From Siphonodentalium dalli (taxonomy: Eukaryota; Mollusca; Scaphopoda; Gadilida; Siphonodentaliidae): DNA of 64,000 bases. The stretch is taken from NCBI GenBank assembly GCA_032622095.1, contig CP136063.1, positions 8,905,814-8,969,813 of the forward strand, given 5' to 3'. The position numbers and the translations under genes were made by a program. Below are positions 1-64,000 of this stretch, in pieces. The notes beneath the pieces are model-generated. The model was not told where the DNA came from. It searched no databases and saw only the letters and a program-made list of their open reading frames with translations. Position 1 is the stretch's first letter, and each line of letters begins with the position of its first letter.

Positions 1-375
1 AAACCCATATTCGAACTCGATCTGTATTTTGGGTCGAGAAACTCACATACCAAATTTGGTTCCGATCAGATAAAAAATGTTTGAGTTATGGCAGAATGCG
101 TGAATTCTAAGGTCGAAAAAGGGCCATAACTCTGTCAAAAAAAAGTCGGATCAAACCCATATTCGAACTCGATCTGTATTTTGGGCTGAAAACCCCATAT
201 ACAAAATTTGGTTTTTGATCAGGTAAAAAATGTTTGAGTTATCGCATTACACGTAAAGTGTCTACGGACGGACAGACAGACAGACGGACGGACAGACGGA
301 CGGACGGACGCACGACGAGTGGGGTCAATCCGGACAACGACACTATGTTTTACCATACATGGTATGGGTAAACAT
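1..375 (+). repeat. Tandem-module repeat with 3' hairpin (family C)
   Basis: Two copies of a module beginning 'aaacccatattcgaactcga' occur at about 1 and 154, a period near 153 bp. Each carries the 'gggccataactctgtcaaa' phrase. The modules are followed by an acggacgg-rich stretch (about 263-310) and then by a hairpin at about 343-374, whose arms ATGTTTTACCATAC and GTATGGGTAAACAT are nearly complementary. The left part lies outside the window. The layout of tandem modules, a CGGA-rich spacer and a 3' hairpin is shared with the repeats ending at 3456 and 13774. It is a non-coding element remnant. Confidence 0.6.
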
Positions 376-469
376 AAAAAAACAATTTGAAATTTCATGC
401 CTGTCTCAAAAATACAAAAATATAAAGTAATTAAGACAACACTGGGTGAAGATTATCCAACATTTTGGC

Positions 470-471
<2 letters not shown>

Positions 472-511
<40 letters not shown>

Positions 512-526
512 CTGTGGGGGGGGGGG
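472..526. repeat. Poly-G tract
   Basis: About 40 consecutive G residues (472-511) are followed after 'ctgt' by 11 more. The length in an assembly may be unreliable. The tract could form G-quadruplexes. Confidence 0.9.
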
Positions 527-594
527 TCACTGTGTCAGCTTGTAAATTTCAAACAGATGGGGAAAGTTGAGGTACCAGTTTGAAAGTTCCAACT

Positions 595-645
595 GAGGGG
601 TGTCTCATGTAGAGGGGTGTCTCATGTAGAGGGGTGTCTCATGTA
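595..645. repeat. 17-bp tandem repeat, three copies
   Basis: Three perfect head-to-tail copies of gaggggtgtctcatgta. No coding frame is associated with them. Confidence 0.9.
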
Positions 646-1420
646 GAGGCCTGTGCAATGGAATTTAGTCAATATGGGGGATACCGGTAGGTTGGTCTGA
701 CAGATCAACGTGGGGGGGTGGGGGGAGGTAGGTCTAGTTGGAAAGTTGGAAATTTCAAATTCGACACCCTACCGACAGAGGCCACATTTACACACTAGTA
801 TAGATTCCAGTTTTAACACAATTTCTTTAGTATAGTTTCAATAATATTGAACAAATCAAGAAGATTCAGATTGAATTTCATCACATTTTGTCAACTGGCT
901 CAGAAATAATAAAAACAACTGAACAATATGATGCCTTAAAGCTGCATAGTAACCTGAGTCTGTATACAATGGATATACACTCCAGAGGCATACTGACATG
1001 TGTGACCTGGGATCTGAAATTTACTGGGACTCCACGCTAACCTTTCTACTTTCCCCTATGGGCCATATCAATCAGTATGTTATTAAAACTCAATTTTGTT
1101 TGTTCATTTGTCTGTCCGGCTATTGGCGACAAAGCCGTTTAAACCATTGGAGCTAAACATTTTTTACAAATACATGTAGGTAAATTGATAAAATTTAAAA
1201 TTGTGCCCTGAAATCAGATGATTTAAAGCGGCTCTTGTGGTTGATTTAAGTAATTACAACTAAAATGGTTGGACCCACGGAGCTGAAAACAGTTACACGC
1301 GTTTAAATTCACCAGGAGAATGTTATGTCATAGGTCCCTTTGACCTCATATGATACAAAGGAGGACTACATTATATAAACAAAGATCTATATGATTAATA
1401 ATGAGTGTTTAGTATCAAAT
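646..1420. other. Unannotated intergenic stretch
   Basis: AT-rich sequence with G-rich patches around 700-730. No open frame, TIR pair or recognisable repeat was seen. Confidence 0.5.
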
Positions 1421-1645
1421 TATTAGCTCAACTTTACTTTGTAAAGTTTGAGGTATTGCCATGGCTTTGTCGTCCGTCATCTGTGAGCGTGTGTGCGTGT
1501 TCGTCAACAATACACAGGCTACAGGTCGTACCTTTGGTCGGATCATTATGAAATAAATCATAGCTGTTGACATCGACATTTAGACCGGAATGTTTCTTTT
1601 TGGGTTCATTCGGAAAAAACATAGCCGCCAGCAGCCATAAACACC
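1421..1645 (-). repeat. Family A (Helentron/pearl-like) copy, 3' end, reverse orientation
   Basis: Read on the minus strand this ends in the hairpin AGCTCAAACTTTACAAAGTAA followed by AGTTGAGCTAA, preceded by 'catggcaatacctcaaac' and a CGGACGAC-rich spacer. Inside is the module text 'ggtacgacctgtagcc..aaatttcat..gtcaac..gccgcc'. It is a truncated copy of the family arrayed at 27376-29757. Confidence 0.75.
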
Positions 1646-2495
1646 CCCCCCCCCAATCCAAATTCAGTTGACCGCCATCAATTTTGGATTGGGTGGGTTT
1701 GTGGTGACTCTTTAAGGCGTCTTGGGGGGCAACTTTGAATCAGTCGACCATTATGATTGGTTTGTTTGGGGAAAAAAAATCAGTCTTCGCAGTTCACATT
1801 GACCATTTAAGTCAAATTGCATTCTTTGTGTCACAATAAAGTGAACGATTCTGTTACTACTGTTAACACATAATTATATACAAGAAGGCAGTGTAACTCA
1901 CCGTAATTGATCATAAGTGGTGTAAATTCAACATAATTGATATTTCGTTTTTGCTCACTTGGTTATTTTCACGTATACTTCCCAAATAATAGTCATCGTA
2001 TTTCCCGGACAGAATCGACCATACCACTCGCTAAAAAACATCGTCTGAGACTACGCTCAATTGTAAATATTTATCTCGATTCAGGATGTAAATATCAGCG
2101 ACAAACTAAAACAAATGATTTCGCCATCGAGAATCATTGCATTCAATTAATATAAAATTATGGCTGTTTATATTGTCAATTTGGATTAATATTCGTAAAA
2201 AATAACTACTTTGAACAAGAACATTCTCAATTTCTATTTGATCACCCTACCGGAGTGTTTCACATCACTTTAATAGCACGGAGGAAATATAAATGAATCT
2301 ATTTTAAATCCAACAACGTATTGGGATACAAAACATATCCATGGTTTTATTAAACACGCCTTTGAATTATGAAAGAAGAAAGTAGACAAGAGGTGGCATC
2401 AGAGATGCTGTGTCTCGTTTTCGGTGGCTTACCGGTGGGCTACCGCCAAATCGTGGTGCATCAGAATCGGTAGACTAATTAATAGGTAAAATCAA
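1646..2495. other. Unannotated intergenic stretch
   Basis: It starts with a short C-run (about 1646-1654) and is otherwise AT-rich. A short open frame at 1937-2155 shows no domain, and no splice pair supports it. Confidence 0.5.
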
Positions 2496-2499
2496 AAAA

Positions 2500-3456
2500 T
2501 GACTACTTAAGGGCCATAACTCCATCAAATTTTATCAGGCCAGGCTGGTTTTCGAACTCGTCCGAAATGTCTATTCCAAATTTTAAACAAATCGGAGGAC
2601 GTTTGTTGAAGTTATAGCGCTAATGAGCTAAAAATTCACGAAAAATGACTAATTAAGGGCCATAACTCTATCAAATTTTATTGGGCCAGGCTGGTTTTCA
2701 AACTCGTCCAGGATATTATTGGAAGACACTTATATATATACCAAAGTTTTGTTGAATCGGATGACGTATGTTGAAGTTATCGCGCTAACGAGCTCAAAAT
2801 TCGTACAAATGACTACTTAAGGACCATAACTCTATCAAATTTTATCGGACCGGGCCGGTTTTCTAACTCGTCCGAGGTATTCTTGGGAGACACCTATATA
2901 TCAAAATTTCAATCAAATAGGATGATGTTTGTTAAATTATCGCGCTAACGAGCTGAAAATTTGCAAAAAAAATGACTAATTAAGGGCCATAACTCTATCA
3001 AATTTTATCGGACCTGGCCGGTTTTCGAACTCGACCGAGATATTCTTGGGAGACACCTATATACCAAATTTCAATCAAATCGGATAACGTTTGTTGAAGT
3101 TATCACGCTAACGAGCTGAAAAATCGTGAAAAATGACTAATTAAGGGCCATAACTCTATAAATTTTTATCGGGACCAGGCCGGTTTTCGAACTCGTCCGA
3201 GATATTCTTGGGAGACACCTATATCCCAAATTTCAATCGAATCAGATAACGTTTGTTGAAGTTGTCCGCGCTATCGAGCCTAAAATCAGTGAAAAATGGC
3301 AAAGGGCCATAACTCTGTAATAAATGTGCGGACGAACCCGATTTTTTAATCCGTCAATAAACGGTTGAGTTATAAGCAAAACACGCAGCCCGGTCCGCCG
3401 CCCGTCCATGGGCGCCAATCAAACTAAGTCGAGTTTTGGAAAAAAACTCGACTAAT
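2500..3456 (+). repeat. Tandem-module repeat with terminal hairpin (family B), six units
   Basis: The phrase 'g(g/a)ccataactctatcaaat' starts units near 2511, 2657, 2821, 2984, 3145 and 3304, giving spacings of about 146-164 bp. Each unit contains 'tttcgaactcgtccgagatattc', 'gggagacacctatatacca' and 'cgctaacgagctgaaaat'. The last unit is followed by a CGGTCCGCCGCCCGTCC spacer and a hairpin at 3427-3453 (arms AGTCGAGTTTT and AAAACTCGACT), then CTAA. It has no coding capacity. The terminal structure resembles the 3' end of Helitron-like non-autonomous elements; that class assignment is inference. Confidence 0.75.
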
Positions 3457-4534
3457 AAGGACACTATAAACTAATATGAGCTCATTCTTGTCGGATAGTA
3501 ATTATGTATGTTGGACATACAACTACATACCATGTATATTATATTTGTTATGCTCCACATATATGTTCAAAATTTATTTATTTGTCTATATTTTAATAAA
3601 GCAAACATGATTTAACATGGGCTTTTTCCAATAAAGATTGATTAATTGATATATATTTCTATTAGATACTGCATGAAACAAGTATATTTTCCATCAGTTG
3701 GTATTTTGTGCTGGATGAAAAAATTGTGTAACTTAGTCTGGCTTAGACAGATAGTATCCAAATTTTCCCAGTCACTGAAAATAGGACTGGGGCTGAAATT
3801 CCGACCCCTTCAAGTTGACCCCTCCTCCAACCCTCCCTGAATGTTTCCACAGGTTTTGTGATGATTTTGCTGAATTATTTCAGTGGATTTGTGGAGAAAC
3901 TAACCTGTGTTAACTTCTCTGTTACTTCCATCTCCCTGATATATTTCTCTTGTGATATCTCTGGCATTAATATCTGTGATATTGTATAGTGATTCTGTGG
4001 AGAGAAGAACATAATTATATTGACATCATTGCCGAAATGAAACCCCTCGTTCACAAGCGATAAGCATATATGTGTACACTAGATTTGTTATGTTCTCGGT
4101 TTTCTGAATATGTATGTCGTTGAACAATCAAAATTAACGTTACTTATCAATTACCAATGAAAATTAACGTTACTATAGCATAATTGATTAAAGTGGCCAG
4201 AAACAAATATAAGTGTCTTTTTCAGCAAAGGTGAGTTAGGGCGAACTTTTTAATTTTTCTGCTTTACAGATTTTTTAAACCTTGTTTTGGTTGGGTCAAT
4301 TGGAAATAAAAAAATTAAAATAAACATGCTTAAATGAATTTTTTTTTTGGACAAGGTGGTAATTGTGTCTTCATAATTCTCTGTCAGTTACAACACTTAC
4401 AGAGAACAGTTTTTTCGGATGTATATTACAAAATTCAAATCCAGTACTGTTATTTGAAACAAGCTCAGATCATGAAATAACATTGAACAAATCTAGAAAC
4501 AAAGAGTTTAACATTTTATTTTCTAAATAAATGG
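3457..4534. other. Unannotated intergenic stretch
   Basis: AT-rich. The open frame at 3646-3840 has no recognisable domain. A 22-bp phrase with 'aaaattaacgttact' is repeated near 4128 and 4157. Confidence 0.5.
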
Positions 4535-4740
4535 ACTCCCCCATTCAGTTATAATGTATACGTTGAAAAAGTCCATTATTCATTGAGGGATGTCATGGAA
4601 AAATAAGTAGCCTCCAGATAATACATGTGAAGTAGGATTCCTATTAATTGGTGGGAAATGTTCAGATAATAAATTTAAAACACGTTTGTTGAACTTATTA
4701 TCTGAACATTTCCTAAGGGATCTACTTGTCAGGTCAATGA
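4535..4740. mobile_element. Palindromic MITE, uninterrupted copy
   Basis: It contains a long stem-loop: GAAATGTTCAGATAATAAA (about 4656-4674) pairs with TTATTATCTGAACATTTC (about 4696-4714). The same palindrome recurs at about 51260-51310. The flanking text 'ccattcagt..attgaaaa..g(t)c(c/t)attattcat' is also shared with 50750-50812, so these are two copies of one element. This copy retains a single 'ttattcat' at about 4577, where the other copy is interrupted by a hAT insertion. Confidence 0.7.
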
Positions 4741-4754
4741 GTACAGGGACCAGC

Positions 4755-4850
4755 CGAGGAGGGCGACGTGGGCGACTTCTTCGCCCTAGCGCCGTCCGCT
4801 TCGCCTTATTTTTGCAGTCGGGCGAAGTTCAAGTCGCCCTGAAAATTCCA
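4755..4850. repeat. TTCGCCCT/AGGGCGAA inverted-repeat motif, copy 1
   Basis: It contains 'cttcgccttattttt..agtcgggcgaa' and 'tcgccctgaaaat'. A second copy lies at about 5545-5605 ('cttcgccttattttgatagt' then 'agggcgaattcatttcgccc'). The GGGCGAA/TTCGCCC elements can fold into a small hairpin. This is a dispersed repeat fragment of unknown class. Confidence 0.55.
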
Positions 4851-5527
4851 AAGTTGACTGACGAAAATCGGCAAAATTCCCCAAATAATTTATGATAATT
4901 TACAACTGTCAACAGTGATTGCACACAATACTCCACTATCAGGGTGTTGTAAAACAATTAACACCTGTATTGCTCCAATCTGGAAGCATGTTGACAACGG
5001 AGTCTGATTACTGGCAGCTGTGTGAAAACATCGTCGGGCCCTCAAGTGTTAATCTGGTTGTTGTGATTTTTAGATTACCGTGATTACCACACCTTACAAT
5101 GAAGATTACAACTCACAGCTCTCACAAGTGTCAGTTCATCACTCCCTCTATGGAGTTTGGTTAAAGAAATTTTAAAACAAATTCATTTGTGAAGCATATT
5201 AAATTTTCAAACGGGATTACTAATAGAGCGCAGTGAAAGTGTTCATAATTTCGTTTCGTTTCGGTTTGATAAATATTGTTGGCATTTTTAAAAACCCGAA
5301 AAATATGAAATAAAATCTTGTCATTCTCCCACAATTACGATATAAAATGCTGCTATCCTCTCACAATTATGTTTGGGTATTATTAATAGTTATTAGGGTC
5401 ATGAAGTGAACATAAAGACTCCATATTTCAACCATTGTTTCATAAGTTTAATTGACATATTACATCTCTCCTATTTTCGTTCTATAGCGACTCCTGTCGT
5501 ATACGTACTGCAGTTCAATTTAAGTTT

Positions 5528-5605
5528 TGTAGACTCACTTCGTCCTATAGAACGGCCACTTCGCCTTATTTTGATAGTAGGGCGAATTCATTTCGCCCTG
5601 AAAAT
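5528..5605. repeat. TTCGCCCT/AGGGCGAA inverted-repeat motif, copy 2
   Basis: Direct homologue of 4755-4850 ending in the same 'tcgccctgaaaat' phrase. The two sit about 750 bp apart in the same orientation. Confidence 0.55.
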
Positions 5606-5639
5606 ATGGTCTAGGGAGGTCCCTGAATGAGTATTTAGT

Positions 5640-6820
5640 ATGTTTTTTTTTAACTCCCGAAGCCATATAAATAGTGGAAGCGTTAATTCGGACTATGCGT
5701 CTTTAAAATGTAGCATGTCACGTTATAACACATGGGAATGGTGAGATTAGTGGGTAGTGATAAATGGTGAATTTGTAACTTGAGCAAACCCACACTGAGA
5801 ATACTCATTAGCTTGTCATTCCTATCTATGAAACCTTGTGGACTGTTATTGGACTTCAGGTCATAAAGATCACCATAAATTCACAGGAATACAAAATATA
5901 TTCTAATGACCATTTCAAATTGTAAAGAGATGTCAAGATTTATAGAAAGCATACAGGTATCTCAAGACAGTAATTAAAGCCAGAGAAATCTATAGTAAGT
6001 GGATCCTATGCATCTTTAATTATCAGTGAAATGTGGTTGGATAATTTGTTACTGATGAGCAGAAACAGCTAAGGTCAGCAGTGTAAATAATAAAAAAAAT
6101 TATAATTGATTTTTATTTCCTTGTCCAGCCACAGAGAACTGGGCCAGCGGATCCTTAAAGCAGTAACATAAAAAAGTTTGGCCTTATACTCCATTATAAA
6201 TAGTAATACCAATTTACCATGAACCATTAGTGTGCAACTGCTTAATACTGCACGCCACGCCACTGATTATAGAAGAAAGTCAGGGTGTCAACCTCACAAA
6301 ATTATTTAAGACAATAGAGCTAGCAAATGACTCGTATATCATGTTTTAACAAGACTAATGTAGAAGTATACATTTGTAAGACATGGGACAGTAGTGGTTT
6401 GATGTTCTAAATTGAATTTATTTATTTTTAAAATCAACTAAAATTTATAACTGCCATGCACATTGAGATATGCATTAGCTTTAGAAAGGTTAAGGTGATC
6501 GCGGTGTAACGTGAAAATCTATGATAATATTATTCTAGTATTAATGTCTGGTGTATCGGAACTGCATGCAGTCTTGATTGAGATTGCATGGTATATCGAT
6601 GTTTCTTTATGTGAAACAAAGACTTTAATTTTGCTTATTCTAATGTCGTCAGTATACGTATATAAACGTTGTGGGTGGAAACTTTGGACACTTGGACAAT
6701 TCATCTAATAATGTCTACAGCCTGTGTTAATTCTCTTATAGTGCAAAAGTGTTCCCCACAATGTTATTCAATATATGACTTTCCATTTCAGTGAGGTCAG
6801 GTAATTTAACGACATTATTT
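5640..6820. other. Unannotated intergenic stretch
   Basis: AT-rich. Short overlapping open frames on both strands at about 6511-6708 mirror each other and show no domain. No repeat or TIR was recognised. Confidence 0.5.
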
Positions 6821-6824
6821 TCCT

Positions 6825-7035
6825 TTTTTTTGCTACAACGAGAGGCCAATCATGACGATCGGCAGATGTTTAAACCCATCCCTTGGCAATAGTTAATGGC
6901 TATGATCGAAATAATAATTTAGAGTTTTGATGGTGAATTATAGAGTATGCTGCACTAAAGTAGTACATGTATAGACAAATGTACATAAGAACACAAATCA
7001 TTTGAATTTAGGGTTAATATAACATCAAAACTATC
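6825..7035 (+). repeat. Dispersed repeat shared with an intron of the Tnp2-like gene
   Basis: The order 'catgacgatcggcagatgtt', 'ataatttagagttttgatg', 'tagacaaatg', 'aacacaaat' and 'ttgaattta' is repeated in the same order and strand at about 61630-61850. Both segments are non-coding, so this is a repeat family of unknown class. Confidence 0.6.
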
Positions 7036-7039
7036 GAGT

Positions 7040-7990
7040 CTGTCACCACTTCCATAGTGTAAGCAGTTCTATGTTTTTGTTGCAATGCCATGTCAGATAT
7101 CAAAATAATATAGTTACATAATAATGGAAAATGTTAAAAGACTTGGAATGGCTAAAAGAGATTAATATTTTACAAAATGATCAACTGATCAGTACCAAAA
7201 AACGATAGGGGGTGAGAGGTGCTTTATCAAAAACCTGAAAATGAAAAATTAGAATGATTTATAAACAGGGAGTTCAATCTAGAAAATATGTTTTTTTAAT
7301 TTTTTCAAAAATAGGCTTAATTATGTAACATTTATCATTTTGTAATACCATTAATTGTATACATATTTTGGCCAGTCAAGTAAAGGCAATTTGCTTATGA
7401 GTGCACACCATAATTGGCATCTGAACTGTTGGAAGTGGGCAACCATGCAGAGGGACAGCTTTTAATAAAGAAATATATTACATGCGTTGATTTTTTTTTT
7501 CAATGTCATAAATTTCCCGTCATGCAGAAAATCAAAAAGGTTCCCAGGTTTTGAACTGGTAGAATATTATGGGAATTTATGGGTGTAGCCACAGTAGAGC
7601 TTTGTGGCATGATCTACATCAAAATAAGTTATCAAATTTGACTCATATAGCAATATAAGTTTAGGATTGCAAACTATGTGTATAGCTTATCTGGTCATGC
7701 AGTAGCATCGTTTTGGTGTCAAAATTAAAACGTTGAACCCTCCAATATAATTCGTAGAAAACACCAGTATTTGTGATTGCCACAAGCCAAACAAAAAAAC
7801 CACAAGATAGTTGTAAAAATCAATATACTTAGGAAATTGTCCATATCTGAGCAAAGCTCGTGTGCGAATGAATCATCTGTGACATGATCACACCAGTCGG
7901 CAGTCGCCACTTAGACACGCCCTCACTCGAGATTATTTACAGCTCCACCCTTTGACTGATTGTTTGACAATTCTAAACCGCGAGGAAGAA
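7040..7990. other. Unannotated intergenic stretch
   Basis: AT-rich without a convincing frame. The small minus-strand frame at 7725-7910 has no recognised domain. Confidence 0.5.
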
Positions 7991-7992
7991 AA

Positions 7993-8323
7993 GACGGATT
8001 CGTCATCTCAAGTTTAGCCTCAATAAAGCTGGTTTAGCTGGACCGCCGAATTAGATGGTTTAGTTGCCGGTTCAAGCTTATAAAATGCAAAAACAATGAA
8101 ATTGACAAAAACTTATCCCCATATGCTTTATATGTGTGACAGCTTCTCGCTTATAAATTTCCAATCAAAATATGACCGCTGTCGTAATTATTGATTTTCG
8201 CAATCAATACGAGGCGGTCCGCATTAGGAAAGTACGTTTATTTATCTCGACGATACAGAGACACTACTGCTAAACCACTGGTCTGGCTGAACCAGGTTTT
8301 AAACCAGAGATGACGAATGCGTC
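7993..8323. mobile_element. Putative MITE with ~17-bp TIR
   Basis: The left end GACGGATTCGTCATCTC is the inverted complement, with one mismatch, of the right end at about 8307-8323 (GAGATGACGAATGCGTC). The subterminal regions are also loosely inverted (gtttagcc.. / ..ggttttaaacc). There is no ORF. No clean target-site duplication was found, so the exact ends are uncertain. Confidence 0.5.
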
Positions 8324-8461
8324 ACTTAGACCTGCGGTCTCGGGTTTAAACCACGGATTTTGCTGACTCACGGATGTTATTAGCATGCAATAGTCGTAAG
8401 AATTCACTGAAACCTTGCTAAAACTTTAGTTAATATCTAGTCTAGCTAGAACTTAGCTAAT

Positions 8462-8902
8462 GAAAGTGTCAATGGCACTGTAGCTCAATAAGTAAGACAA
8501 GATGTAAATGTGAAGAGGGACCAAACAATAATTATTGGTGGAAGTAGAAATGGAATGACAATGTATATGAATGAACAATGTTAATTCTAAATTGGCACCG
8601 GTGGCCATGTTTTTTGCCGAATGACCCCAAAAAAAGACTCGTTCCCATCTTCATGTCAATGTCAACATCTATGACAAATTTCATGACGATCAAACAAACA
8701 GCGGCGATGTTTTTTGGCCGAATAACCCCAAAATGACTCCTTCCCATCTACATATCAATGTCAACATTCGTGACAAATTTCATAAAGATCAGACCACAGA
8801 TACGACCTGTAGCCCGCGCCCAAAGTAAAATGTTGACAGACACACGGACGACGGACGCCAACCCATGGCAATAGCTCAAACTACAAAGTAAGTTGAGGCT
8901 AA
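8462..8902 (+). mobile_element. Family A element, short apparently complete copy
   Basis: The 5' end GAAAGTGTCAATGGCACTGT is followed by AGCTCAA, and two internal modules of the 'gtggccatgttttttgccgaatgacccc' type follow. The 3' end is an 'acacggacgacggacg' spacer, 'catggcaatagctcaaac', and a hairpin finishing GTTGAGGCTAA. The 5' TGTAGCTCAA and 3' TTGAGGCTA are inverted copies of each other. This is the clearest small copy with both ends. By architecture it resembles bivalve pearl/Helentron-associated elements (inference). Confidence 0.65.
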
Positions 8903-9299
8903 TAATATATGCTAGAACTTAGCTAACATATTAGTTAGTTTTTAGCTTGATAGAAGGTTTGGCCCAAGGATGTTCCAATATGCTAGAAGTTAGCTAATTC
9001 AACATAGAAAATATCATTTTGGGCTAGAATTTGGCTAATTTAATTTGACACAGACAAAGTTCATGAAAACTGCACCCAGCTGAAAAGTAGGTAATCCAAC
9101 TTAGAATGTGAACTTAACTAGAATCTAGCTTTTTAACACAAACAAATTACAATAAATTTCACCAAGCTAAAATTTAGCTAATCTAACTTATTCCCCAATA
9201 GCCAAGTCTGCATCTGCAAATACGGCAATAAAACCGACACTCTGCTGACAGTGAAGTGAGAATTCAGTTTTGTTCAGTTAAATTACATCATTGTGTGGA
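8903..9299. repeat. Diffuse 'gctagaa(c/t)ttagcta' repeats
   Basis: Phrases such as 'gctagaacttagctaa', 'gctagaagttagctaat', 'ggctagaatttggctaattt' and 'aagctaaaatttagctaat' recur between about 8440 and 9190. They look like a diverged short tandem repeat that family A inserted into. No coding potential. Confidence 0.45.
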
Positions 9300-9315
9300 T
9301 GGTGGGGTGATGGGT

Positions 9316-9640
9316 GGGGGGGGGGGGGGGGGGGGATGGTCGAGGTGTTTGGGGTGAGCCACCCAGCCATGCCATCAAATCGCCGAAATCCTTACCGTTC
9401 TCGAAAATGGTCCATACCCCCATTTTCACCCCCTTGGGGTGGTACCCCCCGGGGGTGATGCGTGGGAGAGATCATGGGTGTTTCTAGGGGGGTATTTGGG
9501 GCGGGCCACCCACCCATGCCATCAAATCAGCTGAAATCATTACAGTTCTCGAAAATGGTCCATACCCAATTTTCACCCCTGGTACTCCCTGGGGTGTGAT
9601 GGTGGGGTGGGGGGAATTTCGGCACGTATGCCGGAGTGGG
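9316..9640. repeat. Poly-G tract and ~147-bp tandem duplication
   Basis: A 20-G run (9316-9335) precedes two units sharing 'ccatgccatcaaatc', 'ttctcgaaaatggtccatac' and 'ccccttggggtggtac'-like text. The units start near 9367 and 9514, a period of about 147 bp. Confidence 0.65.
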
Positions 9641-9734
9641 TGGGTGGTTGATGGGACCAATTTTTAGTTTTTTTTCGCAACTCAAAATTGTTTTTTCCTG
9701 CAAGTCTTTTTGACTGTTTTTGAGTTAGGCTTAA

Positions 9735-9960
9735 AACACCTTAGAATGTCAATATTAACATAAATGAAAAATTTCATGATGATCAGACAAACAGTATAGC
9801 CTGTGTAACCGATGGCAATGGATTGAATTTTGAAATACAAGTTGGTCGATGGCAGCCATGTTTTTTTTTACCAAATGACCCGAAAATGACTCCTTCCTAT
9901 TTATATGTCAATGTTAACATCCATGACAAATAGTATGCACAGAAATTCATATACAGCTCT
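9735..9960 (+). repeat. Family A internal fragment
   Basis: It carries 'atttcatgatgatcagacaa', 'ggattgaattttgaaatac', 'ggcagccatgtttttt' and 'ccaaatgacccgaaaatgac', matching the 27376-29757 module (the 'B-type' unit). Neither end is present. Confidence 0.65.
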
Positions 9961-10289
9961 TTACAGTGAACCCCCTCCCCGCAAATCAGTTTTAGTGTTA
10001 AAATGGGGGTGGGTGTACTGCCGAAAATTGAACGCGGGGGTGGGTGGGTTCCAACATGGGTCGAAAGGAAAAAATCAGCATACGTGCCTGAAATTTGTTT
10101 CCGACCCCCCCCCACCCGCTGCCGTTATCGAGTATTTTGAAATCTGCATATCAAGCGTCAATGATTGTGTTCCAACCAGACCTGCAGTCAAAACAAAAAC
10201 CCAAAAAATGGCCATTTCGAATATAGAGATTAGTATAGTAGTTTATGACAGAGCAGATCATGCAGAAAGTAATAAAGATCGTTTCTAAA

Positions 10290-11116
10290 TTTTGACGTGC
10301 AATACTCTAATATAAAATAATACAGCTCCAAATGGTAAGCTATAATCCGATTTTAGATCATCTCATGAATCTCTACTCTTACGAGCGCCCACAGAGATCA
10401 TATTCCACCAGTACAAAATATTGGAAATTTTTAAAGTTTTGACAGGGAACCTTATAAAGTCGAAAAAATAACGCAGGGAATATAGGTCTCAGTTCCTTAA
10501 TAATGTAGCCTACTTCATGAATTGTAGGTGAAGGTCCCAACTCAAACTTTCACGATTCAAGTGACTTTGTGAGCGATTTGCTTTGCGTCGCTTATAATTA
10601 TGGGATTTCCCCTGGGTGATTAATTCAATGTTTATATATTGCGATATCGACTCACAAAAGTCACAGAAAACCATGCAATTTCGAGTGGGACCTTCAGCTA
10701 TAGTGAAGGGTAAATAGAGAAGTCGTCCTGTGCGAAGACGGCCCCTTACGAAGACGGCCCTGGTGCGAAGACGGCCCCGTTAATTAGATGGGAGTTGAAT
10801 GAAGCCTTAAATCGGCTTAGTTTGATTGGGATAGTTGTGAAGTCCGCAAGTTAATTTGAGAATGTTTATGTAGGCTAATTGTGACGTTCGCAATGATATC
10901 TTAGTTATCAACACAATGAACTTCACTTATTGGCGGTCACTGACTCTGAAATTGTCACTGAACATCACCCCCTTTCGTTCCATGCAGGGTATCCAGCTTT
11001 TTTTAATTTTCAGTTGGGTACCCTGATTTTAGAAATATACATTTTCATTTTATGAAAGCTGTGTACCCAAATGTAATTTTTTTTATAAAACTACCGCACT
11101 CAACTTAAATTAGAAT
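10290..11116. other. Intergenic stretch with a small GCGAAGACGGCCC repeat
   Basis: At about 10731-10777 three diverged copies of (t)gcgaagacggcccc lie in tandem, probably a mobile-element terminus. The rest is AT-rich and unremarkable. Confidence 0.45.
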
Positions 11117-11435
11117 GAAAGTGTAAATGACACTGTAGCTCAACATGGACAGGGAATAATTTTATTTATTACAGTCAATGGAGCGATTAGGAATGTGGAA
11201 AGTTTAAATGTCTAAGTAATACTAGATTATCAACATGAAGAGATATATACATATAATACATGCATGTACATGTATATAAAAGTAAAATCCAAGATGGTTG
11301 CTGGCGGCTATGTTTCCAATGAATTTGATAGCTTCCATCTAGTAAGATCAATATCAAGATGTGGAGATGATCGGATGGGGGAAGTGGACTGTGTAGGGTG
11401 TGTCAAAGGATTTAGTAATTTAACCCTTTGAACCC
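11117..11435 (+). repeat. Family A 5'-end copy
   Basis: It begins GAAAGTGTAAATGACACTGT then AGCTCAACATGGACAGGGAA, the same 5' terminus as at 50313 and (inverted) at 62816. One degraded module follows ('aatccaagatggttgctgg', 'gtgtcaaaggatttagtaat'). The 3' hairpin is missing. Confidence 0.65.
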
Positions 11436-11439
11436 TGAC

Positions 11440-12990
11440 GCCCCACAGTGATCGACACCCTGACCCGGGGGCTCCCAGTGGTATTTCCGCTTAAATTAGA
11501 CAGTGTCTAGTCGCATGGTGTTGATTATGTTCAAACTGTGATACAGGTCTGAAACTTTACAGGTTAGTCCCCCATGGATCAGCGATCATTATAAGATCAC
11601 GAGACTTTGCCTCGCGGCAATTCCTTGGTAACGGTTGCTAGGCAACTATACCCGGAATTGACTGGAAATGTAAATATAGCTAAAGCATCGTTATTCAACC
11701 CCAGTGATTGCGTTTTTTTTGATACAGGTAATACCCTAACGTGAAATTTGAGTTATACCCGACCAGAATAGTGAACCAAATATCCCATTTATGGGTAGCG
11801 AGGGTTGCTAAGCAAATACCACTAATGATCGAATGACATTGCACTAACTATTCAGTGGTATGTTTTGCCTTATAGTCGCGTGGTGTTGGTTGTGTTCAAA
11901 GGGGACACATAACTGAAACCTGTACAGGCATGCTATGCCACCCGATCTCTCCTTAGAAACGGTTACTAGGCAACAACCCAAAATTTGCAGGATTAACGAA
12001 TTCTAGCTTTTAATGTTGTAATTATACATCATCGAATTGCGTTTTCGATGCAACCAATATCCTAATGTGAAATTTAAGATATACCTGACCATGTGCGAGT
12101 AAGTCAACTTGATATGCGATAGACTTTTTGCCGTATGTGGCATAACAGAGACTGATATTACAGAGACCATGCAGAAACAACGTAATTTCCCGTAACATAT
12201 CGTGGCCCCATTGTTCAAGTAAGCTGTCTAGATTGTGTCTACTGAACATGTGAAACATGCAACTACAGTAATGCTCTAATAATCGACTCCTTAAATACAG
12301 CAGAATTATGGGTAACTTTTCAGGATTTCCGAGAGCTTTCCGATGAATGGCAACAAGCCATATTTCCGACTAAATCCTGAAAAGTTACCCATAATTCTGC
12401 TGTGTTTAAGGAGTCGATTAATTAGAGCATTACTGTATATGTCATATATATATATAGCGCCACAATTCACTTAAACGCATTTTTCAAAATGAATTATAGC
12501 CTGCGCGCATGTGCATATTTTCCTACCCGTTTCTAGATGGCAGCCAATCCATATACACAGCGCTGACTTCAATAGGCCCATTTAAATATATATATTAGTT
12601 GGTATGTCGTGTATAAATACGTTATAAACCATTTATTTGTCATTGTGCTGGTCTGCGCATGCGCGAATAAATCAACTTGATAGGCGATAGACCCTTCCCC
12701 ATATGTAGCAGAACACTGACTAATATACGCGAGGGTAATTTAAACTGAAATTGTGTGTCTAAATTATGTCTGTTCTGTACACACACGGAGAACACGAAAT
12801 TATATGCCCTAAGTATAGCGGCACAGTTCGCTTAAAATATCGTATGTTTTTGTAGATTATATGCTATGCGCATGCGCATATATTTCTACCCGATACCAGC
12901 GGCCAACCATTCCATACGAACCATGGGCGCCGCTGACATATGTGGGGGCAATTTAAATATAAATCAGTGGATCTGACGCTCGTTATACTA
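11440..12990. repeat. Diverged tandem duplications, ~360-bp period
   Basis: Several phrases recur with about 330-370 bp spacing. 'agtcgcatggtgttgattat' (about 11509) matches 'agtcgcgtggtgttggttgt' (about 11875), and 'ctaacgtgaaatttgagtta' (about 11735) matches 'ctaatgtgaaatttaagata' (about 12062). 'tcaacttgatatgcgatag' (about 12106) recurs near 12671, beyond the inserted MITE. The 'catttttc..gcgcatg..ctaccc' block at about 12460-12560 recurs at 12830-12900. It is an old, diverged non-coding tandem array. Confidence 0.55.
12266..12435. mobile_element. 170-bp hairpin MITE with TA target site
   Basis: The two halves are near-perfect inverted complements for roughly 60 bp. The left arm begins CAGTAATGCTCTAATAATCG and the right arm is its mirror, ending at 12435. 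TA flanks both ends (12264-12265 and 12436-12437). The TIR start CAGnnATGCTCTnA resembles that of the larger ACCGCGGT-bearing elements (CAGCTATGCTCTcA), so a related TA-targeting transposase is likely (inference). There is no coding capacity. Confidence 0.85.
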
Positions 12991-13084
12991 TATATAAATT
13001 TGCTACCGAATCATGTCGTCACTGCAACGAAATATCGGTGTTACGGGATATAGTCACGGTTCGTTTGCACCTAAATATCGGTGT

Positions 13085-13774
13085 TACAGGTTCAAGAGTA
13101 AAATCCAACATGACTTCCAGTTGACACGTTTAAGGCCGAATGACCCCAAAATGACTCATTCCTATCTACATCCAAATGTCAACAGCCATGACAAATTTCA
13201 TGATGATCAGACCAAAGGTACGACCTGTAGCCCGTGTCAAAGAATTTAGCCTAGCAAAGAGTAAAACACAAGATGGCTGCTGGTGGCCATATTTTTTGGC
13301 CGAATGACCTAAAAATGATTCGTTCCCATCTACATGTCCATGTCAACATCCATAATAAATTTCATGATATGACCAAAGGTACGACCTGTAGCCCATACAA
13401 AGGATTTAGTCATTCAAAGAGTAAAATCCAAGATGGCTGCCAGCGGCCATGTTTTCTGGCCAAAATTACAAATTTCATGATGATCAGACGAACAGTACGA
13501 CCTGTAGCCCGTGCTAATGGATTGAATTTTGAAATCCAAGATGGCCACTGGCGGCCATGTTTTTTCGCCGAATGACCCCAAAATGACTCGTTTCCCATCT
13601 ACATGTCAATGTCAACTGCCATGACAAATTTCATCATGATCCAACCAAAGGTACGACCTGTAGCCCGTGCTAAAGGAAATTGTTGATGAATCACACACAC
13701 ACGCACACACACGCACGACGGATATACCAAGCCATGGAAATAGCTCAAACTTTACAAAGTAAAGTTGAGCTAAA
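13085..13774 (+). repeat. Family A tandem-module copy with 3' hairpin
   Basis: About four modules (anchors near 13111, 13271, 13430 and 13530) are followed by an 'acacacgcacacacacgcac' spacer and the hairpin at 13742-13771 (AGCTCAAACTTTAC / GTAAAGTTGAGCT), ending CTAA. The last module is the B-type with 'ggattgaattttgaaatcca'. Open frames across it are by-products of the repeat. Confidence 0.8.
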
Positions 13775-15205
13775 AAGGGGACATTCAAAGCTCAAACAGT
13801 ATAAAGTTTCATTTTTGTCAGACACTCCGGAAAGGACTGAGATACGAAATTAAGAGTGAATTTATTATCGTTGCGCTCTCCGTTGCACGACAGCATGATT
13901 AAATATGGCATATCATTATGTATGATCTATTTTGCTTTTACATGGAAAAAGTCGAAAATAAATTCGTTTCAACATGCCCCGGTTGTTTGAAACCAGGGGC
14001 AAATTGGAACATCAACCGTGGTAAGTCAGAACACTGATCGTATAAGGAACACATATGAAATCAATGTATAATAGAGGTAAATAAAACACTAATATACAGT
14101 GTATTCCAAGAACTATATTGAATTACTAGTATGATCAGTTTTCAGCGTTTGGTGCAAAGCACATTAGCCGAAAACTTTTGTATTCACTGTTCATGGTAAT
14201 AATGAGTGAGCGATCAATTATCGCTTCGTGCATGAACAATGAAAATAGGTCACGCTATTATAGAGCGTGTGGTGTCATTTCTACCCGAATCGCCTTGTAT
14301 GTCGGGTCAACTCCAAATTTTTTGTTTCAAACATTTCAGTAATGTTATGGATTGACGGTTCAATAACGTAATGAGATGTGTATGTTGAAACTATATCTGA
14401 TAAGCATATATTCTTATAACGCATGAAATCATGCATATTATAGAAAGTTGACGTTGAATTTTTTTTTTTTAATTATCATTAATAAAAGTTAATTGTAACT
14501 TTGAAATGTGCATATCGCACCTTATTCAGGAAGTAATAGTTTTATATGTAGTCATTTATATTAAACGCATATAAGTGTGTCATCCGATCACGATCATAGT
14601 GTATATATTCGAACATGTTATATATGTTAATTTATATTTGTATTATATAGTGTGTACACAGGTTTGTGTTGCACAATTGATCAATTAGAATGAATTTCCG
14701 AACATTCGAGCTGCGTTAGTGATGTTGGTTTCGGAAAGCAGGTTTCCATCGTTTTTCCCCCAAGAGGTTTTTCGTTGGTTTTTCCTGACCGCCAACGCAG
14801 ACACAGTAGGATGTAATTAACCTGTATGTGAAGACGTGTCCGTCCCTTAACTTGTAAGCATGTATACCAATAAACGCTGATGTCGACCCCTAGTGGACTC
14901 CGGCGCGGCTTGATGGCAATGATGGTGTTATCATTATTGGAGAATTGGGAATACGTGTAAAATAAGTGTAGGGAAATTTTTCCTCTAAATTGTTTCTCTG
15001 ACAAATATTTTGCAGTTAATAAATTGTAGATACTCATATATCTTTATTTTAGAACAACAGATTAATTAAGTTTATTACTATTAGAATATAAATAATTTCA
15101 AAATTGAAAAAGTTCATATTTAATATATTAGACCGCATATATTGGACAAAACATATGAGTGTGAGGCTGAGAGCAGTATTCCTAAACATATCCAAACTAC
15201 CAAAG
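13775..15205. other. Unannotated intergenic stretch
   Basis: AT-rich. The minus-strand 118-codon frame at 14681-15037 shows no domain or splice support. No TIRs were recognised. Confidence 0.45.
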
Positions 15206-15209
15206 TCTG

Positions 15210-15400
15210 ATATGTGTGGTATAAGTGTTGACAAATCTTTCCAAAGTTCCATAAGTGTACCTATAAGTGTGCAGTGTTCCCAAACATTTTAAAAGTAAAA
15301 GTATCGTAAGTGTGGCATAAGTGTAGATAGAACTTTTCAAAGTGCCATAAGTGTAGCTGTAAGAGTAGGCAGCATACCCAAAGATTTTAAAAGTCTCAAC
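15210..15400. repeat. 97-bp tandem duplication
   Basis: 'gtgtggtataagtgttgaca' (about 15213) and 'gtgtggcataagtgtagata' (about 15310) start two units that both run on to 'ccataagtgta' and 'attttaaaagt'. Confidence 0.7.
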
Positions 15401-16054
15401 AGTGTGGTTTATTGGTCAACTTAGAAATGCCGATGTATATTCTTCCTGATGGAAAGTTTACCATTCGTAGTTGAATAACATTCCGTAATAAAGCCGTTAA
15501 GCCGAGAAATAACGCTGCCAGTCAACCGATGTTCGTTTGACGACATTGTCGCAAACTTGCTTCCTCGTGTGTGAATGCATGGTCACTCCAGGCTAATTAG
15601 TGCCCCCAAATAAAGCAATTTTTTTTTTTTTAGTACTAATGTGATGCTCAGTAAAAATGGATCTCTTTCAAAAGATTTAATGAGGTCTGTTGATTCTCTA
15701 AAACGGAATAAATAAAGAGCGTTTGTTGATTCGTTATCTATTGTTTAACAATTTTCCTTCAAAAGAATATATTTGTTACCTTCAGAAATGTCACCATGCA
15801 TGCCTCGGGTTCGGGAACTTCTTGGTGCTAATGTTATCGTCAAATCGTTGCCAATGCAGATATGGGATTGCGCGAGGTGGATTCAGTGAAATGCAAGACC
15901 CGGGGTCTATCGTATACATGCTATAGCTATGCCTTGTATATTGATTGCCTCCTACTTTCAGCGAACTCATACAGTTTTATAGAGTAAAATAGTGTATTTC
16001 GAACGAGGCATCCAGTCACAAATTAAAAAAACAAAACAAAACAATTAATAAATT
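15401..16054. other. Unannotated intergenic stretch
   Basis: No supported gene. The phrase 'aataaagagcgtttgt' near 15707-15725 also occurs inside the transposons at about 21425 and 40775. Confidence 0.4.
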
Positions 16055-16132
16055 GAAATTAATAAAGAGTGTTTTCATATATGAAATTAACAAAGAGTGT
16101 TTTCATATATGGAACTAATAAAGAGCGTTATT
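16055..16132. repeat. ~30-bp tandem repeat (aataaagagtgtt)
   Basis: Three units contain 'aat(a)aaagag(t/c)gtt', and the first two continue with 'ttcatatatg'. The spacing is about 31-33 bp. Confidence 0.7.
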
Positions 16133-17249
16133 ATTAATCCATGCACCTGGAAATGTGGTTAATATTACCATTCGACACGAAAATATGACATTTAAACAGA
16201 TAAGTTTCATTTTCGTCGGCACGCTGACAAAGTCCGAGGTGTGGATAAGGAATTAATTGTCGGTGGTATCGGCTGTCTGGGGTGTTTAATAATTAATCCC
16301 AACACACAATAATTTCGCTACTAAAGTCTTTTTTGACCCAGTGTTTCCCATCAAAATGTCCATGCGTGCGCCATATACAACTGTTAGTCAATAGGGGGTC
16401 TGAATTCTGGCTACAATTACACATGTGAGTTTTGGCATTCGCCACGATGACGTCACAACGTACAACTCGGAAGAGTGCATGACCGTTCACATAAAAACAA
16501 GAACGAAATGTTTAATTACAAATAAAAACAATTAAAATATTAATAATTGTTACTAGTGTAAATACCCATATCCAATTAATAAAATACAAGAATTCTACGT
16601 GAGACCTCCGTCTGAGGAAGAGATTTTGATGTTATACCACATTATCTTGAACTCAACTGTTGAGACCTTACCAAGGAAACAGGGAATGACGCAACGCTTG
16701 TTTACTGTCTACAGATTTTTTATGTCGGCTTTTGATAAGAGGTCATTGAGGTCACTGACTGACCTGATTATCAGTTTGAATCAGTTTGAATATTGGTGAT
16801 TAGCGGTCACTACGTTGAATATAGTAGTTGTTAATTTGTGAACACTGGGATGTTGTAATGGGTCTCGTCAGGTTATTTTACATAATTATTTAAATTCATT
16901 CATATATAATAACTGAAGCGTGGTGAATGCAGTAAACTGCGTAATTGGGATACGCAGTAAACTGCGCAATTAGGGTACATGACGTTTCGTACCGTGGTCG
17001 TTTCGTCCCTCTCCGACAATTAGTGAATACTGGTCAATTGCCATGACGCACGCTTTTTCCGTGTCTTTGTAGTACCGATACCCAGTAATTCGGGGGTTTG
17101 TTGCCTGGGACTGCTGTATTGACAGCATTTAATAGAATTTGGTTTACTATTAACTTAATAACGGGAATAATAACTCGGGCAACTTGGAATATTATATATA
17201 TTTTTTTATTCATGATAAAAAATGTCAACACTTACCTCGAAATCTCCCT
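16133..17249. other. Unannotated intergenic stretch
   Basis: No gene is supported. Near 16930-16975 'cgcagtaaactgcg(t/c)aatt' is duplicated in tandem. Confidence 0.45.
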
Positions 17250-17527
17250 CGGCAAAAAACGTTACGGCGTAAGTTAACCGCGGTCATGAGATGCCTTACA
17301 GCAGGACACCGCGGTCGATACCACCGCGGTACCAAAAACCGACCGCCTGGCCGCGGTGTTACACCGCGGTCAGGCGGTATTACACCGCGACCAGGCGGCA
17401 TTACACCGCGGTCTAGCGGTATTACACCGCGGTCAGGCGGTATTACACCACCCGACCGCGGTATTACACCGCGGTCATACCGCATGTCAACCTCGTTAAG
17501 GAGGGTCGAATAATTAGAGCATAGCTG
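17250..17527. mobile_element. Mini-derivative of the ACCGCGGT element (right end intact)
   Basis: The right end at about 17489-17527 reads, inverted, CAGCTATGCTCTAATTATTC and on to AACGAGGTTGACATGCGGT, matching the termini at 20040 and 39459. TA follows at 17528-17529. The body is a minisatellite of about 20-21 bp (ttacaccgcggtcaggcgg) with at least five copies. The left terminus could not be found, so the start is approximate. Open frames here on both strands are artefacts of the repeat. Confidence 0.65.
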
Positions 17528-17529
17528 TA

Positions 17530-18958
17530 TGTGATTCTGATAAAACTAACTGAATAGTCTGTCAGTTTAAAGAAGATTTGTCAATGGTAGGTGGTTACCT
17601 AGCATCAATGAAACCTCAATACCTATTTGCCACACGAGAATGCGTCAGTACACAAGACAACAACCTTTAGTTATGCATTATTGTCAATATAAGCATAATA
17701 TGGTATATTATGAAACAATTATATCATGCAAATTTCCCAAAACTCATACCATATCATGAAACAGTTATATCAGTTAAATTACCAGAAACTCATACATATG
17801 GTATGCTTTCAAATGTGGGTATGTCCATAGCAACCACTACACACCCGTTAGGTAACGAATGCGGCAACTTTACTGCCATGTTCACTCTAACAACAATTAT
17901 AATAATTGTTTTCAATATAAAAATGATTGAGATACCATGAACTACCCTTTGGAACCGGTGACCAATACCCATTTACATGGGCAGCCATGGGCCCATTACC
18001 AACCCACAGTTACTAAGGAACAGCATCCAATTACGTGTCTTAACTACTGTGTCCATGTCATAGAAAGGGGCCTGGGCCGATGATATACTATTTAGGGTTC
18101 GTTCTATTGATTTGCCTGGGTACATGTCATGTGTACATAACTATAGACACTTATGTATTTGCATTACATGTGGTGTTCATGTGGGTCCATAGCGTATGCG
18201 TGGCTGTGGTTATAACCTAGATAGTCATGGCACATGTACATTCATGGGATGGGTTCATGTTTTACATATAAATGTCTTGTAATAAAGTCATAACTAAATC
18301 AGCCTGGATACATGGGCTGTCCATAGTGGCGCGTCTCAATTTCCTACCTATATGAGCCTGGGTCCATAGCCAAGCTATAGTGGGGCACACTACCAATCGA
18401 TAGGGACCTTCATGCTATAGGGCGTTGGTCGAATGGCTGAAAACAGACGTACGTATACGGTATTCATATAGTATAGAGACTTAGATCCATGCACATGCAT
18501 GGACTTACCCGTAGGCATGGGGTCCATGTGTCTCCTATATACAATGTATGTTGATCAGTCCATGGCCTACCAGCACATATGTGAATCTATGAAATGATTG
18601 ATAACGCCGGTGCCGTAGCTTTTATTTAGGGACATATGTGTCCATGTCCTACATATAGGCACCTGTATCACTGCATACATCATTATAGTCACTTGTGTAT
18701 TAACACTATTTAAACTTGCCTGGATCTTTGGTGTAGATATATCACGTACGAGGGGTGGATCCATATCCTACATATAGACAGACACCTGCTTATGCCTGGG
18801 TATAATTCAATATGGCATACATATATCGGCCTTGGTCCATGGCCTACACGTATGGATATGTGTCCATGGCCAACATACAGTGCCATGTGTATGGGCTATT
18901 TATAAGGGTCCCCCATCCTTAACTTTCGTCTATGTGGCATCGGTCCAATATCTATATA
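17530..18958. repeat. Degenerate 'gtccat(a/g)gcctacata' repeats
   Basis: From about 17960 the sequence is full of variants of 'tgtccatggcctacatata' (for example near 18556, 18645, 18770, 18836 and 18862) at irregular spacing. It looks like a very diverged satellite. The 17530-17960 part has no recognised feature, apart from a duplicated 'catgaaac(a)attatatca(t/g)' phrase near 17709 and 17755. Confidence 0.4.
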
Positions 18959-18960
18959 TA

Positions 18961-19270
18961 CAGCTATGCTCTCAGTAAGTGACCTGTTTAACGAGGTTAT
19001 GGGCCGGTCATGACCGCGGTCGTACCGCAACTACACCGCGGTCATGCGGTAGTACACCGCGGCCATGCGGTAGTACACTGCGGTCATGCGGTAGTACACC
19101 GCGGTCAAGTGGTAATACACCGCGGTCATGCGGTAGTACACCGCGGTCATACGGTAGTACACCGCGGTAATCTAGTCCGTTACCGGCGTACACCGCGGTA
19201 GTATTTTCCGCGACCGCCTTACACCGCGATCATCCCCGTGTCAATCGCGATCGAATAATCTGCCGATACG
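18961..19270. mobile_element. Mini-derivative of the ACCGCGGT element (left end intact)
   Basis: It starts after TA (18959-18960) with CAGCTATGCTCTCAGTAAGT and then GACCTGTTTAACGAGGTTAT, nearly identical to the left ends at 20040 and 39459. The body is a ~21-bp minisatellite (caccgcggtcatgcggtagta) with about seven copies. The right end is decayed but still alignable ('gtcaa..cgatcgaataat..g'). Arg/Gly-rich frames are repeat artefacts. Confidence 0.7.
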
Positions 19271-20037
19271 AATATTTTTTTATGTTTTTTGGAAAACTCA
19301 AGGCTGTGTAACATTTTCGATCTGTCTTGTTCAATTTATTTATTTTGGAGTACTAAGGTCTTCAAAGGTTGACGTCCCACGTAATGCCTTGAAGTCGCCG
19401 CTTTCGGTGGGCGCTTGGATTTGGGTGATAATATGCTCGGATATATATTCAGACATACTTCCAAGTCTTTTCGTACATAATTAAATCAGTTAGAATATTT
19501 GGATAGCGATTTTTTCGACGAATGTATACAGAATAAACGCGGACACAGGTAAGCCAATTAGACAGAGAATCTTCAAGTTCAATTCCAAATATGCCGGCAC
19601 AACTACAGTTTAATCAGCATTATATACTCTGGCGGGACTCAGATTATCAGATTTTTGTGTCGGTGAAATGTGGCGATCGCATAATTATCTTGCTCGAACC
19701 AAACATACTTATATAGAAGGATATTTCCCCATTCCAATTGCATACATGTGTTTCATCCGAATCGTGATTAGATAAGAATATGTAAGAATATGTTGTACTG
19801 CCCACTACAGCAAATGCATGCGATCACCAAGCGTTGCCGGAAAAGATCAAACAATGCCGCCCGACAATAATCACGGACGAGCACGTGCTCAGTGACGTAG
19901 CAAAATCAAGGACCGATTTTACAACATTGTCTCTCTCACCGATTGGTGTTTTGAATGGATATTTTCTCGCGCCTGATAATTAACCAAACACTGCTGCATT
20001 GCATTTCGCTGCACCTTTCCCTGCATATCGGTGTGTA
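19271..20037. other. Unannotated stretch between elements
   Basis: No gene, TIR or array was recognised. Confidence 0.45.
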
Positions 20038-20039
20038 TA

Positions 20040-22678
20040 CAGCTATGCTCTCAGTAAGCGACCTGTTTAACGAGGTTATGGGCCGGTACTTACCGCGGTG
20101 TTACCACCAAAATACCGCGGTTATCATTCTGTACCGCGACGGAGGGCGGTTGACCCGCGGTACTGGTACGGTATTTTTACCGTTGGTTACCGCAGGTCAC
20201 CGCGTTATTGGTGTTCGTTACCGCCGTACACAGCGGTATTTTTTTCGTAACCGCGTTCAAATTACCGCTAACGGCCCTCCACCGCGGAGAGAACACGACT
20301 GAAACAAGGCGTCACACGGTAGGTAAATGATTATGAATAACTTTTGTATTGAATGAATACCTGTAAGCTGCACGTAATTATGTATACTTAATGAATATAA
20401 ATGAATAATAATGCAATCGGATTACATATGAACATGTCTGGTTTACATGTAACATATTACAAATGTACACGTACATCACGTTTAATCACGTCGGCGGTTT
20501 TTGAACTCAGCTATAATTGCTTACGGCGACTGGATTACGCAAAACACCGTGGAGTAATAGTTTTGTTGTTAGCATCTATCTTGCATATCGTCAAATGATT
20601 TACGCACCCGGTTCCTATATATCGGTTTCCACTCATGCGGATTTTTTTTTGTTTTTTTTTTTGTGTGTTTCCGAAATCTAAATTTCTTATAAAAATGGGA
20701 AAAGTAAATCCTCCATTTATCTGAATTTGGTCGAAACCAGCGGGGATGGTGCATTAGTAACACTGAGTCCGAGTTTAGTCTTGGAGGCCATGGCGGCGAT
20801 CGTTGCAGAAATATTCATATTCGTTCAAATCTATAGTTGTGTTCATATGCCAAACATAATCGGCGCGTAAATACATGTAGTATATTATCGCCAAGACGTA
20901 TGATTGTACGCATTCGTGAAATAGTAAAGCAATTTACAAACATTTGCGCCTGAAGATTTCTTGTCGGTGGGAATAAAATGTATAACTAAAAAAGCGTGGC
21001 ACATGTCATGCAGCAAAGTAAAGTTGTTATCATCACCAATGTGCGCGACAAAAGACACACGCAAAACACCAAACATTGAAAGACACAACGTTGTCAAATC
21101 AGTCTTTGATTTTGTTAGGTGAACATTCATTGTGCTCACGAGTGCGTGTCGGGCGGCATCGTTTGATGTGAAATTGCAACTTTTGGCGAGGGCGTGCACT
21201 TGTACCGGTAGTTCTCGGTGGGTCGCAGTGTAAATTATATCACATACCGGTATTCCTATCTAATCGTTATTCGGAAAAAAACATGCATGGTGTTGGAAAG
21301 ATAAAATATGTTTGTTTGGTTATATACAGAGGTTAACATTGTAACATAATTATTTCAAGTGATCGAATTCGGTGTGTTTTAGTCCTTTTTTGTTAGTTTA
21401 TTCCCGAATCCCGATACGGTAGCAATAAAGAGCGTTTGTCTCACTTTTGTGCGACAAATATTTATAAATAGCTATTACGTGCACAACATTTTAAAGATCG
21501 AATGAGACTTGTCTGTTTAAAGCCACGTAGCGGTTCGCACATAATATTATTCGCAATACCAAAATAGATCGATAAATATCTGAACTACCTTCTGCGAGCA
21601 TTATGTAAGCCAAACGGACGCATTGAAGTAATGGAAATACAAGTGTCCAAAACACAAAACAGCCATTCGCGCGTGCGTGTGTAGTTTTACTACCGGGTAT
21701 ATAATAGCACCATCAACAAAACACAAATATTTATTTCACCCATTGAGGCCAGTTATAAAAAGACATGACGACATCTTAATTTAAGTGCCCCGTGACCTAT
21801 ATTAACAAAGTCTGCCAGCTGCAGTATGACGTAATCAGTGACACGTGCTTTTGCCAGAATGTGTTTTTTTCCTGGATATACGGGAGTTCCACGTTGTGTC
21901 TTTTATTGCTAAGACCAATAATTCCCGTTATACGAATAAATGGTGTTTGTGATTTGCAGTTAATGAATGTCAATAAAGTTAATAACGATATTTATTCTGG
22001 GGACTATTTAAATAGTGGTCGTTATCATTCAATTTAGGGATCACGTACATCTGAACATTGATATAAACTGTATAGATACGGGATTTATCGAGCTGTCTAA
22101 AATGGCCGAAATCATTTGTTCCCTTCCCGATAACCAACACTGATTACAAATAGTGTCATGTATGGGAATTTTAGGCAATAAAACGAGACTAGAAATGTTC
22201 TTGTAATATTTTAATATTAACATTAATTGAAAAATGACTTTCTCAAAGTAACTTATACTTACCTTTACTTAATCTGGAAGCCCGTTATAATGGGCATATT
22301 TCCCGATACTCGGCTTTCATCTATTTCAATATTTTAATAATACACTTCACGGTACACAAACATGGACGGAGATCGTGAGAACGGCCGTCCTATTTTGGAA
22401 GATTGACGGTCAGCCATCGAATCCCGTCATTAACCTCGTTATAAAAATGCTACCGCGTAGCGGTAATGTCACCGCGTTTGTGCGGTGCATTACCGCGTGC
22501 CACCGCGCTACCAACATTCGTTACCGCTGGTAGTGCGGTGGTACCGTGAACGTCGCGGTGGTACCGCGGTACGCGCGTGGTAGTGCAACCGCAAATCGGC
22601 GGTATGTCGCGGTATTGCACCGCGGTATTAACGCATGTACACCTCGTTAAAACAGGTCGCTTAATTTGAGCAGTGCTG
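20040..22678. mobile_element. 2.6-kb TIR transposon with ACCGCGGT clusters, copy 1
   Basis: The left end CAGCTATGCTCTCAGTAAGC, continuing GACCTGTTTAACGAGGT, is inverted at the right end (about 22642-22678). TA flanks both sides (20038-20039, 22679-22680). Just inside each end is a CG-rich block, about 20090-20290 and 22445-22640, crowded with accgcgg/ccgcggt motifs whose core is the palindrome ACCGCGGT. The AT-rich interior aligns with 39720-41760 but has no frame above about 104 codons and no recognised domain. The element is therefore probably non-autonomous. TA duplications suggest a Tc1/mariner-like or related transposase (inference). Confidence 0.85.
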
Positions 22679-22680
22679 TA

Positions 22681-23639
22681 TATTGTAGAATATTACATTA
22701 CGAGCGCATTGTAGTCTAATTATGATTTGTATTGCGTGGTTATGTCGCATATTTAAGATTAATATGCAAATGATCCGGCAACGGAAATATTTTTATCAAT
22801 TCACCTTGTGCCTTACCCAACTGGAACAAACGTCGCACTACTGACGACTCGAATTCAATTAAAATTAAATTCATAATTCGTCTGTTGAAACAAACGTCGC
22901 ATTAAATTCAAGACGAATCTAAATAATTTCTTAAAATGGCATAAAGCGTTCATGAGGGTTTTGGTCAAAACGGCTAAAATACTAAGTTTTATATCAATTC
23001 TAAAACGTAAAATTTAGTGAGAAAATGTGGCTTTTGACTTCCAAGCGACAAAATTAATGTTACTATTCTGATGAGTGGAAATTAATGGTTTTCTATCGCT
23101 ATTTCGTAGGTATTGACATTATTTGAAATATCAAATACGCTCTATATGGGCCTAATTACTCTACCCTATATGGGACTATTTAAATATGAAATAAGCCCGC
23201 AGTGTGCTTATGTTCATGACAACATGCTGGAAAATCACACGATAAGCCAACTAACAACTTACCAGATGTACCTCCTTTATTTGCATTTTCACTGCATGTG
23301 GCCTGCACCATCCAACGGAATACAGGTATAAGTCGACAAAGGGCCTATTTGAGAACCAAATAAGTGAAATATGAACCTATGTGAATATTGAGGTCCAATA
23401 TGAACCCATTATTTGCACATGAATATGTTGAAAATTACAAACAATGTCATGTATGCCTGTCCAGCTGTTTGAAACATTGGGCGTAAGTTGTTCATTGGGT
23501 AATAAAAAATACTAAAACAAGAGGCCAGAAATGAGCTATTTTTATAAATCCTTACACCAACCTTTTCATTAGTGCAAAAGTTACAACAATTCACACTTTA
23601 TATAGTGATTGTGTGAAAAATATTTACTTATCACATTGT
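22681..23639. other. Unannotated intergenic stretch
   Basis: AT-rich. 'acaaacgtcgca' is duplicated near 22827 and 22890 and 'atatggg' phrases recur near 23140-23175. No gene is supported. Confidence 0.45.
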
Positions 23640-24471
23640 CAGGGTTCATACACCTAGCTGAGAGTTAAATTCCATAACTTTTCCATACTTTTACAAGACT
23701 TTCGGACAAATTTTTAAAGACTTTTCAGTTAAAAAATTCCATAACTTTTCCATACCTCATACCTAGCTAAACAACGAGGAAGACCAATATATAAATTTCC
23801 AGGTTGTTTAAACAGAGCACACATATATGTTAGTTAAAATGAGCCCTTTATCTGCAAAGATGCATTTAACTAATTAAGCTGATATGAACAATAAATCATA
23901 AATGGTTGGCATCTGCAACAATTATCGGCCTTGACACCCAGAGTCTATAATTTCTAAAATCATTGGGGGAAAAAAATTACGATTTTCCGGTTATGGATCA
24001 CGATTTATTTCGAACAAGGCAATACAACGATTAAAACTATATTTGCACACTATAAAATGGTGCTCTCGAATAATTTTGAGTAACATGAGTAACATCGGTG
24101 AATTTAGTGAGAGTACGCATTGACATATTTGTTTTAGGTTCGTTCGATTTGCGTTATGTTATTGCGTATATAAATGAGTTCCGGTAAGGGAGACAATTTG
24201 TGTTTCGGCATACCGTAAAACGTGTAGTTCCAACTGTAACTACGGAGATGGTATCGTAAGAACGGAAAGTAACAGCATTTATTTACCGAAGAACCCGGCC
24301 TTGTGATATTCCATGACTTTTCAAGACCTTGAATCTCAGGATAGCTTATTTTCAAGACTTTTTCCATAGTAGGGTGAAAAAGGTCCCATTTTCCAGACTT
24401 TTCAAGGGTATTGAATCGAAATTTTCGGATTCCATAACTTTTCCAGGATTCCAGACCCGCGTACGAACCCT
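23640..24471. mobile_element. hAT-like non-autonomous element
   Basis: The left terminus CAGGGTTCATAC is the inverted complement, with one mismatch, of the right terminus GTACGAACCCTG. Subterminal text is rich in 'ttccataacttttcca' and 'cttttcaagac' near both ends, as is usual for hAT-type MITEs of this terminus type. The flanks are 'cacattgt' and 'attgtgtc'; only part of an 8-bp duplication is evident. There is no transposase frame. The centre (about 23800-24290) is unrelated AT-rich sequence. Confidence 0.7.
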
Positions 24472-24609
24472 GATTGTGTCAACAGGATTGGTGGAGGATT
24501 TTAATATTTTTAAGCAAATAAACCAAATGACCCTCATTTGCAGGTTAGGGGTGTGTTATCATAAACTATGCCAATAACTATAAACATAATCAATGGAAAT
24601 ATTTGAGTT

Positions 24610-25378
24610 ATCAAATCGGACAGTATGGGTTTAATTTTAGCCAAACAGCAAACTGGACAAGAGAGTCATCAATCAATACATATCAAAAAGGTCCTTCGAG
24701 AAAGCAGTCAGAGATGCTGGATGATTAAAATCGGTATGATGTCAACAGCAATGATTTCTGTGCCTCATCAAGAGACAGGCCAGTTCTTTCAGGCTTCTTG
24801 GAGAAGTTGAAACTATTTTCTCCGAACAAGCCAAGAAGACTCCTGTCGGCCAGAGAGTTTGTGATCATATTAAGATAAGTCTGTGGATCAGTGTTTTCCT
24901 CGTCAAAACCAGACGGATCGAGCATCTACGCTCACCACGTCATCGTCTGCTCGTAATAAGATGGAGGTAGTACTGCCTGCCCTCTGCGGGTCAGGTGTTA
25001 ACAGACCGGTAGTAACTCTCTGCGAGTTAGCAGAAGTACAATCCGTCCTCTGCGGACTGGAAGGTAAATAGACTGTCTGAGATGCAACTGGAGCAACAGT
25101 AGTCAAGCTGCAAGCTGTGGAAACGTTAACCGCAGATAACGAAGGTATCGTCGTGGTGACAATACTGGAAGTCAAACCTGTGGTTGAGCATCCATCAAGA
25201 GAGACCTACCCAGGCAGCAAAGTCCCAATTAGTCCAGCTTGCCGTCTAACCCATTTATATGGGAAAAACATTCTGAGCGTAACGATGTCATATCGTCCGG
25301 TGGAGGATGGAAATGTCTTCGCCTTACAACCGGCGAAGAAACCGAGGAACTTCAACTCAAATCGGAATCGGACGCCAT
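24610..25378 (-). pseudogene. Decayed retroelement-like or gag-like ORF
   Basis: On the minus strand a coding-like sequence starts near 25378 with an acidic, Ser-rich leader. It is broken by early stop codons and continues in a Ser/Thr-rich open segment (25175-24903). It then shifts frame into a 66-codon segment (24925-24725) ending LLLTSYRF, and shifts again downstream. The conserved look (LSLDEAQKSLLLTSYR, then NHPASLTAF in another frame) suggests ORF1/gag of a retroelement. That is inference from composition, and no catalytic domain was seen. Multiple stops and frameshifts mark it as dead. Frames on the plus strand here are probably shadows. Confidence 0.4.
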
Positions 25379-26559
25379 TGCGATTTAAAAAACGTGGTTC
25401 TTTTCGAAAATACGGGCGTATTCGATCGCCGAGAAAGGAAGAATGAATCCTACAGGTTTATACCGATATATCCAGTTACGCATGCGCTAACTTGGAAAGT
25501 TTTTTTATGACCTTCACCTTGTTGCACGACGGTGAATAGGGCGAATTTTGATCCTAAGGGTATGGAATTCCTATCGTAATATTGAATACGATCATTTACG
25601 CTATAAAACTCAATATCTTCTGTTTGTAACATATGTGAATCTGATTGACATTCACAAAAACTTAACGCACATATTACTCGAGACTAAAGTATCAACATAC
25701 GGAAAAGCATGCACATCAACCAACAAATGGCAAGAACAACTTATATGCATAGGTGTCTGGTGTTGTTCTCTTGTTGGACGCTGGGACGAAACTCAGACGA
25801 TTATACAAAACAGCAAGCTCTCGACCCCTATAAATAATATTTATAACGCTGATTGCATTATATGGACATTGTGGTCCCATGTTTTGTCATTAAAGAGCAG
25901 TTTATGTGTGTGCAATGATGAATTCCGTGTCACCTTAATAGGTAGTTACCTTGTGTGAACTTTTGATTGTTCGTGGACTCATATCCCACTTTCCCAAAAC
26001 CAGAGATCGATTAGATATCTTATTTGCTGGATTTCAAAATGTATTCCATTTTTTTTGAGTTACTGCATATAACAATAGATAATGATTCTGTTATTTAATG
26101 TTTCATGTGACCAAAACTGAAACCGAACCGAACATTTCGCCGCCTCGATAAAATTGCTAAAAATTATGACGACTTGACACGCCAAATACAACAATTCACA
26201 TGCCTGTCATGCGAAATGCGTGTTACATATGTGTTGGGTATACAAATTCATACATAACTGTTTCAAGGTGTATCACCGAAAGATGTCGTTGATTGCTGCT
26301 TGGAGACAATATATACACTTACCGTTTATCTGCTTTAGTGGGCGCGCCATCTTGGAATGTCCGAACCTAAACGGGTATCCGACAGTGAATACTGGGTCAA
26401 CAAGTAGTGACTTATAGACAGAAATCGATGGTAAATTGAGCATAATATAACATGTGTATTTGTTGTCAGGACACAGGAATTCGTTCACAAGTCCACCCAT
26501 ACCTGCCTTTATACTTACCCAAACGTATACTTATTTGACAATCGGCTCATCACTATATA
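25379..26559. other. Unannotated intergenic stretch
   Basis: The 136-codon plus-strand frame at 25548-25958 has no recognised domain, no splice partner and unremarkable composition. It is not called as a gene. Confidence 0.4.
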
Positions 26560-26990
26560 CCAGTATGTTGTAAACAACTTGGTGCCATTTCTAACAAAAA
26601 TTCAATTAGTGGGGGCCTTCTCGGTGTTGAGTGTTTTGCTAATAATTATGTTATCACATACATTGTACATGTACTCTTTACGTACTTGTACTGTTTGTTT
26701 GCGCAACATGGTATTTGTTTACATAACACAAGTATATAGAATATAGAATTATCATATTATGAATGCATTATTATCTGCAAAACACACTTTGCATGAGCTG
26801 TTTGTTTACAATAGTGAGCAATAAGCAAAACACTCAACATCGTGTCAATTATTTAGGGGAGTGAATCATGGTGACCCATTCAACACAGAAATCTTGAGAG
26901 GTGAAGATTAGAGATAGCTAAACTGGAATGTTGTAAACAACTTGGTTGCATTTCTAACTAAATTTCAATTAGTGGGGGGTCTTTTGGCAT
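26560..26990. repeat. Direct duplication flanking a MITE
   Basis: The ~60-bp phrase 'atgttgtaaacaacttggt', 'gcatttctaac..aaatt', 'caattagtgggg' occurs at about 26564-26618 and again at about 26930-26985, roughly 366 bp apart. The MITE at 26625-26839 lies between them. Confidence 0.7.
26625..26839. mobile_element. 215-bp MITE with 16-bp TIR
   Basis: TGTTGAGTGTTTTGCT at the left end is perfectly inverted as AGCAAAACACTCAACA at the right end. The subterminal 'aataattatg' and 'caatagtgagcaata' stretches, and the internal 'gtttgtttgcgcaacat' and 'gagctgtttgtttacaa', show no coding potential. No unambiguous target duplication was identified. Confidence 0.75.
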
Positions 26991-26991
26991 G

Positions 26992-27375
26992 GGCTACAAA
27001 TCGTACCTTTGGTCGGATCATTATAAAATTTGTCATGCCTGTTGACATTGACATGTAGATGGGAACGATTCAATTGGCGAAAAATACATGGTCACCAGCC
27101 ATGTCTTGGATTAAAAATTCAATCCATTAGCAAGGGCTACAGGCCGGAGTGTTTGTCTGATCACCATGAAATATGTCGTGGATGTTAATATTGACATGTA
27201 GATGAGAACAAGTGATTTTGTGGTCATTCAGCCATAAAACATGGCAGCTGGCAGCCATCTTGGATTTTACTCTTTGCATGACTAAATCTTTTGGAACGGG
27301 CACAAATTGTACCTTTGGTCAGACCGTTATGAATTTGTCATGGCTATTGACATGTAGATGGGAACGATTCATTGT
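26992..27375 (-). repeat. Family A modules in reverse orientation
   Basis: Read on the minus strand, this holds about two modules: 'ggctgccagctgccatg', 'caatccattag', 'gtcaacaggcatgac'-like text and 'acctttggtcggatcatta' on the plus strand. They adjoin the forward array at about 27375, making a head-to-head junction. Confidence 0.7.
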
Positions 27376-29757
27376 GAATATTAACATCCATGACAAATTT
27401 AATGATGAAAAGACACTCCGGCCTGTAGCCCGTGCTAATGGATTGAATTTTGAAATCCAAGATGGCCACTGGTGGTCATGTTTTTTTGCCGAATGACCCC
27501 AAAATAATTTGTTACCATTAACATGTCAAAGTCAACAGCCATAAAAGTACATTTTTTATGACAAATTTTATGATGATCAGACTAAAGGCACGACCTGTAG
27601 CCCATACTAAAGAATTTAGTCATACAAAGAGTAAAATCCAAGATGGCTGCTGGCGGCCATGTTTTTTTGGACGAATGACCCCAAAATGACTCGTTCCCAT
27701 CTACATGTCATTATTAACATTCAGGACAAATTTTATGATGATCAGACTAAGGGTACGACATGTAGCCCGTGCTAAAGAATTTAGTCATACAAAGAGTAAA
27801 ATCCAAGATGGCTGCTGGTGGCCATGTTTTCGGCCGAATGACCCCAAAATGATTCGTTCCCATCAACATGTCATCGTTAACATCCATGACAAATTTTATG
27901 ACGATCAGACTAAAGGTACTTTGTATTTAGTCATACAAAGAGTAAAATCCAAGATGGCTGCTGGCGGCCATGTTTTTTGGACGAATGACCCCAAAATTAC
28001 TCGTTCCCATCTACATGTCAATATTAACATCCATGACAAATTTCATGATGATCAGACGAACAATACGACCTGTGGCCCGTGCCTATGGATTAAATTTTGA
28101 AATCCAAGATGGCCGCTGGTGGCCATGTTTTTTGTCCGAATGTCCCCAAAATGACTCGTTCCCATCTACATTCCAGTTTCAACAGCCATGACAAATTTTA
28201 TGATGATCAGACTAAAGGTACGACCTGTAGCCCGTGCTAAAGGATTTAGTCATACAAAGAGTAAAATCAAAGATGGGTGCTGGCAGCCATGTTTTTTAGC
28301 CGAATGACCCCAAAATGACTCGTTCCCATCTACATATCATTGTTAACATCCACGACAAATTTTATGATGATCAGACTAAAGGTACGACCTGTAGCTCGTG
28401 CCAAACAATTTAGTCTTGCAAAGAACAAAATCCAAGATGGTGGCTGGCGGCCATGTTTTTTTGCCGAATGACCCCAAAATGACTCGTTCCCATCTACATG
28501 TCAATATTAACTTCCAAGACAAATTTCATGATGATCAGACTAACACTCCGGCCTGTAGCCCGTGCTAATGGATTGAATTTTGAAATCCAAGATGGCCACT
28601 GGCGTGACTGGCGGCCATGTTTTTTTTCACGAATGACCCCAAAATGACTCTTTCTCATCTACAAGTCAATGTCAACGCCCATGACAAATTTCATAATGAT
28701 CCGACCAAAGGTACGACCTGTAGCCCGTGCCAAAGGATTTAGTCATGCAAAGAGTAAAATCCAAGATGGCTTCCCGCGGACATGTTTTATGGCCGAACGA
28801 CCCCAAAATGACTCGTTCCCATCTATATGTCATTGTTAACATCCATGAAAAATTTCATAATGATTCGATTAAAGGTAGGACCTGTAGCCCGTGCCAAACA
28901 ATTTAGTCATGCAAAGAGTAAAATACAAAATGGCTGCTGGCGGCCATGTTTTTTGGCCGAATGACCTCAAAATGACTCGTTCCCATCTACATATCATTGT
29001 TAACATCCAGGACATATTTTATGATGATCAGACTAAAGGTACGACCTGTAGCCCGTGCTAAAGGATTTATTCATACAAAGAGTAAAATCCAAGATGGCTG
29101 CTGGCGGCCATGTTTTTTGGCCGAATGACCACAAAATTACTCGTTCCCATCTACATGTCATTGTTAACATCCATGACAAATTTTATGATGATCAGACTAA
29201 AAGTACGACCTGTAGCCCGTGCTAAAGGATTTAGTAATACAAAGAGTAAAATCCAAGATGGCTGCTGGCGGCCATGTTTTTGGGCCGAATGACCCCAAAA
29301 TGACTCGTTCCCATCTAATTTTCAATATTAACATCCATGATAAATTTCATGATGATCAGACGAACAGTACAACCTGTAGCCGGTGCTGATGGATTGAATT
29401 TTGAAATTAAAGATGGCGGCCATGTTTTTTGTCTGAATGACCCCAAAATGACTTTTTCCCATCTACATGTCATTATTAATATCCATGACAAATTTTATGA
29501 TGATCAGACTAAAGGTACGACCTTTTGAAATCCAAGATGGCCACTGGCGACCATGTTTTTTTCCCGAATGACCCCAACATGAATCATTCCGGTCTAAATG
29601 TTGATGTCAACAGCTATGACAAATTTCATAATGATCCGACCAAAGGTACGACCTGTAGCCTGTATTGTTGACGAATCACGTACACACGCACACACGGACG
29701 ACGGATGACAAAGCCATGGCAATAGCTCAAACTTTACAAATTAAATTTTGAGCTAAA
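27376..29757 (+). repeat. Family A tandem array, 14 modules, with terminal hairpin
   Basis: The anchor 'aagatggc(t/c)..tgg(c/t)g(g/a)ccatg' occurs near 27460, 27641, 27807, 27952, 28108, 28272, 28435, 28590, 28763, 28925, 29092, 29257, 29411 and 29538. Spacing is 127-181 bp, mean about 160 bp. Two module types alternate irregularly: A with 'aaaggatttagtcatacaaa' and B with 'aatggattgaattttgaaat' upstream of the anchor. The array ends with an 'acgcacacacggacgacgga' spacer, 'catggcaatagctcaaac' and a hairpin at about 29724-29755 ending GAGCTAA. Long open frames across it (for example 27705-28100) reflect low stop density in the repeat and are not genes. The build resembles bivalve pearl/CvA-type elements (established as a type; assignment here is inference). 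Confidence 0.85.
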
Positions 29758-31895
29758 AATGGACAAAAATACCCCAAAACAGTCCAAAATGGCATTTTTT
29801 GGAAAAGAGTCAATACTAAGGATTCATAGGGCCATAAGTTGCTTTTGGCACATATGTGTTTAGCAACTCCAGCACAGTGTATTTAACCAAGTACACTTAA
29901 GAGGTTATGAGAAATACAGGGCATATGGATATCAATTTATTGAGATGTATGACCTAAAATATGGTATTTCTTCACACCAGTTCTGTGTCACAAGCCTAAG
30001 TCCATACAATGGAACACTCATTTTGTTTAAGAATATTTTTGTCTTCTCGATCAGAGATGCATGAAGGAATCATTTTTTTGTGCACAATATAGTGAGGCAA
30101 CTAATACAACAGCAAGATATCCCTTCAATATTCTCTAGTTTTTAAAATACTAGACCATAAAATATGGATTTTAGCTAATTCTTGGAAATTGAGGCTCCAT
30201 AATTAGACAAACTCCCAATTTTGGAGACACATAACTCGAAAAATACTCAAAGTATCTGGAAAATGTTTTCAGTTCTGTAATCATGATTGTGCACTCAACA
30301 AAATGGATATATAAATGGAAGGACATGTGAAATGAAGTTTTTTATAAACATCCTTGAAAAGCTATAAATTGAGTCTTTTACCAAATTTTAACAAATTTAT
30401 TTCACAAAATTTACCAATTTTGCCTTTCTGATTTTTAGTAGGTTGTTTATAATTGGTTAATAGACATAATCCTGCTAAGAAACATTGTGTTGCAATTAGT
30501 TTGAGATTTGACACTTTTTTCTCATAAATGCACTGGACTATTTCCACATATTACACAGATATGTTAGAGCTCATTTGGTAAATACATGTACATATAAAAA
30601 TAAATTATTTATTTTTGTTTGTTTTATCATCAGGCATAAAAATAAAAATGTCTAATGCAGCGCTTTTTATTGAATGGAATAAAAAACAACTTAATCCGGG
30701 GTTGGGGGGGATCTGCAGAAAAAGTCCAGATACAGGGACATGGCGAGTGGGTGGTTCGAGGTCGTAAAAAATGTGTGATGTAATTTTTTTCAATCAACAT
30801 ATTTATTAAAGATTAATTAAGCTATTGTAATTATATTACTAAGTTTCGTACTGTGCTTACCTGTTGCATTAATTCTGAGAGTATTAGTGACTAGAGAACA
30901 CTGTATGCATCGCCAGGTTGGACGCTCATGATATTATCCCGGTACATGTAGCCCAGCTCTGTAGCTATTGAATTGGCTTATTTTTTATCTCTTTTGCTGC
31001 CACTCAGCACCACAGGCAGATTCCCCACCGCCAAGTATACCATATACGGTATGTATAGTGTATCTCAAGTATCGCTTGGAATAATTTGGTGAAACTTCAT
31101 ATATTATTAGACAAAGTCATCGCAAGTTCAGAGTTACACACACCACCACCATAGAGGTCACATGACCATTACACTCTAATGGCTATATTTGATGCTATCA
31201 ATGCATTAATTGGTAATTTTTGGCATTTATTTCTCACTTTGCCTTCATTAGTTTCAGGGAGGGCCCCATATCCGGCCTATATATGCTATACGTACACACC
31301 CAAATTTGAAGATCTAACGTCACAATGGTGATTACCATGCACTTCTGTGTGTGGTCACATTCCATGTACATACATGTATATGTACGGGTAATGCATTAAA
31401 AATTCAATATATAGCAAATGTCTTTGTCTTATGTTGAATAACTTATGTTGATGAAGCTATAACTATGTTGAGACCTGTTGAAAGTCATTAAGAATGTACC
31501 AGCTCCGTCCTGTACACGGCTACATATATAAAACATAAACCCATTCTGAATGACAAAATGTGACATCTGCACGTCAACAATATAAAATTATATAATTATA
31601 CTCGGCTATGAAAGGAAGTGTTGTGTGAGTGGTATGTTAGTGAATGATCGAATGTCTTCCTTTAGTATATGTTGGCGTAAGTGTGTGTATGGATTTTGAG
31701 AGAGAGAGTGTCACACAAACTATGATACGTGCCGTGTGTAAATCGTATATTCAATACTTGTATAAGAGTTGGAATGTTTTACTGAGTGCGATTGATTCCG
31801 GATTATTTACATTTACTGATTTAGTTTTATAAACATGAACACTGTATGTTCACACGCACCGTTAGAATAGAGGTGAATGTTACAGGACTAAGATG
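29758..31895. other. Unannotated intergenic stretch
   Basis: AT-rich and without a supported gene. Minus-strand frames at 30362-30547 and 30605-30793 have no domain and no matching splice junction to the gene starting at 37833. Confidence 0.45.
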
Positions 31896-32035
31896 AATCC
31901 CTGTGGGTTACACATAATCCCTGTGGGTTACACATAATCCCTGTGGGCGACACATAATCCCTGTGGGTGACACATAATCCCTGTGGGTTACACATAATCC
32001 CTGTGGGTTACACATAATCCCTGTGGGTTACACAT
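31896..32035. repeat. 20-bp minisatellite, seven copies
   Basis: The unit aatccctgtgggttacacat is repeated head to tail at exact 20-bp spacing from 31896. One unit has 'gggcgac' and one 'gggtgac' instead of 'gggttac'. A partial eighth unit follows. Confidence 0.95.
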
Positions 32036-32830
32036 AATACATATCTTTATATATTCACTCACAAATATATCAATGTTGGCAAAAAGATGGGAAGCAGAAA
32101 CCTTGGAACTTTATTTTTTTATGATTTTCCTTCTGATTATGATAATACGATTCCACTGTTATGGGTTGTATTAATACGGTGGAATATGCTAATTAGTAAT
32201 TTCTAGAAAGAAAGAACTAGATTGGTATATTTTTTCATATTATTATGATTTATTTACTAATTCTTGTGGGTCCCAAAAAGTTGACCTGGAAAAAATAAAA
32301 AAATTTGCACAGAGGGTGAGGGGCGGTCAGGTAGCAGAAAATAATTTTTCAACCCTGTATCTGCAAATTCTCTCATGTACCGCCCCCCCTCACCTGGGTT
32401 GACCATAAAATGTGAGTTTGTTGACCAGACTACATATCTATGGACACGTTGGTGAAGACATAAACAATATATTTTTTTTTAATAACATATCAGGCGTCCA
32501 ATTAGAAACACGACCCTTTTTATTCAATGCGGCGGGGCATGAGAACCAAAACCCTTTATGGCCTCATATCTTCATTCAATCTCACAAATGTTCTCTCATT
32601 CTGTCTCTCACTGTACATTATATAACCTACATACAGCCATCACACGCATCACACACAATTACATTAAATTCATCGTGATACAATGGAGCGTGAAGGGAGG
32701 GGAGGATAGGTGGGGGAGGGGAATAAAATGTGGGGGATTAGAAATAAATGATCGACCGAGGAATGATTCGTTACTTAATAACTTTATGGTTTGTGAAAAT
32801 ACATCAAAGTTTGTTTGTAAAGTTAATAAA
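32036..32830. other. 3' flank of the cGLR gene
   Basis: AT-rich. Plus-strand frames at 32412-33031 are short or lie antisense to the cGLR exon. No polyadenylation site was chosen. Confidence 0.4.
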
Positions 32831-34215
32831 TTAAGAGAAAGACTCACCAGCGGGAATAACTCGCATCGACCAGAGTGTGAAGAGGAGCTCTCTTATAAGA
32901 TCACGGGGTATAACTCCACACCGAGAGGAGCCTGCATAATACTGAGATATATCCCGGGTTCTATCATGATGTGCTTCTATTATAGCATTCCATCCGTCAT
33001 CACTGTGACGAGGGACATCAGATCCATATAGCTCCCTCCATCTATTGTTCATGCCCGCTGTACTTCCGATGTCATGGAATATGTTATGGGTCGCCTCCTG
33101 ATCCAGACACAGAGCGTAGACAGCGATAATCTCGAGGACGCGGTTACTAAGCTGATCAACGCTCCAAGAATCCGATTTACCAAAATGATTCAGTAGAAAC
33201 AATACAATGAGTTTGATATGGTATGAAGGGAAGGCGGCCTTCGGACACTCACACCAGACCTGTTTATAATCCGGGAGGAAATAATGAGCGAGACATTTAG
33301 TGAGCTGGTACGCCATTCCTGCACCGGTCCCGGATAAATCATGCATCACCCTCGACTCGGCGAATGTTGTTGTTAATAGGAACCGATCCCCGTCATCGTT
33401 AAGGATGTAGAATGCGAATGGTGGCTGATCTACGAGAGATTGTATGATTCGATCACCTCGTGATGAAGTCAGACTCTCGTCCCTCATCCCGACCGATATA
33501 TCAAGCTTCAATTCTGAGTCGTTGAGTGTAAATGTTACAGCCGTGGCTTTATGTTTGATGCATTCCTTGATGTATTTAAGGCCGGGTATCATCTCCACAT
33601 TACGTATCAGTGAGTTTACTATGAGGCTCCTTAGTGTGAGTCCTGCACTGAATTCTTCTCTACGCCAATCCTTTACCCATTCAGCTCTCTCTAAGTTATC
33701 CTTAATATACTCTTCACACGACTCGCTGACTCGGATGTTATATATATTACTCTTCACCGGGAACCACGCCTCGTGGTGATTATACAGACACGGCAGAAAT
33801 ATCACAAAATCTGCTTCATCCATTTTAATAGTTTTAGTTTGTTCAGCGACGGACCCCAGAAGGACGACTGCACTCTCTTTAAATACGTCTGGATACGCCG
33901 CCCTCAGATCCGTCAGCCCCCGCTCCATTAACCTCTCTATATCATGAATGATAATCTGACTGTCGGGTCGAGAGGTCACCTCGCAGTCTGATTTAATAAA
34001 GGAGCGTAACATCTGGTGTAGCATGCTCCCGGTATCTGGTGCCGTACCACTCACCACCCGCCGTGTTATCTCTCTCATCGCCGGGTCGATATCAGCGTCA
34101 CGACTCTCTAATGTTTCCATGAGAATCGTCAGTAGAGGAGTGTTAGCTGACGATTCATGCAGCATGTCGTGTTGTGGGTTGAAGTCTGTAGGAATTGATC
34201 TCCAGCTCAGATCAC
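32831..34215 (-). CDS. cGLR exon 2 (catalytic core and Mab-21 C-lobe)
   Basis: A single large exon is open from the acceptor AG (34217-34216) to TAA at 32831, 461 codons plus the split codon. It holds all three acidic catalytic positions and the C-lobe, and no frameshift or internal stop was seen. Base use is clearly more GC-rich than the surrounding introns. An antisense open frame at 33444-33779 is a shadow. Confidence 0.85.
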
Positions 34216-37200
34216 CTGAAATATAGAAACAGACGTCAGAATATTTAAAACAAGTCAGGAATATATTTATAATCGTGTTCTATATAATTATTTAATAAAG
34301 TATTAGATATTTAACCGTTCACATATAATCTATCATTAACATCAAGTGATGCAGCTTCATATTTGATTAATATTAAAATAACACACAAGGCTGCAATGTT
34401 TCATGTAATAATAAAGCTGTCCAAAATATCAGGCACAAAAAAAGTAAGAAAAATTAATTTGGAGAAAAATATGTTTTTTTTTTCAAATTTATTTTATTTT
34501 ATTTATTTTCAAATTTTTTTTATTTACTAACGCGGTATTTTTTTTCCAACATGTCAGTACATTTTGATCATTAAATCCAAAATAAATAAACTCTTAACAA
34601 TATATCTGTAATATGTGAAGAGTGACTATCATGTAACATAGAGACATAAAACATTGAAGTAAATGATTCTCTGATCCTCAGTCTGCTGTAATTATTATAA
34701 CTCCACAACAATTTAAAGGCCCTGGCAGCTGGACTGGAAAACATTAAGGTTCGCATGTTAAAATGGAGAGATGTCAATTTATAGACAACAATAACAATTG
34801 ATTTTAACTAAAACAGACTTCATTAAATGGTTGGTAACTCATCCGTGATCAAGCATAATGTCTGTGTAGTTTTAGGATATTTATTCACATGAATTAGCCA
34901 AATAACATAAAGAATTATAGACCATTTATTATTTATCCATGTTGCCTTTTAAAGTCTTTAATGTGAGGAACTCAACAAGCCTTAAATAGATAGGAATTCT
35001 TGGTATTATTTGGTTATTTTTCCCATTGATTTTAAGCACATTTGTTGAACACCTGCATCACGACTCTCAGTGAATTCATGTTCATTTCATCTTTGGTGGA
35101 GACGGACCGTGTTAGTTTCCAGTCTGACACCGTGTAACTTTCAGTGCTAACACCTGCTTCCTGTGAAGACTTCAGATAGAAAAACTGGGGCACCATTAAA
35201 TCCTTACACTTTGTATGATGTTGAGAAATGTGCTGCCAACCAGGGGTGGGGATGGTGGGGGGGGGAGAAAAAAAACTCCAGGATACAAGGTTGAAAATTT
35301 TTTATTTTTTAATTTTTTGGGACCCACCATCCTGAGAACGCATCTATTTTCCTGTCTGATCTCAGACACCCACCCCTCCAACACAAGTTTTTTCAAGGGC
35401 AAATGGGGACCCACCCTCAAAGTTTAATTAAAAAAAACAGTGAAATTAGCAGGATAAGGCAAACAAAAGGTGTGAAATATTATAAATAATTAACCATCCG
35501 GATATAATGTCACTCATGTTATCTCAATGAAAGGCACCAGAAATCTCAGAAAATCACAAAACCCTCTTTATAATAATTTTATTAATAAACTTGTCAAATA
35601 ATTAAGGTTGAGTATCCATACCCACGGTTGTTTAATTATATAATTTTCTATCTACAGTCTGTTCTATTAACCAATAACAAGTAACTGAAGAACACACTGA
35701 CACAATACATGAATACTTTGCACATGGCGGAAATACAGGGGTTTGTAATGCACTCGCTGCTAGGCCACACCCCCCCCCCCCCCCCCCCCCCCCCAATGTG
35801 CACGGCCATTACGGGCTGTACCTACTAGTAAATATGAGACCCACGTATACAACCATGATGTAAAGTAGGTGCATATATAACCCTTCCTAAAATTTTGTAA
35901 AAAACCCTGTGCCAGTGCATTCTGTTATATATGTGAGTTGCCCATAGGAAGCCTCGTATATATAAGGGAATACATTTACCTAAGAATATTAACCTTGACC
36001 TTGTAAGCCAATGCATTCTCTTATATATGTGAGGCTCCCTATGGGTGACGCATTTATATAAGAGAATGCACTGGCACAAGATATGTAATGCTGCACCAGC
36101 GCAGCTCCCATCATGAGAGGGTTAAGGATGTACCATGAGGGCTGTGTAGGTTTGGATGGGGGAGGGGTGGCAGTGGATCGCATTATGAGCTCGTGTGGCA
36201 GAAACAGTAATCTCAAAATAAAATGTTATCATCTCAAACTTGAATACTTGTTTTGTAATGTTATGTTTAATCACTCAGCTTTTAATTATATCGGTCGGCC
36301 CCATAAATCCAAGCTCCCATCTCCCTAATGATGAACGTCACACGATGATACCGAAAATATGTATCTTCAATATTCATAAGAGTTAAATCACCAGAAGAAT
36401 TAAATGAGCTCATATTGGCATCATAGAGATAATTGAAGATCAAAACCAACAATAGTGCAATTTTATCCTCATAAAATGCGGGACCCACTCCATGATATTG
36501 TTTAATTAAGGAAAAATTATTGTGTAAATATTGAAACTAAGAGCCCCCTTCTCTTGATTAATGCTCTATTTTGGTCCAGTTTATAAGCCTGAATATATGG
36601 ACATTTAAAATATTTTAAGTAGTCAGAATTCCCAACACCCCACCCCCCTCCCCCAGTGCCAACGTCCAAGTGAAAATCAACAGTAAAAAGGCCAAACCTG
36701 GATATAGAGTGTCTGATATTTGCCAAACGAGGCCCCCAGAGTTGTATCTGTTAAAATGTGTATATGTTTATATACACAAAGGAGCAAACTGTATGTGACA
36801 TTTTGTTATGTAATTAATACATGCACATATGTGGAATCTAGATATTGAGTTTTGTGATTCTACAACCCTGATATATTGCCTTCCAGCTGATGAAAACTTT
36901 CACTATTGAACCCTCGGACACGTATTGTTTGAACATCATCTAAAAGCTATTTGTGCAAAAAGTTCCAACTCTCTATATGTCATAAATCAAGTAATGAATT
37001 TCCTTCCTATTGACTGTCTCTGTATGCTGTATTTCACTTTAGTTCCCATATCCTCTGTTGAATTGAGCTATGGGGGAATGCTGGTACCCACAAACAAGTT
37101 GTTGTTCTACAGAGAGTTCTTTAGACAATCGAAGAATTCACCTGCTCTCACATGTCACATGACAGGATTCATTATGATTATTGATAGAATCAATATCAAT

Positions 37201-37833
37201 ACTTAATATTTTATGTTTATATGCCTGTCCCAGGTGGGACTAAAGTATACCTCTCATATTGAAAATGTTCTAAGTGGAAAAAGGGGGATAACTCCACACA
37301 CACAAAAGTCAGACAGACCTCACGATCGCAGGTGCACAGGTTTCCATGGTACTAGACATCTGTGTCAAGTTTAAAAACAATTGAACCAAAAATGTAGGAA
37401 TTAAAGCTCGGACAAAGGTATACCATTGAACATTTTCTATGTTAACAAAGGGAGATAACTCTGGTTCTGAATTCACAACTATTTGACCTGGTGACCTCAT
37501 TTAAACAAATCTGAAAGCAAGTACCTAGAGAACATCCACACCAAATATCAACCCATTTGGTCTTATGGTTCTGAAGAAGACAATTATTGACAGATGGACA
37601 GACTAATTACATTATATGTACCTTTTTTTTTTCTCAAACGGGCGTATAAAACACTCTAGCTCCCAAATTTACATATTTTTATTTCAATGGCCTTGTTAGA
37701 ATGTTGAGAATTCATAGTTATAAGATCAGGGCAGTTTGGAATCAGTAAACAACCCATATGTTTCTTTGGATTGTAACAGGTAATGTACCAACTACTTACG
37801 TGCATCTAGTGACACCAATTCCTTCCACATCAT
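32831..37833 (-). CDS. cGAS-like receptor (Mab-21 fold nucleotidyltransferase)
   Basis: Two coding exons join in phase: 37833-37800 (MMWKELVSLDA plus one base) and 34215-32831. Donor CAC|GTAAGT is at 37799, acceptor tatatttcag at 34216. Together they give 473 codons, a 472-residue protein, usual for the family. The nucleotidyltransferase signature is present: LLGSVAEQTK (GS at about 132-133), then MDEADFVIFL giving Glu145 and Asp147, and LKLDIS giving Asp250. The Mab-21 C-lobe motif PSYHIKLIVLFLL follows (about 341-353). By family knowledge such proteins sense nucleic acid and make cyclic or linear nucleotide second messengers that activate STING-type immunity. Which ligand and product apply here cannot be read. 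Exon 1 carries seven bases before the first ATG after acceptor ccttttag, so a 5'-UTR exon probably lies upstream. A strong donor CTG|GTGAGT at 32848 overlaps the last codons, so splicing to a further exon is an alternative to the stop at 32831. Confidence 0.85.
35905..36080. repeat. Paired stem-loop repeat (TGCATTCTCTTATATA)
   Basis: CCAATGCATTCTCTTATATA (from about 36008) is inverted as TATATAAGAGAATGCACTGG (to about 36073) around a ~30-nt loop containing 'ggctccctatgggtgacg'. A second, more diverged stem-loop of the same design starts near 35912 ('ccagtgcattctgttatata'). The terminal phrase 'agaatgcactggca' also occurs alone near 61871. It is probably a MITE family. Confidence 0.7.
37262..37500 (+). 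repeat. 'gggggataactcc' tandem-module repeat (family D), copy 1
   Basis: 'aaaaagggggataactccac', 'atcgcaggtgcacaggtt', 'tactagacatctgtgtcaag' and 'aaaaatgtaggaatta..agctcggacaa' match the units at 46815-47190. This copy includes about one and a half units inside the cGLR intron. Confidence 0.7.
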
Positions 37834-37840
37834 GGACAAC
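37800..37840 (-). CDS. cGLR exon 1 (first coding exon)
   Basis: A 41-nt exon between acceptor ttaccttttag (AG at 37842-37841) and donor CAC|GTAAGT. The chosen ATG is at 37833, with a second in-frame ATG next to it. It encodes MMWKELVSLDA and supplies the first base of an Arg codon completed in exon 2. The phase match with exon 2 and two good splice sites are the evidence. No transcript is available. Confidence 0.65.
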
Positions 37841-38215
37841 CTAAAAGGTAATGGCATGATTATAAAATACAAATATATAGTGTCAAATAGTAAGAGTGTT
37901 ATTGTGTGCTTATTCATGTTGCTAGTTCTAAATATATTTAAAATATAGTCCAGACATGTTTTCACAAAATTATACTTTTTATGGTATTTATGCAGAAAAG
38001 TCATAACTCTAGACATTTTATATAATTTAGGTATGCTGAACAAGATTAGCCCTAGTGCCAGTCAGATTTTTGTGTTCTTGACCTATAAAATGAGAAACAA
38101 AATGGCCACCACAATATCCTAAATTTTTAACAGCATACCGATTACCTCTGACCAGAAGCAAGTGAATGATATGCAAGCGATATTATGCACCACTAAATCA
38201 TTAAGGGGATAATTT

Positions 38216-38505
38216 AATGCGTTACAGTTAATAGTGCGATTAGGAACTCAGAAAGTGTCTGAGTATTAAATACTTTATTTTGTTTTTAATGGGAAACTTG
38301 GTATTTGTCTTTCCACTGCACCCTTCCACAATATTCATTCATAGAACAAATTTACGGCTCCAATCTAGAGGTCACCCCAAAGATTCATGTGAAGTTTGGC
38401 GATGATCGGATGAGAGATCTGACCTGTAGGATGTGCTAACAAAAATTGTTGATGGACGCATGCTCAGACGGATGGACAACTTTGTCAAGTTGAGCTACAA
38501 ATGAT
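38216..38505 (+). repeat. Family A, diverged copy
   Basis: 'ttaatagtgcgattaggaa' matches the 5' region of the 11117 copy. It has 'aatctagaggtcaccccaaa', 'gatgatcggatgagagatc' and 'aaaattgttgatgga', and ends 'caagttgagcta'. The terminal hairpin is degraded. Confidence 0.6.
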
Positions 38506-38509
38506 AACC

Positions 38510-39456
38510 GTCAATAAATTATTTGAAATGGTCGCAATATGAATGTCATGCTCACGCCAAAGGTGTTAATTTACTATGACCTCAACCAGATGTAGTTACA
38601 TGCACCTGGATGTCGCTGAGAGTAACTAACATGTCAATTTCAGATAAGATATGAGTCACAATGAGTCTAATTCCACGGACTTTAGTACACTGCATTCAGT
38701 AATGGGATGGTGGCCAAAACGGTGACAACTTATTGTCGATAAATGCTAACGCTGCTCAATTGCCAAAACATTTGGTCAAAATAGGCAACCCGATATGGTT
38801 ATTTTTGTGGAATGAGTATATTTCAATATTTCTATAATGAATTTAGAAAATTTGATGTAACTCATCAAACTCAACTCAATATTGTGGCATGTATGCCGAC
38901 TTTCTGATGTTTATATATCCGACCTGGTAGCCAGCGAATGAAGTTGTCATCAGGGGTTGTAAAACGCCCCATTGCTCGACTGAATTTCCCGAGCAAGGTG
39001 GACAATGTTTAATTTGTATATATTAATTTGCCATATGGCATATTTGGCACACATTATTATACAGGAGAAAAAGAAGCACAGTCCACTCAAACACTTCCAT
39101 ATATACAATGTAGCATCTACAAGGCCAAGTTTTTTGTGTTAACATTGCTTACAAGTGGAGGGACATAATTATTTAATAAGGAAGAAAATGAGTGGGATGT
39201 TATTAAGTCTTGGGGATGGGTGCAGGGGTATATCTATCAGCTCCCGGACTATTATATTTGGTATGATCTTTTGACATCTGGTGACATCATCAATGACAAA
39301 ATCATATAACTTCCATGGGATTACCGTTTCTCCCTTCCTATGATGATCAGACAAAAATGGAAACTGAGTAGAAGGCTAAACTGTTACCTAGTAGGTACAC
39401 TTGGACCCAAAATATTCTCTGTTAAATAATATTTTCCTGTAAAATACACATTAGAG
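38510..39456. other. Unannotated intergenic stretch
   Basis: No gene, array or TIR pair was recognised. Confidence 0.45.
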
Positions 39457-39458
39457 TA

Positions 39459-41995
39459 CAGCTATGCTCTCAGTAAGCGACCTGTTTAACGAGGTTATGG
39501 GCCGGTACCTACCGCGGTGTTACCACCAAAATACCGCGGTTATCATTCTGTACCGCGACGGAGGGCGGTTGACCCGCGGTACTGGTACGGTATTCTTACC
39601 GTTGATTACCGCATGTGACCGCGTTATTGGTGTTCGTTACCGCGGTATTTTTTTCGGAACCGCGTTCAAATTACCGCTAACGGCCCTCCACCGCGGAGAT
39701 AAAAAAGACTGAAACAAGGTGTCACTGGGTAGGTAAATGTTTATGAACTTTTGTTTTGAATGAATACAGTAAGCTGCACGTAATTATATATGCGTAATGA
39801 ATATAAATTAATAGTAATGCAATCGGATTACATATGAACACATGTCAGGTTTACATGTAACAAATTACAAATGTACACGTACATCACGTTTAATCACGTC
39901 GGCGGTTTTTGAACTCAACTACAGTTGCTTACGGCGACTGGATTACGCAACACACCGTGGAGTAATAGTTTTGTTGTTAGCATGCAACTATCTTACATAT
40001 CGTCAAATGATTTACGCACCCGATTCCTATATCGGTTTCCACTCATGCGGAATTTGTTGTTTTTTTTTTGTGTTTCCGAAATCTAATTAAATTTCTCATA
40101 AAATGGGAAAAGTAAATCCTCCATTTCTCTGAATTTGGTCGAAACCAACGGGGACGGTGCATTAGTAACACTTGAGTCCGATTTTAGTCTTAGAGGCCAG
40201 GGCGGCGATCATTGCAGAAATATTCATATTCGTTCAAATCTATAGTTTTGTTCATAACCCAAACACAATCGGCGCGTAAATAGTATATTATCGCCAAGAC
40301 GTATGATTGTACGCATGCGTGAAACAGTAAAGCAATTTACAAACATTTGCGGCTGAAGATTTCTTGTCGGTGGGAATAAAATGTATAACTTAGAAAGCGT
40401 GGCACATGTCATGTCATGTCAAAGTAAAGTTGTTATCATCACCAATGTGCGCGACAAACAACACGCAAAACACCAAACATTGAAAGACACAACGTTGTCA
40501 AATCAGTCTTTGATTTTGTTACGTGAACATTCATTGTGCTCACGAGTGCATGTCGGGCGGCATCGTTTGATGTGAAATTGCAACTTTTGGCACATACCGG
40601 TATTCCTATCTAATCGTTATTCGGAAAAAACATGCATGGTGTTGGAAATTGAACTCTAAATACGTTTGTTTGGTTATATACAGTATTACAGAGGTTAACA
40701 TTGTAACATAATTATTTCAAGTGATCAAATCCGGTGTGTTTTAGTCCTTGTTAGTTTATTCCCGATACGGTAGCAATAAAGAGCGTTTGTCTCACTTTTG
40801 TGTGACAAATATTTATAAATAGCTATTACGTGCACAACAATTTAAAGATCGAATGAGACTTGTCTGTTTTTTAAAGCCACGTGCTTCGCACATAATATTA
40901 TTCGCAATACCAAAATAGATCGATAAATATCTGAACTACCTTCTGCGAGCATTATGTAAGCCAAACGGACGCATTTGAAGTAATGGACATACAAGTGTCC
41001 AAAACACAAAACAGCCATTCGCGCGTCATGTGTGTAGTTATACTATATAATAGCACCATCAACAAAACACATATTTATTTCACCCATTGAGCCCAGTTAT
41101 AAAAAGACATGACGACATCTTAATTTAAGTTCCCCGTGACCTATATTAACAAAGTCTGCCAGCTGCAGTATGACATAATCAGCGACACGTGCTTTTGCGC
41201 AGAATGTGTTTTTTTCCTGGATATACAGGAGTTCCACTTTGTGTCTTTTATACTAAGACAATAATTCCCGTCATACGAACAAATGGTGTTTGTGATTTGC
41301 AGTTAATGAATGTCAATAAAGTTAATAATGATATTCATTCTGGGGACTATTTAAATAGTGGTCGTTATCATTCAATTTAGGGGTCACGTACATCTGAACA
41401 TTGATATAAACTGTAGATACCGGATTTATCGAGCTGTCTAAAATGGCCGAAATCATTTGTTCCCTTCCCGATAACCAACACTGATTACAAATAGTGTCAT
41501 TTATGGGAATTGTAGGCGATAAAACGAGACTAGAAATGTTGTAATTTTTTAATATTCACATATTACATATGACTTTCTCAAAGTAACTTATAGTTATACA
41601 TTTACTTAATCTGGAAGCCCGTTATAATGGGCATATTTCCCGATATTCGGCTTTCATCTGTTTCAATATTTTAATAATACACTTTACGGTACACAACCAT
41701 GGACGGAGATCGTGAGAACGACCGTCCTATTTTGGAAGATTAACGGTCAGCTATCGAATCCCATCATTAACCGCGTTCTAAAAACGGTACCGTTTGGCGG
41801 TAATGTCACCGCGTTTGTGTGGTGCATTACCGCATGCCACCGCGGTACCAACATCCGTTACCGTTTGAAGTGCGGTGGTACCGCGGTACCCGCGTGGTAG
41901 TTCAACCGCGAATCGGCGGTATGTCGCGGTATTGCACCGCGGTATGAACGCATGTACACCTCGTTAAAACAGGTCGCTTACTTTGAGCATAGCTG
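39459..41995. mobile_element. 2.5-kb TIR transposon with ACCGCGGT clusters, copy 2
   Basis: Its TIRs and interior are homologous to 20040-22678. The left end is CAGCTATGCTCTCAGTAAGC then GACCTGTTTAACGAGGT, and the right end has the inverse. TA flanks are at 39457-39458 and 41996-41997. ACCGCGGT-rich blocks lie at about 39505-39705 and 41765-41950. Small indels relative to copy 1 are frequent, so the copies are not very recent relative to each other. The longest frames are below 85 codons, and no transposase was seen. Confidence 0.85.
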
Positions 41996-41997
41996 TA

Positions 41998-43755
41998 CAT
42001 GAAAATACCAAAGAAGTTGATTTGTGAGGGTGCATCAGTGGTCCTGACAGCCCACGGCCTATAAGTTCTTTGTGACTATTCGGGAGACTTCGGTGTGACC
42101 TTGAACTTACGAGTACTGCCATTTTGGGCTATATTTTATAATAATCCAATAACATATATATATCAGCTCTCTTTTGCTATGTTGATTCATTAAAAGTATG
42201 TTAATTCTGATATACCTGCACAATTTTCATTATTTCTGTGACCATTTTGAATTCAAGGACACCGACATCAACCTGGCACTGTGGCCCATTTTGTTCAGCA
42301 TTACCCAATTGTAATTCACCTGAGTCACCACTTTTCCACGAAAATGCAGTTTACACTATTTTCTAGGTCTGTTTTATGATAATTAACATCTCTTGCATGT
42401 TTACTCACAACATAATCGATGACAACATCCTTACTCATGGTCCTGTTTCATTAGATGAGATAAAATGTAGTTGACATCACAGAACCTCAGGACGATTAAT
42501 CACATGATGACGCCATGATTGGGGAACGATTCACCCATAACACCGAGACACATATAATATGTATATGCTCTCATATTATTTATATTCTTTTCTGTAAATA
42601 GCTTTCTGTATTTCTCAATATTCATTCGAATCAGTGAGAATAAATCATCATCATAGTGAGCTTGTTTTACTGTTTCACCTGTATAATGATGCCATCCACA
42701 CAGATGTAGACCTGCTGCTTGTATCATCACTGCTATCATATGTGGAAACTGTAGACATATCATTCCCATCTATTTGGCATGCTCCCTGGATGATGAAAAA
42801 CAACAGATTAAATTCAAATTAGCATGACTTGTTGTCATTGTCTGGTTTTACATCTAACCAAATTACCATCATAACAACTCACTCAATTTGTTGATTGTTT
42901 TATGAATTGCACATTGGCATTTCCCAATTTACATTACCAACAGAAAGAATTTAGTTGCTAGATATTACATGCAACCTCTGATTGATAGATTCGCCACACA
43001 AAATCTTATCCCAATTTGAAATCTGAAGTGTGATTCATGTCGAGATTTACAGGATACTAATGAGATGATGTTCTTTCTGATACCTTTTCTGATACCTTCC
43101 TGATGAACTAAACTCTCTATTTTGAGAATAAACTGCAAAGCATTTTATTACTTGATTTTTTGGCTCAAAGGTAGGAGAGGTGTGAGGAAAACAAAATAAA
43201 ATAGGAATGAATGATTGTCAAAAAATTGCAAGGATATTTATATTTTTATTTAGAAATCAAGAGATGAATAAACAAACACAAATATTGCCAAGATTGGCGT
43301 TCATGTTGGTGATTGTTTTAAAGTCGGATAATCTGGTTTTCACCAGACTGTAAAGACAGAGAAGACTGGGACTCTGATGACTACAACAGTCAGTACTTGA
43401 CAAAAGTAGTTCTAAACATGGACACAGCTGGAGGTTCTCAGATGAGCAGGGCTCTTTATCTTGAAATTTATGCATGCACACCACTGACAAATTTCCAACC
43501 TCTTACCCTTTTTAAACAAGACAACCAAACCACAGAACTAAGTTCACAAAATTTCTTTTGCACAGCCCTCTTTTTCAACTGAAACCGGTTCAAGCTCTCA
43601 AATTTTTGAAAATTACCAACCTGACATCCCCATAAAGTTAAAATCTATGGCCATATCGGTCCATTAGTTTAACCTGAAGTAGGAACATATGGACTGTTGG
43701 TTTAAAACATACTGGTTGGACAATCAAATCAAACTATGTGAACAATTCAGACCTA
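41998..43755. other. Intergenic stretch with one uncharacterised ORF
   Basis: Apart from the minus-strand frame at 42500-42769, nothing was recognised. A C/T-rich minus-strand frame at 43257-43490 is not supported. Confidence 0.4.
42500..42769 (-). CDS. Uncharacterised 89-codon ORF or exon
   Basis: The translation has balanced, protein-like composition (for example GLHLCGWHHYTGETVKQAHY and DDDLFSLIRMNIEKYRKLF), unlike the AT-driven shadow frames around it. A TAG immediately precedes the ATG in frame, and an alternative acceptor 'tatgtctacag' lies just inside, so it could be an internal exon. It is on the same strand as the cGLR gene and 4.7 kb upstream, but no in-phase junction was established. 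No family was recognised. Confidence 0.2.
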   Translation of the reverse strand: MGMICLQFPHMIAVMIQAAGLHLCGWHHYTGETVKQAHYDDDLFSLIRMNIEKYRKLFTEKNINNMRAYTYYMCLGVMGESFPNHGVIM

Positions 43756-46046
43756 CCGCTATACTTAAAGTAATTGACCATCTATAATGCGGTGCCACCC
43801 CGTTAATACCGCAGTATGATACCGCGGTATCCCGTATAACGCGGTACTGATACCGCTTATTAACGCTTCAACACCGCGCACACCGCGGTGACACCACGAT
43901 GGGTGCGGTCACGGTTCGCGATACCGCGGTGATTTTAACGGACAATTTGCGAGGAAAAAAACAAAGGAAACTGAAGAAATCTTCATTTATTGTGGTTATT
44001 TTATTTACTTATTATTGACGATGTTTTTTTGCCAATAGTGATTTGTCCATGTGTATAATATGCTTTTGCCAATAGTGATTTCTTTATGTGTCTGAGTCAT
44101 CAAAAACTATCTCTTGAGTGGAATTTGTTTTTCTCGTCTCCGTATAACCAATAGATATTGATTGACGGTTAACGTTGTATCACTCGGTGATAGAATGTTC
44201 ATTGAGCTGGGAAGAAGATGTGAGAGAAACTATTCTTACGGAAACATTCGATTGTATATATCGTACATAGTATGTGCAGCTAAGTGTACGGTAATACCCC
44301 CCACATGCCAGTGGAAGAAACAATAATTTCGTGATCTTCATTCGACAGTGCTCAAGTGCTGACTCTGTTATTATTATCGCGTTGCTGGATGTTCTGTTTA
44401 GAAGGACCATGTTTTTTGTCTGCTTTATCGAACTCATTCATTCTATCAGCACTTTTCCCGCCAAGAGCTTTTCTGCATAAGTTGATTGTGTTCTACAACT
44501 AATTCTCTCTTTGAACTCTATTCTACATCTGGATCGGCTCAGTCATTAAAGCCCGCCATTGTGTGAGTGCATTTGTTAATACCATTCTTCACAACTAATG
44601 TATGCCAGTCTACCAAGCAGATTGACTTTTGGATACATATGTCATTGGATGTGTTTTATAGACATTGGACATGTAGACATTAACTGTTGAAAAGTAGCAT
44701 TTGATTCTTCCTGCGTGCACACAATATACATGTATACGCTGCATTTCACTTGTTCTTGTTTTCATTGATTCGCGGTATTATGGTTGGTGCATATTCAATG
44801 GCCGTTTGTTGGCAATTCTATTTCTGCACTTCTCTGTATATACATTACGTCTGCTTCAGTGATATTGCAAACATGGGCTTGCTTATTGTGTGATTGGTTG
44901 TGTGGTCGAATGTGTGAGGGTGAACTAGTCATTTGCGTGTGAGGTGCTCACTTTGGTAGCCATATGAGTGCGACATATGTGGACGCATGCCTATGGGCGT
45001 ATCTGTCATTTGTCATTTGCGTGCGAGATATATTCATTATACTGGTAGTCATTGTGTGCGATATATTTGTTCTCATTGGATGGCTGTGCGTTCATTTGCA
45101 TGTGAGGTGGAGTAATTGTATTGTTGGTTATATATGCATGGCAATTAATTATTCTAGGTTTTCTGATTGTTTCTCTTTATTCTTCGCAGGTTGAAGCAGT
45201 ATTAAATACCAGTTCCACAACCATGGCATCTTGCTTTTAATCCCCAAACGAAACAAACGTCTTCCTTCGAAAATCCGATATATCCGACCTAACTTAGTTT
45301 TTACCCTCGACTCTGTTTATTGTCGTTGAACTTTATAGGATTTATTTTTATTTTATATTTGAAACATCGTGCATGTATACATGTTGACCCATCGACGTAT
45401 GCATGCATATAGACATAGGTCGATGATAAACCTACATGAGAATGCATATCAGTATTAGTTGCGATGCAGGGTACAGGTAGGTAAGAATTATCTGAGTGAC
45501 CCAAATAATTTTCCAATATCATCATATTTCTCTTGCTATTCCACATAGTTCAAATCATTTTGGATTTATTCCGTATCCCCTGCTCTGATTTTCATAAATA
45601 AACCGCGAATAAAGCATGTGATTGACTATCCTACAACATTTCCAGCTACAATTTTTACGTACACACGACTACGATTACGTCGCAAGTGGAGGTTATCAAG
45701 GATACACCTCGATTTCGCATCTAAAATCAAACGGTGACATTGTCGTCAGCATGCGCAATCCAACTATCGGTTACTTCCGGCCTCGACGGAAATCTTTCCA
45801 CTTATAATTGAATCGTTGTCTGAACATTCACTAAATGCATCCCTTCAAAGAGTTCCATGAAAATCACAGCGCTATTCAAAACATTTAACACGATGCCCAC
45901 TATCAGACCGCGGTATCCTTACTGCTCGATACCGTAACTCCACCGCCGTGACCGTCTCGATACCACTACCGTTTATTACCGGTATCACCGCGGTCATGAA
46001 TGGGGTATCACCCCGTTTTTCTGGTCAATTACTTTGAGAATAGCGG
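43756..46046. mobile_element. 2.3-kb TIR element, cousin of the ACCGCGGT family
   Basis: The 25-bp TIR starts CCGCTATACTTAAAGTAATT on the left and CCGCTATTCTCAAAGTAATT (inverted right end), with two mismatches. TA lies on both sides (43754-43755, 46047-46048). Subterminal blocks at about 43795-43935 and 45895-46015 are rich in accgcggta. The TIR pattern C(A/C)GCTATnCTCnAAGTAA..GACC links it to 20040 and 39459, but the interior is different. No transposase frame was found. Confidence 0.8.
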
Positions 46047-46048
46047 TA

Positions 46049-46800
46049 TTGTATTCAGCATGAACTGTTGAACTTCAAACTTCACTCTCTACCCATTGCC
46101 TCAAACATTGCCCCCACAAGGCAGCTTAGAAATCATTAGGAATCTATATATTATTTTACAAGTACAAAAGATACATGTAAGGTGGTGGGGATAGTTAAAT
46201 CTCTTATCGCTGCCCCTATTTGAACAAATGTGCATCCCCATCTATGAGATCCATGCATTCTCTAGAAATAACAAAGGGCAGATTTAAGAGTTGAATTGAA
46301 TTGATTTCCCTCACAAGTTTCCTAAATAATGACCACATTTGAACAAATTTGAGACCTGGTCACCCAAAGACTCTCCATACCAAATATAAGCTAAATCGGC
46401 TCAATGGTTATTGGTTATTTGAAAAATCAGGGTGTAATTTCACCTGGATAAATAGTGGGGACCTCATTCTGATTAGGTCTCAACTGCTATGGGAGACCTA
46501 GGATCAGATTGAAGTTCCCCAGTTGAAGTTGGTGATGTGCACCCATTGGGCACTTCGATTAGGGGATATAGAAACTGAACAGAACAGAAAAAGTTACTAA
46601 ACTAGAAATGGGCTTGTCCCAGGGACTAAGTAATACCCCCCCCATTCAAAATTTTATTCAAATGAAGTAGCCATTACCATATATTTAGCATTGAAATTAT
46701 GTCCACAGGTAACCCTCACCCTAAACCCCCTAACCCTAACCCCTAACTCTTGTCCTAAATTTATTGACTGAATAAAAGTTCGGACAAAATTATGGATGTT
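46049..46800. other. Intergenic stretch with short telomere-like run
   Basis: At about 46710-46745 'aaccctcaccctaaacccc' runs into 'ctaaccctaacccctaact', a brief degenerate (CCCTAA)n-like segment. Around 46320-46440 is module-like text ('gacctggtcacccaaagact', 'ccaaatataagctaaatc') of the ggataact-type repeats. Confidence 0.45.
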
Positions 46801-46814
46801 GCAAAAAAATTTCT

Positions 46815-47190
46815 AAGTGAAAAAAGGGGGATAACACCATAAAAAAAATGTCGGACAGAGATCATAATCGCAGGTGAACATGTTCTTATGGTACTAAATA
46901 TCTGTGCAAAGTTTTAAAAAAATTGACCAAAAATGTAGGAATAAAAGCTCGGACAAAATTATACATGTTGCGAAAATTTTCTATGTCGAAAAAGGGGGGA
47001 TAACTCCACCAAAAAAGTCTGACAAAGATCATAATCGCAGGTGCACAGGTTCACATAGTGGTTGATGTCTGTGCCAAGTTTCACGTAAAATGAATATGAA
47101 ACGACTGAGAAAAACTCTGACTAAATTGTGTCCACAGACAGACGGACGGACAGACAAGCTGATGCCAGTATACCCCCCACAACTCATTGC
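46815..47190 (+). repeat. 'gggggataact' tandem-module repeat (family D), copy 2, with end
   Basis: Two units start near 46820 and 46985 (period about 165 bp), each with 'gaaaaaaggggg(g)ataac', 'agatcataatcgcaggtg' and 'ggacaaaattata'. After the last unit come 'gacagacggacggacagac' and a G/C-paired end 'ccccccacaactcattgc' plus 'ggggagtag'. The order of modules, CGGA-rich spacer and terminal stem-loop matches families A-C. Confidence 0.7.
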
Positions 47191-48036
47191 GGGGAGTAGA
47201 AAAATGTCAATTTGATACTCTAGATATTTCCCAAAAGATGAGAATTAGATTCCCATATGGTGTATATGATGATGATAGCCTGCTGTACAGGGTAGCTTCA
47301 CTAAATTCACCCTTTGGGGACCTCATTCTGCAAATGTCAGATACACTAAATTCAGGCTTGGGAACAGCAGTTTGTTTTAATTTGATGATAACAAACAGGG
47401 ATATGCAGTTGTTTACACCTGCCTGTCAGATAACATCTATTATTCTAATCCAAATTAATGATCTGCGTCTCTCTTTCTGAAGCTAATACCATTGACTGAG
47501 TCTCCTGGCATCTCTGCTTCTGGCAAGAGAGATAAGTTGGGAGATAATATGGGTGGAGGGATTGTTGGCTGGGGGAGGCAGGGGCCATTGTGGGTTATTG
47601 GAAAGTTTCCGTGATTTCATTACAGATTAAAGTTTGATAACTCTGTTAAGTTGAGCAAGGAGTTCATCTGAATTTTTTTTTTAAGTTATGTCATTGGCTC
47701 CGCCCACATTCGACCCAGTGACCTCATTTGAACAAATCTGAACCAGTCAGCCAAGGACCCTTTATACCAAATATGAACCCAATTGGCCCCAATTTAAGAA
47801 TTTCTATGGGAACTGGGAAATATTTATGGTCCTAGCCTTGCAACTATTTAACCCGGTGATCTCATTTGAACATATCTGAATGCGAGTCACCAGGGAAACA
47901 TCCACACCAAATACGAACCCTTTCGGTCGTATGGTTCTTGACGGACGAACGTACAAGGGACGAGGAGTGATGACTATAGCTCCACTTCATATCAGGCGAG
48001 CTGAAAACATTTTTTTTTTACAAACAACATTTTTTT
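47191..48036. repeat. Weak ggataact-type module fragments
   Basis: From about 47700, 'gacccagtgacctcatttga', 'accaaatatgaacccaattg' and 'gacggacgaacgtacaaggg' resemble the same repeat class, without a clear terminus. The 97-codon frame at 47187-47480 has no domain. Confidence 0.4.
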
Positions 48037-48053
48037 GGGGGGGGGGGGGGGGG
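48037..48053. repeat. Poly-G tract
   Basis: A run of 17 G residues. Confidence 0.9.
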
Positions 48054-49540
48054 TTCGGAAATCCGTAAACCAGGTGATAAAATATAAAATGCCTAATTCT
48101 CCATCTTTGTTCAAACTTAGATGCAGTATATACTAACTGTCAGTGGCATACATATATACGTTTCTTTCAATACAGCCACCATTCTCCGTTGGTATCGGTT
48201 GGTTAAATCTAGACTTAACGATGCGATCAATGCAGATAACTGTCCCTGTAAAAAGAAGAAATATACCATTACTAAGATAAGGCCATCTACGTCAGTCACA
48301 GTCTGGATATCTACAGATCCACCTGCATCAAAATCAGGGGATTCTGACTTGTATTCAAATATGGATTAGTTGAGCTGCAATATGTTTTCAAACAAAACAT
48401 GACATGAGCACTATATATTTACATAGCATGTGTGCTTCAATTAGAGCTGGGACGGTTATGCGGTTAACTATGGCCGTGACCGGTCACGGATTTGCCGTGG
48501 TCGGTTAACCGTAACATCACTATTATAGTGTATGATCACTGTGATGGTCAGCTATAACTGGCTATAAGAGGGTTAATCTGTCTCCGTCAATTAAAATGAA
48601 TCCGAGATTGACGGAACAACATCAAACGCGGTGTGTCGGCTCAAAAATCCAAGTGGGCTTAAACTCGGATATGGCCCTTTGCAAAAATGCAAACCAAAAA
48701 TCCTAAGAAATCGGGACAGTAAAACTAATGAAAGCCGATCTGACGCCGATTATTTGGGATTTTTTTCAATTAAATGTGAATATTAAAATATTATAATAAC
48801 ACTTTAAGTCTTGTAGTTTTATTGGACAACATTCCCATGTTAAAATGACACTATTATGTAAGTACATGTAGTCTTGACTGACAGCCGTCTTGTTCCCAAA
48901 GTGTATGCTTGGAGTCGGGAATGCCCTGGTTATTATGTAAGCGGCAATGTGGGTTATCTATAGTCTGACTATAGTTCCGATTTAATCCGATTAGGACTGA
49001 TTAGGAAAACAATAAGCCTGGCGCTTTATTCGTCATCCATTGTCTACATACATGGCAACTAATTGCATGTTTAACAAAAGCCAGTGAGTGTAATTACTTA
49101 ACAGCACTGACAAGGCAGTGGTATTTCTACTAAAACGGCATTCTGAACTCCTCGATCTGTGACCTCTGGGGGCAAACGGTGATGGAATCTGACGCGGTTT
49201 GCCGAATGCTAAAACGTATAAAAAACGTATACAAAAGCACGTGTTTGAATATTTTGGTTTCGAGTGAATAAAGTTGACGCAGTTTGGAAGACATTTTTGT
49301 TAATTGACAAACTTGTTCCTCCTTCTGTCGACTAGTCAATGTCGACTATCGTTTCAGCAATAATCAATTAGCAATCTCCTAGTTGACTAATTGACATACA
49401 TGTATTTCCCAGAAAGGTATAGATAAACATTACATTGGTAGCAATTAATCATTGATGCATTCGGTATACTTCCATATTTATCATTGCCCATGTGTACCCT
49501 TATAGTTTTGCAGTGTGTTTAAGGTGTGGATAAGGTGCTC
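48054..49540. other. Unannotated stretch with hAT-terminus-like inverted motif
   Basis: Near 48438-48515 'gagctgggacggttatgcgg', 'gtgaccggtcac' and 'cggttaaccg' form nested inverted repeats like a hAT MITE terminus. The partner end was not found. Around 49325-49395 are 'gtcgact'/'tagttgacta' motifs of a similar kind. No supported gene. Confidence 0.35.
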
Positions 49541-49544
49541 TTGT

Positions 49545-49955
49545 AGTGTGGGCCTAAAAGATGGCTGAGGTGTTACACCTCACATTAGGTGTGGGGGCTG
49601 AGGTGTGCCTAAGGTGTGGTTGAGGTGTGTCTGAGGTGTGGGGCCAAATATTTAAATGAGGCATGAGGTGTGGTTGTGGTGTGCCTTTGAGGTGTGCTTC
49701 TGAGGTGTTGTTATGGTGTGTCTGAGGTGTGTCTAAGGTGTGTCTGAGGTGTGCTTGAGGTGTGCCCATGGAAGTGTGCTTGAGGTGTGCCTATTGAGGT
49801 GTGCCTGAGGTGTGGGTAGAAGTGTGCTTGAGGTGTGGGTAGAGGTGTGGCTGAGGTGCGGGTAGAAGTGTGTCTGAGGTGTGCTTGTGGTGTGGATGAG
49901 GTGTGCCTATGGAAGTGTGCTTGAGGTGTGGGTAGAGGTGTGGTTGGGTGTCTGA
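49545..49955. repeat. GAGGTGTG minisatellite
   Basis: About 400 bp of imperfect ~10-12-bp units based on (t)gaggtgtg(c/t)(c/t)t, with higher-order repeats such as 'gaagtgtgcttgaggtgtg' near 49770, 49825 and 49911. Thr/His/Pro-rich minus-strand frames are artefacts. Confidence 0.85.
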
Positions 49956-50312
49956 TTTACTGTTTAACACCACTTCAGCAATGATGCCACATCATAGCAG
50001 CCACATCATAGCAAATGGAGCATGCATGTGCACCTCCACAGTGATGTGGTACGCGCCTAGTGAATGTATGCAAATTTGCCCTGACAACATTCATTCATTC
50101 TATATATATATTGTATATCTATATATTATATACCTGGGATTGGCTGGTTTATATGAACAAGTTCCCTGCAGTGTGGACACACATAACAACACAACTTTAC
50201 TTATTTCTCAGTATATTCATCCAGATTCTGATAAAATAACAGATTCAAATTATTTTTATAAAACATAAGCTGATCTGTAAATAGATAACATAGGTAACAA
50301 AATATTTAAACT
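49956..50312. other. Unannotated stretch
   Basis: AT-rich and without a supported feature. Confidence 0.4.
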
Positions 50313-50718
50313 GAAAGTGTCAATGACACTGTAGCTCAACATGGAGAGGTATTAATAATATTATGCTAAGCAGTCAATAGAATGATCTATTGCAAGAAGA
50401 ATGAAAGTCAAAAGTTTCAGTATTAAGGGATTGAATTGTATATCAAATGATTTTCCATTTCAAACATATCTCCATTAAATGAGAGCTGCAGCGTGTGTTG
50501 TTAGATATAAATGTGAAATCCAAGATGGCTGCTGGCAGCCATGTTTTTGAATGAAATTAATGGCTCCAGTCTAGAGGTCACCCTGAAGATACTCATAAAG
50601 TTTTTGTTGATGATCAAATGAGAGATGCAGCCTCTAGGGTGAGCCAAAGGAAATTGTTGATGGATGCAAAGACGCATGCCAACCCATGGCAAAAACTCTA
50701 GCTTGACAGCTAAAAAAA
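50313..50718 (+). mobile_element. Family A element, short copy with both ends
   Basis: The 5' end GAAAGTGTCAATGACACTGT then AGCTCAACATGGAGAGG matches 11117. The body has one module ('aaatccaagatggctgctgg', 'ccatgtttttgaatg') and the 3' end reads 'cccatggcaaaaactctagc', 'ttgacagctaaa'. The terminal hairpin is degraded. Confidence 0.65.
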
Positions 50719-50726
50719 ACTATTAT

Positions 50727-51361
50727 TATTAATCCTTTCTTTACTATTAAAATTGATTATCCCATTCAGTAAAAAATATATATATTGAAAAAAAAAATGG
50801 TCTATTACTCATTAGGGCTCCAACTATGTGCAACAAAGTGCATCGCAATGTTTAAGTGATGATGCGATGTACATTAGGATACAGAAATTCTAGTTATCAC
50901 TATGGATTAATTCAGCCTCCATTGCAGAAATCAAGTTAATCGCTGCCACCCACAGTGGCAGTTTCAACCTGATTCCCATAACTACGAAGCATAAATTAAT
51001 CTACAGTGTCTTCCTCATTGAATCCTTCTGTGAAACAAATGTTGAGAAACTCAATACTTGATTGTTATCAGCTAGCATTTAATGCAAAAGAATGCTTTTC
51101 ATAATCATACATTCCAGATGCGATGCATGAACAAAATTGTGATTGCATTGAAATGAAACATTACAGCCCTATTATTCATCCAGAGCGATGTTCAGGAAAC
51201 AGATAATATAAACAGATAACAAATAATATAAAGTGCAGAATAAATCCTATTCACTGGTGGGAAATGTTCAGATAATAAGTTCAACAAACACTTATTATCT
51301 GTACATTTCATAAGGGATAATTTACTCCTCATAGTATTTAGTAGAGAAAGGATTAATAATC
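50727..51361. mobile_element. Palindromic MITE, copy 2, overlapping the BEN gene's 3' end
   Basis: The ends ATTATTAATCCTTTCTTTAC (left) and, inverted from the right, ATTATTAATCCTTTCTCTAC differ at one position. The interior carries the GAAATGTTCAGATAATAAG / CTTATTATCTGTACATTTC stem-loop (about 51268-51309) shared with 4656-4714. It is split by the hAT element at 50813-51171. Its right end covers the TAT and TAA codons that terminate the BEN-domain reading frame (51353-51358). Confidence 0.75.
50813..51171. mobile_element. 359-bp hAT MITE nested in the palindromic MITE
   Basis: The termini TAGGGCT and AGCCCTA are inverted complements. The 8-bp flanks are ttactcat (left) and ttattcat (right), 7 of 8 identical, as expected for a hAT target duplication. 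The paralogous element at 4535-4740 has one uninterrupted 'ttattcat' at the corresponding place, a natural empty site. Internally 'gtgcatcgcaatg' and 'gatgcgatgcatgaac' form subterminal inverted motifs. Confidence 0.8.
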
Positions 51362-51501
51362 GAGGCGTCGAGGTAAACTTTTGCATTTAAAAGCTGAGAG
51401 CTTTCGTAACATGGTTTGCCGCAGTTCCCCAGCGGTGGCGAATTTTCTTGCTGCTCCTGTCCTTGAGTCTCCGCTGGGGTTTTGGTTTGCAACTGTCCAT
51501 G
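51353..51501 (-). CDS. BEN gene exon 9 (domain tail and stop)
   Basis: Acceptor 'cttgttacag'. Read in phase 1 it gives SWTVANQNPSGDSRTGAARK, then ELRQTMLRKLSAFK, the basic 'lR..l..K' end typical of BEN domains, and stops at TAA 51355-51353. The last codons lie in the right terminus of the MITE at 50727-51361. In another frame the exon is open to about 51322, but that requires a poor donor. Confidence 0.7.
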
Positions 51502-54500
51502 CTGTAACAAGAAAAAATTAATTAATTGTATATTTTGTTACCATCCCCCCTAAATTGCACCTCACTAATTGGTGACCTTAGTGACATAATCCAAACCAGG
51601 AGTTCAACCCAACAAGTTACCAGCACAGCTACCCGAAAAATAACTACACCAGTCAAAACTGATATATTTAGCAGGGATATATCCAGGCTATTTTTCATAC
51701 TGTTTACCGGTTTGGGCACCCAAGGCGCCCACAAAAAAAAGATTTGGACAATTTTTTTTTTTAATTATTTTTTTTTTCAATTTAGGTCCCAATTCATATC
51801 ATAACAAGATGCTAAATAATTATACACTTATACATATTGACATAAAACATTTAAGTTTAAAAATACGAAAACAGGTGTCCCCAAAAAATCCATGGATCTT
51901 TCACTGATTAATTAATGGTTATGAATGAGATACTTACAAACTATTGTTTTTACAATATTGCTGTCCAGATCTGATATTTTCATCCTGGACAGCTGCTCTT
52001 TGGTCCAAAAGACCCCCATGAAATGTCTGACCATCGCATGGGGGTCACTTGCCTTCGAAAGTGTAATGTTGTATTCATCGCAATGAACATATACATCTGC
52101 TCCAATGTTAATCATCTGTTAAATTAAACAGAAAAGTACCATATATACTTCATATATCTCTAAAAATTGTTGCATATGTAAGATTTCTAAAAGCATAAAC
52201 AATGTACCAAATAATGTAGAGCTGACATTAGAAGTACAATTATTGATAGGGAAAGATTTTTACTAGTTTGAGTACAGAAGTGAAATTTTCGAAGTTTATG
52301 TGAAAATGTGATTATATACTCAACATCTCATTTTTATTAATATTTTAATACATATGGCATATATGAGATACTTACTTGTTTTCTTCAAAATGGGTATTAA
52401 AGTTAGCAGGTTTTGATATATATAATTTTTTTTGCCAAATAATAACCCAGCACAGGTTTGGTTCATACTTTTTACCACTAAATTTCCTAGCAAGCAGGTT
52501 TTTATAATAATTGCTTTTTAACTATCAAACTTTTATTTTATTGTAAAAAAATTCACTTTTAATTTCCATATTGAAAGTGTTAATTCTAATACAATTAATC
52601 TAAACACAAGTTTTCACAACCAATTTACATCCATTTTATAAAACAAACTTACATATTTTTCTATTTCCTCGCTATTCACAAATCGTCCTGCATTAGGGCG
52701 GCAATATTGAGCACTTGATTGTGAATTAACATCTGAAATAAAAAAGTTTATGTAATTGTAGCAAAATTTTGACAACAACATATCTGACTATGCTAATAGT
52801 TACTACAGTAACTTAGTGTTGGGAGGTTATTGAATTTACATTTCTGTTTTTTGGGTAAAAAAAAACTCGGTTTCGGTTTTAGTAACCAGCAGAGGGTCAT
52901 AATAAGTTGGGGAACAGCTTGCTGTGTTGCTAAATCATGAACTTTAAATAATGAGAAAGTGAGATAAATGTCATATTGAACCATCAAGTTTAAGCAAACA
53001 CAAAATAGTTGTGCCCGACTGACCATATTTCTAGACGCTGACCCTAAACTTTTTTCCGACTATACACAAACATTTCGCCCATACCAAAATCAAAACATAA
53101 AAGGGAAATGCAAATACCGTGCGACTTACATTGATACCAATATCTTTTAAAGACAAGGTTGTGGTAATCAATCAGTTACAGTGTAGCATGTGCCCAGTTC
53201 CTCGACAATGATGACGTAATTACATGTTTGATGTTCCCACTCAGTTAGAGGTGAGAGGTACCGATATGCGCAAAAATAACTGTCACAATCAACAAGACAA
53301 AATAAGTGCATGTACATGTACACTGCAATTGGCCGGCTCAAATTTGTAATATTTGAACATTATAGATAAAAGTTCTATTTTATTGACCGATTAGCTGGAA
53401 GAATGAAGTTTCATAAATTGCAGTTCTAACTACCGACTTTATTTCCGCACGGAACGAAATGTTTTGTCATGCAAACGTCATCAATTCAAATAAAGTGCAC
53501 ACTTATTCTAAGAGAGTTGACAATACAGGTGACAAATTACTGACAAAAGTCAACAACCTACTGCATGTATTTCGTGTTGACTGGCCACTCATCGATCGAT
53601 CGTAGGTTCCAGAACAAAACGTTTCCGGACCATTTCCCACATGGTATAACATTTCTTTTTCAAGAATGGTACCAATTAAGTTAGCTTAAAATTAAATCTT
53701 TAATTTCATATCTCCTGCCTGGACATTTAAGCGTTATCTTACCAAAGGAGTTTTCTTTTGCAGCTTCTAACTGAGCTGTCAGTTGCTTGATAGATTCTTT
53801 GGCTGGAAAAAATATGCCATTTCATTAGTGGGAATATAAAAATGTTTGGTTTTTAAACTTCAAAAAAAAAAAAAAAAAAACAACAGTTGATGTTCTTTTC
53901 GCTTAAAGTTTTTCTCCACAAAAAATGTTTATTAATTTCAGATCTTAACAATATTATATATAAAAAGCTCCCCATGATGATTAATATTTGTGTCAAATTT
54001 CAAAAACAATGACGAAATATGTAGTTGATAAGTTGAAGTAATAAAAGCTCAAGCAAAAACATGTATGAACATTATTACCGGTACAGTAAAATAAAATAAA
54101 ATTCACTTCAAGTAATTCTTCACAGAAAACATAAATATCTGCTTTTTGCAGTACATGTATTACGGTATATATAAGTGTGCTATTATACCTTGCATAAGTT
54201 CTTTGCCTGCATTAATGCAGGCCTGATTACAGCACACCACATTCGACATGTCTGTGTAGTCCACATCCATTCTATCATTTTGCATCAGTTCCATATAGCT
54301 GTTTGGATAAGTGTGAGGTGATGGCTGCATATGTTGGAGTGGTGGTGTCTGCAAATATTGTGATGGCTGCATATGTTGGAGTGGTGGTGTCTGCAAATGT
54401 TGTGATGGGTATGTCGGCATATGTGGTGCTGTTTGCATATATGGTTGTAATAGTGTAGGTGTTTGCATATATGTATGAGATGGTGGAGGTGCTTGTAAAT

Positions 54501-57500
54501 ATGATGGTAATGGTGATGTTTGTAAGGGTGGTGGTGCTTGTATAGAAGAAAGTGGTGTTAGATGTAGATTTTGATGTAATGGTGTGGACGTCTGTATATG
54601 TTGAGTTGATGGCATGATCGGTAATGGCGGCAGTCCATTTTTCTCTGATTCTGTGTTATCTAAGGGAATATGGTACTAGTGTTGAAACAACTAAAGTATT
54701 TCGTAGTTGACTATAGTCAGCAGCCCCTAGTCGACACCTAGGCCTTCTATATATATAGAACAATCAAAATCCCACACAGGATTATCACATCGAGGATCTG
54801 CCCAGTTCAACGTGTTAGATAAGCTGATTTTTTAACAGTTGTTTGTTATCATAAATTTATCAAAACATGTATATTTATCCAGGGTTTCTGCTAGGGGGTA
54901 AGGCATCTGTCAGAAACCAAATGTACTGAATACTCATTCATTTCCGACAATTGCTGATGGTTTCCGGAGACAATGTGTTCATACACATATGAACACATTG
55001 ATCAATGCAGTTTGAACATAGATTTAGTAACATGTTGACTCAGTTGGCGTTATGTATCATAATGCTATGTCAAATTTAAAATCAAGCAATATCAAATCAC
55101 TGGAACTCATGAGATTGGTGCATTGTATATCATCGCTTGAAACTAACTGTATGTAATGTTCCAGCATTGTGAATGATAATAGCTTTTCACCGGAGTCAGT
55201 TTTAATAGGGTTTTCATGATAGTCCAGTTATATATCTACACTTGAAAATGGCCACAATAATGACCAGCACAATGTATCATGATGACAATGAGAAATATAT
55301 AAACAACTTAATACCTATCTTGTTGTTATCAGCTATCGGTAACGGCGGTCCATTTTCCTCCGATTCTGTGTTATCTAAGGATTTATGTACAATATAATTA
55401 GCAAATTACAGCCAGAGAAACAATGCTTATAGTATATTAAGAGCTATTGTTACAACTGTGGATACTGTATGCTACGGGTAATAATGTTGTCATTACCGGG
55501 GTATCATCCCCATTTTTCAAGTCAATTACTTTGAGGATAGTGGTAGATGTATTACAATGTATAGAAATATAACTCAAATGTACATACATGTAGAATCAGA
55601 CATACCATACAACACTTAAAGATATGAGCGGTGTTGGCGGTGGGTATGCTGCTAAAATATTCACTTCCAACAAAAACCGCCATAATGAGTAATAGTAGTA
55701 AAATACTATTAATTGCAAATAATATGCCTGCAAATTGTTACATTTTTATATTTTAATACAAATAATGATGTAACAATGATCATGTGAAAGCTCTTTATTG
55801 TTGTGTTTATGGTAATTACTTACTGGTTGTTAGGACCTCTGCCAGAAACCTCTCTTTCATGGCCTTCCTGTTGTCCACATGAACATCAGATTTGCCCACC
55901 GTCTTTTTGTTATGACTTGTCCTGTATGCACTACACTCCTGCTTAGATTCTAAAATATAAAAATAATATTAAACCAACTAAATATCAAATAAAAGGTCAG
56001 CAGACCACAGTGTCCCCCGAAAACGTGGCAAGTCGATGCCGCTTTGTTGAAGAAATTAAAATAAATGTTGAAAAGTCGAATTAAGTCAATAACTTCATAC
56101 AAAAATTAATTTTCCGACATCTACAGTATATGTATGTTCCACATCACCAATATGTGGGTAAGAACACTCTGAAGTTTCAAATAGCTATGATCAAAACTGT
56201 AGGAGTTGATTACACCATTAGGGTACCCTCATACCAAAAATTATAATTATATAACGGGAGATAATATTTCTTCCAAAATGGTGACTTGCTTATATAATGC
56301 ACATGCCCTTTCGTTAAATGCTACAATAGTATCCTTTCCCAGAAAGTTTGGTGATGATCGGTTGTTATCTGTAGTGTGTGCCAAATTGAGCTAGAAAATT
56401 ATTATTACAGATTTAGCAATGTTGCAGTTTTATTTTCATTACCAGTGGCAGTACTATTAGCTGGGTGTTTAATATATTATTCCAACTCACCACTCATAAA
56501 TTCCACAACTCCATCATAAATTGCACGATTCCATGGGGCCAAACATTGATCTTTCAATTGGAAATTAAATTCCTCTCCTGTTTGCACATCAGCATTACTC
56601 AAATTTGCCGCTTCAACAGGATAGCTCAACTCGCTATCCATGTTGAATTTCACAATATACCATCCTGCAATATAATAAAAATATAGATGTACATGTATGT
56701 ATGGCTTAGATCCAAGCGGTCAGAGTGAATTTTTTTAACTCAGAGATAAAAAATAGATTATAACAAGAGGTACGCCGGCACGTGGCATTTGCCCCGACCG
56801 TAGCAATTCAGATTAAGCATGGACAAAACTGGGGATATCCGAGGAGGTCTATGACTATGTGACCATTCCAAATAAAGTTCATACTAGAAATTCCGGAAAC
56901 CCAAAAACAAGCGATCCGGAAACCCAAAAACAAGCAAAAATTCAAATTTTCTAAGTTGAAAAAAAGGACCATAACTCTGGCAAAAATCATCAGATCATAC
57001 CCAAATTTGCACTTGACATGTATTTTCATATAACTGATCCACAAAAATACGAGATTTGCAATCTTACCACCAAAGCTCACGCTATCATCTGGAAACCCAA
57101 AAAACAAGAGAAAAATTTAATTTTCTAAGTAAAAAAAAGGGCCATAACTCTGGTGAAAATGGGTGGACGAAACCCGCGCTATGCATGTAGCTGTTCCCCC
57201 ATTCTGCTCTATCACCATACCAAATATCAGCTAGATCTGTCCAGTGGTTGCTGAACACTAATGCAAAATGTTTGTGCAGACGGACAAAATTGAATATTTT
57301 CTAAGTTGAAAAAAGGGCCATAACTCTGGCAAAAATCATCAGATCATACCCAAATTCGCACTTGACATGTATTTTCATATAACTGATCCACAAAAATACG
57401 GGATTTGCAATCGTACCACCAAAGCTCCTGCTATCATCTGGAAACCCCCAACAAACAAGAGAAAAATTGAATTTTCTAAGTAAAAAAAAGGGCCATAACT

Positions 57501-58150
57501 CTGGTGAAAATGGGTGGAGGAAACCAGCGCTATGCATGTAGCTGTTCCCCCAATTCTGCTCTATCACCATGCCAAATATCAGCTAGATCTGTCCAGTGGT
57601 TGCTGAACACTGATGCAAAATGTTTGTGCAGACGGACAAAATTGAATATTTTCTAAGTTGAAAAAAGGGCCATAACTCTGGCAAAAATCATCAGATCATA
57701 CCCAAATTCGCACTTGACATGTATTTTCATATAACTGATCCACAAAAATACGGGATTTGCAATCGTACCACCAAAGCTCCTGCTATCATCTGGAAACCCC
57801 CAAAAAACAAGAGAAAAATTGAATTTTCTAAGTAAAAAAAAGGGCCATAACTCTGGTGAAAATGGGTGGACGAAACCAGCGCTATGCATGTAGCTGTTCC
57901 CCCATTCTGCTCTATCACCATACCAAATATCAGCTAAATCTGCCAAGCGGTTGCTGAACAATAATGCAAAATGTTATTACGACGGACAGATTGCGATAAT
58001 TGCCAACCAGACTACTAGTAACTTACTAAGAGTAAGATCGCGAACTTATAAAAGTTCAATTTCAAATTAATAAAGACTTATATACTTACGTTTTTCTTCA
58101 ATAAATCTGCCAGGTATCTTCACTCGTCTTTTCTCATTAACGGCTGACAT
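51353..58150 (-). CDS. BEN-domain protein, nine exons, 452 residues
   Basis: Coding exons: 58150-58090, 56664-56491, 55949-55824, 55374-55315, 54659-54189, 53802-53743, 52732-52653, 52115-51938 and 51501-51353. All have GT-AG borders and agreeing phases (six phase-1 introns, one phase-0, then phase-1), total 1359 nt with stop. The protein begins MSAVNEKRRVKIPGRF. Next comes a WYIVKF-type SH3-like module (about 21-78), a basic segment, a Pro/Gln/Met-rich region (about 155-275), a short Cys pair with coiled coil (about 280-317) and a C-terminal BEN domain (about 344-440; DVYVHCDEYNITLSKA, PHAMVRHFMGVFWTKEQLS). BEN domains bind DNA or chromatin factors, so a nuclear regulator or a transposon-encoded DNA-binding protein fits. 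It is divergent from the Tnp2-like gene 2.7 kb away. An alternative final junction in phase 0 would give a different tail; the consensus donor favours the frame used here. Confidence 0.85.
51938..52115 (-). CDS. BEN gene exon 8 (core of BEN domain)
   Basis: 178-nt exon between acceptor 'tgtttaatttaacag' and donor GTTT|GTAAGT. It encodes the conserved first half of the BEN fold: YVHCDEYNITLSKA (start of helix 1), PHAMVRHFMGVFWTKEQLS, and SDLDSNIVKTIV, the position of the usual 'LDP.KV.AI'. These are the residues on which the family call rests. Confidence 0.85.
54189..54659 (-). CDS. BEN gene exon 5 (Pro/Gln-rich, internal repeat)
   Basis: 471-nt exon, the largest of the gene. It is a low-complexity Pro/Gln/Thr/Met sequence with a 13-residue tandem duplication (LQTPPLQHMQPSQ followed by YLQTPPLQHMQPS), visible as a 39-nt repeat near 54340-54400. 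It ends with MDVDYTDMSNVVCCNQACIN. Its first ~40 nt duplicate exon 4. The region is likely disordered. Confidence 0.8.
55315..55374 (-). CDS. BEN gene exon 4 (duplicated mini-exon)
   Basis: 60-nt symmetrical phase-1 exon encoding NTESEENGPPLPIADNNKI. The start of exon 5 encodes NTESEKNGLPPLPI from almost the same bases after a similar 'ccttag' acceptor, so the two arose by tandem duplication. Because it is symmetrical, skipping it keeps the frame. Confidence 0.75.
55470..55543. mobile_element. Right-end fragment of the 43756-type element
   Basis: 'attaccggggtatcatcccc' then 'gtcaattactttgaggatag' ending TGG before TA (55544-55545) matches the right end at 46000-46046. It lies in intron 3 of the BEN gene and the left part is missing. 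Confidence 0.65.
56935..57990. repeat. 351-bp tandem repeat, three units, BEN gene intron 1
   Basis: Units begin 'ctaagttgaaaaa' at 56951, 57301 and 57653. Each contains 'gggccataactctggcaaaa', 'cttgacatgtattttcatat', 'gggccataactctggtgaaa' and 'ctagatctgtccagtggttg', so one unit holds two gggccataact modules. Units 2 and 3 are nearly identical, implying recent duplication or conversion. Minus-strand frames across it (57301-57570, 57653-57961) are repeat artefacts. Confidence 0.85.
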
Positions 58151-60152
58151 ATTTATTTGATGACACCTAAGTTTATTCGGTTTTTAAGTTCGCTAGTTTA
58201 TTTTTTGTAGTCGTTAAATTTTGATTGAAATAGCGCGCCAATTCAAAGAGAAAAAGCTACACAATTTCGCATTCCGGTTTATTTTCGAACTACTTGGAAA
58301 CAAGGAAAGCCGGGAATTCTTCATGTGTAATATTTTAATCGATGTTGCAGAGTTCGTATTTACCGAGTATTAATTGAAGTTTTAATGGTAAGATATGTTA
58401 TACTCAGTCAGTAATTGATTAACCACGAGATGGATTCGAAACTGATTTTAAGATACAGAGCTAATTCGTATTTCACTTCCGTGTTCAGTTAAAAAAAACA
58501 AAATGCACAACGCTAATTAACGTACAAATTAACACGCACAAACGTATATGACAAGATATCACAGTGGTTCCAGCTCTGATAATACTTAGTTCCTGCCACA
58601 TTGTGGAGGTAAAATATTTGTCAATAATTCCTTGTTTTCAAATTTAATCGAATCAACCATGGACGTATATACATCGCTGAATCAACGAATGAATCGAGTG
58701 CCGGTACCGGTAAAATACTAAATACGATATTCGATATTTGAATTTGTTGCCAGTAAAAAACAACATCACAAGTACGAGTTGATCGACAAATAACGTGATC
58801 CGTCTGGAAATTAAACCAAGTTCTTTAGTTATTTAGATGGTAGTACTTAATTAATTCTTAATTATGACCGGAGAACATGCAGACCCCAGAGTAAATTTTA
58901 CACACCACATAAAGGTTGAAATTGTTCCACATTCCAACCAGTGAATCATGCAGTGGGTGTGTACATTTTTTGTTTTTAGCTACATGTATATATATAGCTA
59001 TAGCTAGACCTATACCGGTAGTTAGTATTGCTATATATAGCAGTTAGTTAGTATTGTTGTGGTAAATTTCTAGCACAGGCAAAAAACCTGGTGACCTCAT
59101 CTCAATGTATCTGGCGGTGACGCCGGTGTGGCGGAGGCTTATATTACTTTGAAGTTGATCAAAGACGGCCATATCTTTGCTAATCAACTTCAAAGAATCG
59201 GCGCCTATCGTGACCGTTTTTATTTGGTGTGACACAATTGATCCGAGTGTGAGTACGTGAGTTATAACTTGTCAACGCAATTGTTTTTGATGTGAGACTA
59301 CTAGTACTTTGTGAAGTCAATCAGTGACAATAACACTGGGGGGGGGGAGTTTGAAAACAACAATGTTCTATTGGATGTAAGCACCTAGCTGTAATGGGCC
59401 AGTTGACCATACCATATAGATTTTAAAGGAACATTTTTACAACAAAATGCATGGCGCTTTCTTGATCAATGAGGTGTTTGTCACTGCCGTTTAGATATAT
59501 ACATCAACTGGGTTCTAGTTTGATTATCATAATACATCATATACCTGGGACAAATTAATAACCTACGGTAGCTACCGTATTAACCTTCAGTGCTATTAAG
59601 CCAAATAATCACTTCAAATACACAGGTCCCCAGAACAAAAATTGACCCCACCGCCAATAATACTTAATCCTATAGAAAGGTATCCAACTTGGCCCGGCCT
59701 AATTTTTTTATTAGTTTTACAATGTCCACAATCAGGTTAAAATACACCAAAATAATTTTTGTAACATAAATGCCTCATATATAGTTAGAAAGATATGTTA
59801 TTACTCTTCAATTTGATGCATCCCCTGTAAAAATTGGTTAAGAAAAACTCTGGTTATGAGCACAGGTCTGACTGTAAAATTTCACTCGTTCGACATGATG
59901 TCCGCTAAACTCGGTTAAAAAGTGCGATTTTTACACCGACTTGGGCTTCAAAAACACAATCGACGGTTAGTAGAATATATATATTATACATCATTAGCAG
60001 CGGAATTGTTTACTGACCCACCCAAACCAATCACGCTACATCACGGCATCGTATCTCTCGTATTTATTGAAAAATTCAGTTTCATAAACCCGGAAGGAAA
60101 GTGAATTTTTCCAAAGACAGCCATTGGTGTTCGGGCGCATATGTGTACTCTC
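58151..60152. other. Divergent intergenic region between BEN and Tnp2-like genes
   Basis: About 2 kb that should hold the 5' ends of both genes. It is AT-rich with 'tatatatagc' patches near 58985-59040 and a G-run near 59339. No frame or repeat was recognised, and no promoter can be assigned confidently. Confidence 0.45.
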
Positions 60153-60328
60153 TATAGTTCATACCCAACACAATATATAGTTAAATAAATACACAAAGAC
60201 TGAATTAACACGAATGCCGATTTGAAAACATACATATGGACAGAAATATAACTCTATAAATATTTAGAGCGTATATACAGTAGTATACACTACTTCTTCG
60301 TTATATATTATGTTGGGTATGAACTATA
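60153..60328. mobile_element. 176-bp hairpin MITE
   Basis: The left end TATAGTTCATACCCAACACA is inverted at the right end as TGTTGGGTATGAACTATA, with an extra AT extension on both sides (about 27 bp paired). No ORF. It sits in the intergenic region upstream of the Tnp2-like gene. Confidence 0.75.
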
Positions 60329-60848
60329 TGTTCAAATAGTGTTAAATCATGTCTTGCTTTCCATTCAAAAAAGCTAAGTTGGTTACTCAAAACTGCAATA
60401 ACAAATTATGTTTGTACAGTATATGGTCACAAAACGGTAAATGTCAGAATATAGTCGACTAGTAGTCGATTACCTCTGGCAACTAGTCGACTCCTTAGAA
60501 TCGCTATATAATCATTTCAACATTTATAATATATAATACATCAGCGACAAGGTTCACATGTCCGATTTTGGCAAAAACACACCAAGCAGAATTTCATACA
60601 ATTCTGAAGCAACGTCAATTTCAATTTATCATAAGTGCTGAAATTAAACCTGGTTCTAGCTACCTACAGTCACTTCACAAATGTTTTTTTTATTTATACT
60701 ATTGTATTATATATACTGGTCTTGTATATGTACACGTACTGTATCTACATGTACCGGCACTGCAGCAGTATACTGCTTCACTTCACTTTTTCAACTTCAT
60801 TTTGATTAATCATTTATATAATCTATTACAGATTATAGCACTACAGAG

Positions 60849-63340
60849 ATGGACAAAAACAAACAGACTCAGAAGAGACGGGGCCCATACTCCTTGTATA
60901 AATTGGTTGATTCTGCAAACATACCAAAGACGTCAGCCAAGAGAATGAGAAAAATGGAAAGATATTTGACAGAAGTTATAAATGTGCCTGATTCCTGTGA
61001 ATCTGATTGTCCTCATGATCAAAATGAAGATGATTGCACAAATGAAACAGCAGGACTTCCTGAACCTTCTGAACCAGTTGAACTAAAGTCTGATGATGAA
61101 GAAGAAGAAGAGATTGAGAACACTAATGATGAATATGATGAAAGAGAACAGTATTCTTCCAACATGGGAGTTAATGTTGAGGAAAGAGCAACTGCTATTA
61201 ATGATGCCAGTGAACAAACTATTTGTCCAGGTTCAAGGCTGACAATTGCATCCAGTATGCTCCTAATCATCACATTTGTATTACGTCACAAATTGTCAGG
61301 AGATGCACTCTCTGATCTTCTTTCACTGATTGAGTTGCACTGTATGTTACCTAATATGTTCTCAACATCAAAAAGAATGTTCAGGACCTTCTTCCAGGAT
61401 ATAAAGTCACCTATAGAATTCCATTATTACTGCTTAACATGCTCAAGCTACAATGGCAAGGAAAACACAACATGCATTGTATGTGGAAAGGAACTAGCGC
61501 AATATTTCATTGTCATACCTTTGATTCCACAGCTGATAAAAGTCATAGAAGGTGAGTATTGGTTCTATCTTCTTCGGAATGACCAAATATACTTCATCCC
61601 CACTTTCCAGTGAAATGAACAACAGGCTGGTCATGATCGGCATATGTTTTTAACCCAACCCTCGTCAATATTATATAATATTATCTGAATCATAATTTAG
61701 TGTTTTGATGTTGAATTTTAGAATAATTATTATCGGAATCATAATTTAGAGTTTTGATGTTGAGTTATATAGTACATGATTATTGTTAAGTACTATTATA
61801 GACAAATGAACAAAATAACACAAATTCATTGAATTTAAGTGTCAAATAGGGAGTTGGGATATATGTAATAGAATGCACTGGCATGATGGGTTATTGTGGC
61901 AAGAATTTCATTCCTTGCGCTCTAATATTGATATTTTGTTTTCACATTGTTGTTTTCAGCCAATGTTGCAGATATTTTGTCATATAGGACAAAGCGCACT
62001 AAGGTAAATCCTGAAAGTATGGAGGACATCATCGATGGGAAACTTTACAGAGAGATATTCCATGGGGAACATTTTGTTGGAACATCAATGGAAGACAAGA
62101 AGAAGGAAATTCATGTGTCTTTGCAAATGAACACAGATGGTGTGGCTTTGTTCAAATCCTCCAAATTCTCCGTATGGCCAATATACATGACTGTGAATGA
62201 AATATCTCCAAAAAACAGGTATGATCTCATTGACACATCAAAATATATATTTACCCGACAGTGATTGTTGCAATAGGTGTGTAAATGCTTACATTGTAGT
62301 TAATTGCCTAATTGTGGAAACAGTACATTTTCCCTATAACCAACATATTAAATAGTGAAATTTGTTATGGATGTTAACAATGACATGTAGATGGGAATGA
62401 GTCCTTTTGGGGTTATTCGGCTAAAAAACATGGCCGCTGGCGACCATCATGGATTTTAAAATTAAATCCATTGGCGCGAGCTACAGGTCGTACTATTCGT
62501 CTGACCATCATGAAATTTGTCATGGATGTTAATATTTACATGTAGATGGGAAACGAGTCATTTTGGTGTTGTTTGGCCAAAAAACATGGCCGCCGGTGGC
62601 CATTTTAGAACTTATTCGTTGCATCACTAAATCCTTTGGTACACCAAACTCACCACATCTCTGATCTGATCATTTATATGAAACTTGTCATGAATGTTGA
62701 TATTGACATGTACAACTTGTCTTACTTAAACATTTCACCTTTCCTATTCCTCCATTTTCTGTCAACCATTAAATTATTCCCTACCTAAGTTGAGCTGCAG
62801 TGTCATTGACACTTTCATTTAGGAACCGCCGGCGGTCCATCATGCATTCCCATTCTTATATTGTTTGTATGTTTGGCTATTCATAACAGTGAAATTAATG
62901 GTTATGTTCGTTCTTATTATAACCTTGACATTGCCGAGAAATGTGCTGATATTGAATACATTGCGCTCATTAGTCATTACCGGTGGTTTATATTGCACAT
63001 TATTAGCGTAAAAGTTACATCAGCCGAGGTTTTTAACCAACACCCACACAATAGGCCATATTACGGAATACGGTACTTCTACTGTAATTGATATTGATAT
63101 TATGTTCGATTAATCGATTATTGCTGACCAGTTATCGATTATCAAAACCATAATCATGGCACCTCTATGTGGTTGTTTAGTGTTTGTACCGGTACATTTT
63201 CATTCAACACATAATTAATGTTTTCAGGTTTAATCGGTCAACACGAATTTTTACTGGTATTTGGTTTGGAAATACAAAGGCAAACATGGACATATTCATG
63301 GAACCAGTCGTTAAGGAACTCAAGGCATTGTATGATGATG
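60849..63340 (+). CDS. Tnp2-like (CACTA/EnSpm-type) transposase, N-terminal part
   Basis: Three exons with agreeing phases: 60849-61551, 61960-62218 and 63228-63340 (1075 nt, 358 codons, open at the last donor). Donors are GAAG|GTGAGT, ACAG|GTATGA and GATG|GTAAGT; acceptors are 'ttgttttcag' and 'aatgttttcag'. The protein has a basic start (TQKRRGPYSLYKLV), an acidic run (81-100), a helical block SRLTIASSMLLIITFVLRHK and a CxxC..CxxC zinc ribbon (C195, C198, C209, C212). It then has IPLIPQL, the diagnostic NTDGVALFKSSKFSVWPIY, and FTGIWFGNTKANMDIFMEP. These motifs and their order are those of animal Tnp2-type transposase proteins. The catalytic acidic residues would be downstream, outside the window. 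An acceptor just before the ATG (AG at 60830-60831) suggests a 5'-UTR intron. Autonomous or domesticated status is unknown. Confidence 0.8.
61625..61855 (+). repeat. Dispersed repeat in Tnp2-like intron 1
   Basis: Homologue of 6825-7035, with an extra tandem duplication here: '(t)atctgaatcataatttagt' plus 'gttttgatgttgaatttta' is followed by 'atcggaatcataatttagag' plus 'ttttgatgttgag', about 55-70 bp apart. Confidence 0.65.
62345..62816 (-). repeat. Family A copy in Tnp2-like intron 2, reverse orientation
   Basis: Read on the minus strand, the 5' terminus GAAAGTGTCAATGACACTGC then AGCTCAACTTAGG is at 62816. Modules of the 'ggccgccagcggccatg' type follow down to about 62350. The 3' hairpin is absent. 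Confidence 0.75.
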
Positions 63341-64000
63341 GTAAGTAAATTGACCCCATCATGAACATCATGTATAACGACAGCTACACGATACTAGTAC
63401 TGAGTCTGGAGAAAATAAAGTGTTTTTTTATTAACACCAGTGTCAGCCAACCGCAACATCTATCAGCAAAGAGATGCAGTATCATGGAAAAGTTTAGGGT
63501 ATTGTCAGAATTTCTATAGAGTGGTAAATTTGCCACATAGCTAAAACTAGCACTATTAAAATTGTCTGTCACATTCATAATTTCACACAGAGATTACGAC
63601 AACTAAACTCTAAAAGCATACACGAAGAGTCCATACTTGACCAATAATACCTAGCAAGGAGAATATAAATTGTAATATTCAATGCAGTTTCACTCCATGG
63701 AACGATAGTGGATCATGCATTGAATGTTCATAGTTTCATGATCATCATAGAAAAAGGCCTTGGATATCCCTTTAACTTTTCTGTTCCTACTTTAAACCAT
63801 TGTTTAAACTTTAAACCAATGCAAAAATAAACAATGCAAGGAAAGCATTATTATAGAATGTAAATTATATTTCTGAATGCATGTCTCCACAGAACCAATC
63901 AAGCTTTCTTGAAGATGGTCTATCTCTTCCTATAACAGGTTTTATATAGTTTCCTGGGTATTAATATTAAAGATACTCAATCCGATAAAACTCCTCTCAA
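63341..64000 (+). other. Window end: intron and possible further exon of the Tnp2-like gene
   Basis: An acceptor-like 'catgtctccacag' ends at 63892. In phase it would add only EPIKLS before TGA at 63910-63912. Either the true next exon lies beyond 64000 or the gene is truncated here. Confidence 0.35.

Follow-up and report, generated by a model that had tools for sequence, protein, structure and literature searches.

In plant CACTA elements such as maize En/Spm, which encodes TnpA and TnpD, a Tnp2-type transposase is accompanied by a separate second protein that binds subterminal arrays. En/Spm carries such subterminal repeat arrays and generates a 3-bp target duplication. Related elements of animals, termed TRC (Transposons Related to CACTA), comprise SmTRC1 of Schistosoma mansoni and elements of Tribolium castaneum and Aedes aegypti; 2-bp direct repeats flank the ends of SmTRC1 in 7 of 14 copies (DeMarco 2006, PMC1636069). 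The combination of a transposase with a separate DNA-binding protein is known from plant elements; our literature search, which did not extend to Repbase, found no report of it, or of a BEN-Tnp2 pair, in animals. DUF4806 has been termed a BEN subtype (PMC11075544); it had no matches in the genome studied here or in 14 control genomes and is hence uninformative.

The locus described here lies in a 64,000-nt window of the Siphonodentalium dalli genome and, judged from its sequence, is very probably a single DNA transposon of the TRC type, the animal relatives of CACTA, with two divergent genes, one for Tnp2 and one for a BEN-type protein. Like plant CACTA elements, it has a Tnp2-type transposase beside a separate second element protein, as well as subterminal repeat arrays, but its ends read CCCTTATA and not CACTA/CACTG, and its target duplication is 2 bp in place of 3 bp. 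The second protein is of BEN type and is encoded by a divergent gene of its own; in En/Spm, both proteins are derived from one spliced unit (PMC1636069). With animal TRC elements, the locus has in common Transposase_21, inverted repeats starting with CCC and 2-bp duplications (PMC1636069). It differs in its length of 17.9 kb and its two divergent genes from SmTRC1, a 4.5-kb element that encodes several proteins via alternative splicing, and for which the available parts of the report mention no BEN gene (PMC1636069). The window protein resembles other BEN-domain proteins (PF10523; NACC1, BANP, BEND) in that, by profile comparison, its BEN region is C-terminal and follows low-complexity stretches, but it is encoded in a transposon beside a transposase and is unrecognised by the Pfam BEN model.

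The window element and its genes

The two genes are enclosed in one transposon of 17,852 bp, of which the part inside the window spans positions 49497..64000 (no strand assigned); the remaining 3,348 bp lie to the right of the window and reach C3:8973161 (window coordinate 67348). We identified a perfect 20-bp inverted repeat, CCCTTATAGTTTTGCAGTGT, at both element ends (C3:8955310 to C3:8973161; 20/20 match). The left copy (49497..49516, plus strand) is directly preceded by the target duplication TA (49495-49496), and the right copy (L001 3329-3348, beyond the window end) is followed by TA, which gives a 2-bp duplication, TA/TA. The initial annotation had proposed that the two genes form one two-gene mobile system with CACT(A/G)-starting ends and 3-bp duplications. 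The system itself is supported by the repeats and duplication that enclose both genes, and by two other families with a divergent BEN-type gene; extension to the right past 64000 gave the CCC-starting CCCTTATA ends instead, and the duplication proved shorter than predicted. A CACT(A/G) end candidate, CACTGTGAGGTGTGG..., read from the right subterminal array, had no window matches at <=3 mismatches; the true ends lie just outside the spot where it was read. An Rfam scan of the window at gathering scores returned no matches.

The 20-bp end occurs at 115 genome sites at <=2 mismatches, compared with 5 for a reversed control. Among 100 listed sites, all 37 adjacent pairs less than 25 kb apart face inward; the window pair is the longest of them, and many shorter copies carry the same ends. 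Duplications of 2 bp were found in all five elements read at both ends, namely the window element (TA), L047 (CA), L048 (AG), L049 (TA) and element B (CA), a member of the second family described below.

Repeat counts define a left subterminal array of GAGGTGTG-type units at 49517..49955 (plus strand) and a right array in the last 750 bp of the element, beyond the window end. GAGGTGTG occurs 17 times in the left 500 bp; the right 750 bp contain 10 copies and a further 2 in reverse orientation, and the 16.6-kb interior contains none. In element B, too, both ends carry dense subterminal arrays, of the GTACCA/ACCATAGTA types.

The BEN-type gene occupies the minus strand and is composed of nine exons encoding 452 aa; its frame is open, with phase-consistent GT/AG introns and no internal stops. 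The start codon (58150) lies in exon 1 (58090..58150), which is followed by exons 2 (56491..56664), 3 (55824..55949) and 4 (55315..55374), the proline/glutamine-rich and internally repetitive exon 5 (54189..54659), exon 6 (53743..53802), which appears coiled-coil-like by eye, and exon 7 (52653..52732). Exon 8 (51938..52115) holds the BEN domain core, and exon 9 (51353..51501), which finishes with the stop codon ending at 51353, contributes the C-terminal part of the BEN region. The protein is classed as BEN-type because the window exon family matches, by profile-profile comparison, three loci of this genome whose BEN domains pass Pfam (hhalign probability 88.8, P 2.5e-6, 65 columns), a reference drawn from the six same-genome loci above the Pfam cut-off and including two near-identical sequences. 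The earlier BEN designation is upheld by this comparison, but Pfam BEN (PF10523) gives no match to the window protein (gathering cut-off 23.2 bits). Searching PDB sequences with the BEN region of the window protein gave six sequences, all LRP6 with E 1.4 or worse, which we took as chance matches.

The Tnp2 gene lies on the plus strand, with a start-codon exon at 60849..61551 followed by exons at 61960..62218 and 63228..63340; joined, these window exons match Pfam Transposase_21 (PF02992; E 3.6e-19, 69.3 bits, cut-off 28.6). The two start codons are separated by a shared upstream region at 58151..60848 (2,698 bp, no strand assigned), for which we infer a promoter function, and the exon models confirm the head-to-head, intron-containing arrangement with 2.7 kb between start codons that had been noted initially. 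The Tnp2 assignment likewise holds, but the gene runs past the window end: its remainder (L001 ~734-2217) continues to approximately window coordinate 66217, with a broken frame. Because the frame is broken in two places relative to the C7 copy (93.7% identical over 1,891 bp), the window Tnp2 copy is regarded as decayed and, from its sequence, as no longer able to encode a full transposase.

Within the window element's own family, we observed a single BEN-Tnp2 pair. On C7, the Tnp2 copy lacks its 5' part, and the 26 kb covered there hold no BEN match; on C2, no BEN gene was recognised over ~16 kb upstream of a relative (48-74% by exon). When the window BEN protein was used as a query, we identified 13 loci, of which only the window's own locus has a listed Tnp2 within 15 kb.

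BEN-type genes beside other Tnp2 families

A second Tnp2 family, ~35% identical to the window Tnp2, has ends that start with CCCTTATA and enclose a divergent BEN-like gene together with Tnp2. Its element B spans 13,393 bp, has ends that share CCCTTATAAAAAAGTACCAT, and contains Tnp2 as an open 776-aa frame. The divergent gene matches Pfam BEN below threshold (E 0.0082 for the BEN part, E 0.02 for the whole protein), over model positions 1-75 of 76 and with 16.8 bits against the cut-off of 23.2. This accessory gene forms a multi-exon set divergent from Tnp2 at five loci. The ends enclose both genes at three of these (C1:40.06, C3:51.27 and C3:66.34 Mb, the last with a decayed Tnp2), and at two the BEN-side end only was found. 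Second-family copies that are 98-99% identical to each other have both genes, and therefore both genes moved together. In a third family, a BEN exon (PF10523 E 6.1e-4, 20.4 bits) lies 3.3 kb from, and divergent to, a Tnp2 with an open 865-aa frame, and eight such BEN-Tnp2 pairs were found.

All three accessory genes fall short of the Pfam BEN gathering score. The BEN profile built here was run on 14 regions, and on 7 after the third-family exon had been added; it contains the window and second-family (later also third-family) exons, whose own scores are circular. The third-family exon scored E 0.078 before its inclusion, and its BEN support is the Pfam match. The comparisons do not support a shared origin of the accessory genes: the window and second-family proteins have no significant likeness (BLASTP best E 0.061, in parts that do not match; hhalign probability 0.2). 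The second-family protein had no phmmer matches over 13 regions, and its single sequence compared with the same-genome BEN loci gave a weak hhalign result (probability 1.8, P 0.027).

Genome-wide, the matches listed include 131 BEN/accessory loci, and 14 of these have a Tnp2 locus no more than 15 kb away. All 14 pairs are divergent; shifted controls gave a mean of 0.52 and a maximum of 4 pairs, and none of 2000 reached 14. The second- and third-family queries were taken from loci first inspected for carrying Tnp2; 10 of the 14 pairs are left after dropping the seed loci C1:272.12, C3:51.27 and C3:88.30 and the window. A 30-kb radius added three same-strand neighbours to the 14 divergent pairs. 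The bracketing inverted repeats and this genome-wide pairing place the association beyond chance. Same-strand matches within 8 kb were merged into one locus. The counts used 71 Tnp2 loci for the window BEN query and an earlier pair count, and 109 for the final count with controls. The Tnp2 lists held the best 78 of 379, best 52 of 497 and best 49 of 447 candidates scored, the third of which was not added to the locus set as nearly all of it overlaps the earlier lists. The second of these lists and the matches of a 909-aa Tnp2 family contributed new loci only; the second-family accessory list held the best 100 of 386.

A BEN partner is not universal among the Tnp2 loci of this genome. Among the matches listed, no BEN partner was detected within 15 kb at 95 of the 109 Tnp2 loci, and these 95 include 12 loci of the 909-aa Tnp2 family. 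Closer reading of L015/L016 and L017 found no BEN gene, and the left border of L015/L016 showed no recognisable inverted-repeat end. Complete Tnp2-like elements lacking BEN had initially been named as evidence against a two-gene system; the long-open-frame Tnp2 loci without a detected BEN gene may partly answer this description, as loci and not as bordered elements. Conversely, 117 of the 131 BEN/accessory loci have no Tnp2 within 15 kb among the matches listed, and these include second-family sets of several exons at C3:294.2-294.5 Mb and C5:41.27 Mb.

Candidate roles of the BEN-type protein

The BEN-type protein presumably binds DNA, and we lean towards a role as partner in transposition. 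The transposase would recognise the element ends and cut, and the BEN protein would bind the subterminal arrays and help complex assembly, or would control the shared promoter. The roles of BEN and Tnp2 would then be comparable to those of TnpA beside TnpD in maize En/Spm.

The BEN protein could instead be a regulator that the element encodes, such as a repressor or anti-silencing factor at the divergent promoter, and act outside the transposition complex; we regard this as possible, though rather doubtful. BEN proteins are described as DNA-binding with mostly chromatin-related functions, and the 2.7-kb upstream region is common to both genes; however, the dense subterminal arrays of the window element and element B resemble the target arrays of the plant CACTA second protein, which by analogy would favour a partner in transposition.

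Domestication, in which the host would retain the BEN gene or both genes for regulation and the transposon ends would be left-over remnants, is improbable in our view. The BEN gene is open across nine exons beside a broken Tnp2 frame, and dN/dS of exon 5 against the nearest paralogue is ~0.56, but this value, calculated over 147 codons of a single repetitive exon, suggests weak constraint at most, and the ends still match at 20/20 with the target duplication intact. The initial annotation had also raised this possibility; nothing decisive was found in its favour. Least probable is that a host BEN gene was caught once between Tnp2 element ends as an accidental passenger with no role in transposition, a reading that agrees with the single pair in the window's own family and with the many Tnp2 loci lacking a detected partner among the matches listed, but not with the same divergent layout in two other families, the 14 of 14 divergent pairs far above the shifted control, or the near-identical second-family copies that have both genes.

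More broadly, BEN-plus-Tnp2 might represent an ancient type of animal transposon with two genes, BEN corresponding in animals to plant TnpA, and many host and viral BEN genes might be derived from such elements; we put this forward tentatively and consider it unlikely. If a partner role in transposition is true, animal CACTA-related transposons would have a named second component, and it would become testable whether the plant and animal branches both use two-protein transposition with unrelated DNA-binding partners. BEN domains, which characterise a DNA-binding family of chromatin factors and viral proteins, might then have come from transposon accessory genes, and some of the BEN gene "expansions" reported for animals may consist of transposon genes.

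Two decayed loci, L027 and L042+L028, have a window-type BEN exon near a Tnp2 fragment (overlapping frames; 1.6 kb apart) and on the same strand as it; they were left out of the pair counts.

Gene content and borders of the window element

Exon-level re-reading confirmed the coordinates and spacing of the two divergent genes proposed in the initial annotation. The BEN-type gene occupies the minus strand, with its start codon at 58150 and the end of its stop codon at 51353; its nine exons encode 452 aa with no internal stop, the introns being GT/AG and phase-consistent throughout. The Tnp2 gene on the plus strand starts at 60849 and has three coding exons within the window, the last ending at 63340, with the remainder just past the window end. 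Its joined exons matched the Pfam families Transposase_21 (E 3.6e-19) and DUF1258 (E 3.9e-8), as well as Plavaka under the cut-off (E 6.4e-4). Relative to a copy on C7 (C plus a number denotes a contig of this genome, the window lying on C3) with 93.7% identity over 1,891 bp and an open frame of 483 aa, the window Tnp2 frame shows two breaks.

A Pfam search with the minus-strand protein returned no BEN assignment. The exon-8 family, composed of the window exon and related exons at C5:127.30, C5:204.46, C3:200.30 and C3:36.47 Mb and supplemented by a C-terminal exon at C3:39.67 Mb, gave an hhalign probability of 88.8 (P 2.5e-6, 65 columns) against a reference set of three of the six Pfam-passing BEN loci in the same genome, two of the three being near-identical. 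From this profile comparison, we take the minus-strand gene to carry a divergent BEN domain. Intron 1 of the gene also contains a 352-bp unit in three copies (95% matches; 56937–57975), and this unit is dispersed, because similar units (about 90–95%) occur at C5:127.29 Mb.

Ends of the form CCCTTATA were first revealed by comparing two 98–99% identical copies of another Tnp2 family. The left end of the window element, CCCTTATAGTTTTGCAGTGT, was placed at 49497 (C3:8955310) based on a start in common with the other family, and CCCTTATAGTTTTGCAGTGT recurs inverted at 67329–67348 in window coordinates, past the window end (to C3:8973161). These ends span 17,852 bp, enclose both genes and have TA on the outer side of each. 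Arrays of GAGGTGTG lie immediately inside each end: the left 500 bp contain 17 units and the right 750 bp contain 10, with a further 2 reversed. The 16.6-kb middle of the element contains none.

The ends of the window element are mobile. Across the 2.23-Gb genome (nine contigs, the window being on one of 301 Mb), the end 20-mer has 56 forward and 59 reverse sites at up to two mismatches; the reversed 20-mer, used as control, has 4 and 1. Among the 100 sites listed, all 37 adjacent pairs closer than 25 kb face inward; 27 span 0.9–1.6 kb, nine span 2.5–8.6 kb, and none is as long as the pair of the window. The three inspected of the other 36 pairs (L047, L048 and L049) are flanked by duplications of CA, AG and TA, respectively, and their terminal regions are roughly 80–85% identical to those of the window element; in L047 the left array sits 1.8 kb inward. 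At E 0.1, neither Tnp2 nor BEN was matched in any of the three. We consider it very probable that the window element is a real two-gene transposon.

Recurrence of the divergent gene pair

The central proposal of the initial annotation, a single two-gene mobile system, proved right: both genes are part of one mobile unit, and their divergent arrangement is seen again elsewhere in the genome. Matches on one strand were merged into loci within 8 kb, giving 131 BEN/accessory and 109 Tnp2 loci among the matches listed. At a limit of 15 kb, 14 BEN loci each have a partner among 14 Tnp2 loci, and every pair is divergent; local shifts by 50 kb to 3 Mb, repeated 2000 times, never reached this number (mean 0.52, maximum 4). 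Within 5 and 10 kb there are 8 and 11 pairs (shift means 0.23 and 0.38, maximum 3 for both); at 30 kb, three same-strand neighbours turn up. The 14 pairs do not represent independent origins, being distributed as one for the window, five for a second family and eight for a third. Because the BEN/accessory queries were drawn from loci first examined for carrying Tnp2, the count is also given without the seed loci (C1:272.12, C3:51.27 and C3:88.30 Mb) and the window, which leaves 10 pairs.

The second family is represented by element B (C3:51266299–51279691; 13,393 bp), whose two ends have CCCTTATAAAAAAGTACCAT in common and which has a CA duplication. Its Tnp2 has an open 776-aa frame about 35% identical to the window Tnp2, and a multi-exon accessory gene diverges from it. 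The final two exons of this gene appear BEN-like by eye and align to positions 1–75 of the 76 in the Pfam BEN model, below the cut-off (E 0.0082 for these exons, 0.02 for the whole protein). In a genome search with the accessory protein of element B, multi-exon accessory sets adjoin Tnp2 at C1:40.06, C1:272.12, C2:216.41, C3:51.27 and C3:66.34 Mb (Tnp2 decayed in the last), divergently in 5 of 5. Second-family ends enclose both genes at C1:40.06, C3:51.27 and C3:66.34 Mb; at C1:272.12 and C2:216.41 Mb, the BEN-side end alone was found (up to one mismatch). The accessory last exon is retained in some shorter end-to-end copies (e.g., C3:179.12, C3:229.74 and C6:52.08 Mb), as would be expected from internal deletions. 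At C1:272.12 Mb, a C2H2 zinc-finger-like stretch, identified by eye at about 400–2500 of region L035, adjoins the end of the element copy on the BEN side.

The third family is typified by L019 (C3:88.30 Mb), whose Tnp2 frame is open over 865 aa. A BEN exon situated 3.3 kb upstream of this frame, on the opposite strand, scored 20.4 bits against PF10523 (E 6.1e-4; cut-off 23.2). A genome search with this exon gave 69 matches at 66 loci, eight of which lie within 15 kb of Tnp2, all eight divergently. The same search gave short BEN-like open frames (71–76 aa) with near-identical scores, dispersed over many loci (e.g., C6:220569166, C6:226227328, C4:178827689 and C1:55061306). All of these are more than 15 kb from the listed Tnp2 loci, and they perhaps represent another BEN-bearing repeat.

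Known elements and possible protein roles

Plant CACTA elements generate a 3-bp duplication; the window element has neither this nor their CACTA ends. Its ends start with CCC and its duplication is 2 bp, so the CACT(A/G) ends with 3-bp duplication predicted initially were not borne out. DeMarco (2006; PMC1636069) describes TRC elements, CACTA-related transposons of animals that carry Transposase_21, start with CCC at their ends and have 2-bp direct repeats; the window element shares all three features. No report of a BEN–Tnp2 element appeared among the titles and abstract openings listed for BEN with CACTA, transposon, EnSpm and related terms; entries familiar to specialists may exist in Repbase or subscription journals. 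In PMC5704228, one of two papers in the searched collection that contain both "BEN domain" and "CACTA", the former is confined to the reference list.

We propose that Tnp2 would cut at the CCC ends, and that the BEN protein would bind the subterminal arrays, where it would either bring the two ends together or control the divergent promoter. In element B, TACCATGGTA occurs six times in the left 700 bp, once in the right 1,200 bp and never in the 9.4-kb interior. NACC1 reportedly prefers CATG-containing sites, for which the left array of element B would be a suggestive candidate match. CATG is enriched there on the left only (15.7 per kb, compared with 6.1 in the interior and 4.2 on the right). 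The window-element arrays have no CATG excess (4.0 versus 6.1 per kb), which speaks against such a preference there.

Unpaired loci and other arrangements

Among the loci listed, no BEN partner was detected within 15 kb for 95 of 109 Tnp2 loci. Of the 131 BEN/accessory loci, 117 lie farther than this from any listed Tnp2, among them multi-exon accessory sets at C3:294.2–294.5 and C5:41.27 Mb. Some unpaired loci are fragments. Some Tnp2 families may carry a BEN gene too diverged for the three queries, and other Tnp2 loci (the 909-aa family, L015/L016 and L017) may have none. The 909-aa open-frame family, apparently recent, has 12 loci on C1–C6 with equal or nearly equal scores and no BEN partner by these queries. 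Second-family-type ends (one mismatch) lie downstream of Tnp2 at C1:95.47, C1:256.58, C3:138.51, C6:215.90 and C7:27.56 Mb, with no BEN partner detected.

The window-type pair was observed once. A C2 relative of the window Tnp2 (48–74% by exon) has a putative right end 3.1 kb downstream, and BEN was not found in about 16 kb upstream. The accessory proteins of the window element and the second family show no significant likeness; BEN may thus have entered these elements on separate occasions. In decayed sequence, window-type BEN exons adjoin same-strand Tnp2 fragments in L027 (518–1076) and, 1.6 kb apart, in L042 plus L028 (about C3:200293114–200295529); such loci may have arisen by rearrangement of elements or may represent another layout. 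On C7, twelve Tnp2 copies that score equally or almost so, with open frames of 462–482 aa and one TAG each, lie across 5 Mb (C7:18858383–23974190), as expected of a local burst or segmental amplification.
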